Shown: one piece after another, positions 1 to 64,000 of the stretch
How the letters are laid out: each line of letters starts with the position of its first letter
Numbering within the stretch: position 1 is the first letter of the stretch
Assembly (NCBI GenBank): GCA_033032865.1
Contig: JAWHQI010000064.1
Coordinates: forward strand, 744,001 to 808,000
DNA: 64,000 nucleotides
From: Dactylorhiza incarnata
Taxonomy: Eukaryota > Streptophyta > Magnoliopsida > Asparagales > Orchidaceae
Direction: 5' to 3'
The notes under the pieces: generated by a model
Databases searched by the model: none
Told to the model about the DNA's origin: nothing
What the model saw: only the letters and a program-made list of their open reading frames with translations
Translations under genes and position numbers: made by a program

Positions 1-1004
1 GAAGTAAATTCAATGTTTGCAAGAGAGAGGGATCTCTACTTGCCTTAAATAAGCTGAAGCTGGCGGAGGCGACCAAATAGCACGAGCAAATATTCCAAGA
101 ACCTGATCAAGCACAACGAAAGCGGTGTAGCATAATTTACTACGCTAACACAAGCATTTCTACGATGCGGAAATTAAACAGCGAGAGTTTAGCGGATTTT
201 ACCTCCCTCAAAAGTGAGGGGAGAAGAGCTTCCACGCGAAGACGGAGGCTACTACGAGCAAGTCGGAGATTTGGCGGCGCTTGGGCGACGGAAACCCTAA
301 TTCGGAGAGGTCTTTGCGTGTTCCCGCCAATTAGGGCGACGAAAGGCGTCGGGGAGCACGAAAACCTAGAAATTGGACGGTTATAAATCAAGCAAAAATC
401 TGAAATAGGAGGGGAATGAGGCATTTATTACCAAAATTCACCAAATCCGAGCCCGAGGAGGAGAGGGGAGAAAACCCTAGTCGTTCCTCTTGCAAGCACC
501 GGCCAAAACAATGAAGGAGAAGAGGGATTAGGGTTGCAAAACCCTAGAAGAAGGGAGGGGTGGCTGTTGTTGGCCTCTTGGAGGAAGGAGGAGAGTTGCT
601 GACTGTCCTGGAGGAGACTGGAGAAACAGTCGGGCCCCCTGGACGAGAGGAAGAGGAGGAGTAGGCTGCTGCGGCTTGCCATAGTAGGAGGAGAAGGCGC
701 CGGAGGGAGGGGGAGCTGGAGGTGGCGTCGGCAAGAGGAGCAGGAGCGGCAGGTGGCGCTGGCGCTGCGCGCGGGAGACGGAAGCGGGAGCGGGGACGAG
801 AGCGGGATCGGGAGCGGAGACGAGCGATTGCGGCTTGCGGCTTGCGACTGCATTGGACCGGGAGCCCTAGCCGAGCGATTTTAACAGGGGAGGGTTGCGG
901 ATAGAGGGCTTAAAGGGGGAGTGGGCTGCGATTAGCAAAACCTATAAATAATAATAATAATTTGTTGTTATTATTATTATTATTTTAATTTTTGGGTTGT
1001 TACA
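1..1004 (-). mobile_element. 3' LTR (partial) of a large-LTR non-coding retroelement
   Basis: This stretch matches 3814-4810 almost base for base; by eye there are fewer than a dozen differences, including one 7-bp tandem-copy indel near 838. It ends in TTGTTACA at 1004, and on the minus strand the LTR therefore starts TGTAACAACCC. The first ~1.75 kb of the LTR (compare 2058-3813) lies left of the window. The purine-rich run beside it at 1005-1020 (plus CTCCCCTACTTAGG) reads on the minus strand as a polypurine tract, so this is the 3' LTR of a minus-strand element. ORFs inside it are low-complexity or shadow frames and look non-coding. Confidence 0.85.
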
Positions 1005-2057
1005 TTCTCCCCTACTTAGGAAGTTTCGTCCCGAAACTTTCCAAGGATTCTCTGAATGGGACCTCTCATGGCGAAGATTCAGATGACATTCATTCCAACA
1101 AGGTTTACAGATCAAGACATGGAAGCTAACTATGAATATGCTGAAACAGAGAGGAAGGCGAGCGCGGAGACTTACCAAGATCAAGAGAAAATTTGCGGGT
1201 ACTTGCTACGCATATCAGATTCAAGTTCTCAAGGGAACTCTTCAAACATTAGCGGGTTCGGAGGAACACGTAGAATTGATTTCAGGGATCACAGAGTTTT
1301 CTTCAAATAGCTCAAAATTGAGAGGCAAGACTCGAGAATTCGGGAGCGAAAAATCTTTGCACGAAGTGGATAACTTGCTATGTTGACGCTTAAGAGCTAG
1401 CTAGAAGGAGATACTGGAGAATCAGATGAGATCGATAAACAAGCAGAACAAGAAGCACTGATTACGAATATCAGAGATTTGAAACTAGAGATTCTAACAC
1501 ATTTCCTACTGTCAGGTACGTAAATTATGTAATAATTACAGCATTTCCATTGGACAACTCTAGGTAATGATCATGCAAGTGCAACCATGAGATCGTGTGC
1601 GATGTCAAGCAAATAGTAAAACCATGTGTGTACAATCATTATTGTTGTTCTTGGCTTCACACTTGTGCAATGATGTATGATATGAATGCAATGAATGGAT
1701 ACACATGCCATGTTAAGCGTCCATATCACTTAACATGTCATGCATATTAAGACTCTAATGCCAACGCACTTGAAAATATTAAACTGCCCATAACCATTTA
1801 ATATTCGCAAGCGGTGTATATCCTAGTGGAATTCATATGCACAAAAATGTTAAGTTTGCCCATACTCTCTTAACATTCGTGTGCATACTACTCATGCTTA
1901 TGAGTGAGTGTGTGCGTGTTTCAGCCGCGAACAACAAATAATGACGAGGTGCGTGAAGAATTGATGCATGCGTAAATATTTATAAAATAAGATTTAAAAT
2001 ATTTGATCACTGTAAAATACATTATCTTTTGAAGCTAAACCTATCTCTGATACCAAC
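1005..2057 (-). mobile_element. Short internal region of the non-coding (LARD-like) element
   Basis: This is the only DNA between the two large LTRs, about 1.05 kb. I see no gag, protease, reverse transcriptase or integrase motif on either strand. At the high end, 2045-2056 (plus CTCTGATACCA) is the reverse complement of a tRNA-iMet primer site (TGGTATCAGAG on minus). At the low end is the polypurine tract next to the 3' LTR. The bases just inside the tract (GGGACGAAACTTCC on minus) are typical of the 3' end of gypsy elements. The element therefore keeps all cis signals but must be mobilised in trans. An alternative is an internal deletion of a coding parent. Confidence 0.75.
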
Positions 2058-4810
2058 TGTCACGACCCGTCTCGACAAGAGTCAGAGTGCGCTTCGGGCG
2101 GGCCGTGATGCCACAGGCATGGGCGGAAGGAAACCATGCCTGCTAAGGCGCAAGCAGAGATACTGGTAAATAACTTCAAAATAGTTACTTTTGATTAAAA
2201 CAGGTTATTTTATTGCGGAAGCTTTAAAATATGCTGGTTGAAACAGGTGCACATGCATTTTAGCAGAAAAACTTACGATACAAGTTTTGAAACAAATTTT
2301 TATGCAGTTATCATCTCAGATGAATGAGCATGCAAACATGTCAAGTTCTAGTACATATAATAATTAGCCTAGCAGTTGTCCATGAAACAAGATAAAATGG
2401 CTGATCGCAATTACTACATAATAAAAATGTCCGACAGTAAAAGAAATGAAACATAAACATAGAACCTGAAACTTGACGCAGGTCGGCTCAGGAAGCAGGC
2501 GGCGCAGGCACGAACGCTAAGGCAAATTCCAAAACAAGAAGGAAAAGCCTCAGAACATTGAAAACATTAGCAAGGTAAATTACAAACTAGCAAGAGAAAC
2601 AACAATGTATAAGTTACCAGTTCTATCAGAAGCAAGGCTAGCAAGGCAAACAGTAAGCAAGACAAGTAGAAATAATTAGAATTATTAGACTACTCCGAAG
2701 CATAACATAGATTCAGTCACGAAATGTCAATAGTTGTAATCATTGAAAGGTGCAAGTGTTTTTATCTGATGCACGAGATTCTAGCAGGAGTCTAAAAGCA
2801 AGGCTTATCAAAGTAATTGGGCTTACTATAACATTATTGGTTCCCGTTACAAGGTAAGAGGAAACTCGATTCAAGGCGTCACATCAATTTAACACTACCT
2901 TTCAATGATTGCTTATCACATTAATGAACTGAAGGGTTCATGATTCAAAAGGATTCAAATTCAGATTCAAGACTTGTCAGAGATTCAGGAGTAAGGCATA
3001 CAAAGATGATCATGTAATAACATAAGTTGTAACAAGTGAAAGTGTAGGTATTTTTGTTTGACGCGCAGGATTCATGATTCAGACAGATTCAAGTACAGAT
3101 TCAGAAGATTCAAAAATTCAATGCTCGCTATGACCGGTCCTTTGTTCCCATTAGGGATTCAAGAGGGAACCCAAGTCAAGGAGATGCGTCAGTTAAACCC
3201 TACCTTTCAAGGTTTACTTGTGTTATTAATGAGATTACAAGATTCATAGATTGGTGATTCTAATTGGAACAGACTCACGCTGAAGAAGAACATCAAATCA
3301 AGAAATAGACTTTGTCCAAGTCTTTCAACCAAACAGGTATAAGAAACAGGATTCGATGACTCAGAGAACTCGAAAGAGAGTTTTGAAACTTGCGGATTCA
3401 AGTATTCACGAGTAACAAGATTACTGTACATTATTTTCTAGGATACCAAGCAATCCATTTAGGTTGATCCATTTCAAGACACGATTATCTTCTAAGCGAA
3501 CATGTATACGATCCGAACATGATAGAAAAACACCGATCATATATTTGCTAACCAGATATCATTACTATTATTATCATGACGCTTGTTACACATACTCAAA
3601 AATCTAGTATTCCTTGAATTATCCATCAAATAAGGAATTCATTCATCTAGGCGACTAATCAAAATAACATCATTCATGTCCGCAAATCCGTGTCATTTCC
3701 AACGCGTGAAGTCTCAATTTATTAACAAGTCCAATCAGGTATTCAAGATCTAAATTTATTTGATGAAACATGAATTCAAAAATAAAGTCACAAAATCTTA
3801 AGAACAGACAGGCGAAGTAAATTCAATGTTTGCAAGAGAGAGGGATCTCTACTTGCCTTAAATAAGCTGAAGCTGGCGGAGGCGACCAAATAGCACGAGC
3901 AAATATTCCAAGAACCTGATCAAGCACAACGAAAGCGGTGTAGCATAATTTACTACGCTAACACAAGCATTTCTACGATGCGGAAATTAAACAGCGAGAG
4001 TTTAGCGGATTTTACCTCCCTCAAAAGTGAGGGGAGAAGAGCTTCCACGCGAAGACGGAGGCTACTACGAGCAAGTCGGAGATTTGGCGGCGCTTGGGCG
4101 ACGGAAACCCTAATTCGGAGAGGACTTTGCGTGTTCCCGCCAATTAGGGCGACGAAAGGCGTCGGGGAGCACGAAAACCTAGAATTTGGACGGTTATAAA
4201 TCAAGCAAAAATCTGAAATAGGAGGGGAAGGAGGCATTTATTACCAAAATTCACCAAATCCGAGCCCGAGGAGGAGAGGGGAGAAAACCCTAGTCGTTCC
4301 TCTTGCAAGCACCGGCCAAAACAATGAAGGAGAAGAGGGATTAGGGTTGCAAAACCCTAGAAGAAGGGAGGGGTGGCTGTTGTTGGCCTCTTGGAGGAAG
4401 GAGGAGAGTTGTTGACTGTCCTGGAGGAGACTGGAGAAACAGTCGGGCCCCCTGGACGAGAGGAAGAGGAGGAGTAGGCTGCTGCGGCTTGCCATAGTAG
4501 GAGGAGAAGGCGCCGGAGGGAGGGGGAGCTGGAGGTGGCGTCGGCAAGAGGAGCAGGAGCGGCAGGTGGCGCTGGCGCTGCGCGCGGGAGACGGAAGCGG
4601 GAGCGGGGACGAGAGCGGGATCGGGAGCGGAGACGAGCGCTTGCGGCTTGCGACTGCACTGGACCGGGAGCCCTAGCCGAGCGATTTTAACAGGGGAGGG
4701 TTGCGGATAGAGGGCTTAAAGGGGGAGGGGGCTGCGATTAGCAAAACCTATAAATAATAATAATAATTTGTTGTTATTATTATTATTATTTCAATTTTTG
4801 GGTTGTTACA
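2058..4810 (-). mobile_element. 5' LTR of the non-coding large-LTR element
   Basis: The complete LTR is 2753 bp, beginning TGTCACGACCC on the plus strand and ending TTGTTACA at 4810, where it cuts into the copia integrase. The primer site lies directly outside it at 2045-2056, which fixes the orientation as minus. Its last 997 bp match 1-1004 almost perfectly, so the insertion is young compared with the elements around it. The segment 4515-4690 is G- and purine-rich, and a short AAT/TTA trinucleotide run lies at 4753-4795. Confidence 0.85.
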
Positions 4811-5698
4811 GTGATGGTCAGGATAGAGAGTGTGGCATGGTGTCTCCCCCTGAAGGATGTGAGTGGGAAGATGATTAATAAGGTGTGCAGCAGTAAGTAC
4901 GGCATACCCCCAAAAGTGTTTGGGTACGTGTTTGTGGTGGAGGATTGCCCGGGTGAGTTCAAGGAGATGCCGATTTTTGCGTTCGACAACACCATTTTGT
5001 TGAGGGGTATTCGGGCAACTGGTTTGGTGGATTATGCCTTTGTCAGAAAGAAAGGTAGACATAGACTGAGACAGGTATTCCCAGCCATTATCAGTACGAA
5101 GACACTTAACACGTACAGAAAATTGAGTAAATATTTCATTCCATATGTTTTGAAAAATAGAAGGTAGCTCAGAACGATTTTTCATTAAATAAACCTAAGT
5201 CATGCGAGAAAAATCATCAATGAACGTGACATAATACTTGTGCCCTAACAACGTAGGAACAGGACACGGTCCCCAAACATCTGAATGAAGTAAATCAAAA
5301 GGTGCAGAGGCACGAACATCAAGACGAGGACTATAGCTAACTCTGTGGAGTTTAGCAAACAAACAAGACTCACAATTAAGAGGGGAAACTTTCCCAAGCT
5401 CAGGATACAGACGACGCATGACCTGCATAGATGGATGACCATGACGATAATGAAGATCCAGAAATTTGGTGGAGGCCGCGGTGCAAGCAAGGTGGGAAAC
5501 TTCGTCCAGGACATAGACGCCACCACGCAGCTTCCCTCTACCAATAATACGGCTCGTTGACTGTTCCTGAAAAATGCAACCAGAAGAGGTGAATATAGCA
5601 ATGCGATTCAAATCATTTGTAAGCTTACTAATAGACAATTGATTGTAAGCAGACTGAGGGACATGCGCCACTGAGGAGAGTGTCATGCTAGGTATCAC
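4811..5698 (-). pseudogene. Copia integrase (GAG-pre-integrase and catalytic core), truncated
   Basis: Minus-strand translation shows the HHCC-type pre-integrase (HYRHGHPS then NCESCLFAK) and the RVE core. The three catalytic positions are present: Asp in LLHSDVWGP, Asp in LRTDNGWEY and Glu in QQNGVVERKNRH. In a live element this enzyme inserts the cDNA. A TAG stop at about 5192-5194 falls where the family normally has Trp (after FIDDFSRMT), and the frame is shifted against the protease ORF near 5697. The 3' end is lost at the large-LTR insertion at 4811. It is non-functional. Confidence 0.85.
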
Positions 5699-6901
5699 AT
5701 TGCAGCTACCAAACCCACAATAGAAACCGTGGATCCATCAGCAACAGTAATTGAAGCTCCGCTATGAGGTTTGTATGAGTGTAAGATACCTGAGGAACTA
5801 GTCAGGTGATCAGAAGCACCAGAATCAGCCAGCCACTGGACCTGCCTCTGGGAGGTACAAACAGGTTGAATGGTTTGAGCCACAGCCGCACTATGAGGTG
5901 GTGGGTCAACCTGGAGAGCCTGCAGGCGCCAATACTCATCCTCGGATATTTCAACAGTTCTCGATCCCGGAGGTGCAGAAGTAGAGTCCGCCAGGTGTGC
6001 CGACCGTGGTGGAGGAGGTTTGGAGGCCCAATCCGGCTTCCCATGAATCAGCCAACATGTATCCTTTGTATGTCCCCGACGCCCGCAATGGGCACAATGC
6101 CTTGTGTCAGTGTCACGACCACGGCCAGCGCCCCCCCCCCCCCCCCCCCCCCCCCCGACTTGTTCCCCTTCCTCCTCCTCGTGAAGCAAGAGCCATCGAC
6201 TCGCCGGAGGATGTATATAGAGCAGATGACGAAGTACCGATAGAGCCAGCCTTAGTAAGCCGATGGTACACACTAGCAGTCTGAAGGGTAGTAGGACTCG
6301 CTAGCATTTCAGTCTTCATCGTAGAGAAGTGTGGATCCAGTCCATTCAAAAGCCACAGGAGCACCAAGTGTTCACGTTGAGCCTGATGGCCTTCCCTAGT
6401 TGAGGGAATCTCCCAAAGGTCTAAAATCTCATCCGCCAGAACCTTCCATTCGGCAAAGTACTCGGTAACAGGACGCGCTCCCTGTCTTAGGTCAGCTATC
6501 TTAGGGAAGAGTTCACCAAGTCGAGAGAGGTTGTTCTCCTGAGAGAACATCATGTGAAGAGTGTCCCATAGTTCTTTGGTGTTGTCGCAGTTCTTGCACA
6601 TTTGCTGGGCAGATGGATCCATGGAGCTCAGGAGAAGAGCAAAGATACGGCAATCATCACTATACCAGTCATCATATTCGGTACTTCCCACTTCATGAGT
6701 TGGGAGACGAGTAAGGTGGTGAGTACGTCGGATGCCTGCAAGAGACATAGTAACCCCCTTCTTCCATAATTGAAAATTGGAGGCGGTAAGGATAGTAGTT
6801 GCAATCCTCGCGTTGGGAGGAAAGGTATTGGTAGAGTCCCCTGCGGGGGCAACGGTCGGAGTAGTGCTTGTCGGAGTAGTGGTAGTAACAGAGGAGCCCA
6901 T
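5695..6901 (-). pseudogene. Copia gag with zinc knuckle and start of protease
   Basis: The likely start is the Met at 6901 (MGSSVTTTT). The N-terminal two thirds is copia gag (SNFQLWKKGVTMSL; ELWDTLHMMF). A Gly-rich linker leads to a CX2CX4HX4C knuckle (CAHCGRRGHTKDTC) and the protease active site (DSGASDH). The linker is encoded by a 26-base C run on plus (6131-6156), and gag and knuckle lie in different frames on either side of it. The frameshift may be slippage in the genome or a sequencing or assembly error in the homopolymer. Confidence 0.8.
6131..6156. repeat. C26 homopolymer in copia gag linker
   Basis: There are 26 consecutive C on plus, inside a Gly-rich linker of the minus-strand gag. 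The run length decides whether gag and the zinc knuckle share a frame. Confidence 0.95.
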
Positions 6902-7369
6902 GGCAACGAAAAGCAAAACAGAGGAGAAAATAGCCCGGAATGGCTGCGTCAAGGCCGATTCTAGCGGCTCAGACGAGAAACGGCGACAGGAGGCAGCCGG
7001 CAGCACTGCACCGTCGGGATTTGTCGGAGCAGGGCATCAGAATTTGTCGGTAGGCAGGAGGCGTCGCAGAAGGCAGGCGGCACGAAGCGGCATCACGATG
7101 CGTCGAAGAAGCGGACTGCAGGCGTCGCAGAAGGAATCACGATGCGTCACAGGGGCGGCAGGTGTCGCGGAAGGCATCACGATGCGTCGTCGAAGCGGCA
7201 TCCGGATGCGTCGTCGAAGCGAACTGCAGGCGGCATCACATCACGACGAGCCCCGCTTCCGTCGATGTCACGGGAGGCGCGCAAGAATGCCAGGCGGGAG
7301 GGATGAAGCGGAGAAAACGCGGGCGAGAAAGAGCGGCGAACGGGAAACCCTAACTTCACTCTCATATCA

Positions 7370-7491
7370 TGTTATGGGATTTAGGAGGAAAAACTGAGTA
7401 CCTCACATAGAGGTCTCACCCTTTATTTATACTAAGCATGAAGGAACATAGTGTGGTGGTACACGGTGTGGGACTAATATGTCTAATAACA
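7370..7491 (-). mobile_element. Short 5' LTR of the copia element
   Basis: A 122-bp segment begins TGTTATGGG and ends TAATAACA on plus, so TGTTATTA...CCATAACA on minus, a 5-base terminal inverted match. It lies between the copia primer-site-like sequence (7359-7369) and resumed gypsy LTR sequence (7492 on). The ends are inferred from these flanks because the partner LTR is outside the window. Confidence 0.6.
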
Positions 7492-7793
7492 TTGTGCAAT
7501 TATCCCTTATTTAATTTGAATGATCATTCTTACATGTGATTAAATACGCGAGTTCCAAAGTTAACGTTGTTTAATTAATTACACGTCGGAACTCTTTGCA
7601 TGATTGGATCATCCACATTTGCATTAAGGTTTAAGGTTTGTGTCGTAGGTGTATGTGTGCTTACATTTCTCTCGCATTTAGGGTTGTTGGTTCTATTACT
7701 TTTACTTGTGATTGTTTGGATAGCATCTTGGGTTAGGGCTTTGCGTCGTCACGTCCACCGATAGATTCATCCTGCATCAAATGGTATCAGAGG
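7492..7793 (+). mobile_element. Old gypsy remnant: 5' LTR tail and primer site
   Basis: 7492-7779 aligns with 20932-21174 with scattered differences (shared phrases include TTACATGTGATTAAATACGC and GTCGGAACTCTTTGCATGAT), so the two are the ends of an LTR pair. The LTR ends GCATCA at 7779. After AA, 7782-7793 reads TGGTATCAGAGG, a tRNA-iMet primer site. This fixes a plus-strand element starting here; the front of its LTR was displaced by the copia insertion. Confidence 0.8.
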
Positions 7794-8707
7794 AACGTTG
7801 CGAGCACTCTTTTGATACGCAGTCATTGAGTCTATAGGAACCATCATGACTAGGTATTACCATTATTCCTCTCCTCTATTTGGGGATCCCTAGTCCATTT
7901 ACAACCGCTCCCGTAGAGCCCCTTCATAGAGATCATCATATTACTACGATGATTATTCTCGATCACAACACACCACTTCTAAAGATCGTGTCGACCCCTC
8001 GACGCGATCCTTCTATTCTAGGGACGATCACTGCGAGGATTATTGTCGTCCATACTGCACACGAGCGGATCATGTTGATCCTTCAACACGACTCGATTAC
8101 CTTTGGGATGATTATTACGAGGATCACCATTTTAAGAGAGATCTCGAGTGTCAGTTTCGTGATGTTGCCCCATCTTTTGACTGCTCATCGATTCCCGAGC
8201 CTTTAGTTATTGGCTCGTGAACATGAAATATTACCTCGATCATTTTTAGTTATTCGGTGAGCGACACATAAAATTTGCAAAACTTACACTGCTAGATCAT
8301 GCAAGGGCATGTTGGTTTAGCATTGAGAGGACCTGCGAGCGAGATCATCTTCACCGCATCATTAGTTGGTGGAGATGAAGCATAGGTTGTGTAAGAGGTA
8401 TTTGCATGCATCCTATCAGAGTTGCCTACTCATGCAATTATTCTCCCTTCAGCAAGGATCCATTCCCGTCGAAGCGGCTATGACCGCCTCCCAATTTCGT
8501 TCTGGACTTCGATCTGAGATACGTATTGAGCTGACTTATCACTACTCTGAGTCCCTCGAGCAGACATTCCAGCTCGTCCTTCATTATGAGCAGTGCTTCA
8601 TATCCACTAGAGGTAGTCGAGTGGATGCGCAGCTTGACCTCACTTGTATGAGTTCCTCCCATTCTGAGGCCACCACTTTGATTGCTATTACCCTGACGGG
8701 CACGATA
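7794..8707 (+). pseudogene. Old gypsy remnant: leader and degenerate gag
   Basis: A broken reading of gypsy gag is visible around 8270-8690: an arginine-rich stretch ending CKRYLHASYQ, then AAMTASQFRSGLRSEIRIEL, then SLEQTFQLVLHYEQCF. The order matches the gypsy gag core, where the chain forms the particle shell. Frames are shifted and no intact ORF remains. 7794-8269 holds repeated GATCAT and CGATCC-like words and no recognisable domain. The Tekay-like element cuts in at 8708, with its target copy CGATA at 8703-8707. Confidence 0.6.
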
Positions 8708-11067
8708 TGTAACACCCCAACCTAGTTTTACCACAAATCAGCAGTCCGGTCGGGCCCCGTGATAAGAAGTAAACTAAGTAGCGGTAATAAAAATGGTACA
8801 TAGCAGACATAAATGAAAAGTACTAAGAGAGTACTTACAGCGGAAATAGTAAAAGAAGCTAAGGGTAAGAGTATATCTCAAATTTTGAATTTCACAGAGC
8901 CACTAAAAATTGAAAGAGTCACAATGCTTGAAAAACTGTAATCTTAAACATACTCTGATACAAGAACCATTAGAAAATCCCGATACATGTCCAATATCAC
9001 AGAACAGTACTAAAAGAACAAACTACAGAATGGAAACAAACTAAAAGAAGAGCGAACTGCAAGCATGCTCATCCTAGACGCAACACCCCACATGTGACTC
9101 CTGTAATAATAAGCCCAAAAATGAGTCAGCCCATCTAGAGAGTAAGAAAAACTATTCTTCTTAGTGACGCTAAAAATAACTTAATAAGAACATGATTTCT
9201 TGTTTTTTTTTAAACAATAACTGTTATTCTACAAAAGAGAAGTTATTTATATAATGTTATACCATGTATGTTTTTCTATAAAATGCTTAACATAAATGTA
9301 TGTTTTAGATTTTAAACGCCTTGCGCATAATTATTCAAGCTCCAAAAGGAAAGGTTAACTATATTACCATTTCTAATTTTTGTCGTATACTGAGTTCTAT
9401 TTGTATAGTGATTATCCTTCTTAATATCTTATGCTGAGAATTTGTTTATGCGCATTCTACGATCTGAGTCCCAACTAACGAACGCAGAGGTTCTAGTGTC
9501 TCACGAACATAGACTCGCATCTTCCGAATTTCTAAATGGAGAAACATCTCCCTGCATTTGAGGCTCATATGGTCTACCACGCCCCATGAGTAAGATAGTG
9601 TGCCTCTATCTATCACGATGGAGAGAGTCTCATTTATGCCTCCTAATAAAAATTCTTGTTAACTGTTGGATTTCAAATTTATTCATATGAATGTCGTATG
9701 TTATACATTTAAGTCTTGATATACATATTTGTTAAATACTACAATATATCCTCCTACTATACGAGGAAACAAATTGTAAAATATGATTATCTGGTATGTC
9801 TAACCAAAAAGAATAGAATTTCTTACAGCAGTATTGCGACGTTCGTAAACAAAACGTGGAGGCATGGTTGTCCAAATTACTCAGGAGGACACGAAGGGAT
9901 CTCCTCTGATTTACCTCGGAGCCCTAAAGGGAAAGGCATTAAGCAATTAATAATATCTCCCGAAATTCCTTGGATTGTAATTCCTGGCAAAGAGGGGGAG
10001 ACGCGCACCACTTTACTAACAAAGAGGGATTGCGCTTTATGAGACGCAAAAAGGCCTCTTCTAAAATTGGGAGTTGTCGATCCAAACGCGGTTAAGCAGA
10101 GCCAAGCCCTAAATAAAACTTCCATACGGTTCAGTTGGACGCCATACATATGTTGGCTGAAAAAAGAAATAGGAGGGAAACCACGATACCTGCACAACAC
10201 CGAAAGGAAAGGGTCTAATAACGACAGGTCGCCACTGAGGGATCTCGATTAAGATTCCTGAACTTCTGAAATAGGAATCAGCACGATCCAAAGTCTGAAA
10301 TTTGGGACAAATAAAGGTATGATTTTAGTTACCTACAAGAAGGGATCGATTACATGACGGAGAAGAACTAAGGGGGGGCTTACCTTGCTGGTAGAGGAGG
10401 AGAAGGCTCTAGGCGGCAGTCCTCAACACAGGAACTACTCTCACAGGCTGTCGAGGGCTGTTGGGAAGGAGGGAAGAAAAATCGGCAAGTCTTCTCGAGA
10501 GAGAAAGGATGACGCCACCACTTTCTGGAGGAAAAGGAGATGGCTCCTACGCAGCTGCTGCTGTCGACGAACATGGAGAGGGAAGCGCCGACCTGCTGGG
10601 GCGGAGAAGAGCAGCGAGCGGCGGTTGACGATCGCTTACGGGGAAGCCCTAACCCCTAACGCACGAGATCGGGAGAGTCGTGAGGGAGAGGAATGAATCG
10701 CGACTGACTGCCGAGCGTCTATAGGATTTAAGACGCGTACACGTTGCGGTTACGCAAAACGTGGCTTGCGGTTATTCCTAAATAAAACCAGTAGGGGGGC
10801 TTCTATGAGGAGAGAAATAAGCAGTTATTTCTATTACCAAAATCTGCATTTCACCTTTAATCTTTCTTAAAATTCGTACAATACGCCCTCACATCTATAC
10901 TAAGTCGCGTCGAACATCTTATAGTGGCTACAGCTTATTTGTTCAACAGCGCGCGATAATTGGCCGAAACAGTGTCGTACCTTTAAAAGACATTTGCTCG
11001 GTCAAGAATGCTCTCGGCCGGGCCCTGCAATCAAATTAGATTTTCGTAATAAATTACGGATGTTACA
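8708..11067 (-). mobile_element. 3' LTR of the Tekay-like element
   Basis: On plus it begins TGTAACACCCC and ends GGATGTTACA, pairing with 16144-18504 along its full length with visible scattered substitutions. A polypurine tract (minus GGAGGGGAGA) adjoins it at 11068-11090, marking the 3' LTR. The GC-rich part 10380-10700 is a shadow-ORF zone with no convincing protein. Confidence 0.92.
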
Positions 11068-12469
11068 AATCTCCCCTCCTAATAAAATTTTTGACCTCGA
11101 AAATATCAATCATACCTGAGTCAAAAAGGAAGGCATAATATGCATTGCTCCGGAGTTCATCTTCTATTTCCCATGAGTATTCTGGTCGGCCACAGTTCAA
11201 CCAAAGGACCTTTACAAAACGGATCTCTCTATTTCTTAGCTTCTGAATCCTTGAGTCCATTATTCTGACTGGCTTAATATTGATATTGAGATTTGATTCG
11301 ATTGGTGTTTCCTTAGTACTGACTATCTGACTGGAATCTCTGACTGCTCTCCTCAGATAGGAGACGTGGAACACATCGTGTCGACCACTCATTTCCTCGG
11401 GCAAGGCCAATCTATATGCAACCTCACCAATGTGCTCTAATACCTCGAAAGGGCCAACGAACCTTGGACTCAATTTCTTCATCTGCTTAATTCGAGAGAC
11501 ACCCTTGACTGGTCTGACCTTCAGATAAACAAAATCTCCCACGCTAAAATCCACGGATCTGTGCCTCTGATCATAGTACTAGGCCTGACGATCCTGAGCC
11601 ACCTTCATGCGCTCCTGGATGAGTTTGATTCGAGCTATGGTCTTGTCAACCCATGACTCTTTGTTGAAAGACCTCTCTTCACTTTCAGCCCAACACAACG
11701 GCGTACGACAACGTCTGCCATAAAGAGCCTCAAAAGGCGTCATCCCAATGCTTGCCTGAAAACTATTATTATAGGAGAACTCTACTAAGGTGGCATACTT
11801 CTCTCACTTACCTCCAAAGTCCAGAATGCACATACGGAGCATATCTTCCATGGTTCTATTTGTGCGCTCGGTTTGCCCATCTGTCTGAGGGTGGAAAGTT
11901 GTACTGAAGAGTAGCTTAGTGCTCAAACGCTCCTGAACGTACTTCCATTCCTTGGAGGTAAATTTGTCATCTCTGTCTGAGATTATAGTCTTTGGAACAC
12001 CATGGAGTCGGACTATCTCATCCACATATAACTGAGCCAATCTCGGACCCTGATCCGTTCTCTTATTAGGAATGAAGTGGGCAACCTTGGAGAGACGATC
12101 AACTATAACCCAAAGCGAATCATTCCCACTCTGCGATCGGGGAAGACCGTGAACAAAATCCATCGATATATCCTCGAAATTCCATTCTGGAATAGGTAGT
12201 GACTTCAACTTGCCTCCTGGCCTCTGGCACTCGGCTTTAACTAACTTGCAAGTTTCACACCTACCAACATACTCTGCCACATCATTCTTCAGTCCTGACC
12301 ACCAAACTAATTTCTTAAGGTCTGCATACATCTTTGTGCTACCCGGATGTATCGAATATCTGGAATTATAAGCTTCAAACAGTATGTCCTATCGAAGGTG
12401 ACTAACATCTGGAATGCACACCCTACCGTCGAGCAGGAGTAAACCCTCCTGAATGCTGAACTTCTCCTT
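11063..12469 (-). pseudogene. Tekay integrase and chromodomain-like C terminus, with stops
   Basis: On minus, 12331-11804 holds the integrase zinc-binding part (ETCKLVKAECQ) and catalytic core with Asp (EDISMDFVHG), Asp (IISDRDDKF) and Glu (TDGQTERTNRTMED). The remainder follows with stops, including a YNNSFQASIGM-like block and the C-terminal domain (FSVGDFVYLKVRP, GPFEVLEHIG). The tail RIMDSRIQKLRNREIRFVKV...SWEIEDEL resembles the Tekay/Del chromodomain, which steers integration toward heterochromatin. In-frame stops lie near 12470, 12388, 11805 and 11578; at the first and third the family usually has Trp. It is non-functional. Confidence 0.85.
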
Positions 12470-14404
12470 CTAACCAGTCTGGGTCAAATCCCAAACCTCT
12501 ATTATCTTCGGATCTAGGGGCAAAGCTGTTCTGATCCTATCTTTAATAACACAAGTGACTTCCATCCAGCTTAAACTCGCAGAAACAAAGCTGGAGCGTG
12601 GTATGACACTGATCTCCAATCTCTCCAGAGCTCGCATAAGCTCCTCCTGCTGAGTAATGGGGGAATAACTCGAACCTCTTCTACTAAGCGCATCAGCTAT
12701 CATGTTTGCTTTCCCCGGGTGGTACTGGATACCAATATCATAATCTGAAAGGAATTCCACCCACCTACGCTGCCTCATATTAAGCTTTTGTTGATCAAAT
12801 ATATACCTAAGACTTGTATGATCCGTAAAGATCTCACAACGAACTCCGTAGAGGTAGTGTCTCCAAATTTTCAAAGCGTGGATGACGACTGCAAGCTCCA
12901 AATCATGTACAGGATAATTTTTCGCGTGAACCTTTAACTGTCTGGAGGCGAAAGCTATGACCTTACCATGTTGCATAAGTACACAACCCAGACCTTGACC
13001 AGAGACATCGCTATAAATCTGAAAGTCATCTGAACCTGAGCGTAGACTCAAAATCGGGGTGGTCATCAACTTAGATTTCAACTCCTCAAAGGAAAGCTCA
13101 CACTCAACTGTCCACGTGAAGGCTTTCCCCTTCCTGGTAAGTGTAGTCATCGGCAAAGCTATTTTTGAGAAGTCCTTAATGAATCTCCTGTAATAACCTG
13201 CTAGACCGAGAAAACTGTGAACTTCAGTAACTGCATTCGGCCTTGGCCAATCCTTTATTGCTTCAATCTTTTTCGGATCCACATCGCGACCCTTCTGACT
13301 GATAACATTTCCCAAGAATGCAATCTCTGAAAGCCAAAACTCGCACTTTGAAAACTTGGCATACAGCTGATTCTTCCTGAGAGTGCTCAACACTGTCCGG
13401 AGATGCTCAGCGTGATCTTCTTGACTCTTTGAATATACCAAAATGTCGTCTATGAAGACGATAACGAATCGGTCTAGAAATTCTCGAAACACCATATTCA
13501 TCAGATCCATAAAGGCGGACGAGGCATTAGTTAACCCGAACGACATGATTACGAACTCATAGTGTCCATATTTAGTGTTGAACGCCGTCTTATGAATGTC
13601 CACATCTCGAATTCTCAACTGGTGGTAACCCGGCCTCAAATCTAACTTAGAGAATGTGCAAGATCCCTCAAGTTGATCAAACAAATCGTCTATCCTGGGA
13701 ATAGGATACTTATTCTTAACTGTCAGCTTGTTCAGCTCGCGGTAGTCTATGCACAACCTCAGGCTACCATCCTTCTTCTTAACAAACAGTACAGGGGCAC
13801 TCCAAGGTGAAGTGTTGGGGCGAATGAAACCCAAGTTGATCAATTCTTGCAACTGGATCTTCAATTCGGCAAGTTCTCTGGGAGTCATTCGGTAAGGACT
13901 CTTGGCCACTGGCGCATCTCCAGGTACAAGATCTATCTGGAAGTCAATCTCTCTGGTAGGAGGGGCACCAGGTAACTCCTCTGGAAAGACATCAGGAAAC
14001 TCCTTAACAACGGGCACTTCTAGCAGCTTAACCTTGGCTTCAACATTCATCATTACTAGGAAGGTCACACAACCCTTATTGATGCATCTAACAGCCTTGA
14101 TTGAGGAGATAATTAACTTGGAGACTCCCTTCATGCCTTGGAAGGTAAAGGCATCTTGGTTGGGTCCTTCGAACTGTATAACCTTGTTCCTGCAGTCAAT
14201 TTTTGCATTCACATCTGATAGCCAGTTCATACCCACTATCAGGTCAAATCCTACTATAGGGAGGAGTGAAGCTTCTATAATGATTTCAGTTTCTCCAAAC
14301 CGCATTGGAACTTTACACTTATTTCTGGTCTGCAAAAGGGACCCATTCGGCATCATAACCTCTAATGATGCTAATTCCGGAAGGACTCCTAAATCCATGC
14401 ACAA
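12470..14404 (-). CDS. Tekay-like protease tail, reverse transcriptase and RNase H ORF
   Basis: This is the longest open frame in the window (644 residues). Around residues 45-65 is the protease tail ([17 protein letters not shown]). RT follows: [40 protein letters not shown], and the catalytic box FIDDILVYS in place of YVDD, as usual in gypsy. RNase H shows [26 protein letters not shown] and [14 protein letters not shown]. It would copy element RNA to DNA and remove the RNA. It is one frame off from the upstream protease ORF and ends at a TAG just before integrase, so it cannot make a whole polyprotein although the RT-RH part is open. Confidence 0.92.
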
Positions 14405-14522
14405 GATATTCTGCTATGAACGAGTGCGACGCACCGGTGTCAAAGAGAATTTTGGAGGGGACATTTTGTATCATAAGGATTCCTACATACATGAATGTAA
14501 CATGGGTGATATTTTTTGTCAC
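14319..14522 (-). pseudogene. Aspartic protease active-site fragment of the Tekay-like element
   Basis: The ORF contains [20 protein letters not shown] with the catalytic DTG triad. A one-base shift near 14400 separates it from the downstream RT frame, where the protein continues as [15 protein letters not shown]. The protease would cut the polyprotein. Confidence 0.8.
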
Positions 14523-14809
14523 TAAGGAGAGAAGTGCTAAATCATCTAGGTCATGTACATACCTGTCACCACATCCTCCTGCTTCTTAGCCTCCTGCTGG
14601 CCTAATCCATAAGCTCTGGGTTGTACCGGACCTCGTCCCGGAGTTGGTTTCATCTCGGATCTAGCATGTGCTTTTCCCTTGTCGGTTCTACTAGGACCAC
14701 CGACCTCAAATTTCGACTACAGAAAGAATTACGATTATAATACTATTGTGGAGAGGGTATAAAATAAGATGCTTACACGAACGAACTTTCGTTAACTGAA
14801 CCACGAGAG

Positions 14810-15807
14810 TTCCCTGACAGTAACGGGCTATATGTCCTAGTTGCTGGCGCTTGTAGCAAACTCCTGCAGCAGCTAAACACTCACCCAGATGGTGGCGGGA
14901 GCATTTAGGACAGAGGGGGTAATCTTTGACCTTGGCCCCGGTCTGACCACCTCTCCTATCATCAGTTCTCTTGCATCCTGAGGCCGTTTCGAGCGGAAGT
15001 TATTACGCTTTTGCACCTTCTGCTGATCAGCTTCCAGCTTCCTCGCAGTGTCCACCAAGCTCCTGTAATCTGCATTAACCATCGTCATCAGTTGCTGCCT
15101 CAGAGAGTCACGCAGTCCGTCCACGAACCGGCTACACTTCTCGTTCTCATCCCCTTGCATATTTCCCGCATAACGAGACAAGTAAATTAACTCCCGCTCA
15201 TAGGCTATTACAGTTATGTCCCCCTGAATGAGCCTGAGGTACTTCTCCTGGAGACTGAGGCGCTCGGACGGGGGGCACAAACCAGCTGGCTAGCGCCGTC
15301 GAGAAATTATTCCACGTGAACATATCCGCTGTACGACCTAACATAAATGAACTCATATTACCATTACACTAAATGGACAAAGTATTCTAGGAAAAAAGGG
15401 TAATTTGAACAACGTTACTTACCAGCGGGATCGTCCGCCAGATGCCTAGTCCACCACAGATTTGCCTCACCTTTCAGGAGGAAGGCGACTAAAGGAACCT
15501 TCTTGTTCTCTGGGCACTTTCTTACTTCGAGTAGGTCGCGGGTCTTTATCATCCAATCATCGGTCTCCATCAGTGTTTCTTCTCCATTGAAATTGGAGGG
15601 CTTGAGGTCCCGGAAATTTCTCAGATATTGTTCCATTCCTAAGTCCCCGGCAACTGGTACAAGGACTGCTGCTGGATCTGCTGCAGGCTGTCCGTTTATG
15701 AATTCCAACAAAGCTAAGGCCACTGCCCTGGCAATAACAGTTGCTAAATCGGTAGGTTCTGGTACTGCTAGTGCTGCTGGTGTTGCTGGTGCACCGCCGT
15801 CATCCAT
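14810..15807 (-). pseudogene. Tekay-like gag with a probable 94-bp intron
   Basis: Gag starts at Met 15807 (MDDGGAPATPAAL). The core is readable as MEQYLRNFRDLKPSNFNGEE, then LKGEANLWWTRHLADDPA at the exon edge. A consensus donor (GTAAGT) begins at 15422 and an AG acceptor ends at 15329. Joining 15423 to 15328 keeps phase and continues with ADMFTWNNFSTALASWF, which fits the gag core. One extra base near 15278 then shifts the frame into PPSERLSLQEKYLRLIQGD. Further on, C-rich knuckles (CPKCSRHH, GVCYKRQQLGHIARYC) appear after another shift near 14920. The exon-intron reading is inference; the lesions make it a pseudogene. Confidence 0.7.
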
Positions 15808-15952
15808 GACTATCTCAGGAGTGGTATTCTAACGCGAAGGCTCGCCCGCCTCGTTGGTACGCGATTCCTAAAAGATGGAAGGAAAAGTGTTATTGTTGTA
15901 CGAGTCACAAAGGAGGATCTACTAGAAAGATATTTCTATACAACGCATAGCT

Positions 15953-16110
15953 AAGCTAGATGAAATTTGATGACTCTATCGTCAAAGGAACGCTTCAGTT
16001 GAAATCCTAAGGCTCTGTGAACTTTCTAGGTGAAGCTAGATGAAATTTGATGACTCTATCGTCAAAGGAATGCTTCAGTTGAAATCCTAAGGCTCTGTGA
16101 ACTTTCTAGG
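15953..16110. repeat. 80-bp tandem duplication in the 5' leader of the Tekay-like element
   Basis: Two adjoining copies, each from AAGCTAGATG to AACTTTCTAGG (15953-16032 and 16033-16110), differ at one or two positions. It lies between the primer site and gag, is near identical and non-coding. Confidence 0.9.
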
Positions 16111-16129
16111 TCGTGGGATCCTAAACCTA

Positions 16130-16141
16130 GCTCCGATACCA
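16130..16141 (-). promoter_or_regulatory. tRNA-iMet-type primer binding site
   Basis: Plus GCTCCGATACCA reads on minus TGGTATCGGAGC, one base from the initiator-Met tRNA complement, two bases inside the LTR end at 16144. Confidence 0.85.
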
Positions 16142-16143
16142 AA

Positions 16144-18504
16144 TGTAACACCCCAGCCTAGTTTTACCACAAATCAGCAGTCCAGTCGGGCCCCGTGATA
16201 AGAAGTAAACTAAGTAGCGGTAATAAAAATGGTACATATCAGGCATAAATGAAAAGTGCTAAGAGAGTACTTACAGCGGAAATAGTAAAAGAAGCTAAGG
16301 GTAAGAGTGTACCTCAAATTTTGAATTTCACAGTCACTAAAAATTGAAAGAGACACAATGCTTGAAAAACTATAATCTTAAACATAGTCTGATACAAGAA
16401 CCATTAGAAAATCCCGATACATGTCCAATATCACAGAACAATACTAAATGAACAAACTACAGAATGGAAACAAACTAAAAGAAGAGCGAACTGCAAGCAT
16501 GCTCATCCTAGACGCAATACCTCATCTGTGACTCCTGTAATAATAAGCCAAAAAATGGGTCAACCCAACTGGAGAGTAAGAAAGACTATTCTTCTTAGTG
16601 ACGCTAAAAATAATTTAATAAGAACATGATTTCTTGCTCTTTTTTTTTTAAACAATAACTGTTATTCTACAAAAGAGAAGTTATTTATATAATGTTATAC
16701 CATGTATGCTTTTCTATAAAATGCTTAACATAAATATATGTTCTAGATTTTAAACACCTTGCGCATAATTATTCAAACTCCAAAAGGAAAGGTTAACTAT
16801 ATTACCGTTTCTAATTTTTGTCATATACTGAGTTCTATTTGTCTAGTGATTATCCTTCTTAATATCTTATGCTGAGAATTTGTTTATGCGCATTCTACGA
16901 TCTCAGTCCCAACTAACGAACGCAGAGGTTCTAGTGTCTCACGGACATAGACTCGCATCTTTTGAATTTCTAAATGGAGAAACATCTCCCTGCATTTGAG
17001 GCTCATAGGGTCTACTACGCCCCATGAGTAAGATAGTGCGCCTCTATCTATCACGATGGAGAGAGTCTCAATCATGCCTCCTAATAAAAAATTTCGTTAA
17101 CTGTTGGATTTCAAATTTATTCATCTAACTGTCGTATGCTATACATTTAAGTCTTGATATATGTGTTTGTAAAATACTACAATATATCCTCCTACTATAC
17201 GAGGAAACAAATTGTAAAATATGATTATCTGGTATGTATAACCAAAAAGAATAGAATTTTTTACAGCAGTATTGCGACGTTCGTAAACAAGACATGACGG
17301 CATGGTTGTCCAAATTACTCAGGAGGACACGAAGGGATCGCCTCTGATTTACCTCGGAGCCCTAAAGGGAAAGGTATTAAGCAATTAATAATATCTCCCG
17401 AAATTCCTTGGATAGTAATTCCTGGCAAAGAGGGGGAGACGCTCACCACTTTACTAAGAAAGAGGGATTGCGCTTTATGAGACGCAAAAAGGCCTCTTCT
17501 AAAATTGGGAGTTGCCAATCCAAACGCGGTTAACGGAGCCAAGCCCTAAATAAAACTTCCATACAGTTCAGTTGGACGCCATACATATGTTGGCTAAAAA
17601 AAGAAATAGGAGGGAAACCACGATACCTGCACAACACCGAAAGGAAAGGGTCTAATAACGACAGGTCGCCACTGAGGGATCTCGATTAAGATTCCTGAAC
17701 TTCGGAAATAGGAATCAGCACGATCCAAAATCTGAAATTTGGGACAAATAAAGGTACGAATTTTGTTACCTACAAGAAGGGATCGATTACATGACGGAGA
17801 AGAACTAAGTGGGGGCTTACCTTGCTGGTAGAGGAGGAGAAAGGCTCCAGGCGGCAGTCCTCAACACAGGAACTACTCCCACAGGATGTCGAGGGCTGCT
17901 GGGAAGGAGGGAAGAAAAATCGGCAAGTCTTCTCGAGAGAGAAAGGATGACGCCACCACTTTCTGGAGGAAAAGGAGATGGCTCCTACTCAGTTACTGCC
18001 GTCGACGAACAGGGAGAGGGAAGCGCCGACCTACTGGGGCGGAGAAGATCAGCGAGCGGCGGTTGACGATCGCTTACGGGGAAGCCCTAACCCCTAACGC
18101 ACGAGATCGGGAGAGTCGTGAGGGAGAGGAATGAATCGCGACTGACTGCCGAGCGTCTATAGGATTTAAGACGCGTACACGGTGCGGTTACGCAACACGT
18201 GGGCTGCGGTTATTCCTAAATAAAACCAGTAGGGGGGCTTTTATAAAGAGAGAAATAAGCAGTTATTTTTATTACCAAAATCTGCATTTCACCCTTAATC
18301 TTTCTTAAAATTCGTACACTACGTCCTCACATCTATACTAAGTCGCATCGAACATCTTATAGTGGCTACAGCTTATTTGTTCAACAGCGCGCGATAATTG
18401 GCCGAAACAGCGTCGTACCTTTAAAAGACATTTGCTCGGTCAAGAATGCTCGCGGTCGGGCCCTACAATCAAATTAGATTTTCGTAATAAATACGGATGT
18501 TACA
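16144..18504 (-). mobile_element. 5' LTR of the Tekay-like element
   Basis: This is the 2361-bp partner of 8708-11067, ending GGATGTTACA at 18504 followed by the target copy CGATA. The primer site adjoins at the low end. Differences from the other LTR are scattered substitutions and small indels, consistent with a moderate age, clearly older than the 1-4810 insertion. Confidence 0.92.
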
Positions 18505-18509
18505 CGATA

Positions 18510-19987
18510 AAAGTGATACCCGAGATTTATTTCTCTCACCCCAGTGAGTTACTAAGTCTGGTGAGTAGTCGATCCTCTGATTCTGATTCATTTCATGTGA
18601 TCCCGATTGAGAGCAAACCTGCGCGACCTAGTGATCCTGTGGTGATGTGTCCTTACCCTATCCCTTGCAGTGACTTCGGTATTGCCACGATCATAGACTC
18701 TCCCTTGCGAGCATGTTCACCTGAGCTTCCCCATACCATCATGGCGAGTCATATTCCGAGTGTAGGTCGATGACACTCATTTTAAGGATCGTCCTGCTAC
18801 GTATAAATTCTTTGATGAGCCCCCTGTTGAGCATATTGGATGGTCGCTCGACGAGTTCTTCCTTTTAGGAGACATTCAACCGACCCCGATGTTACATCCT
18901 TGTGTCCTTGTCTCACACGCCCTTTTAGATCATCACGTTATCGATGAATTTACATATGTACCATCGGATGAGCCACCCGATTTATATTTTTATGTCACTA
19001 TTTCTGGCATTCCTTTCGGAGATTGCCTCCATGACAAATTTTTTTATCGACCACCTGGTGAGCCCCTTGATGATTCACGCCTCTTGAGAGATGTTTGTCA
19101 TTCTACGATATTATATCTCACTATTGATGTCCTCGTTAGACATTTGGGTGTTCTCCGTACACTCGATGATTGTTTCTACACCCCACCCAAGGAACCACCA
19201 GATAAACCACCCATTTTTGGAACCCTCGCTACCACGTAGAATATGCATTTAGTAAGTCTGCTGAGTTCGTCATTTTGCATTTGCATTTGTTGCATGGTTT
19301 GCATGTCATATTCTGACGTAAAGTTATATTAAATAATGAACATTTTAAAACTTGCACCGGTAATCACATGAGAATACAAATATTCAAAGAAGGTGGTTGG
19401 GTGGTGATTTGCATATTATTTGAGAGGTTCTCATTGGGAGCAACTATGAATCTAAGTGTTAGGCGAATAGGTCCATACACTGTCATGAGAGAGTCTGAGT
19501 TAAATTTTTTGAGCTTAATATTATTAGGAATATGAGTGTTCATCATGTATTCAATGTAGAGGATTTGCCTCTATATGTGAAGCCACCTAGTTTTGGGTCT
19601 TTAGTCTTCCCTTTTAGCTTCAGTTTCCACCATCACTATAGCTTCTTCTATACCCCTCGGCCTCCACTACAACTCTACCTGATTACCATTGTATCCATAC
19701 CCTTCACCCTTGCGTCGGCTTGCTTACTACATGGGATCTACGGCTACTTCAGCGGTATGATGACCTTATGTGGAGACACTTCCTACCTGGAGCGATAGAG
19801 AGTATTACCGGGCTTGCTTTAGGAGCATATAGTCTCCATTCACCGGAGATGAATGTTTATGAGTCGGAGAAATTGATGGAGATCGACGACTTCTAGATCA
19901 TCGGATGGATGATCGGGGACCGTCGTCGCGTTCGTCGCTACTTTTCATATTTTATTTTATTTTATTGGACTTGTATTTTGGGAGTTA
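18510..19987 (+). pseudogene. Old gypsy remnant: right internal part with integrase-tail fragment
   Basis: The plus-strand remnant resumes after the Tekay insertion. 18510-19240 encodes a broken stretch with repeated DEPPDLYF / PPGEPLDD / PPKEPPDKPP phrases that I do not recognise as pol. At 19430-19585 a frame-shifted fragment reads RRIGPYTVMRESE and then VHHVFNVEDLPLY, the typical C-terminal end of gypsy integrase (GPY motif and 'FNVEDL' phrase). No RT or RNase H is present, so most of pol was lost before or after insertion. 19240-19420 and 19800-19987 show nothing recognisable. Confidence 0.65.
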
Positions 19988-21174
19988 TGTTAAAATATCC
20001 ATCAGACGATCGTGACCGTTGGATATTCTTAACCTAACTCCCCCCCACCCACCTACACAGATATTCTACCAGCATCAGAAATTAAGAGGTATCGTCAGTT
20101 ACGGTTTTGAAAGAGAAACCGCTCGGTCCTCCTTCGGTGCGCCGCGACCGGTTCCGCGTCCTGGCCTCCTGGGGGTGCGACGTCCCTTTCCCCCACCACC
20201 CGCCATCCTTCCATCCGCCAGTGAGTTTTCCAGTCGCTGAATTTGGGATCCTCCACAGCCCATCTTCAATGCCTCCAACAACCGCCGCCCAGTTTTCCTC
20301 TGTTGCACCACCGCCTACCTTTTTCCCACCGCCGCCTCACCCGCATCACCTGAAACCACCCCTCCCATCCATCCCTGCTTGCCCCCTGCTCAAACCACCA
20401 CCCAACTAGGGCTGTTACCACCCCTATCTGCTGCAGCCATGAGTCACCTCCCATCCAGGCACCAAATCCCCCACTTCAAACAGCATCCAGTCCTTTTCCA
20501 GCCTTATTCCTGCCTCCACCAGCCTGACAGCCACCCCACAGCCCTCTAATTTCCTTCCCAACACCTTCTCTTCCCTCCACAACCCATCCCCCACTGAAAT
20601 CCACCCCCCATCAATCCTGACCAGCCACTATTGCCCCTAATACCCCTCCAACCCCTCTAAACAGCCTTCAATCTCCTCTAATAGTCCTAATTCAGCCTCA
20701 AAATGCAGCGTTTACGCTTCCGGACAGCCACCACCACTACCGGGTCTTCCCCACCACCTCCGACATCAACTACTTGGTGAGCTTTTATACTTCCGGTTTC
20801 ATTTCTTTGCATTGTACGGGTTCCTTGTATTGCTAGTAATATATTGCTTAAAATTAATTTGACTACGTCTCTTTTTCATAGTGTGCATCTCGTAAATGGT
20901 CACGTGCTTTTAATTCTGGTGCGCTCTTGATTAATGTGCAATTATTCCTTATTTAATTTTAATGTCATGCTTACATGTGATTAAATACGCGAGTTTCAAA
21001 ATTAACGTTGTTTAATTAATTACACGTCGGAACTCTTTGCATGATTGGATCACTCACATTTGCATTAGGTTTAAGGTTTGTGTCGTAGGAATATGTGTAC
21101 TGGCATTTCTCTCACATTTTAGGGTTGTTGGCTCTATTACATTTACTTGCGATTGTTTGGATAACATGTTGGGA
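19988..21174 (+). mobile_element. Old gypsy remnant: 3' LTR, truncated at its end
   Basis: It begins about TGTTAAAATATCC at 19988. Its final part (20932-21174) pairs with 7492-7779, and the match breaks at TTGGG, 40-50 bp before the expected end, where a copia fragment starts. The polypyrimidine zone 20040-20760 is C-rich low complexity and yields proline-rich shadow ORFs only. Confidence 0.75.
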
Positions 21175-22439
21175 AACTGAAGCAAGATAAGATTTCAGTG
21201 AAGAAGAGATAGAGTGATACCAACATATTTATCAATAGGATATCTGGTACGACCACTATGAATTTGGAGAGAAAATGTGGCCCCATAAGTGGTCCCAATG
21301 TTCGGATCTGACTGAGTGGTGGTGCGTGGTGGAGCATGAGTATGACATTCTTGTCTAATAGTCTTGATGTGTCTTCTCTGGTAGACTTGAAGGTCCTTTC
21401 TTCTTTTATAGACTCGTAGATTATTGATGGGAATTCCTTTTCAACGGGAACATGGAGTGTGCCCAGAGAAGGTGGTAGAACATCCACAAGAGCAGGTAGA
21501 GGCGGTATCATATCACCCTCATCTTCAGATTTCTCTCGATAAGTAATTTTTTTCCTTTCATCCTAGTAATATGGGGTGTGCTCAAAGAAGATGACATCTT
21601 TAGATATAAATCTTCTATGTAATGACGTTGAGTAGTACTTATACCCTTTTTGGTTAGCAACATATCCAAGAAAAACACATTTGATAGCTCGATGGTCTAA
21701 TTTATCCTTATGAGGTCCCACAATATGAACAAAAGCAACACAACCAAAAACCTTAGGTGGAAGGTTAAATAAAGGAAGTTTTGGACAAAGAAGTTTTAGG
21801 GGATACTTCCCCACCAAAGTATCAGATGTCTTCTGATTAATTAGATAGACCGTCGTGAGAACCCCTTCATCACACAGTCCCTTAGGAACGTGCATCTCTT
21901 GTAATAAACGCGTAGTTTCGATGATATGACGATTCTTCCTTTCGGCCACATCATTCTATTAAGGGGTCCCAGGATAGGAAGTTTGGAAAATTATGTCAAG
22001 ATCTCCCAAGAACCTCTGAAGTTCCCTACCTGTATATTCTCCTCAATTGTCACTCCTAAGAATTTTAATCTTAGCATCAAACTGAGTCTGCGTGTAGTGA
22101 TAAAATAACTGAAATTTTTCATACACTTCATTTTTCTATCTCATAAGATAAACTCAAGTAAAGTGTGAGTAATCATGAGTGAAAGAAATAAAATAACGAT
22201 ATTCATTCACAGAACAGATAGTGGATGTCCAAACATCTGAATGTAATAAATTAAAACATCTCACACTCTTGACTCCTACTAGGAGCACAGTTGGTTAATT
22301 CGACAATGTTTTCCCAATTCACAAAATTGACAATTATGCTAGATTTAGCAACATCAAAACAACTAGGAAAAGCAGACTTCAGGGTTTTCCAGCTAGCATG
22401 CCCAAATCACTTGTGCTACAACATTAAACGACCAGTACT
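21175..22439 (-). pseudogene. Copia integrase fragment, heavily decayed
   Basis: The minus strand shows integrase pieces in broken frames: FGHASWKTLKS (pre-integrase), a DN-GEY-like block, NDVAERKNRHIIETTR with the catalytic Glu, and PPKVFGCVAFVHIVGPHKDK plus CVFLGYVANQKGYKYYS (21563-21949). The part near 21180-21511 is the low-complexity linker to RT. Many stops are present and no LTRs are seen; both ends are abrupt (old gypsy LTR on the left, Athila-like LTR on the right). Confidence 0.75.
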
Positions 22440-23608
22440 TGAAGACGCACGATCGCCTGTTATGCCTGGTTTTGAGGCCATCTGGAATTGGTCGTACGTT
22501 TTTACGCACGGGCGGCTTCGTCCGTACGTGAGTAAAACGCACGGTCGCTGTTGCTTCTTCCTCAAGGCATTTCTTCTTAATTAATATCGCACGGTTCACG
22601 CACGATCGTGCGTTCGACCGTGCGTGACCAAATTTCTGACTGTTTCTATAAAAGCTGCAGAATCCGCCCTAGACCGAATCAATCGTCTTTCCCACTCTCA
22701 GAGCTCCAGTTCCGCCCCTTTTTTCGCCGCTCCATCGCCGCCCACCTTAAGGAGGCGCTCCGACCACCATTTCCTTGCAAATCCAAAGCCGGAGCATCCT
22801 CTCGGCCGCCTCCATCATCCAAGCTCTTCAAAGAGAGGATTCCACCCTCATCTTCAGCGCCAAGCAAAGAGTTCTTCGCATCGGACGTGGCCAGATTGTA
22901 GTTTACCGGAGAAGACGGCTCCATTGGGAGGAAGTGACAGCCCTCCTCTACCCCGGAAGATAGTTGGGACCGAGCTAGGACGCGGATTGACAACCTGGCG
23001 ATTCCTACTGAGAATCTACAACAAGCCTCTGGATTTGGTCGTATCTCTTGCCTTTTCTCTAACTTGCGTAGATGTATATGAATGTAATCCTCATTTTAGT
23101 GATGATGTACAATATAAACTTGTGTTAATTCTTATTTCATCTTTTTGTGAAAATATTTCGTTTATATGTGTATTTGAGGTGCGTCAGTAAATCCATTCCA
23201 CCCCACTCCATTCCACTCTGCAACCCGTCATTCCATTCCGTGTGCCTACTCTTCCATCTCGTGTGCCTACTCTTCCATCCGCCCTTGCGAAGTAGTGCGT
23301 TCAAGGCCTACGTAGTTTCCATCCCGCCTAGCGAAGCAGTGCGCTCAAGGCCTGCATAGGAGTAGTTGAGTAGTTGTTTGCTTTTATTTTCCACAATCCA
23401 AATCACCCCCTTTTCCGCAATCCATCCGACCTAAAGGACTTCAATCTCAAGTCCTTCCTCAAAAAGTAACTCCACCTTACTGTGTTCCTTGTGAGATTCG
23501 ATACTTGGGGATTTACTTCCTCATATTATTACTTGACAACGACCGGTTCACTGCCGTTCGGATCGCGTTTTGCTCCCGCCTATAAGCGGCGTAGGAATTC
23601 GCGCATCA
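22440..23608 (+). mobile_element. Athila-like LTR 'A' (5' LTR, front missing)
   Basis: It aligns with the back ~1.17 kb of the LTR at 26821-28482, but the middle (about 22660-22830) is a clearly different subfamily. It ends CGCATCA at 23608, directly followed by the tRNA-Asp primer site. The front ~420 bp is missing at the junction with the copia fragment. 22446-22625 is dense in CGCACG/CGTGCG words. ORFs in this LTR are in frames shared with antisense copies and are not credible genes. Confidence 0.85.
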
Positions 23609-23614
23609 AGTTTT

Positions 23615-23632
23615 TGGCGTCGTTGCCGGGGA
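23615..23632 (+). promoter_or_regulatory. tRNA-Asp primer binding site
   Basis: TGGCGTCGTTGCCGGGGA differs at one base from the 18-base complement of plant tRNA-Asp(GUC) 3' end (see 36137-36154). It sits six bases after the LTR end. Asp priming supports the Athila/Tat assignment. Confidence 0.9.
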
Positions 23633-23828
23633 ACACAGTCATGTGAGTCTTCTGGAGAGGGAGAACCTACGAGAGAAGTTCTTCCATTTGTAAATTGCAT
23701 CCTTTATTTTATTTCAGTTCTTGTTATTCCATTTTCTTGTTTTATATTAGATTGCCTTAGTAAATTATTGTTGGGTGTAGTATTTTGCACAATAGTATTT
23801 TTCTTTTGAATCTAGTTATCTTCACACA

Positions 23829-25076
23829 ATGTGGGCTTCATTTAATATTCGTTGTCGTTTGTGTAGAGATATATCTCATGCTAGTGATAGATGTCCAAAG
23901 GGAGATAATGACCCTAACACTCAAGGCCCAGTATATGGAGCACCGACTTCGTCTGGTACTTCATATGGTGTGCGTAAGTCCTATGGCTATTCTTCTAAGC
24001 CTTTACTGGCATACTTCTTTGCGACTTCAGCACCTGTGGTGCCAATGAAGCCAGCATGGCAGTGCTTGTTTTGTCGGAGCACAAATCATGCCTTGAAGGA
24101 TTGTGTCGAGTATCTTCGCCAATTGGACGAGGATGATGAGCCGGATATCCGGATCGTCCCGACTCCTAACTCTGACAGCACACCTTCCACCTCTGATTAC
24201 GTTGATGTATCACCTTCAAGTTTTGAAGGGAATGATGCAGACACGCTCATCAGAGTTGTGGCTGATCTAGGCTCTGACATGGCTAAGCCCATCTCCCCTG
24301 TGCATATATTACCTTGCATGAATTCGATTCTTTGTGAGGAATCGGTGCTTGACTTTTATCCAAGCACTATTCCTCCCACTATTGTGCATACTACTACATT
24401 TGTCTCTGACGACATTATTGAGGATGTTTCGCAGGATAAGGCAGGTGATTTATGTGTTGTGCCTATTCCTATGGAGGAGGATATTTTTCAGGGTGACGAG
24501 GATTCTACCTCAGCACCAGTGGAGGAAGTCCAAATCGTGGAGGAGGCCACAGATGATCCTGCTGAGCCTTGCAGCATTGTCGACAATGTCGGCAATATCT
24601 TACTTCTCCAACCTCTTGGGAGTGAGACCGGGACCACTCCCCCGATTTTTGATCATTTATGTTATTCTTCTCTTTTCTTTCCTGACCCCCCTTCTTCAGT
24701 GTCTGAGCCTGTGCAGGTTGATTCTTCACAGGGACTCCATGAGGACTCGGAGCATGTTGCTCATGCCAATGAGGCGAGCATCCTCTTATGTGAGGAGGTT
24801 GATTCCCCCTCCATGGCGGAAGCTCCACTCATTGCCTTCTCCTCCTGCACCCGTCCTGAAGAAGACGATACCTTGCTGGGCAAGGACATACATTTTGGTG
24901 AGAATAGTGAGGACTCCTCCTCCACTTCTTACTTTCTGCTTCCTCTACCTGTGATGAGCAGGTATTATTATTTAGGTAGAGGAGTAACTGTTCTGTCGCC
25001 GTATCGGTACTCGTTACCGACACGCATATTAGAACAGTTATCTGTACATTTCATTTTTCATACACCCATTAGCTAG
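23829..25076 (+). CDS. Two-zinc-knuckle protein of a short Athila-like element (function unknown)
   Basis: A 415-residue frame starts with MWASFNIR, about 200 bp after the primer site. It has two CX2CX4HX4C knuckles: CRLCRDISHASDRC (residues ~9-22) and CLFCRSTNHALKDC (~77-90). After them come ~320 residues, acidic and rich in Ser, Pro and Thr, with no protease, RT or integrase motif and no visible membrane segment. Knuckles of this type bind RNA, so a packaging role for a non-autonomous element is a reasonable inference. It is not similar to the gag at 32557-34644 beyond the knuckle pattern. An upstream in-frame extension is not evident. The overlapping plus ORF at 24334-24954 is a shadow. 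Confidence 0.6.
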   Translation: MWASFNIRCRLCRDISHASDRCPKGDNDPNTQGPVYGAPTSSGTSYGVRKSYGYSSKPLLAYFFATSAPVVPMKPAWQCLFCRSTNHALKDCVEYLRQLDEDDEPDIRIVPTPNSDSTPSTSDYVDVSPSSFEGNDADTLIRVVADLGSDMAKPISPVHILPCMNSILCEESVLDFYPSTIPPTIVHTTTFVSDDIIEDVSQDKAGDLCVVPIPMEEDIFQGDEDSTSAPVEEVQIVEEATDDPAEPCSIVDNVGNILLLQPLGSETGTTPPIFDHLCYSSLFFPDPPSSVSEPVQVDSSQGLHEDSEHVAHANEASILLCEEVDSPSMAEAPLIAFSSCTRPEEDDTLLGKDIHFGENSEDSSSTSYFLLPLPVMSRYYYLGRGVTVLSPYRYSLPTRILEQLSVHFIFHTPIS

Positions 25077-26820
25077 AACTGTTTTAAATTTGAATAAGTC
25101 GTGCTGGGAAGACAATAACCCCAGTAGTTATCTTACCTTTTCTTGCATTTTTTTTGTCTAGTCAGTTTAGTTAGTTGCATTTCTTTTTTGTTTGTCTATT
25201 TTCTTTTGTTTTTGCAGAGCTCACCCCTGCAGGTTCATTTTCTGGATGGGGATGCTGCAGCTTTGTCTTGGTTTACACACGTCTTCTGGTATGCTCACTT
25301 GTTGAGCATTAGGTAACTTCTCTTCCCCTAGCTTTTATTTTAGTCTTTATTATATATCTTGTATTGGAATGTTTAGATTAAGTCTGGGGTAGAGCTGTTG
25401 TATTTGTTACCCACTACACACACTCAATGTCAATGCATGCTAGAAGTTTTTGTATTTCATTTATCTAGTTTTATTCATTTTTCTTTGCACACCACATCAC
25501 CCACTTGAGCGCGTACTCATCTGTATGCGTGCTCTGAGTTGAATTTAATTCTTCTGCTTATTTGGGAAAGTCTAGGTGCTGGCTTAGGACTATGTAGCGG
25601 AGTAAAATGTTGACTCCAGTAGTGCTCCTAGTCGAGTGCTCGGTTGCATAGAAATTTGTGTAGATTAGACTTCTTTTTATACTTATGGTTTTATATTTTT
25701 TCTATTAGTGTAAATGTTGTTTACTCTACTCAAATGGTGAATCCGGTGTGAATCAAACGGTAGCATAGGGATGTGTGTAAACGATCGCTAGACTCGTATG
25801 GCTTGAGTTGGGAGAAAGGAGAATCTTTCTCGGTGGCTAGAACTTGCCCCAAGCAATTCTTGAAGCATTGGCATAGGATAGTTCTAGTGTGTGAGAATGA
25901 CGTAGGCCATTATTTTGGCCCGGTTGAACTTTTTATTTCATGCCTATCGTCTACCTTTGCTAGCCCCTTTGTGCCTACCCTTTCATTGATTCAGCTCCGC
26001 ATATATCTCACCAAAGCCTAAAAGCCTAACCTAGCCGCACACCCAAATCTGAGCTTTAGTTATAGTTTTATTTACATTTTAGGGGGTGTTGATTGTGTTG
26101 TTTATTATGTGAATTTGTGGATATGCTCATTTGAAAAATTTGCTGAAAGAAAAAGACAAGAAAAATAAAGATAGAAAAAAAATGATTAAAAAAGAGAAAA
26201 AGAAAAATGAGTTTTATTGAAAATCATTTAGAAAAATTATGTATTGGGAGTAGGCGGTGCACACACCTATGTTGCAAAAGTCCAAGTCTGGGAGTGTGGT
26301 GCACTTGTTTATTTATAGTCGTGCGGGTAGCTCTACCTTAAGCTCATGATGGGTTAGGTGTGCTTTGCCTCCATGTTTATTTTTGGTTACCTCACCGTAA
26401 CCCAAGCCCCATCTCTAACCTAAAGTCCTACTGACTCACGCCTTGAACCAATCTATTGTCGTGGAGAGAATGTGACCGGGCGAGCTTATGGTCACCGACA
26501 TCGATGGATTTCGGTGGAGTTTGTCCTGCACCCCAATCTTGAGCAATGATCATCTCAGCGCTTAGTTTACTTTCTCCGTATGCGTGACCGGATGATTCAC
26601 CGTAGTTCACCATTTTGAGTAGTTGTAATATGCTTTTACTCTTTTAGAAATCTATAAACTGTTTGTATAATGAGAAATTTTCTCTATTATTTTTCTTATG
26701 CACGTGAGCATGCGACTTCGCACGGTACTCTGTATTGTAATTTTAAGTCATCTACTTTTCTTTCCCCGTTTGCTTAGAATTTGTTTGCTCGGGACGCGCA
26801 AACAGGTAAGTCTGGGGGTG
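25077..26820 (+). mobile_element. Non-coding 3' internal region and polypurine tract of the short element
   Basis: This is a long stretch without a gene. Blocks such as GGAGAATCTTTCTCGGTGGC and GTGACCGGGCGAGC recur inverted in 30412-32020 and direct in 34766-35563, so it is a conserved non-coding 3' region of this family. An A-rich patch lies at 26140-26215. It ends in the polypurine tract AAGTCTGGGGGTG (26808-26820) beside the LTR. Confidence 0.8.
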
Positions 26821-28482
26821 TAATGAGTCTCATTTATATACACTTTTATGGACTCATCTGGGCTAGTTTTCCTGCTTTTGCACTTCATTTTCAGTTCTTA
26901 ATTGCTTATATTTTACACGTTCGCGCTTTCACTATTAGTGCAATGTCTTGGCCCATTGTGGTGCGCAATTGCGCGCTTTGTTGTTGGAGGCAAGCACAAT
27001 GTGCTCCCCATTCTTTTTATGCGTTTATGCTTGAGCTGGAGGGGTATTCCCAGCTGTGTTGTGGCTGATGCAGGTGGACGGTTCATCCATTTTTTATCCA
27101 GAATTCATGTATGTGTATATCGCACGGTCGTGCATTTTCCTTGACGCACGGTCGTATGTGATCGTGCGTTCTCTTCTGTGGTGGAAAACGATGTTCTGTC
27201 GTTGATCATGCGTCTCTACGCACGGGCAGTTGCCCGTGCGTGAAGGAATCGCACGATCGACCTGTTTAGCCTTATTTTTGGCCATCTGGATTTGTCCGTG
27301 CGTTTTTTACGTATAGTCGGCTTCGACCGTGCGTGAATAAAACGCACGGGCGCGCCTGCTTCTTCTTCCTGGGCTCCTGTACTTTTAATATCGCACGGTC
27401 CACGCACGGTCGTGCGTTTGACCGTGCGGGACCAATTTCTGACCAGTTTTCTATAAAAGCTGCAGATCTCGACCTAATCCGGAGTTCGCCCGATCCATCT
27501 TCTTTCCCGGCCCTAAGGGTTCCAGCTCCTTTCCAGTCTGTCGTTCCATCACCGCCCACCATTTGGAGGTGCTCCAGACACATTCTCGGCTCAAATCTTG
27601 AGCCGGAGCATCCTCTTGGCCGCCTCCATCATCCAAGTGCTTCAAGGAGAGGATTCCACCCTCATCTTCATCGCATCGGACGTGGCCGGATTGTAGTTTA
27701 CCGGAGAAGACGGGTCCATTGGGAGGAAGTGACAGCCCTCCTCTACCCCGGACGATAGTTGGGACCGAGCTAGGACGCGGATTGACAACCCGGCGATTCC
27801 TACCGAGAATCTACAACAAGCCTCTGAATTCGGTCGTATCTCTTGTCTTTTTCTCTACTTGTATGGATGTATATGAATGTAATCTTTACTATTTGATGAT
27901 GTATGTCATTCTAGACTCTTGATTTATAGTGTTATTTTCATAGTTGTGAAAATGCTTATTTGTGTAGAATGTGTTTGAGGTGCGCCACCAAATCTGCCAT
28001 AACCCTCCACTCCATTCTGCTAGCCTACTCTTCCAATACGTGAGCCTACTCTTCCAATCCGCGTGCCTACTCTTCCATTCTCCTCACGAAGCAGTGCGCT
28101 CAAGGCCTGCACAGTTCGATTCCGCACTTATTCACCTCATCCACTTGCCTGCCAGCCATTCTCCTTGCGAAGCGGTGCGCTCAAGGCCTGCCTAGTTTCC
28201 ATCTCGCCAAACGAAGCATTTCATAGCGGCATTGCATAGGAGTAGTTGTAGTTATTTTATTTTATTTACAAAACCAAAATCTTTTTCGTCCGCATTCCAT
28301 CTGCCACAAGGACTTCGATCTCAAGTCCTCCTTGATTTGTAAACTCCACCTTACTGTGTTCCTTCGAGATTCGATACTCGGGGATTCACTCCTCGTTTTA
28401 TATTACTTGAATGATCGGTACACTGGCGTTTCATGCCGCAGTCTCGCTACCGCCTATAGCGGTGTGCTAGATTTGTGCATCA
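26821..28482 (+). mobile_element. Athila-like LTR 'B' (3' LTR of the short element)
   Basis: The LTR is 1662 bp, starts TAATGAG (the family form is TGATGAG) right after the polypurine tract and ends GTGCATCA. It is very close to the reverse complement of 36161-37837 but of a different subfamily from LTR A, although both flank the same internal region. 27120-27430 is packed with CGCACG words. Instead of a target duplication it is followed by primer-site-like AGTTTTTAGCCTTGT and then an inverted LTR end. Confidence 0.87.
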
Positions 28483-28914
28483 AGTTTTTAGCCTTGTTGA
28501 TGCGCAAATCTAGAGTAAAGGCAAGAGATACGACCAAATCCGGAGGCTTGTTGTAGATTCTTGGTAGGAATCGTCGGGTTGTCAATCCGCGTCCTAGCTC
28601 GGTCCCAACTATCTTCCGGGATAGAGGAGGGTTGTCACTTCCTCCCAATGGACCCGTCTTCTCCGGTAAACTACAATCTGGTCACGTCTGATGCGAAGAA
28701 CTCTTTGCTTGGCGATGAAGATGAGGGTGGAATCCTCTCCTTGAAGAGCTTGGATGATGGAGGCGGACGAGAGGATGCTCCGGCTTTGGATTTGCAAGGA
28801 AATGGTGGCCGGAGCGCCTCCTTAAGGTGGGCGGCGATGGAGCGGCGAAAAAGGGGCGGAACTGAAGCTCTGGGAGCGGGAAAGACGATTGATGCGGCAA
28901 CGGCACTAAAAACT
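28483..28914 (-). mobile_element. Inverted LTR fragment 'C' between two degenerate primer sites
   Basis: 28498-28513 is the reversed LTR end (TGATGCGCAAATCTAG). The sequence then jumps to the LTR middle and runs to about 28894; this part is the A subfamily (reverse of ~22680-23060). Degenerate tRNA-Asp primer sites lie at both edges (28483-28497 on plus; 28895-28910 GGCAACGGCACTAAAAAC on minus). It is a rearranged piece, not a whole element. Confidence 0.75.
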
Positions 28915-30411
28915 TGATGCGATTACGGCAAGTGCACCGGTCGTTCAAGTAGTAAAATTGGGAAAGACTCCCCGAATATCGTTCTCAGAGGACTGCAAAT
29001 TGGGTTGTATGAATTCTTGTTAGGGAATTACTTATATAGATTCTTATGTAATTAATAAAAAGAGGGGTTTTGATTTTGGTTTTCCTAGATTAGCAACAGT
29101 GAAAGATAATGCGGGCCTAGAGCTCCGCTTCGCTTGTCGGGATGGAATGCGGGCCGCGATGCCGTGCTTCGGTGAGTGGGTGGACGAGAAGACTAGCGGA
29201 TGGATGTTTTGTAACCAGCGGAATGAGGGTCGTAGGCACCTCGTTGCGGAACACGCAACTAGCAATTGCTAGTGCGGCGCACTACAGAGCGGTGGAGTGG
29301 ATGGCGGACTAGGGCGCTCCTCAAATCTCATAAACCACAACACATTTCACCGAAATGAAATCACAATAACTTAAACACAGTTATGAACATCATCCGTAGG
29401 AAAGTACATCATACCATGAAGAAATCCTAAACTATACACAAAAGGGAAAGAGGTCACCGAAGCTCGAAGACTATGCTGAAGATTCGCGGCCGGAATCGCA
29501 GGGTTGTCAAGCCTCGTCCGTGCTTGGTCTTCAGTTGCGTCCGGGGTACAGAGGAGCTATCACCTTCCTCTACTTTACCCGTCTTCTTCGTGGTCTAGCT
29601 CCAGCTACTCTTATTGGAGATCCCTTGAATGTAACAGAAATCTTTCGTCGATGGCATTCTTGAACTCGTAGATGATGGAGGAGGCCAAGGAGGGAGCTTT
29701 GGCAGAAGATTTGCAGGACAAAGGTTGCCGGAGCTCCTCCTAGGTCAGGCGGTGATGGAGAGGCGAAATGGGCGGAAATACTAAAAACGGCAGAAATTTA
29801 GTCACGCACGGTCGAACGCACGACCGTGCTTTTCCCGTGCGTTATTTAACGAAAAGAAATGCCTTGAGGAAGAAGCAGCAGCGCCCGTACGTTTTACTCA
29901 CGCACGGTCGAAGCCGCCCGTGCGTAAAAACGCATGACCAAATCCAGATTGGCTAAAAACCAGGCGATCATGCGTTTCCTTCGCGCACGGGCAACTGCCC
30001 GTGCGTAAAAACGCACGAACAAAGTCAGATCACCATTTTGCCACCCAAAAGAAGGCGCACGAACGCAGCCGTCCGTGCGTCAAGAAAAACGCACGACCGT
30101 GCGATATAAACAATCATGATTTCTGGGCAAAATGGGATGATCCAACCACCTGCAAAAATAGCAATCCAGCTGGGAATACACTTCCAGCACCAATCAATCA
30201 TAAAAAAGGATTGGGGAGCACCATGTGCTTACCCCCAACAGCATGGAGCGCAAACGCACACCAAAATAGGCCTAAATAGAGCACAAAGCACGTAAGTGCG
30301 CGCAAGTGTGTATAAGAGAAATATAAGCAATAATAGCTCGAAACGGATGTGCACAAGAGTGAAAACTAGCCCGGATGAGTCCATAAAAGCGTATATAAAT
30401 GGGACTCATCA
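28915..30411 (-). mobile_element. Athila-like LTR 'D' (3' LTR of the gag element)
   Basis: It begins TGATGCG and ends GACTCATCA on plus, so TGATGAGTC...CGCATCA on minus. The adjoining CACCCCCAGA at 30412 on is the polypurine tract on minus, marking a 3' LTR. It is only distantly similar to A, B and F outside the CGCACG-rich zone (29805-30100), which is well kept. Confidence 0.82.
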
Positions 30412-32556
30412 CACCCCCAGAATTAACCCCGAGAAAATCATCCCTTATGCGGACGGAAAAATTGATTAGCTGGCTTAACAATTGTAGAAGCGGAGTACCA
30501 TGCGAAGTCGCATGCTCGCGCGCGTAGAAATGCAGTAGAAGAAGTTTTTAATTATACAAGCACTTTGTAATAATCTAAGAACGTACATATATATTATCTC
30601 TACTCAAAAGTTGAATCACGGTGAATCGTCCGGTCTCGCGTAGGAAGAAAGTAAACTGATTGCTGAGGCTAGTATTACTCAAGATCGGTGCTCGGAACAA
30701 CCTCCAATGAAATCCATCAATGTCGGTGGCCATAAGCTCACCCGGTCACACTCTCTCCACGATACTAGTTCGATTCACTGCGTGAGTCAATAGGACTTTA
30801 GGATAAACACAGGACTTGGTATTCGGTAGGGTTTATAATGATAAACATGAAGGTTTCCGCACTTAACCCAAAAGAGCTTGCGCTAAAGAAAACATCCAAG
30901 CACCACAAAAAATAAAAACACGGGTGCACCACACCCCCAGACTTAAACCTGAAAATATGGGTGTGTGCACCGCCTACTCTCAAAACAATTCTTAAAAAGA
31001 TTTTCAATTTGGCTCTTTTCATAACCAAGCATTTTTCTTTCTTTCCTTTTCTTGTTCTAATTTCTTTTTTTCTTCTTTTTTTCTCATAACCTTCTTTTTT
31101 TTCAGCAAATAATCCGAGGAAGCGCACACCACAGTTTCACAAACTTTTTCACTGCATCAACACCCTCAATTAAAATTGATACAACACTCAAGCTCGGATT
31201 GGGAGCGCGACTAGGATTATCTTGCAGGCCTTGGTGAAATAAAAGTTGAGCTGAATCAAGAGACGGGGTAGGCACAAAGGGGCTAGCAAGGATAATGATA
31301 GGGTCGGTATACAAAGCTCAACCTGGCCAAAGCGAAGGCCTACATCATGCTCACACATTAAACTAACTTATACCAATGCTTCGAGAGTCGCTTGGGGCAA
31401 GTTCTTAGCCACCGAGAAAGATAATTCTTCCTCCCGACTCGAGCAATACAAACCTAACAACCGTCTACACACATTCCTACGCTACCGTCGGATTCACACC
31501 GGATTCACCACTTTTGAGTAGAATAAACAATTATTACGCAAATAGAAAAATTACAAAACTAATAGCATAATGAAAAATTTATTCTACACACAAATCTATG
31601 CAAGACGCGAGTACTCGACTAGAGCACTACGAGAGTCAACATTTTACTCCGTCTTACAACCCTGAGCAAGCACAACAATTTTCCCAATCCTACAAAAGAA
31701 ATGAGCTGGACTCGTTACGCGCCTATGATTAAGTGCGCTCTCTAGTGGGTGTTGTGGTGTGCTATGAGAATGAAAAATAACAATAATATTGTAACTTCTA
31801 GTATGTTGTGCTTATGTGCACGTGCAAGTGAGTAACGACAAGCTACTCTCCCCCAGACTTAAATCTAATCATCACATATTATAATGCTAGATTCATAAAA
31901 AGAATTGGGAGGAGAGGTTACCCCATGCTCAGAAATGAGCATACCGAAAGATTGGCGTTAATCTTGAATTCAGCTTCAATGTGTCCGTCATCGATGTCGT
32001 CATACCTGCAAAACGACATCTCAACACGCAGAAACAAAAGCAAAAACAGCAAAATTGGGTCGTCTCCCATAAGCCCTTTTGTTTACCATCCTTAAGGTGG
32101 ACCAAATACCTGTATTAACATTGTAGCAATAGAGTTCAAGCATAATTCTTAGCAATTGTCCAGAATACCATAGAAATAAAACACACAAACAAAGACAAAG
32201 AGATAAAATTAAGCATAAAAGAAGCCGCCGAAACATAAACCCCTGAGACTTCATCACGACTCAGCTCTAGGCTGATTTGTGATGATTCTCCCCAGCCACA
32301 CGAGATGGGAAGGAGGTGAAGGCTTTAGGGCTCAAGGGAGATTTCTCTACCCTGCCCCTAACCTCTTCCTTCTCGTGCCGGAGGGCTGGAAAGCGCGCTG
32401 CATGTAATAATCCGACCTGCTTTAATCTCTCTACAGTGGAAGAGGGCCATCGAGCAATTGGAGCTCAATCAAATTCATTGTTCTGCAGCTTTGGAGCAGC
32501 CAAGGGCGTCATTTCCCCACCCCCTATGGGTGATAGATCTGCCCAACTAACCTGTT
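30412..32556 (-). mobile_element. Non-coding 3' region of the Athila-like gag element (left inverted arm)
   Basis: No gene is seen in 2.1 kb. On minus it matches 25230-26820 in order, and 31840-32015 plus flanking blocks recur as the reverse complement at 34766-35563. A CT-rich stretch lies at 31015-31095. No RT, RNase H or integrase lies between gag-protease and the 3' LTR, so this element is non-autonomous. 32020-32556 is unique and unassigned. Confidence 0.75.
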
Positions 32557-34644
32557 TTAAATGTTACATTTATCTTTAGTTTTCATAGAGTTAATTAAAA
32601 TGTTTTTAGCCATGCCGGCTATGGTGACTTCAGGCTTCGCGGCCTCGCCTCTCTTGTTCAAAGTTTCTTCTTCACTCCTCAGCTCCTTCTTCACTATCTT
32701 CTGTTCCTCCTCCTTTTCCTCAACATTCACTTCTTCACCTTGCTTTTCCACATCTAAACTCAACTCATTAGCAGATTTATTAGTAATAACAGGTAATAAT
32801 ATGATGTCATTGGTTGTCATAGATGGGTGAGTGTGGTGTGTCACCATGGGTGACAAGGTTACACACCCACTAGGGATGTGAATGTTGGCATCACTCTCCT
32901 TCAAGAATGGGGCACCCAGAATAGGAATGGAGTTATTTTCCATGGGGCCCAAGACTTGGAAGTTCGTGATAACCGAAGTTTCATCTATGATTACCTCGAC
33001 GTCTCTAACTTCTCCTTCCGTCTCCACCACCATTCAATTAGCTAGGGTAAGTGACTTTCGATCATCGTTATTGATTTTTAAATTCAGATTTTCAACGTCT
33101 TGCAATGCAAGCACGTTGCGCGATGATCCGGTGTCGTACAGAGCGGTGGTTTCAATGCTGTTAATTTGACATTTCACAATTAACTCGCCCTCATGCCCTT
33201 CATCCGTCTCGGTTATGCTCTTTCCTTGCTCATGGGGATTCTTCTCCGTTGTGCTAGGAAGAGCACCTTGAGTACGCTCGGAAAGCACTTGAGTCAATTG
33301 GCCCACTTGCATTTCCAAGTTTCTCATTGAGGCCGATTGGTTGGCCACATTTGTTTGGGCTATATCTACAAACTTTTCCATCATCTCTTCTAATGTACTC
33401 TTCCTTTGCATCGCAGCACCTTGGTTATAACCCGGATGAGGCGGCCTCAGTTGGCTTCCGGACACTTGAGCATCATATTGATGCTGGCCCGGTTGCCATC
33501 GTTGGCCTGCAGTGTTTTGAGTCCAAGAAAAATTGGGGTGATTTCTCACACCCGGATTATACGTGTTAGAGAAGGGTGCAGTGCGGTTTTGATTTTGGAC
33601 AAAATTAACACTCTCTTCTAAATTGAGATTAGAGAGTTCAGAAGAGATTTCACCTGAGGGACATTCATATGCATGATGTCTGGGGTTCCCACACCCGAGA
33701 CAAGAAATGGCCATCACTGGAGCGGATGAAGAAGCAGGCTTCTTCAGCAATGTGATGCTCTCAGCTGGTGCTCCAGATGTGCATACTTCAAATAGTCCTC
33801 TCGCGTTCCTTGGGTTGTTTCGTCCTGCAGTCCAGAATGAGCTGTGAGACGCGGTGTCTTGTAGAATCCGCAGTGCTTCTTCAGGAGTGTGATTCAGAAG
33901 GGTTCCACCGACAGCAGCATCAATCATAGCCCTATAGTTGGGCTCGATTGCGAAATAGAAGTTCTCCACCAAATTCCATGGTTGAAGTTCATGATGGGGG
34001 CATTTCCGCAGAAGGTCCATGAATCTTTCCCAAGCTTCTGCCAGGGTCTCCTGATCATTCTGCCGGATGATTGCGATTTCCCTTCTCATGCTCACAATTT
34101 TATCAACCGGGTGGAACTTGGAGAGAAATTTTCCTTGCAGCGCATCCCAGGTGGTAGCTATGCCCGGCGGAATTGTATGGAGCCACGCCTTTGCCCTGTC
34201 ACGAAGGGAGAACGGGAATAATCTTAATTTCACCGTGTCGTCCGCAATACCGGCGTACCGGAACGTTCCACAGATCTCTGAGAATTCTGCCAAGTGAAGA
34301 TGGGGGTCTTCACCTGCCATCCCAGAGAACTGGGCATTGTTGCGGATAATGTTCAGGATCGCCGACTTGATCTCGAATTGATTGTTCGTGATGGCTGGGC
34401 CAAAGCCGGGATATACACTCCCCACAGTGGGAGTGGTATAATCCCGCATCGTTCTAGGCCTCGCCCGGGCCACCTCGTTCTCATCAGCCGCATGACCCAC
34501 AGCGGGCGCATTCTCACCCCCAGGGTTAATCTCATTCATGTTGATGTTGAGATCCATGGTCGCAGCAGCACGGCGACGCGCATGCAGCGTCCTCTCAATC
34601 TCAGGGTCGTATTCCACGAACTCTTCAGGGTCTTGCCCCTGCAT
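32557..34644 (-). pseudogene. Athila-like gag and aspartic protease, one in-frame stop
   Basis: From Met 34644 the frame gives 536 residues. They include the gag core (LHLAEFSEICGTFRYAGI, KLRLFPFSLRDRAKAWLHTI, FLSKFHPVD, LAEAWERFMDLLRKCPHHEL, MIDAAVGGTLLNHTPEEA), a C-rich knuckle-like CLGCGNPRHHAYEC, and the protease start GELIVKCQINS with catalytic DTGSS. A TGA at 33034-33036 replaces one codon, and the same frame continues for 158 residues (VVIDETSV-like region, NSIPILGAPFLKESDANI). The stop is in the protease where the family usually has Gly. No RT follows. Apart from that stop, the frame is fully open over 2.1 kb. It is a dead or very recently inactivated copy. Confidence 0.9.
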
Positions 34645-34743
34645 AAACTAACTTACACACAACAAAGAAAAACAGAAAAAATCAAAAACAACAAAGAATT
34701 TTTATAGTAGCTTCCTGGAAAAAAATTCATAAAACGCTAGCAG

Positions 34744-34761
34744 TCCCCGGCAACGGCGCCA
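34744..34761 (-). promoter_or_regulatory. Perfect tRNA-Asp primer binding site
   Basis: On minus it reads TGGCGCCGTTGCCGGGGA, an exact 18-base complement to the tRNA-Asp 3' end with CCA. Unlike the other sites it is not followed by an LTR end: after AAAACTT the sequence switches to an inverted copy of the element's own 3' non-coding region. Confidence 0.93.
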
Positions 34762-34765
34762 AAAA

Positions 34766-35563
34766 CTTATTAGAAGATGTCGTTTTGCAGGTATGGCGAC
34801 ATCGATGGCGGACACATTGAAGCTGAATTCAAGATTAACGTCAATCTTCCGGTATGCTCGTTTCTGAGCATGGGGTAACCTCTCCTCCCAATTCTTTTTA
34901 TGAATCTAGCATTATTATCTGTGATGATTAGATTTAAGTCTGGGGGAGAGTAGCTTGTCGTTACTCACTTGCTCGTGCACATAAGCACAGCATACTAGAA
35001 GTTACAATATTATTGTTATTTTTCATTCTCATAGCACACCACAACACCCACTAGAGAGCACACTTAATCATAGGCGTGTGTGGAGATTTGGTTTGGATTA
35101 TAGGTGTATCAAGCCTTCATGTTTATATTTGTTTACCTCACCATAACCCAAGCCCCATTTAAAACCTAAAGTCCTACCGACTCACGCTTTGAACCAATCT
35201 AATGTCGTGGAGAGAATGTGACCGGGCGAGCATATGGTCTCCGACGCCGATGGATTTCGGTGGAGTTTGTCCGGAACCCCAACTTGGGCAATGCTCGTCT
35301 CAGTGTTTATTTTACTTTCTCCGTATGTGTGACCGGATGATTCATCATGACTCCCATTTTGAGTAGAAGTAATAGGTATTTACTCTATTAGAAATTTATA
35401 AAATATGTGTATAATTAGAAATCTTCTCTATTATTTTTCTATGCACATGAGCATACGACTTCGCATGGTACTACATTTTGTAATTTTTAAGCTAGCTATT
35501 CCATTTTACCACCTGCTTAGGATTTGTTTGCTCGGGACGCGCAAACAGGTAAGTCTGGGGGTG
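34766..35563 (+). mobile_element. Inverted (+) copy of the Athila-like 3' non-coding region (right arm)
   Basis: This plus-strand arm reads GATGTCGTTTTGCAGGTATG... and is the reverse complement of 31840-32015. It then jumps near 35085 (about 900 bp missing relative to the left arm) and ends in the polypurine tract TAAGTCTGGGGGTGG (35549-35563). No LTR start follows the tract; the next bases resemble an LTR end (CCCGCTTATAAGCGGTG). Confidence 0.82.
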
Positions 35564-36079
35564 GTACCCGCTTATAAGCGGTGTAGGAATTTCACATAGA
35601 CATGAAATAAACACTACAAAACAAAGTTTACATGTGCCACATCATCAAATAATAAGAATTACATTCATATATATCAACACAAATAAGAGAAAAAGGCAGG
35701 AGATACGACCGAATCCGGAGGCTTGTTGTAGATTCACGGTAGGAATCGTCAGGTTGTCAATCCGCGTCCTAGCTCGGTCCCAACTATCGTCCGGGGTAGA
35801 GGAGGGTTGTCACTTCCTCCCAATGGACCCGTCTTCTCCGGTAAACTACAATCCGGCCACATCCGATGCAAAGAACACTTTGCTTGGCGATGAAGATGAG
35901 GGTGGAATCCTCTCCTTGAAGCACTTGTGAGATTGGATGATCGTGCCGCACGAAACGGTGTGCTAGATTGGCGTCGTTGTCGGGGAGATTTGCGCATCGG
36001 TACACTGTCATTTCGTGTCGCAGTCTCGCTACCGCCTATAGCGGTGTGCTAGATTTGCGCAGTCTCGCTACCGCCTATA
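35564..36079. mobile_element. Scrambled Athila-like LTR fragments
   Basis: 35564-35590 is a plus-orientation LTR-end piece and 35591-35927 a minus-orientation LTR middle (B subfamily). 35940-36079 is made of plus-orientation LTR ends with a primer-site-like TTGGCGTCGTTGTCGGGGA at 35963-35981 and a direct repeat of GTCTCGCTACCGCCTATAG (about 36030-36049 and 36061-36079). At least four junctions occur in 500 bp. Confidence 0.7.
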
Positions 36080-36151
36080 GTCGTTGTAGTATAGTGGTGA
36101 GTATTCCCGCCTGTCACGCGGGTGACCCGGGTTCGATCCCCGGCAACGGCG
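36080..36151 (+). tRNA. tRNA-Asp (GTC), full length, embedded in LTR ends
   Basis: The sequence is 72 bases with a complete cloverleaf. The acceptor stem GTCGTTG pairs with CAACGGC, with discriminator G. The anticodon stem CCCGC/GCGGG encloses the loop CTGTCAC with anticodon GTC. The T arm is CCGGG-TTCGATC-CCCGG. A and B boxes for Pol III are intact. Plant nuclear tRNA genes do not encode CCA, yet CCA follows here at 36152-36154, then the usual AAAACT spacer and the LTR start at 36161. The 5' flank is an inverted LTR end that stops exactly at tRNA base 1. I read it as a reverse-transcribed copy of the primer tRNA, not an ordinary gene; whether it is transcribed is unknown. Confidence 0.88.
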
Positions 36152-36160
36152 CCAAAAACT

Positions 36161-37837
36161 TGATGCGCAAATCTAGCACACCGCTATAGGCGGTAGCGAG
36201 ACTGCGACACGAAACGGCAGTGTACCGATCGTTCAAATAATATAAAACGATGAGTGAATCCCCGAGTATCGAATCTCGAAGGAACACAGTAAGGTGGAAT
36301 TTACAAATCAAGGAGGACTTGAGATCGAAGTCCTTGTGGCAGATGGAATGCGGACAAAAAGGATTTTGGTTTTGTAAATAAAATAAAATAACTACAACTA
36401 CTCCTATGCAATGCCGCTATGCAATGCTTCGCTTGGCGAGATGAAAACTAGGCAGGCCTTGAGCGCACTGCTTCGCAAGGAGAATGGCTGATAGGCAAGC
36501 GGATGAGGTGAATAAGTGCGGAATCGAACTATGCAGGCCTTGAGCGCACTGCTTCGTGAGGAGAATGGAAGAGTAGGCGCGCGGAATGGAAGAGTAGGCT
36601 CACGTAGTGGAAGAGTAGGCTAGCGGAATGGAGTGGAGGGTTATGGCGGATTTGGTGGCGCACCTCAAACACATTCTACACAAATACGCATTTTCACAAC
36701 TATGAAAATAACACTATAAATCAAGAGTCTAGAATGGCATACATCATCAAATAGTAAAGATTACATTCATATACATCCATACAAGTAGAGAAAAAGGAAG
36801 AGATACGACCGAATCCAGAGGCTTGTTGTAGATTCTCGGTAGGAATCGTCGGGTTGTCAATTCGCGTCCTAGCTCGGTCCCAACTATCGTCCGGGGTAGA
36901 GGAGGGCTGTCACTTCCTCCCAATGGACCCATCTTCTCCGGTAAACTACAATCCGGCCACGTCAGATGCGAAGAACTCTTTGCTTGGCGATGAAGATGAG
37001 GGTGGAATCCTCTCCTTGAAGCACTTGGATGATGGAGGCGGCCAAGAGGATGCTCCGGCTCAAGATTTGAGCCGAGAATGTGTCCGGAGCACCTCCAAAT
37101 GGTGGGCGGTGATGGAACGACGGACTGGAATGGAGCTGGAACCCTTAGGCGCGGGAAAGAAGATGGATCGGGCGAACTCCGGATTAGGTCGAGATCTGCA
37201 GCTTTTATAGAAAACTGGTCAGAAATTGGTCGCGCGCGGTCAAACGCACGATCGTGCGTGGACCGTGCGATATTAAAAGTACAGGAGCCCAGGAAGAAGA
37301 AGCAGGCGCGCCCGTGCGTTTTACTCACGCACGGTCGAAGCCAACCGTGCGTAAAAACGCACGGACAAATCCAGATGGCCAAAAACAAGGCTAAATAGGT
37401 CGATCGTGCGATTCCTTCACGCACGGGCAACTGCCCGTGCGTAGAGACGCACGATCAACGACAGAACATCGTTTTCCACCACAGAAGAGAACGCACGATC
37501 GCATACGACCGTGCGTCAAGGAAAACGCACGACCGTGTGATATACGCAGACATGAATTTTGTATAAAAATGGATGAATCGTCCACCTGCATCAGCCACAA
37601 CACAGCTGGGAATACCCCTCCAGCTCAAGCGTAAACGCATAAAAAGAATGGGGAGCACATTGTGCTTGCCCCCACAATAAAGCGCGTAATTGCGCACCAC
37701 AATGGGCCAATACATTGCACTAATAGTGAAAGCGCGAACGAGTAAAATATAAGCAATTAAGAACTGAAAATGAAGTGCAAAAGCAGGAAAACTAGCCCAG
37801 ATGAGTCCATAAAAGTGTATATAAATGGGACTCATCA
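36161..37837 (-). mobile_element. Athila-like LTR 'F' (position of a 5' LTR)
   Basis: The LTR is 1677 bp, TGATGCGC... to ...GACTCATCA on plus, in reverse orientation and closely matching LTR B. The tRNA-Asp primer region lies directly at its low end, so it occupies the place of the 5' LTR of a minus-strand element. No polypurine tract lies at the high end, where it abuts the copia integrase. The CGCACG word cluster is at 37230-37545. Confidence 0.88.
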
Positions 37838-40270
37838 CCCTGTTGCGTCTATTTCTGGGTGTCTGGTTTGTAACTTTTATTGGTTGTTTTTCTCGCACAA
37901 TATGGGTATATCTAATGAAAGCTAAAAATGAATTTTTTTCGTTATTTCAACAATTTCACAACATGATTTCTACACAATTCAACGCCACTATCAAAATTCT
38001 TCGTATTGACAATGGTCGAGTGTACATTGACTCCAAATTCGAACACTATCTTGCTAATTATAACATTATTCACCAGACATCTTGTGTTTACTCACCTGCT
38101 CAATATGGGGTGGCCGAACGCAAGAATCGTCATCTTTTGGAGGTTGTCAGGTTCAGGTGTCTTTTACTCCAAATGCACTTCCTAAATATTATTAGGGGGA
38201 TGTGGTTCTCACAGCATCCTACCTCATTAACTATATGCCCTCACGTGTTAGGGTATAGAACCCCCCTTAACACTCTTCAGGTTCCCCCTACCAATCTGCA
38301 GCCTCTTGTCTTTGGATGTGTGCTTTATCCACATCCATCAGAAAACTAAACTTGATGCTCGTGCTCACCGGTGTGTCTTCATCGGATATTCTCATACTCA
38401 TAAAGGTTACAAATGTTTTGACCCGATCCACAAGAAGGTTTTTGTGACCATGGATGTCACTTTTCATTAATCTGAGAGCTATTATGTGCCCTCACTTCAG
38501 GGGGGTCCTCTCCTATGTTGGAAGTGAGTTCCTTAACTCCCGTTGATTCCTCCTCTACCTCTCTGTTACCCATTCCTCTGTTATACCAGTCCTACTCAAT
38601 TCATTCTCATGTTGCTCCTATTGGCCTGGAGAAATCCCATGTTCCTCTCCTGCAGGTTTACTCTCGACGACCTAAGGTAACAAACACACGGGCCTCCCTC
38701 AGAACTGTAGCGCAGACATCTGACCCGTCTTCAGAATCCATTGCTTTAAAGGTACTTCCACACAGCACCTGTTGTCACAGTTTGTTTCTTATTCTTCTCT
38801 AACGGCTTCACATAGAGCCTTTGTCTTGTCTCTTCTTTGTCTATTATTTCCATTCCCACATCTTGGCAGGAAGCCCTTTCAGACTACAAGTGGAAGACAA
38901 CTAATGCTTAAAGAAATGCATGCTCTTGACAAAAATCACACATGGGGTCTGGTACATCTTCCTCAAGAGAAGATTGTCGTTGGATGTAAGTGGGTGTTTT
39001 CTGTCAAACAAAATACCCAGCGTGTCGTGGAGAGATACAAGGCAAGGTTGGTTGTCAGAGGGTACACACAGATGGTAGAGATTGATTACCAGGAGACCTT
39101 TGCTCCGGTTGCAAAGATGAATTATATAGGTTCTACCTCCTGTACTTTCCCCCGAAGGATCTGAAGGGAAGGTTTGCAAGCTAAAGAAGGTTTTATATGG
39201 CCTGAAACAATCTCCTAGAGCTTGGTTTGGGAGATTTCACAAGGCTATGACAAGCTTCGGATACTCCCAGAGCAATGCTAATCATACCCTCTTCATCAAG
39301 CACAAAGAAGGAAAGTTAACAGCCCTGATAGTTTATGTGGACGACATTATTATAACGAGAGATGATTGGGATGAGGTACATGTCCTAAAAGAGAAGCTGG
39401 TGAGAGAATTTGATGTGAAGGACTTAGGGAACCTTAAGTATTTCCTGTGCATTGAGGTTGCTAGGTCCAAGTATGAGATTTTCATATCACAGAGGAAATA
39501 TATTTTTGATCTACTTGAAACATCATGAATTAGTGGGTGTAGACTTGCAGACACCCCAATTGAAGCAAACCACGGGCCTGGGAGAGATGATGGTGTGACT
39601 TTTGAAGACATCCCCAGCTTTCAGAGGCTTGTGGGTAAACTGATCTACCTGTCTTATACTCACCCATATATCTCGTATGTTGTTGGAGGGGTCAGCCAAT
39701 ACATGCACTCCCTTAAGACTCGTCACCTTGATGTTGGTCATCGTATCCTCAAATATCTCAAGTCATCCCCAGGGAGGGGCATTATATTCTCACAGAATGA
39801 TGAGCTGACTATTGAAGTTTACACTGATGCAGACTGGGCCTGATTGATTAATGATCGACGGTCCACCTCAGGATATTGTATGATGGTTGGTGGAAATTTA
39901 GTTACTTGGAGCAAAAAACATGTGGTTGTCAGATCTAGTGCTGAGGTTGAGTTCAGGGACATGACTCATGGGATCTGTGAAGGGTTGTGGATCCAAATTA
40001 TCATGAAAGATCTTTGTCTTAAAGGACTGTGATAAAAAGGCAGCCATTAGTACTGCTCACAACCCAATGCAAGACGATCATCCTAAACGCATTGAGATCG
40101 ACAAACATTTCATCAAGGAACACATAGTAAGAGGCATCGTGGTTACTCCGTTTGTCCCATCGGAACAACAATTGGCAGATATCCTCACTAAGGGATTGAG
40201 TACAAGTGTTTTTGGAAAGATCATTGGCAAGTTGGGCTTGGTTGGCATCACTCGCCCAACTTGAGGGGGG
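37838..40270 (+). pseudogene. Ty1/copia pol, 3' half (integrase tail, RT, RNase H), broken
   Basis: Plus-strand frames give the integrase core (IKILRIDNGRVY, VAERKNRHLLEVV), then RT: HALDKNHTWGLVHLPQ, GCKWVFSVKQN, YKARLVVRGYTQ, QETFAPVAKMN, a short deletion near 39110, VLYGLKQSPRAWFGRF, and the catalytic LIVYVDDIIITRDD (39330). RNase H shows VYTDADWA, then a TGA at 39841-39843, then STSGYCMMVGGNLVTWSKK and RSSAEVEFRDM. The polyprotein ends at 40264 (LADILTKGLS...). The ATG side is cut by LTR F. The polypurine tract TTGAGGGGGG ends at 40270. Several frameshifts and stops make it inactive. Confidence 0.88.
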
Positions 40271-40394
40271 TGTTGATATTTTGTATTTTATTTTGTATTT
40301 AGTTTTACTCTTTCCCCTATTCCTCTTCTCCTATATATATTGCGGTATGCCTCCTTGTAATTGATCCAGTGAATGAATTCTATTGTTTTCCACA
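40271..40394 (+). mobile_element. Short 3' LTR of the copia element
   Basis: It starts TGTTGATATTTTG right after the polypurine tract; the likely end is TTTTCCACA at 40394, giving ~124 bp. It contains a TATATATATTGC box-like stretch (40333-40344). The end is uncertain because the other LTR is not in the window. Confidence 0.6.
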
Positions 40395-40460
40395 TTTGCC
40401 AAAACGTTCATATTTTTGGAACTCCATTATGCAAGAGCTAACAATTGCAGCTTTTTTCAG

Positions 40461-40860
40461 CGGATATATGGCACCTGAATATGCAACACGGGGATACTTG
40501 ACCGAGAAAGCAGATGTCTACAGTTTTGGTATTGTTACTTTAGAGATTGTAACTGGAAAGTGCGTTTCTAGCTATATGAATGAAGAGCAATATCATCTTT
40601 TGGATCTGGTAACCTAAATATTATAAGTCTTTTATGTCTATATATATATATATATGAATGATTATGAAAAATCTCCTTTAACTTTGTATAATTATAGGGA
40701 CCTCCCCTCTAAATTTATATTGTAAGCATACATGTACCAAAACCAAACCCTGGAAGATGTTAACAATTTAAATTTATAGGGGTGGTTTTGGTAATTTGGA
40801 AAGATAGAAGGGATGTTCCTATTAATTATGCATAAGTTAGAGGGGAGGTCTCAGTAAATG

Positions 40861-40903
<43 letters not shown>

Positions 40904-41346
40904 GTGTGTGTGTGTGTACTTTAGACTTTGGTTTATGAATAATGATTTTGTCATCACAGGCGCATATAGCCAAAGAGAGAGGGGACTTATTGTCTCTTGT
41001 TGATAAGAGACTAGGAAATGAATTTACCGAGGATGAAGCTTTGGGAATGATAAGGGTGGCGATTCTCTGCTCACATTCATCACCAGTGCATAGGCCTTCA
41101 ATGTCCACTGTGGTGAAAATGCTTACCGGAGAAGTTAGCATCCCTGACTTTACACCGGATCCATATCGTTACCGTGACATATTGGATCATTCATTTGGTG
41201 GAGCTCTTCATGAAAAGGGAACAACATCTAGAGGCAATATGCAATCTTTATATACTGGTAAGTTTGAGAGTGATGTTATGGAACATGAATCAATAAGTGA
41301 TTCTACTAATGATTCTGAAAATGTACTCATTTCCACTAGTTTCTGA
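40461..41346 (+). pseudogene. LRR receptor-like kinase, last two exons (LRR-VIII-like)
   Basis: Exon A (40461-40608) opens after a TTTTTTCAG acceptor and encodes [20 protein letters not shown], then [13 protein letters not shown]: kinase subdomains VIII (APE) and IX. The donor CTG|GTAACC ends it. Exon B (40960-41346) follows a CATCACAG acceptor, keeps phase, and encodes AHIAKERGDLLSLVDKRLG then CSHSSPVHRPSMSTVVKML (subdomains X-XI, conserved Arg) and a Ser-rich tail ending ISTSF, TGA at 41344. The exon boundary before GYMAPEYA is typical of LRR-VIII kinases, which sit in the plasma membrane. Upstream exons (LRRs, membrane span, kinase N lobe) are not in the window; copia and Athila DNA stand in their place. 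It is a split gene or a 3' remnant. Confidence 0.85.
40865..40918. repeat. TA/TG dinucleotide microsatellite in the RLK intron
   Basis: A run of TA repeats passes into TG repeats in the last intron. Next to it, 40640-40860 carries inverted GGGACCTCCCCTCT-like ends resembling the MITE at 49479-50121. Confidence 0.85.
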
Positions 41347-43329
41347 TTCATGATTCCATGATTTTATCTGTTCTTATGAATGATAAAAATATTGATTTCA
41401 TGTAATTGTTAATTGATTATCATCTAAAATCATTGATCTGTGATTTGTTAATACCGTTCCGTTTTACTAACATCATAGCATGCGAACTGATGGGGATCAC
41501 AAGCATTAGAGCGCGAACATCTATGGCCGCATAGGCTCTAATTTTATCACCGACAGCTATACATACGGCCGTCATTTGGACGATAAGGACACATGGATGC
41601 GTTCTACGCATATTTTCTGATTTTGCTGTGTTTTTTAATATAGTTGTATTTTTTTAGGCCAGTGCAGTGATCGGACTATCTGGAGGTTCCAACGCATTTG
41701 ACCTTGCCCTATTAAATAGGTTATTACGTGAGATGTGAGCTCATCAACAGTTATCGGAACTCTTCGGAGACAAATATTTTGGTCATTACCAGCTCAGTGC
41801 TGAGGCCAAGCGTAGGTCTTCATTGTGGCGTTGAATCCACAATCCCCTGCCGACCCTTCCTCCACTCCCCGTCCACAAGACAATGCCTTCTGCTCCAGCC
41901 ATTCACCTTGAGTTGACGCCTTCTCATCCAATCGCTTCAATCTTAGTTGACACTTTCTTCTCCTGTCGTTACTTCCTTGATCGACGCCACTCCCTCCAAT
42001 CACTCCACTTCTCCAGAAATTCAATTGTTCAAACTACGGGTTTTGTGCTTCAACTATTGATAATTCAGTATTGGCGCAGTTAATGCTCGACAAGCACTGA
42101 GAATTTCCTTAAATTCCACACGTCTTTTCAAGTTATTGCCCATTGCAACTAATGTTGCCTTTTATTTAATGATAGTGCTCACATTGGTTTCATCCTTTGT
42201 GTTTGAAGATCCATTTGCTGCAAAGAACACTTTTGCTTTTAGGAAGTTGTACCACCATGTTTCCTTCGTATATAGAGATTCTTATCTTCAACATAAAATA
42301 TTGTCCATTGCTCTGATTCTTTTGTACTGAATGCCTCTTATATATGGAGGATTTTATATCGCTAATAGACTATGTAGCAGTTAACGCATTAGCTATCGTA
42401 TGTGAAGAAGAATCCTTATAACCATATCTCTAAGGCGGTTTACATTAGCAAGCAGTATTCTATTTTGGTTTTACTGGTGTCGCCTCCTCTTAAGATATCT
42501 CTAGAAGTTGTTGTGACATGCTTATTCAACATGCTCCTGCTCAATCTCAAACCTTAGCTGCATGTCATCTTTTGATCTCTTTTCAAAAAATCGCATTGTT
42601 ATGAAAAGTGACATCCATGGTTTTAATAAAGCCATGCCTTTTTGATGATATGCTAATAACAAACCCTTTTTAAAAATATCAATTCAAAATATTTTACACA
42701 AACGAAAAATCTGACTTTTAACAATTTTAGCTGCTGCAAAATAATAGATAAAAAGAAAGTCCTACTATTTGTTAGATTTTTTTCAGCCTTTTTTATACAA
42801 AAAAAATAGTTTGTCATATATGTAAAACTACCCAATTAAAAATTAAAATGGTGGTGAGTAACTGCTTTCTGGAAACCGTTTTGAAACAGTTTCAGGAAAT
42901 TGCTTTCGGAAAGCATGTGCGTAAATGATCAAAAATACCCTTAAAAAAATGCGGTTTCATCCTCCTAGATGATAGAGAAATTTTGCAGCATCTTTTAACA
43001 TACAAGAAATATATCATTTTCTTTTAGTACATTAATGCACAGTTCTAACTATTATACTCTTATCAGATATGTGTAGAAACTGAGTTATGGAGTGAGGTTT
43101 ACTTTATTTAATGCCAAATTTCCTTTAAATCAAAACCAGAAGAGTTATTTGCTTACAGAATACTTCTGCTTTGCGTAAGTTCTTTGCAAAAGCAGGCAAC
43201 CTGAAAGAGCTCTTCCATTTCTGGTCCTTTCTCCCTGGAAAACACCATTTTTCCTCATTTGTCTCCATTATTTTACCAGTTTTAGTGTCCTTCAATGAAG
43301 ATTTTCTGGTAGTTCTTTCATGCTATTAC
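41347..43329. other. Intergenic region
   Basis: This is the 3' flank of the kinase and AT-rich DNA with short scattered ORFs and no codon pattern or motif I recognise. 41640-42080 is less AT-rich and may be an old gene or repeat fragment, but nothing is identifiable. Confidence 0.5.
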
Positions 43330-43605
43330 TTGATTGCATTGACATAGATATTATAAATTTATTTCTATGTTTACTATTACCCAAATTTCATTGACATAAA
43401 GATGATAATTTTCTTTCTGCGTTTACTATATTACTTAGATTACATTGACATAAAGATGATAAGTTTCTTCTTGCAATTCCGTCATGCATCTGCATCCCAT
43501 TCATGTGACATACAACATGAACATTTCTTATCATAAAGAAGATAAGTTTTTTTCTATGTTCGATTTTACTTAGAATACATTGACATAAAGGCTATAAGTT
43601 TATTT
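43330..43605. repeat. Degenerate ~75-100-bp repeats downstream of the mannanase
   Basis: The phrase ATTGACATAAAGATGATAAG, followed by TTTCTTTCTRYGTT, occurs about four times with variation between 43330 and 43605, immediately past the mannanase stop codon, in what would be its 3' UTR or flank. Confidence 0.65.
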
Positions 43606-43611
43606 CTATGT

Positions 43612-46600
43612 TCAGCAATATCCTTCTGAAGTTCTCCATGCCCATTCCTTCTTAGATTGAAAATAGGAACGATACCATGGCCAATTATGGACATTAGAAA
43701 CCTCAGACAGCCTGCAAGATTGCCCCTTTAACAACCAAAACAGTGAAGGCCTCCTCTTGGGAACAATTCCAAATTCATCCCCCAGCCTATCCATTCCTTC
43801 AAGCAGCAGTTGCCAAATGAAGGAGCCAGCTCCAGCCCCTCTATTCAACGCAGACTCGTATATGAGATCAAACACATGTTTGTAGAAGTCGTTCTGATGC
43901 CTGTGGCTAATGTTGTTCTTGATTGATAGGCCGAACTCTGTGAACAGCACCGGCTTATTTAGCACTTCTTCTCCGTCTTTGATGTGCGAGTTCACCCAAT
44001 TGGAAACAAATCTTTTCTTCTCCTGTAGAGATGTGTTTGCAGGTAACCTGTGAAGGAACATTCTTTTTCTTTCAGATTGATTTTAAGTGGTTGGAAGTGG
44101 TTAGAGCTAAATTCGGTAAGAGGTTTTGTTTAAATGAGCTTCAGTGTTTTCTTTCAGTCTGAATTTTCGCACATGAACGCATTGAGTTCATCATTGTAGC
44201 CATTAGGCTTGCCTCAACTATTCCGATTTCGTTTATAATCTCCACTTCTCCTGTTGTGTGTTCTCCGAGATGTTAAATATTTTGTTCATAAATTATTTTG
44301 AATAACTTCATATTATGTTTGGTCTATCATTTTTTTCTTCCTAATTCATGAACATTATTATTATTACTACTTCATGAGTGCATTTCTTACGCTTCATTGT
44401 ACATGTTCCTTTAATTTATTCTGAATTATCTTATATTCTTCACTTAATCATTTCCAATGTTTATTACTAATGTTTATATTCTTCATATTAATCATTTCTT
44501 ATTACTAATGTTTATTACTAATGTTTATTTGCAAAAATTACTTCTTGGTAAATCATTTCTAATGTTTATTTGGTTGGAGTTATCCTTTTTCTCATCCTCC
44601 CATGAATTTGTTTGTTTATGTTTATTGTGTTATCCATGATCGGCACCTGATTTCATAAATTTAGTTGCAGTTTATCATGTATGACAATTGTTTGGCGTGA
44701 TACTGGGAGCACGGCGAGATGCCCTCCAACCTCCACTGCTTTCTGATCTGCGCCTGGGGAGGCGCATTGTTGTTTCGCTGCCAGGGAAGCGATCCCGCGA
44801 TCGCCGCTGCGTGCGATAGAGAAGATTTTGCGCCGGGGACAACGGCCGCCGTCGTTTCTCCGTTCCTTCCCAACTGCCAAATCGGTGGCATTCAGAGAGC
44901 ATCCCGCTGCGCTCCTACAATCCCGCCAAACAAACCCTGAATCACTTGTCATCAGAGCTAACTTTCCATCTCCAGAAATGCGAGCTCCAGTTACTTCAAA
45001 ACACCAAAATTTTAAAAAACAAAACTCTTTTGCAGGAGCACGGGAAAATATATAACTGGGGGGTTTGAATTCTTCACCAGAAATCGGGATAAATGTGGAC
45101 CGAAGCGAAGTCAATGTCAGGAACTTTGGAGTTGCGAATAAAGTCACAGCCTAAATTATTTGAATCCTCCGTAGGGTTGAATCTCAGTTTCTCAGATGCA
45201 GATGGGCCGTAGAATCCCTCCAATCCGACCGTTAGGAGATGCTTCTTGTCTATGGATTTCACAAAACTTGCCATCTCCTCAATCCAATACTGCGCGCTTC
45301 AAACCACTCCACAGTGGAGGAATTCAAATCTTGTGAGAAAAATATAATAAAAGAGTATGATGTGTATACAATGGCATGCTTGGAGGAAGAAGAGTACTTG
45401 AATTGTGTTTCCTGATGGATCCGAAGGACAGCGAGGTTCGTTCATAAGTTCCCACGCGAAAATAGTAGGATCATCTCTGTATTCAATTCCAGTTATATGA
45501 TTTCTCCTCAGCAGAACTGTCTGTCAAAAGAGTAAATAGCTGCATCAGAGACTATCAATATTGCTGTTCAAGCTTTTTTTTATATATGCTGGCATAATAT
45601 TTTCTTATAGTATATGAGTTTTATATATCTTATATAAATAGAGCATTGCTTGCTTGCCTCCCTCTCCTTATATAATATATGCTTGCTTGCGCTCGATCGT
45701 AGGAGCCTGTTCCACGAGTTTCTCCTTTCTCTGCGCCTTCTTCCTTGTCGCAGCCCCTGTCTCCGCCTTTCGCTGCAGACTCCATTAATAACTCTGTCCT
45801 TTGTGCATTTCTCTCATGCTTCCCTAATTTGTCTGATGACTGATCAACTTACAGTGTATTCCTCAATTTTTGTGGGTCAGAGCTCTACTCTATCTAATTA
45901 GTATTGCTCTACTCATGCTTCTTACTCTTCCATATTCGGGCAAATTATTCATATCTTCGAACTTTTACTTGCCCAATTACATAGTCATGAACTTGGTGAA
46001 CTTTTATCTCGTACTTCGAAATATCTTTTCCTTAGAGATAGCATGATTCGCAGAGGATATTGTTGATATGAACCAACAATTCAATGAGTACTTATCATAT
46101 TAATTTCTCTGAGAAATTATCTCATGATGTTCCCTCTTTTGATTCTGATTTAGCATTCCTCACACAACTTCCTACACATGCATGTATTTCCTTAAATATT
46201 ACTTCGCCTACCTTATTTTCTCTCATGCGTACAATGTCTTACGATGATGCTCTCTCGTACGCCGCCTCCGAATTTGGTTGGTATTTCTCGATGAAATCAC
46301 TTCGAGATTGACGCATGCGCATGCCCTTATTTCCCCGAGTTTTCCGCATTTTTGATGGTATTCATTCTTTATAGGAACAAAGGGTTCGTTTGGCGTGGCG
46401 GTCATGCGGTCATTAACACGGTGATTATGAACTGTTGTTCGTGAACGCCCGACCTCACCTAAAGAACTCCATCCACTTTTATGTTCAAAATTACTATTTT
46501 TTTTCTTAGTGACAGTCATCATTGCTATCATGTCAAAACTCAAACGCATATTTGATGACTGGTGGTATTTATCCAAACTCACCGGAGGACAAACGCCGCG

Positions 46601-49186
46601 CCAAGCGGACCCTTAGTGGTACTGTGAGATTGTTATCCAGTACAAAGTATCTACAATAGAGTAAAACCAGTGAGATGCAAATGAATCTATAAGATTAATA
46701 CTCGGTTTGATGGATCTATTGAGTGATAGAAAGCTCGTCTTATGGAACTCGGATTATCACAAGAACTTCGTATTGATTATGAAGAAATTTTTGCTCTGTT
46801 GTTAAGATGACATACATTCTTAATGTTATTATTATTGCTCGGAATTAGTTGTTATATCAGATATTCAGATGAATTTTTAAAATGTGTTTCTTATGGAATT
46901 TTTTTGAGCAGGTTTTTATGCATCCTCGTCTTAGAATCGTCGCTCCTTCTAGGCATATTTTTCATCTTCGCAAAGTAATCACGGACTTGATGCTTCGGGC
47001 ATTTACTTTTCGTGTGGGCTTTGGAAAGCTTAGACGTGTACATTCTTCTTCGTATGACATCAAATGTAGGCGATGTCATACTTTTTGATGATACGCGATT
47101 ATTATCGGTGGTGATTTATCTGCTGGCTCTTTTTTCCAAACTAACTCTACTATATGTTGCACATCTTTATCTTTCATGTGGGTATTTTTATGCGTGCGTG
47201 TTAGGAAATGTAAACTTACAATAGAAGTTTTTTGCTATTTCATAAGATAGAATGGATGTTGCCATTTATATGTATGCTACTCAACTACATATTACTTGGA
47301 AAATAAATATATTGTCCGATTCACGAGTTCTTCTACGGTTACGTGGCTCTTTTTTTTTGTGTTCTACGTTGCGGCAATGCTATTGTTGCTCGTTTTGTAT
47401 GCTTCCCATCATATTTTGTCTTACTCTTCATCCGTATTATGTTGTTGGGTAGATGATTATTATCGGTTGGGTATAGGGCCATAACAAATACTAAATGAAC
47501 TAAAATGACTTCCTAACTTTGTGATGTGAGTTACTATTACCTTCTTGTATCATTAAAAGTTAATTTTGTGTCATTAAAAGTTCCGTTATTGTTGGCGACG
47601 ACTCTGTCCATCGCAAATGTACCTTATTGTCGTCTAATTCGATAAGAGCCTGAACCTAAACACATTGTTTCTTACATAAATATGGTATTTAAATCATTTG
47701 TATGTGATGCATGTAATGTATATGTGTGTATGATGCATACCTTAAGATAGTTCTTGAAATAGCCACGAATGGATGGATCAAAGAAGAAGGAATCGTTCGA
47801 GGGGCTCGAGCTGACTCCAGCTTCCTTTGCCCACTTAACGTACCGCTGTTTCCCGCCGAAATCCGACCATTCATTGGACAAGCTTAGCAGAAGCTTGATC
47901 CCATGCTGGTGCGCTTCAGCAATCACTTTATCCAACGCCTATCAGAAAATACAAAGATTTATGGCGCAGTTTGATTTGGCGGTGCAGAGAGAAAAAAAAA
48001 CATCACAAAAGTTTGTGATCACACAAGAATATACATGGTTCACCTAAAAAAAGACTAAGGCTCTATTTGGGGGGGGGGGGGGGGGGGGGGGGGCTTCTTT
48101 CACCGGTCAAGCGGTTACCACCGCATGAACCGGGCCTTAATTAAGGTTCGGTTCATGAGGTCGTAACCGCTTGACCGGTGAAAATAAGCTCCTTCAAACG
48201 GAGCCTAAGGCTTCGTTTGGCGCGGTGGTGGCGGTCGTGAACGTCGCGGTCATTAACCGTCGTTCGTGAACGCCGACCTCACCTAAAAAATTTAATGCAT
48301 TTTATGCTCAAAACTAGCTTTTTTTTTTAATAACGGTCATAACTTTTGTCTTGCCAAACATACATTCTATGATAATTGCATTTTTGACCAAACTCACCGA
48401 AGCAAATAAGCCGCGCCAAACGAAGCCTAAGGCTCAGTTTAGTACGGTGGTGGTTGTGGTGAACACAGTGGTCAAGAACCGTCGTTGGTGAACGCCCTAC
48501 CTTAACTCAATGGAGCAAAAAAGGTGTATCAAACGGATGACATTTCGTAACCACCGCATTCACGACCGACACCGTCGTGCCAAACGGACCTTAAGGCTCC
48601 GTTTGGCCCGATCTCACCTAAGAAACTCCATCCATTTTTATGTTCAAAACTAGTTATCTTTTTTTAGGGTGGTCACGCCAAACATACATTGTATGACGGT
48701 GATGTTTTTGTCCAAACTCACCGGAGTAATAAGCCGCGTCATATATATATATATGCACGCAGGCTCCATGTCCGGCCAATTATCATGCGTACGTACCTGG
48801 AACACTGTATCGTCGAATCTGCCGGGAGAAACCTGGAGAGCGTTGCGGTCGCCATCATTGAACGCCCAGGTTCTGCAGACCGTGAGCCCCATGGCTGCCG
48901 CAGTCTCAAACATCTTCTTCATCAACGAACTGCTTCTCTTCTCCGCCGACTCAGCCATCAGCCAGTACGAGTTCCATCCGTTCACGTAGAATGGGCTTCC
49001 ATTCACCACCAGCTGCGCTCCTTCTCTTCTCACAAAACCCATCTTTGATTCACTCTCCCGGTGAGATCCAAAGCCGCCCAACCAGATGTACACCAGAGCC
49101 AAGCAGGCGCCAAGCCCGACTATGGGATACAATAATATTCGCCTTTCTGTCGTGCTATATATTGAAAGCAGCAGTGACGGATCCAA
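43612..49186 (-). CDS. MAN: Mannan endo-1,4-beta-mannosidase, GH5 subfamily 7, five exons
   Basis: Exons on minus are 49186-48797, 47938-47741, 45520-45398, 45289-45078 and 44047-43612. All introns start GT and end AG, and the joined frame is 1359 bp (452 residues). It hydrolyses beta-1,4-mannan in the cell wall. Residues ~16-39 form a hydrophobic segment ([20 protein letters not shown]) after a basic stretch, a signal peptide or signal anchor. The catalytic domain runs from ~50 ([20 protein letters not shown]) with [18 protein letters not shown], the acid/base Glu ~224 in [15 protein letters not shown], and the nucleophile Glu ~345 in LFTEFGLS. Length and exon joins fit plant mannanases and I see no lesion, so it appears functional. 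The 2.2-kb second intron and 0.86-kb first intron carry MITEs. Confidence 0.93.
44048..45077 (-). other. Mannanase intron 4 with a GC-rich island
   Basis: 44690-44940 is markedly richer in G and C than the surrounding intron and is open in several frames on both strands. No frame matches a protein I recognise. It may be a captured gene piece or transposon fragment; it is not an exon of the mannanase because the exon 4 to 5 join is complete without it. Confidence 0.5.
46381..46614. mobile_element. Tourist-like MITE in mannanase intron 2
   Basis: About 234 bp with terminal inverted repeats AGGGTTCGTTTGGCGTGG and CCGCGCCAAGCGGACCCTT. The interior phrase GAACGCCCGACCTCACC recurs in the other MITEs of this region. 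The rest of intron 2 (45521-47740) is AT-rich with nothing identifiable. Confidence 0.75.
48059..48205. mobile_element. Fold-back MITE in mannanase intron 1
   Basis: A 147-bp near-complete palindrome: CACCGGTCAAGCGGTTACCA on one arm and its complement on the other, around a centre near TTAATTAA. TAA flanks both sides (48056-48058, 48206-48208). A G25 run (48069-48093) replaces part of the left arm. A relative is at 49568-49701. Confidence 0.8.
48209..48427. mobile_element. Tourist-like MITE
   Basis: 219 bp with ends GGCTTCGTTTGGCGCGG / CCGCGCCAAACGAAGCC and TAA on both sides (48206-48208 and 48428-48430), the target preference of PIF/Harbinger MITEs. Confidence 0.82.
48431..48590. mobile_element. 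Tourist-like MITE
   Basis: About 160 bp with ends GGCTCAGTTTAGTACGG / GTGCCAAACGGACC, left flank TAA (48428-48430) and right flank TTAA (48591-48594). The interior is diverged from the neighbours but keeps GAACGCCCTACCTTA. Confidence 0.75.
48595..48741. mobile_element. Tourist-like MITE, right end damaged
   Basis: The left end GGCTCCGTTTGGCCCG follows TTAA directly; the interior ATCTCACCTAAGAAACTCCA is shared with 46381-46614. The right end stops at AATAAGCCGCGTCA without a full inverted repeat, next to an AT run, just before the donor of mannanase exon 1. Confidence 0.65.
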
Positions 49187-49478
49187 AAAATTATAAATGG
49201 TGGTGCACAGAAAAAAATTCTAAATACAGTAGTACATAAATATCACAATGAGCGGGTGTGAGTAGGCGGACCGCAGGTCATGGATTAGAAATTAATTACA
49301 AATTTGGCTGAGCTTGGTATGCAAATAGCCAAATTTGGTCTGCAGATAGCCAATTTTTTGTCGACTTGTAACAAATCGCAAAGAAATGGGGGTGGCAGTG
49401 TCCCTTTGGCACCCCTCTGGATCCACCCCTGGAACGCAGGATATATTATTAATATATATTATATATGTAGGGAGTAGG
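49187..49478. other. Upstream flank of the mannanase
   Basis: This is AT-rich 5' flanking DNA. No TATA element was assigned with confidence, because several TATATA runs occur (49441-49466). Confidence 0.4.
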
Positions 49479-50121
49479 GTTAATTACCTGGACCTCCCCT
49501 GAGTGTTTGCATAATTACAGGTTGCACCCCTCTATCTTTCGAAATGACATTTGCCTCTCTCACTCTTGCTCCGTTTGGGGGGACTTATTTTCACCGGTCA
49601 AGCGGTTACGACCGCATGAACCGGACCGGTCAAGCGGTTACGGTTCGCTTCATGCGGTCGTAATCGCTTGACCGGTGAAAATAAGTCCCCTCAAACGGGG
49701 CCTCTAACTTTCCCAGTTTACAAAAAATTCATTCGGTTAGAAATATGGATGAAAATTGATGAAACTAGTCAAATTATTATATGATATTTTAATTTAATCC
49801 TTTTATAATGATTCTAGATTCATTACAAATAATATAATGTTATTACAAAGGATAAAATTGGAATATATAAAATAATTTGACATCTTTTATCACTTTCCAT
49901 TTATATTTCTAAAGGAAAAGGTCACACCTTTCAATGTTGAGTCATTAGAAAGAGTAAAATTGAATATCATAGCTGATTTTATCGTTTTTCATTCATATAT
50001 ATATCTAATAGAAGGGGCGTTTGTGTAAACTGGAGAATTTTTGAGGAGATGTAAATATAATTTTGAAAGATAGAGGGGTGCAACATGTAATTATACAAAC
50101 TCCCGAGGTCCCGCAAATAAC
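49479..50121. mobile_element. MITE with ~40-bp terminal inverted repeats, carrying a nested MITE
   Basis: The left end GGACCTCCCCTGAGTGTTTG and following AATTACAGGTTGCACCCCTC recur inverted at the right end (GAGGGGTGCAACATGTAATT ... CCCGAGGTCC). The inside holds a fold-back MITE at 49568-49701 (GCTCCGTTTGGGG / CAAACGGGGCC arms) and AT-rich filler. It is non-coding. Confidence 0.75.
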
Positions 50122-52348
50122 GGTATATATGTATGTGTATGTACATTATAAAGTAATAGCACGTAAAGTTAAACAATAAATATATATACACGCAATAGTA
50201 GTCGTGCGGTGTTCCTCATTTGCATCATGTGGTAGTATTTTTGTCCGCATTCGATGTAGGATTGTTCGCAAACCAAATAATTTGTGAATAATTCGATAGT
50301 CGAATCAAGAAGATTAGAATTCAAATTTGAATTCGAGTGATATTCAAATTTGAATCCGAATCCAAATCCAAATAATATTATCTCTATTGACAAGATTCGT
50401 GGAAAATTCATGAATAATATATAGAAATATATATATTTTATACAAAGACGATCATGGTTGTCGGATCAATGTCTATTTGGTCAATCGTTTGAAGCGAATT
50501 CAACTCCAAATTCAAATCTAGGATTAATTCGGGACGAATCTTAATCTAAATTCAAATAATCGAACGGATTTGAGTCTGAGTCCAAATCTCTGCATGTTTA
50601 CAAATTTGAATTTGATTGAAAAACTACTCAATTTGATTCGTGAGCGCCCTTAATTCAATGTAATATATGTTTTAATATTAACAGTCGATTTTTATCAAAA
50701 TCTTAAGATTTTATTTTGAAAATGTACGAAAATAATTAAAAGTACAATTGTTTTAATTTTACACCAATTTAAGTAAAATGTAGTCATAATCATTAAAAAT
50801 ATTTAATAATTACATTAATTTAAAGCTGTTTTCCATGATGCTAAGAATATTTCGTAAATATAAAACAAGTCATGGGTAAAACGGGAAAACCCCAAAATTG
50901 CACCAAAGAGAACTTCTTTCATTATATTGTAGATGTAAAATCTTGATTTATGATTTATAATTTATGTTTTAGGTCAGACTCACTACACTCTAATGCTTAA
51001 ATCAATTAGTTTTAGTTCAGTATTCTCCCTTGGTTTATTGTATATTTGAATTATGATTAAAGTTCATTGCTTTGAAATTTTGATTAATTAATAACTGTCT
51101 TCTAATTTAGAAAGAAAATAAAACTCCATTATAGCAGCATTCCTGAGATCCCACATCGTCGGATTATACGTTTATACGTTCGCCGATTAAGGCTCCGTTT
51201 GACGCGGTGTTTTTGCTCAACAGTGGATGAAATTTCTTAGGTGAGGTCGGGCGTTCACGAACGAAAGTTCATAATCACCGCGTTCACAGCTGAAGCCACC
51301 GTGTCAAAGAGTTCCTTAGATTAATGATTATCAACGTTACATCTCTGGGTTTTTGTTAAGAAATTAAATGAAATTTTACATAGAAAATTAAGGGAAAAAA
51401 ATAGTAATCTCCTTCGTCACTCTGTTTTACTGATCACAGACGGAGCTTTTAAGAAATTCATACCTTACTCCTCTCATGGTCAGAAGCTGCCGGCGGCAGC
51501 GCTCAAGTTTCTCCGTCGAGTGGTGTGTTCTGCTGCTTCGAAATTGAAGGAACAAAAGATGGAGGATTTATTGAACGCGATTAAAGAAAGAGTACAAAAG
51601 TTTGAGATTCTAAACGTCGCCGTTAGAGCAGCGGTATCAAACTCTCCGACTGATCGTCAGACCGTTTCAGGACGCATGAGTTGCCGCCGGCCGGCAATTA
51701 ACATGACGAAAAGTATTTAATATTTATCTCAATATTATAAAAAAAATTAATATTCAAATTAAAATTGCATGGAAATTTGAAATTGACGTAGAGAAGGGAA
51801 TAAAATAATGAATACTTTATTTCTCCATCGGCGAATATTCATTAATTATGACGTTACTCTACGGATCTAGCCTGACTTTTTTAGGTTCGCACTTTTGACT
51901 TTTGAATCAATGCAATGATGTGTGCACTTATCCACGCGGACCGTCGTATCAGTGCACTTTACCTTAAATACAAACGTGCATTTTACCGCCCCCTTTCCCC
52001 ATAATAAGGCTCAATTTGGCGCTGAGGTGAGGGTAACGAACTCGGTGGTTATAATTATGGGTGGACCTACATGAGGCCGAGTATCGGCGGCCGCCGACAC
52101 TCAATTTAAAATAAAAACACTAAGAATATTACATTAAAATTATTTTTTTCTTGTAGTTATAGATATTATATAGAATACTTATTCAAAAATAGACAATTAA
52201 TTAGGCTTGACATATTGGTTATTTATTACATGTTAATGTTATTAAAATTTTGCGAAAGAGGTTTGGGTTCAAATCCTCATAATACCAATATTTAATATTT
52301 TTTGCCAAAATGTAATATTTAGACAACAAAAATCATTAAAAGTGTAGA
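50122..52348. other. AT-rich intergenic region with MITE pieces
   Basis: 50270-50640 is rich in direct and inverted AAATTTGAAT/ATTCAAATTT words. A MITE lies at 51189-51318, and a one-ended MITE fragment at about 52008-52060 (AAGGCTCAATTTGGCGC). 51480-51720 contains a short open frame (VCSAASKLKEQKMEDLLNAI), helical in character and unrecognised, possibly a gene remnant. Nothing else was seen. Confidence 0.5.
51189..51318. mobile_element. Small Tourist-like MITE
   Basis: 130 bp with ends AAGGCTCCGTTTGACGCGGTG / CACCGTGTCAAAGAGTTCCTT, TTA at both sides, and the interior GAGGTCGGGCGTTCACGAAC shared with the intron MITEs in reverse orientation. Confidence 0.75.
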
Positions 52349-53122
52349 TATTGTTGACGCCAGGAAAATCCCGGCTTCAAGATTCGGACCGATGCAGTCG
52401 GAGGCTACTTGCCCAGCAGTCCAACGACACGGCTTGGCTGGCAACGACGAAGAGGGTTCGGGCAAAGAACAACAGGACCCCAGGCGCTGCGGCAGGGAGG
52501 TCTCACCACGTGCCCAGAAGCTCAGAAGAGACTTCCCCTCCAAGACCAAGAATGGTCGAGCAGGGTACGAGGAAGGCACCGACTTGGCTAGTACCGGGAG
52601 TAACTACCAAGGATGACTGGTCCGAGAATTTGAACAAGGGAGTTCCAAAAGCTCAAGTTCAGGTCTCAATCCAAGTATCTCTGGGGTCCTATTTATAGGA
52701 AAACCAAATGGGAGGGGGGCTTTTTATAGCCCCCGTCCTGCCCGACGACTATAGGATACTCGGCGAGCATCTAACAATAGTCGCCCACCTGGCGAGTATT
52801 GGGTGCTGCTCGCACATGCCGAGCCAATACTCGCCCAGGTCTTCCACTGCTCCTGCTGGCTGACTTTGTCTTAGATCTTTGACTTTGACCTCTGCTTGCG
52901 TGGCTTTGAATGGGTCCCACCCTCGGAAAATAATGGTTGTACACAATCCCCGCTCTTTGCGAGTAACGCAGTTGCTCGGAAAGAATCATCCAACCTTTAT
53001 TCGACGAGCTTCCATATTGGCGAGTATCTGGATATACTCGGCATCTCGCTGGCCGACGCATGGACTCTATATATAGAGGGGGAGGGATCTCTGATGGCAC
53101 AATTTTTCTGACCTCGCTCAAG
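52349..53122 (+). promoter_or_regulatory. Promoter-like (possible LTR) region of the three-exon unit
   Basis: A TATA box (CTATATATAGAGG, ~53067-53079) stands about 45 bp before the ATG. The region has repeated GGCGAGTAT / ATACTCGCC words in both orientations (52757-53040). Parts of it recur at 54955-55330 (ends in GGTCCTATTTATAG in both) and at 56035-56110 (GGTTGTACACAATCCCCGCT), so two related promoter-like blocks flank the gene. That arrangement suggests an LTR pair, but no clean LTR ends or primer site are visible. Confidence 0.55.
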
Positions 53123-54723
53123 ATGTCGTGTAATGCTGCTGAGGAAGCTGATGCCGCCCTGGCCGATCTTTTGGGATTGCTCCCGCCTGTTCGCGCAACT
53201 ACTCGCGTAGACCCCGAACTTGAGGACTTCCTCGCCTCCAAGAAGAGGAAGCAGCTTGCCAAAAAGAAGAAGAAAGAGAAGAAGAAGAACACTGCTGCGA
53301 AGGATGTCGTCAATCCTCTGGGCGACCGATGTCAGCGGCTGCTGGACGATTTGGGTCTCTCCAAAGGGGGCGGCTTGCCCGCTCCTACTCCCCCTGCACC
53401 GAAAGCCGCTCCGGAGGCGAGCATGACTGGGGCCCAGACTCGCACTCAACCGGAGGATCCCGCCCCTGCGCGAGGTGAGAACTCTCTACTCGCTGCTTTT
53501 GGATTTGCTGCTACATCGTCGTTGTTGGCGAGGTTCTGACATTATTCCTTATGTTTGCAGATTCGTCGACTACTGGGGTTCTGGAGGAGCTTTTAGTCAT
53601 CCCGCCGTTGCGATTATCGCCTATGATCTCGCCTGTAGGTGGGTCTCGCGGTAGTCACTATGTGCGGGTTCTCCACAGCTCCTCTTTGGAGAAGAGGCCG
53701 ATAAGCGAGCATGGTGCTCTTCTAGCGAGTAGCGTCCTTCCTCCACCACCGCCCTTATCGCGACCAGACCCGGCGAGCAGCTCACAGCTGCCCGAGGGTG
53801 GGCTTCCGCCACCACCTCTAATGTCGCCTTCTGCCGGCGTCCCGGGCGATCAGCGTCATTCATCTTCTGATGCTCCCTCAACCCATCTGGGGGAGTCCTC
53901 GCGCCGAGGCGGGCTTGGGGGGTCTTCAGGATTCTTCGCCCCGAGAGTTGGAGGGCGACCGGGGGATAGTCGCGGCCGCAGGAATGCGCCTCCTAGTCGG
54001 GAGAAGACCGCCGGGTCCCATTCTACTTGGCGAGGTGATCACCGCCGCAGCCTATCTCCACATCGAGGAAGGGGCTCTCCTCGCAGTCCTTATCGCGAGG
54101 CGAGGAATGATGCTTATCGGCCTGGTGACTGACTACTTGTTGGCGACCTTGATTCAATACTCGCTACTGGATATACTGACTTACCTTTCAATTTTGCAGT
54201 TCGCGCTCATACTCCGGTGGGGGCTTTGATTGACGCCGTCGGGCTCTCTTCTCGCAAGTCCCAGGAGAGGGCTACTCGCGCCATCCTGGAGCTGGAGTCG
54301 AAGCTAGAGCGGCTGGCGATATGCGAGCCTCATCGCCGCTTGACTGATATGGAGTCACGGGTTGAGCGTTTGGCGGTCGTCGAACCTCATCGTCGACTGA
54401 CCAAACTTGAGGCGCGAGTATCTCGGCTGGAGGAATTCGATACTCGGCTGACTGGCGTGGAATCTCGCCTTCAGATTGCGGATGACTTGGAGTGCCGGGT
54501 TGCGAGGAGCGAGCATCGCCAACAGCTGCATCATGACGAGCTAGTTGGGATGCGTGCGAGCATGGGCTCGGTCGGGCGGCTGGCGAGGATCGAGGACCAG
54601 CTGCGGCAGGGCGAGGATGCGATGACCCTGGCCTTCGAGCACTTCAAGCGTGCTCGCAGTATGGGCTGGGTCGGGCGACATCCTCAACCTCCAGATACTC
54701 AAGCGAATCTTCAGAGGCCCTAG
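53123..54723 (+). CDS. Unrecognised three-exon coiled-coil protein, repeat-associated
   Basis: Exons are 53123-53474, 53561-54124 and 54200-54723. Both introns (86 and 75 bp) start GT and end TTTGCAG, phases match, and the join gives 1440 bp, 479 residues. The N part has an acidic Ala/Leu stretch and then a Lys cluster (KKRKQLAKKKKKEKKK, ~40-55), a possible nuclear signal. The middle is Pro/Ser-rich and turns Arg/Ser-rich (DHRRSLSPHRGRGSPRSPYR). The C part is a predicted coiled coil with repeated ERLAICEPHRRLTDMES / ERLAVVEPHRRLTKLEA units, ending with an amphipathic helix. No enzyme motif is seen. It may be a gag-like or transposon accessory protein, or a domesticated one; I cannot assign it. 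Confidence 0.65.
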
Positions 54724-56159
54724 CAGTTTTTTTCTTTTTCTTCATTCTTGTAGCCGAGTTGTCGCCACTTGAGCAAGTACTTGTTTGAACAATATTATTG
54801 ATGTAATATTATTATTTGGCGAGTATTGGAATCTTGCCCTTTATTTCTTTGTTGTGATGTCTTGATTTTCTTCTCTCTTTTTTATTCTTGCGAGTAGTAG
54901 TTGGGTGTCGCGCCCATGTTGGCGAGTTACTTTATGTTCCTGTTTGCAGGTCTTCATGTGTTGGATGTTGAAACCAATACTTGGTCTCTTGTGGAGTTCG
55001 GGGTCCCCAAAAGAGGGGGTGACCTCACACTTACTTCTCTCAAGGGAGAGCGCTAGGCCGAAGACTTAGGAAACTAGGAACAAGACCAAGGGCTCAACGA
55101 GGATGTCCCACCACACACCCAGAAGATCTTAGAGCGCTTCCCCTCCCAAGCCATGCTGAGCTTGGGGCACCTTTGGAGGCTCTCTCCACCCACTAAAGAG
55201 ACTTGGGGAGAGAGATGACAAAAGAGAGAAGTCTCGATAGAACCTCTCCAAATGGTGCCTCTTGGTCCTATTTATAGTTTTTGGAAACGGGTCTGCAAAT
55301 AACCAAATTCTGGCCCACGAGATTACGAAAATACCCTCGGAATTGGCCAGCGAACAGCCAAATCCCGCTGTTCGGAGGCGCTAAACGCAGTCCAGCACAC
55401 ACTCCCGGGCCGGGCGAGAGGGGGTTGACCTCCTCCCCTGCTCTCCCCCCTCACTGGGCTGGGGCGGGGCGAGCTGGGAGGGTGTCTCCCTCCTGAGCTC
55501 GCCCCCTGCTGGGGGCAGGGGCGAGAGGAGCTCGCCCCCGCCCCCCTGTTGGGGATCAGGGGCGAGAGGAGCTCCCCCCCCCCCCCCCCCCCCTTTGCTG
55601 GGGAGCAGGGGCGAGAGGAGCTCGCCCCCTGCTAGAGGCGGGGGCGAGAGGAGCTCTCCCCCCCCCCCTTTGCTGGGGAGCAGGGGCGAGAGGAGCTCGC
55701 CCCCTGCTGGGGGAGGGGCGAGAGGAGCTCTCCCCCCCTGCTGGGGAGCAGAGGCGAGAGGAGCTCGCCCCCTGCTGGAGGCGGGGGCGAGAGGAGCTCG
55801 CCCTCCGCCTGGGATCTCGCCCCCATTGCTGGGGGGCGGGGGCGAGAGGAGCTCGCCCCCTACTGGGGCGGACGCGAGCCCAGGAGGCCGCATGCCTCCG
55901 GCTCGCCCCTCTTACGGGCTGGGCGAGTGGGAGGCCACCGCCTCCACCATTTGCCCCCTTCTTCTTGCCTGGTGTCAGCGCCAAAAAACTGCTGGGCCTA
56001 AAGACTTAGGCCCTGGGGACCCACTCGGAGAATACGAGGTTGTACACAATCCCCGCTCTTTTCGAGCGAGGTACAAGCTCGGAAAGAAAAGTCCAACCAC
56101 ACATATTCGGCGAGTGGTGCTCAACACCCGTCTAGCGGAGCCATCTTGGGGGAAAACAC
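54724..56159 (+). repeat. Second promoter-like block with GC-rich minisatellite
   Basis: 54724-54940 is the likely 3' UTR of the three-exon gene. 54955-55330 resembles 52349-52700. 55440-55870 is a GC-rich tandem array built on GGGGCGAGAGGAGCTCGCCC with CCTGCTGGGG spacers, about nine degenerate units, each with a GAGCTC palindrome, interrupted by C20 (55574-55593) and C11 (55658-55668). 56035-56110 resembles 52930-53010. Open frames across the array are a by-product of the repeat. Confidence 0.7.
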
Positions 56160-58640
56160 TTAGCCTCCCTGGGAGGTCAACCTGCCCTGCCGGCTAGAGA
56201 GAGCCCGGTCAGCGGAACCATCCGAGGGGAAAAACACTTAGCCTCCCTAGGAGGTCAACCTGCCCTGCCGGCTAGAGAGAGCCCGGTCAGCGGAACCATC
56301 CGAGGGGAAAAATCACTTACCCTCCCTGGGAGGTCAACCTGCCCTGCCGGCTAGAGAGAGCCCGGTTAGCGTAACCGTCCGAGGGGAAAAGAACTTGGCC
56401 TCCCTGGGAGGTCAACTTGCCCTGCCGGCTAGAGAGAGACCGATCAGCGGAACCGTCCGAGGGGAAAAGGACGTACACTCCCTGGGAGGTCAACCTGCCC
56501 TGCCGGCTAGAGAGAGCCCGGTCAGCGGAACCGTCCGAGGGGAAAAGAACTTGGCCTCCCTGGGAGGTCAACCTGCCCTGGCGGCTAGAGAGAGCCCGGT
56601 CATGGGAACTGTCCGAGGGGAAAAGAACTTGGCCTCCCTGGGAGGTCAGCCTGCCCTGCCGGCTAGAGAGAGCTCGGTCAGTGGAACCGTCCGAGGGGAA
56701 AAGGACTTACCCTCCCTGGGAGGTCAACCTGCCATGTCGGCTAGAGAGAGCCAGGTCAGCGGAACCGTCAGAGGGGAAAAGAACTTACCCTCCATAGGAG
56801 GTCAACCTGCCCTGCCGGCTAGAGAGAGCCCGGTCAGCGGAACCGTCCGAGGGGAAAAGAACTTGGCCTCCCTGGGAGGTCAACCTTCCCTGCCGGCTAG
56901 AGAGAGCCCGGTCAGCGGAACCGTGTGAGGGGAAAAGAACTTGGCCTCCCTGGGAGGTCAACCTGCCCTGCCAGCTAGAGAGAGCCCGGTCAGCGGAACC
57001 GTCCAAGGGGAAAAGGACTTACCCTCTCTGGGAGGTCAACCTGCCCTACCGGCTGGAGAGAGCCCGGTCAGCAGAACCGTCCGAGGGGAAAAGAACTTGA
57101 CCTCCCTGGGAGGTCAACCTGCCCTGCCGGCTAGAGAGAGACCGATCAGCGGAACCGTCCGAGGAGAAAAGAACTTGGCCTCCCTAGGAGGTCAACCTGC
57201 CCTGCCGGCTAGAGAGAGCCCGGTCAGCGGAACCGTCTGAGGGGAAAAGAACTTGGCCTCCCTGGGAGGTCTACCTGCCCTGCTGGCTAGAGAGAGCCCG
57301 GTCAGCGAAACCGTCTGAGGGGAAAAGAGCTTACCCTCCCTGGGAGGTCTACCTGCCCTGCCGGCTAGAGAGAGCCCGGTCAGTGGAACCGTCCGAGGGG
57401 AAAAGAACTTACCCTCCCTGGGAGGTCAACCTGCCCTGCCAGCTAGAGAGAGCCCGGTCAGCGAAACCGTCCAAGGGGAAAAGAGCTTACCCTCCCTGGG
57501 AGGTCAACCAGCCCTGCCGGCTAAAGAGAGTCCGGTCAGCAGAACCGTCCGACGGGAAAAGAGCTTACCCTCCCTGGGAGGTCAACCTACCCTGCCGGCT
57601 AGAGAGATCCTGGTCAGCGGAACCGTCCGAGGGGAAAAGAGCTTACCCTCCCTGGGAGGTCAACCTGCCCTGTCGGCTAGAGAGAGCCCGGTCAGCGGAA
57701 CCGTCCGAGTGGAAAAGAACTTACCCTCCCTGAGAGGCCAACCTGCCCTGCCGGCTAGAGAGAGCCCGGTCAGCGGAACCGTCTGAGGGGAAAAGAGCTT
57801 ACCCTCCGTGGGAGGTCAACCTGCCCTGCCGGCTAGAGAGAGCCCGGTCAGCGGAACCGTCCGAGGGGAAAAGAACTTACCATCCCTGGGAGGTCAACCT
57901 GCCCTGCCGGCTACAGAGAGCCCGGTCAGCGGAACCGTCCGAGGGGAAATGGACTTACCCTCCCTGGGAGGTCAACCTGCCCTGCCGGCTACAGAGAGCC
58001 CGGTCAGCGGAACCGTCCGAGGGGAAAAGAACTTGGCCTCCCTGGGAGGTCAACCTGCCCTGCCGGCTAGAGAGAGCCCGGTCAGTGGAACCATCCGAGG
58101 GGAAAAGAACTTGGCCTCCCTGGGAGGTCAACCTACCCTACCGGCTAGAGAGAGCTCGATCAGCGGAACCGTCCGAGTGGAAAAGGACTTACCTTCCCTG
58201 GGAGGTCAACCTGCCCTGCCTGCTAGAGAGAGCCTGGTCAGCGGAACCGTCCGAGGGGGAAAAGAACTTACCCTCCCTGGGAGGTCAACCTGCCTTGCCG
58301 GCTAGAGAGAGCCCGGTCAGCGGAACCATCCGAGGGGAAAAGAACATGACCTCCCTGGGAGTTTAACCTGCCCTGCCGGCTAGAGAGAGCCCGGTCAGCG
58401 GAACCGTCCGAGGGGATAAGAACTTACCCTTCCTGGGAGGTCAACCTGCCCTGCCGGCTAGAGAGAGCCCGGGCAGCGGAACCGTCCGAGGGGAAAAGAG
58501 CTTACCCTCCCTGGGAGGTCAACCTGCCCTGCCGACTAGAGAGAGCCCGGTCAGCGGAACCGTCCGAGGGGAAAAGAACTTACCCTCCCTGGGAGGTCAA
58601 CCTGCCCTGCCGGCTAGAGAGAGCCCGGTCAGCGGGTCTG
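56160..58640 (+). repeat. 78-bp tandem array, about 32 copies
   Basis: The unit is anchored by CCTCCCTGGGAGGTCAACCT, GGCTAGAGAGAGCCCGGTCA and GGAACCGTCCGAGGGGAAAA. Successive copies start 78 bp apart (79 in rare cases). Copies differ at a few positions, mainly AGAACTTGGC versus GGACTTACC at the joint. Because 78 is divisible by three, long frames stay open on both strands (repeating RESPVSGTVRGEKNLASLGG on plus). There is no start codon, splice signal or unique flanking coding DNA, so I treat it as a minisatellite. It ends in the flank of the SIRE-like LTR at 58653. Confidence 0.92.
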
Positions 58641-58652
58641 CTCGGGGCTAAC

Positions 58653-60432
58653 TGAAAGAATATAAGTATGCTTACTAATTCACCTAGAGGGGGGTGAATA
58701 GGTCTTTTGAGTTTTACTTGATAATTATGGCATGTTAAAACTATTCTAATCAGAGAATCAAGCAACACAGAAAAACACACAAGTGTTTATAGAGGTTACT
58801 CAAGACAGGATGTCTTGAGTAGTCCTCTTTCCCCCTTAACCCTTCTAACAGTGTGTTAGACAGGGCCAACTCCTCCAAACTCGGCTCCAAGAGCTTACAA
58901 CACAAGTTCCTCAGAACTTCTCAGATCAAAGATGATCCTACCTCAGGACAAAAGTCCCTACAACTCAGAGCTATCACCAGCTCCTACCTCATGCACTCCT
59001 TCCCTACAAACTCAGAGGAATCCACCTCCTACAGCTCAGAACACCTCCTGTTCCTACCTCAGGAAACAAGCCTTACTCCTCAGGCTAAACAGCCCTACAA
59101 TCTCAGGCAAACCAGCTGTTAGGAAAATGATTTCTCTTAACCCCTGAAAATGAGTTAAATATGAATTCCAAGAAAGGAAAATCAAGGTAAGTAAATATGC
59201 GTCGAATAGTATTCGACGCAACATCGAAGTTGTATCGACGTTCCTTTCAGAATGAGTCGAAGTACCTTTAAGAAGAATTTGATGTATCCTATGTCGACGT
59301 TGCTCTGACTTCTAGTCGACGCATCTTGAGAAGTCGACGCACCGTAGTCGACGCACCTTCCTTATTCTCCTCTCGACGTCCATCCAGGATGAATTTGACG
59401 CTTACGTCGAATAGTAATCGACGCACGTCGATTACTATGATTAATTCAAAAATCGCAGATCTCTTTCCTTCTTTTATAGATCTGATTTATATGGAATCAA
59501 TTTATTCTTTATAGCCGTTCTGAATCATTCTTTCCTCTAATAGATTCTTGGCTAAATTGATTAAATTCTTTATGGACATTATTTGAAATCAGATTGAATA
59601 CTTTCCTTCTATGGATATAACTGTTATGGACATTTCTCTTTCTTTCTAATACTCTGCCTGCTACTTGATTACTCTCCTATAGTGTTATTTTAATAAACAG
59701 AGCTATAAATAACCAAGGAGGTCGGCAGAGAAAAACAAGAAGTGATCCACCATATACACATTGAAAAAGAGGAAAAGCTCCCAAAAGTGAAAAAGAGAGA
59801 GAATAGAGAAATTGTTCTGCAGCAACCATCAAGCATTCTTCTTCTTCTGCTTCTAAAGCCATACTGCTGCAAAATTCTGAAAAGCTTACAATCTCCTTCT
59901 CACTATAGAAGGGAGATTTAATTCACTATTTCTTGTGCTTCCAATCTTCTTGCTAGGAAGAAGATTCATTCTTGTCTTAAATACTTCTTTTCTTTTTTCT
60001 TATTTTCATTCTCACATATTGTAAAAGAGTTTTTAGAATCACTCTTCAAAAAATTCAGTTGTACTGGTTCTAAGAGTCTCCTTTTCAAAAGACTCAGTTG
60101 GTTCTAAGAGTCTCCTTGTCAAAAGACTCAGGGTGGTTCTAAGAGTCTCCTTATCAAAAGACTCAGTGCAAGATAGTGAATTTCCTACCAAGGGGGTAGA
60201 AGAGTGGACTACCCAAAGTTTGGGGAATCACTATATTTCTTTGTGTTGTGCTGTGATTTTTCTTATTGCATTTATTTTTCTTTACTTGTTTAATTCTTGT
60301 TGGTGTGTGGGAAGCTCTAATCTGTGATCACTACACTCATATATATATAATTATTAACTTTGCACAAAAATATTTTAAATCTCTATTCACCCCCCTCTAG
60401 AAAATTCTAGTGAGGTTAACTGTGCACTTTCA
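58653..60432 (+). mobile_element. 5' LTR of a SIRE/Maximus-like copia element
   Basis: It begins TGAAAG and ends CTTTCA, with a primer site directly after it. The phrases CACCTAGAGGGGGGTGAATA near the start and CACCCCCCTCTAGAAAATTC near the end are typical of SIRE-type LTRs. 59197-59445 contains many CGTCGA/TCGACG words in inverted pairs. A likely polyadenylation and U5 zone follows 59700. The right LTR is outside the window. Confidence 0.8.
60066..60167. repeat. Three 34-bp repeats, each a small hairpin
   Basis: GGTTCTAAGAGTCTCCTT-N-TCAAAAGACTCAG occurs three times head to tail with one or two changes. Inside each, GAGTCT and AGACTC pair. It lies in the R/U5 part of the LTR. Confidence 0.88.
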
Positions 60433-60446
60433 ATTGGTGTCAAAGC
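60433..60446 (+). promoter_or_regulatory. tRNA-iMet-like primer binding site
   Basis: ATTGGTGTCAAAGC sits directly at the LTR end; TGGTGTCAAAGC differs at two bases from the usual TGGTATCAGAGC. An (AT)n run follows at about 60500-60530. Confidence 0.75.
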
Positions 60447-60494
60447 GAGGTTGATCTAAAAAGGTTAACTCCTTGATAAAAAAGATCCTACCTC

Positions 60495-60530
<36 letters not shown>

Positions 60531-60546
60531 AACAATTATTTTTCAC

Positions 60547-62824
60547 ATGGCACAAATCAAAGATTATGCTTCCACCAGACCACCAATGTGCAATCTTGAA
60601 AAGTTTGCAGTTTGAAAAACAAGAATTAGGATTTATATGAACTCTATTGATGAAGATTTATTTTATGTTATCTTGACAGGTCCTCCCAAGCCTTATAGAA
60701 AAGACTCAAGTGGTGAAGTGACTCAAACACTTGTCCCAAAGGCTGAGTGGACAGTTGAAGAGAAAAAGGCAAGAACATGTGATGCAAAGGCTATAAATAT
60801 TTTGGTCTCAACCCTCTCTGATGAAATCTTTCAAAGGGCTGTTGATTGTGAATCAGCCAAAGAAATTTGGGAGGCTCTCATAAAGATGGTAGAAGGAAGT
60901 GCTGATGAAAGAAAAGATAGGAAGGCTCTATTGATCTCTCAATATGAGAACTTCCAAAAGAAGAATGAAGAAATCATCTCTGAGATGTATGACAGATTTA
61001 GTCTGATCATCAATCAACTAAGGGACTTGGATAGAGAAATCTCTCTTACAGAGATCAATGACAAATTGTTGATGAGTCTCCCAAGCTCATGGGACTCAAG
61101 GATATGGGCAATAAGAGACACGAGAGGACAAAGGGAAATTTCAACAGGTGCTCTCTTAGGAAAACTCAGATCCTATGAGCAACTGCTGAAAACCAGAGAA
61201 GAGAAGAAGAGAAGAGAAAACACCCCAACTTCTTCAAAAAACAGGAACATTGCATTAAAAGCAACAGAAGAAAGAAGCTTTGTCACTGAAGAAGAACTAT
61301 TCAATTTCCTGGCCAGAAAATTCAAGAAATGGGTCAGGACAGATGGATCAAGAAGGAGAGAGTCAAAACCAAGGTATGACAAAACTTCTACTAAAGAAAT
61401 TATTTGTTACTCCTGCAGGAAACCAGGACATATTGCCCCAGAATGTTCAGAAAATGCTGAGATAAAGAAAGATCTGAAAAAGAAAGATCTCAAGAAAAAG
61501 GGGAAGAAGAAAGAAAGAGGCTTTATGGCAGAAGCCTGGAGTGATACAGACTCTGAGGACAGCTCCTCTTCTAAGAGTGACAATGAAGAGCCTAAGCAAG
61601 AAGATCTATGCTTAATGGCCCTTGAAGGCTCAAAGAATGATGATGGTGCTAAATCATGGAGTGAGACAGGATCAGAAGAAAGCATATCTTCTGAAGATGA
61701 GCATTTTTGATGAAATAGATTTTCAAAGTGATAATTTCAGAAATGATTTTATGGGAATGTGTCTAGATCAACTAAAAGCTACACAAGAAATTAAAGATCT
61801 AAAGGAACAAATTAATGTTGCTAAAAACCAGAGAAATAGAGAGGATAAATGCTCTAAAAATTTTGAAGTAAACATCATAGAAAAGGAAGTAGAAAGGGCT
61901 AGAATAGAAAACCAGCTCCTTAAGGATAAGGTATCCCAGGCAAAAGCCTTTGAAGAATCAATAAACATGAGAAGCCAAACTCTCAAGGAAATCACTGAAC
62001 AACAAACAAGGAGACATAAAAATCTTGGTCTATGGGCTGATCCCTCAACCAGCCAAGTTCCATCCAACAAACCTGCTTGGATGATCCCTGTAAAATTCAC
62101 AAAACCCATCAAATCAAACCAAGAAAAAGACTCACTAAATAAGGAAGAAGACTCCCTCAAGGAAATAAAACAATTTGATGAAACATCATATTATTCAGCT
62201 GATGACTCTCAAACTTCATCTGAAGAAGCAACTAAGCCAAAAGAAACAATACATAAAAGAACAAAATCAGAAAAAGGAAAAAAGAAAATGTGTGAAGATA
62301 CAGTTGCGTCGACTTTATATCGACGCATGAATGATAGTGCGTCGACTTTTACTCAACGCAACCTCTCAGATGCCTCGACCTCTACTCGACGCTTGAATAA
62401 AAGTACGTCGACTTCCAATCAACGCAACTTTTTCCATGCGTCGATATCAGATCAACGCTATCGGGAGAAAGCGCCGAATATAAATCGAAGCAACTATCAA
62501 CATGCGTCGAATAGATATCGACGCATAAAAATTCAGAGCAACTTAAATGCCTATTCTCCAAAAACCTTCTATAATTCCCATTCAGGATCCATTCATCCTA
62601 ACCATGATTTCCATCCTAATCAACACATCTATCCTAACCAAAATTTCTACCCTAAACCTGGTAACCAAAATTCCCATCCTAATCAAACTTTCTATCCTAA
62701 TCAACCCTTCTATCCTTCTCTAAACTCAAATTATCATAAGAATAAGATAATCAAGTGCCATATATGTAACAAAACTGGTCACCTTGCCAAACAATGTTGG
62801 CACAACCAATCAAACTATCTGTAA
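60547..62824 (+). pseudogene. SIRE-like copia gag, broken by one stop and one frameshift
   Basis: The start is ATG 60547 (MAQIKDYASTRPPM). A TGA at 60613-60615 falls where this family has Trp. After it the frame is open to 61710: gag core (SAKEIWEALIKMVEGSADER, LLISQYENFQ, EMYDRFSLIINQLRDL), a knuckle CYSCRKPGHIAPEC and a Ser/Asp/Glu-rich tail. The protein continues one frame over from about 61700 (FDEIDFQSDNFRND) to 62824 with a coiled coil, WADPSTSQVPSNKPAW, and a final knuckle CHICNKTGHLAKQC. Residues encoded by 62305-62525 are a degenerate AST-X3-RR repeat caused by the TCGACGCA word array. No protease, integrase or RT follows before 63264. Confidence 0.85.
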
Positions 62825-63263
62825 AAATTAGTCCTAGACTGACTTAGAACTAGGAAGATATAAAAAGAAATAAACACCTAAAATTCTTCAGGAAAATCAA
62901 AAGTCACGTCGACTTCTAATCGACGCACCGTCGATGACTCAACTCAATAAGTGAAATCGACGCATATGTCGATTACAATCGACGCATACGTCGATACGAA
63001 ACCCTAACATCTTAACGCGGGCTGTATCGACGCTTACGTCGAATTCCACTCGACGTAACGTCGACTTCATAAAAACGAGCGGCAATGCTAAAATATTTTC
63101 GGTCACATCCACTGAAGTACCGAATAAGCCTCGAATTGAGTCCCGTTTCGACGCTTCACCTGACTTAAAAAGACTCTTCAATTAGAAACCTTCACTACTC
63201 TGCATCCTTTATCCTTCTTGCTCCTTAGTCCAGCCATTTCCTCCTCTCTTTCACTGACCTAAA

Positions 63264-64000
63264 ATGGCTCCCAAGATAAACTCCGGTTTCGACATTGACC
63301 TCGACTCCTTCCAAGCCGCTGCAAAAAATTATAAGAACATCATAGCTCTCTTCACTGAAGCTGGATTGGACAAACTCATCTCCACAAGATGCAAGCTCCT
63401 GGAAACATAGCTCACAGAGCTGATGACTCATGTTCAGATATCTGAACAAGGAGAAATCCAGGGAACAATCTATGAGACACCAGTCTCAATCTCTGCAGAA
63501 CATATTAGGACCACCTTTGATCTTCCTTTAGGTATATCCTAATATTATCTTTGTTCAAATAAAATAGGGAAAGGAAATCAATTTCTAAAGAGTAACCTTA
63601 TAAGTCTTTATCATTCCCCTATTAGGTGATGAATCTATAGACCTCACACCTGATGAAATCAAGCATCTGCTAACCACCATGAAGTTTTCAAGGGATAAAC
63701 CAATCCATCTAAAGAAAATAGAGTTTTCTGAGGAGTACAGTCTGCTAGCAGATATAGTAGGAAATATACTACTATGTAAAATTTCAGCCCATGATACAGT
63801 ACCCAAGCAGCAACTGAACATCATGGGGGCCCTTGTATTGAAGAAGAAAATAGACTAGGCCAGCTGTCTGCTCAAGATGATAGGCTCTAGATATTCTCAC
63901 AAAGAGAATGCCTACATGAGGATTATGAGTCAAGTACTCTTCCACTCCTTCCCTGACCTATGTAGGTCAAAAGGAATTCTTATCCCTCCTGGAAAGAGGA
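63264..64000 (+). pseudogene. Spliced plant-transposon-protein-like gene, two stops, runs off the window
   Basis: From ATG 63264 the frame reads MAPKINSGFDIDLDSFQAAA and LFTEAGLDKLIST, meets TAG at 63408-63410, and continues in the same frame through ETPVSISAEHIRTTFDLPL. A donor (G|GTATATCC) at 63531/63532 and acceptor (CTATTAG|GT) at 63625/63626 join in phase to DESIDLTPDEIKHLLTTM. A second TAG at 63856 sits where Trp would fit, then ASCLLKMIGSRYSHKENAY and RSKGILIPPGKR to the edge. The layout recalls the 'putative plant transposon protein' domain found beside plant retroelements; I recognise the style, not a function. It lies in the position where pol would be expected. Confidence 0.6.

Follow-up and report, generated by a model that had tools for sequence, protein, structure and literature searches.

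Textbook accounts of reverse transcription have strong-stop synthesis halting after 18 bases of the primer tRNA, at m1A58, and the usual halt after 18 bases of tRNA-Asp is owed to methylation of A58. Position 58 is m1A in mature primer tRNAs (PMC13191261). In HIV-1, the plus-strand strong-stop read-through product termed P1 is of the same kind as the product considered here, in that the primer tRNA is copied past A58, and to its 5' end if unmodified; full read-through occurs in vitro with unmodified tRNA, extension past A58 is seen in TRMT6 mutant cells, and lentiviral genomes can match the over-extended primer (PMC13191261). P1 is described in that work as unusable for transfer, whereas here full copies stand in integrated, inherited plant elements, and the primers are tRNA-Asp and initiator tRNA-Met.

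Beyond P1, the known outcomes of a failed m1A58 stop are, in the reports consulted through abstracts and excerpts, confined to single retroviral clones. A circular DNA of Moloney MLV (Colicelli and Goff 1986, as described in PMC12220202) likewise carries a nearly whole tRNA-Gly copy beside an LTR, but it is a single, unintegrated molecule made from a spurious primer and lacking four 5' bases. Similarly, an HIV provirus holds tRNA-Gly plus CCA joined to the U5 end in association with a deletion; it differs in being non-cognate, in coming from one infected cell line and in missing five 5' bases, and its authors also proposed a self-priming model (PMC12220202). Hairpin-induced tRNA-mediated recombination in HIV-1, also described there, shares the copying of a tRNA (63 nt of tRNA-Asp) by template switching, although it was driven by an experimental hairpin in nef and not by the LTR primer. 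Helenus TRIMs are short LTR elements that contain tRNA-like sequence, but that sequence lies inside the LTRs (PMC10886601). The tRNA described below carries CCA and occupies the primer site, beyond the boundary of the LTR, so a Helenus-like or other tRNA-containing TRIM was rejected. A literature search, mostly of titles and abstracts, found no germline, genome-wide series of full primer-tRNA copies in LTR elements, no m1A58 misreading in genomic copies and no target-duplicated elements with whole primer tRNAs.

The stretch of DNA analysed (64,000 nucleotides; hereafter the window) contains such a copy at 36080-36154 on the plus strand, where ARAGORN calls a tRNA-Asp(GTC) followed by CCA. Rfam agrees, matching RF00005 in full (model positions 1-71) at 36080-36151 with 60.3 bits against a cut-off of 29. 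The tRNA proper is 72 nt long, with every stem paired in the ARAGORN drawing if G-T pairs are included, and is followed by CCA at 36152-36154, by the spacer AAAACT at 36155-36160 and, from 36161, by an LTR end that reads TGATGCGC. Sequence, ARAGORN and Rfam thus bear out the original prediction of a complete tRNA-Asp(GTC) running through CCA and AAAACT into an LTR start, and the tRNA-Asp copy joined to the LTR is real. Read on the minus strand, the arrangement is that of an LTR retrotransposon: a complete LTR of 1677 bp (LTR_R, TGATGAG...GCATCA, 37837 to 36161, delimited by a scan for LTR starts and ends), the spacer AGTTTT (36160 to 36155) and then the 75-base complement of tRNA plus CCA in place of the usual 18 bases, the tRNA itself being complementary to the element's plus strand. 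The ordinary primer-site portion (minus strand, 36137-36154, tRNA bases 76 to 59) has no mismatch among its 18 nt, and the adjacent position 58, at 36136 on the plus strand, is A. A copia-type integrase reading frame adjoins the U3 start of LTR_R. The copy ends at base 1 of the mature tRNA, with CCA and the LTR spacer in place, as a product of read-through would. That a mature primer tRNA was copied is indicated by three features together: CCA is templated, the copy stops at tRNA base 1, and the LTR spacer is present.

Beyond tRNA base 1 lies a series of inverted LTR pieces that repeat the end of LTR_R, encountered in the order 36080-36058, 36061-35996 and 35998-35986. The first (36058-36080, plus strand) comprises 23 nt identical to 36184-36206 and shares one base with tRNA base 1; the second (35996-36061, plus strand) is 66 nt long, is 97% complementary to 36164-36229 and overlaps the first by 4 bases; the third (35986-35998, plus strand, 13 nt) overlaps the second by 3 bases. 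There follow a second tRNA-derived piece (35986 to 35969, plus strand), which a primer-site scan identified as an 18-nt primer site with two changes ending at T59, a fourth inverted LTR-end piece of 14 nt (35969 to 35956, plus strand) and a fragment of LTR interior in the sense of LTR_R (about 35931 to 35602, minus strand), of which 35602-35927 is about 90% identical to 36702-37027 and the last bases were placed by eye. The inverted LTR-end copy that had been predicted beside tRNA base 1 is accordingly present, as a 66-nt piece at 97% together with the short piece at 36058-36080. The two LTR-to-LTR joints in the window have overlaps of 4 and 3 bases, longer than breakpoints paired at random within that LTR end would give (p about 0.0015), and each of the three joints involving a tRNA piece has an overlap of 1 base.

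A short LTR-end piece of the LTR_A type was recognised by eye at 35567-35591 (plus strand). The stretch 35113-35563 (plus strand) belongs to a related element, of which it is the 3' internal end as far as the polypurine tract; it is 86% identical to 26367-26820. The latter stretch is followed by LTR_B (26821-28482, plus strand), which is 95% identical to LTR_R and leads into AGTTTT, a primer-site remnant discerned by eye and an inverted LTR end. LTR_C (28915-30411, minus strand) faces LTR_B; after it come AGTTTT and 14 nt of a primer-site remnant, again discerned by eye. Two other primer sites in the window stop at the usual 18 bases, one at 23615 (plus strand, one mismatch) and an exact one at 34744-34761 (minus strand) which, with its AGTTTT, occupies 34744-34767 in a neighbouring gag-bearing element; the spacer AGTTTT thus precedes the primer sites at 23615 and 34761 as well. 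A second tRNA-Asp called by ARAGORN at 55447-55529 is taken to be false, having no Rfam match and overlapping GC-rich tandem repeats.

The window very probably preserves the product of a plus-strand strong-stop synthesis that went wrong in an Athila-like LTR retrotransposon, and in which the primer tRNA was copied and the molecule was rescued by template switching. Reverse transcriptase would copy the plus strand through U3-R-U5, the spacer and the attached primer tRNA-Asp, the template presumably being the primer tRNA annealed during plus-strand synthesis; the m1A58 stop would rarely fail, and copying would then run to tRNA base 1 or to an earlier stop, often in the D arm. An overlong 3' end could not pair with the minus-strand primer site past 18 bases, and so would be extended by switching templates. 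In the window the new template would be an antisense LTR end, with further short microhomology jumps after it; at other loci it would be internal sequence, a different LTR or once more the primer site. Some of the rearranged molecules would have been integrated afterwards.

The original prediction proposed a search of the host genome for LTR ends joined to more than 18 bases of tRNA-Asp plus CCA, and the window's own assembly (3.27 Gb) supplied them in number. A DNA search with 36000-36235 recovered many further LTR ends joined to long tRNA-Asp copies among the 40 of 2,018 candidates that were scored. A 31-base pattern spanning A58 (T-arm, CCA and spacer) has 54 exact sites with A58 in the whole assembly and none in a reversed control, which excludes chance, and a further 21 sites carry another base at position 58. 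The 18-base primer site with its spacer has 21,198 exact copies, among which the 75 sites that pass A58 into the tRNA are counted, the shorter pattern being part of the longer. These figures suggest a leak of the order of 0.35%, a value that reflects only inherited, undecayed copies. The locus had been foreseen as a rare fossil; it is rare per element (75 of 21,198), but the event recurs with many kinds of LTR end and is not a single case. A tRNA-Gly control pattern in which CCA was disregarded, trailing N being ignored, matched 6 sites.

All but one of the 54 A58 sites were examined, the exception being one member, the third, of a local triplet in contig C1273, and copies with the same flank were merged, leaving 49 distinct junctions. 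Their independence is judged from flanks only; elements that move may have multiplied some of the copies they carry. In the linear numbering of the 72-base tRNA, where chance matches may shift an end by about 1 base, 19 of the 49 end at base 1, 7 at bases 2-7, 11 at bases 9-18 around the D arm, 7 at bases 20-29 and 5 at bases 36-51. The pile at base 1 has a p of about 4e-20 against ends spread uniformly over 51 places. As read in the assembly, then, the whole tRNA with CCA, spacer and LTR, and junctions at base 1, occur at many loci with differing flanks.

What the tRNA copies are joined to was surveyed at length in 22 loci, or 19 without the duplicates L016, L024 and L037, with L028 left out. 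Beyond the copy there is antisense LTR, internal sequence reached across a deletion, a further LTR, or DNA that resembles none of the references. In the shorter reads of L063, L070, L076 and L084 the copy is followed by the primer site again, in part or whole, and then by possible leader sequence; the flanks of L063 and L076 look alike by eye, both consisting of primer-site and spacer sequence. The wrong-way annealing to an LTR end that had been predicted agrees with the window and with several of these other loci. Both outer LTR ends were in hand at five loci, and four of them are flanked, on the assembled sequence, by 5-bp target duplications. L029 (TAGGC) consists of an LTR, a full tRNA with four changes, a short internal piece, a polypurine tract and a second LTR, the LTRs being 94.7% alike; L021 (ATGAG) has a full tRNA and a deleted second LTR; L032 (CAAGG) has 47 nt of tRNA and LTRs 98.9% alike, its duplication being weaker evidence because the target is repetitive; and L036 (CCATG) has 36 nt of tRNA and LTRs 96.9% alike. 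The fifth, L027, has no target duplication, its second LTR running into another spacer and primer site, and inspection by eye showed none at the solo LTR L019, which carries the tRNA in full. In the window, a search with 7 copia-type proteins as queries found the right part of the copia target along with two further copia pieces on the minus strand; the other half of that target, against which a duplication would be compared, was not found there. The 5-bp duplications suggest that at least some read-through molecules were rearranged first and then, probably, integrated normally; the jumps would accordingly have preceded integration.

These duplications bear on the strongest competing account, under which the tRNA was indeed copied in reverse transcription and the inverted LTR pieces of the window arose later, by nuclear end joining or foldback repair. 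This account is a possible one, if less probable than its competitor. Short overlaps and inverted pieces are typical of DNA-break repair too, templated inverted insertions are described at yeast breaks (PMC11724301), and the joint between LTR_B and LTR_C is similar. On the other side, the 5-bp duplications at four other insertions indicate that there the rearranged molecule probably pre-dated integration, and the second tRNA piece of the window stops at T59, an ordinary strong-stop end, although neither point is decisive for the window. There the inverted joins may have arisen either during reverse transcription or by such later repair.

Across the whole assembly, the 21 sites that match the long pattern with a base other than A at 58 carry T in 15, G in 5 and C in 1 (control 0), or 15, 3 and 1 once two G pairs with common flanks are each counted once. 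Each of the 21 is a long copy, 51-75 nt in length, and not a chance flank; their LTR ends are of many types. When one mismatch was allowed anywhere in the pattern, 109 sites were found, 55 of them with one mismatch, and 21 of these 55 fall at A58, which is 1 of 31 places (p about 1e-17). Among the 46 one-mismatch sites listed, 18 changes are at A58, 26 at C or G places and 2 at the 11 other A/T places, both of the latter in the spacer (C555:8370609 and C222:2459451). Copies picked solely by their exact 5' half form an independent sample: the 33 LTR-linked copies used, out of 34, hold 38 substitutions in positions 33-72, of which 6 are A58>T. L110 was excluded because its tRNA is internally duplicated, and three duplicate pairs were retained. 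In the same 33 copies G>A at linear position 64 also accounts for 6 changes, the one place to equal A58, and is of the cytosine-deamination type. A substitution excess at A58 is therefore apparent in the genomic copies.

The bases that replace A58 are also of the expected kind. Where m1A is followed by U, RNA-seq work reports mainly dATP incorporation (T in the tRNA sense), with G and C low (PMC4787781). Since tRNA-Asp has U at 59, the observed spectrum of T, G and C is the predicted one, and A58 would have been methylated in the misread molecules. Position 58 is altered at 21 of the 75 comparable genome sites; it is unchanged in the window copy and at 53 other exact sites, where the tRNA may have lacked the methyl group or the base may have been passed without error. 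Consequently, the window locus alone is no proof of passage over a methylated base, whereas its relatives indicate such passage. The original prediction, that the whole primer tRNA was copied through the modified base, thus holds in the window as regards full copying, by virtue of CCA, the base-1 stop and the spacer; passage over the modified base is supported at other loci and not by the window itself.

Another alternative is that a single ancestral tRNA acquisition gave rise to all present copies as differently truncated descendants. In its favour, some sites are clear duplicates (the pairs L021/L024, L015/L016, L031/L037, L053/L054 and L090/L091 and the copies in C1273), and L020, L022 and L068 are joined to the same internal stretch, at different bases. 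However, flanks alike at 9 or more of 12 bases were found in only one pair, L070/L084, among the 30 non-duplicate full LTR-linked copies, and the LTR ends are of many types, in the 49 junctions as in the 21 copies whose A58 is altered. Common descent from one acquisition is accordingly very unlikely.

A comparison with the nuclear tRNA-Asp loci, likewise proposed at the outset, bears on a further alternative, namely that a nuclear tRNA-Asp gene was copied beside the LTR by repair or gene conversion, with the 18-bp primer site as homology. Exact tRNA-Asp 5' halves occur 41 times in the genome, as 22 known LTR-linked copies (the window included) and 19 others, the latter being 7 nuclear genes and 12 LTR-linked copies with CCA. 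All 7 genes lack CCA, all 7 have A58, and TTTT follows them 1-5 nt downstream. The window copy departs from this pattern in having CCA and in meeting its first TTTT only about 212 nt downstream; this distance leaves the suggestion that it could seed a new Pol III gene unsupported. Over the 12 bases before base 1, the 30 non-duplicate full copies have a mean best match to the 7 gene leaders of 5.03 of 12, against 5.00 for random 12-mers of the window, so that the LTR-linked flanks are unlike the gene leaders. The 18-bp primer site does equal the 3' part of the gene except for CCA, and the insertion of filler DNA is a known outcome of repair in plants. Repair from a gene nevertheless predicts leader sequence or random ends, whereas 19 of the 49 junctions fall at base 1 without likeness to any leader; substitutions, moreover, concentrate at A58 while all 7 genes keep it. 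Gene copying is thus extremely unlikely. The D-loop base that had been singled out as a variant was dropped as the mark of an unusual tRNA, since every one of the 41 exact 5' halves, those of the 7 nuclear genes included, has G there.

An assembly or library artefact made of chimaeric inverted joins is just as improbable. Inverted repeats are difficult to assemble and the junctions are known from the assembly alone, yet dozens of sites over many contigs share the structure, with systematic changes at A58, the biologically predicted base.

The initiator tRNA-Met provides a second primer in which position 58 has been copied. A pattern across A58 with CCA has 154 sites in the whole assembly and none in the control. 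In 40 sites sampled as the odd rows among the 100 matches listed of those 154, position 58 is G in 14, C in 13, A in 11 and T in 2, the pattern forcing identity at its other positions. Twelve of the 40 reach linear position 45 or lower, with A in 7 and G in 5. Locus L144, judged against a reference sequence that we assume to be that of the initiator tRNA-Met, is a full copy with G at 58. Among the remaining 28 are two families, each with a fixed primer site some 24 bases long: one with flank acattcat (10 loci; position 58 G in 6, C in 3, A in 1) and one with flank cgcactt (8 loci; C in 6, A in 2). Such sites resemble the lentiviral primer over-extension sequence (PMC13191261), and the primer type suggests that these families are copia elements. 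The many C at position 58 of the initiator copies do not agree with the signature reported where m1A precedes A, in which C is low.

It is moderately probable that the genome holds an inherited record of tRNA methylation, that the fixed initiator-tRNA-Met sites are misread anew in each cycle and that read-through gives birth to TRIM-like elements. If so, each read-through copy would sample the misreading of A58, and position 58 of long copies would be a footprint of m1A58 in the germ line. Likewise, some copia-type families would carry a fixed initiator-tRNA-Met site of about 24 bases spanning A58 and variable at position 58 within the family, and read-through with template switching would be a route to internally deleted, TRIM-like elements. 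The genome offers dozens of natural outcomes in which the stop past A58, the base opposite A58 and the joining partner can all be read. A mechanism for deleted elements and inverted LTR joins is thereby suggested, as is the possibility of reading tRNA modification from DNA alone.

The element itself is called Athila-like on the strength of its LTR, spacer and primer-site type, a name that we take to be appropriate. A tRNA-Asp primer site directly after LTR and spacer is present, and non-chromovirus plant elements use tRNA-Asp among other primers (PMC6317226). No gag frame follows LTR_R in the window. Viral contigs scanned with the extended primer site, the tRNA-Asp 5' half and the ordinary primer site gave 0 matches each, and a scan of general genome contigs gave 6 matches, in bacterial records. 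The neighbouring minus-strand element contains Retrotrans_gag (PF03732) within 33037-34647, and the best matches of the gag and integrase proteins suggest a host that is probably an orchid or close to one, both being in the orchid Platanthera zijinensis, at 72% and 60%, respectively.

In the window, LTR_B (26821..28482, plus strand) and LTR_C (28915..30411, minus strand) meet tail to tail across 26821-30411, with an inverted LTR fragment of 395 nt (28503-28897) lying between them. The AGTTTT spacer and, by eye, a remnant of the primer site are retained at the U5 ends of both LTRs, and the arrangement looks like unprocessed cDNA ends joined together. At 34744-35563, the primer site and spacer of a gag-bearing minus-strand element are preceded by an inverted 3' internal region rather than by an LTR; this inverted copy of the element's own 3' internal region occupies 34775-35079 and matches 31717-32021 at 96%. 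Antisense within the gag frame, a plant snoR71 Rfam match at 33986-34092 is marginal (41.7 bits against a cut-off of 40) and probably reflects chance. Further along, a 78-bp unit is tandemly arrayed at 56149-58635 (31.9 copies, 91% matches).

Elsewhere in the host's own genome, contig C1657 holds, among the matches listed, seven tRNA-Asp read-through sites (primer-site copies running past tRNA position 58) with one mismatch, an identical C>T in all. These sites form two clusters, at 7023802-7052507 and 8309215-8352062, with neighbouring sites in a cluster about 14.1-14.4 kb from each other, and the clusters may represent segmental tandem duplications that carry a read-through copy. On contig C555 (8376149-8376297), two tRNA-Asp copies, L056 and L057, stand head to head without an LTR between them; their tRNA parts end at positions 4 and 11, and the pair constitutes a near-palindrome of two primer tRNAs. 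Among the 40 initiator tRNA-Met sites fetched, a family (members L117, L122, L125, L128, L142, L147, L148, L150, L151, and L152) carries a fixed primer site, about 24 bases long, in which the base at tRNA position 58 varies between members.
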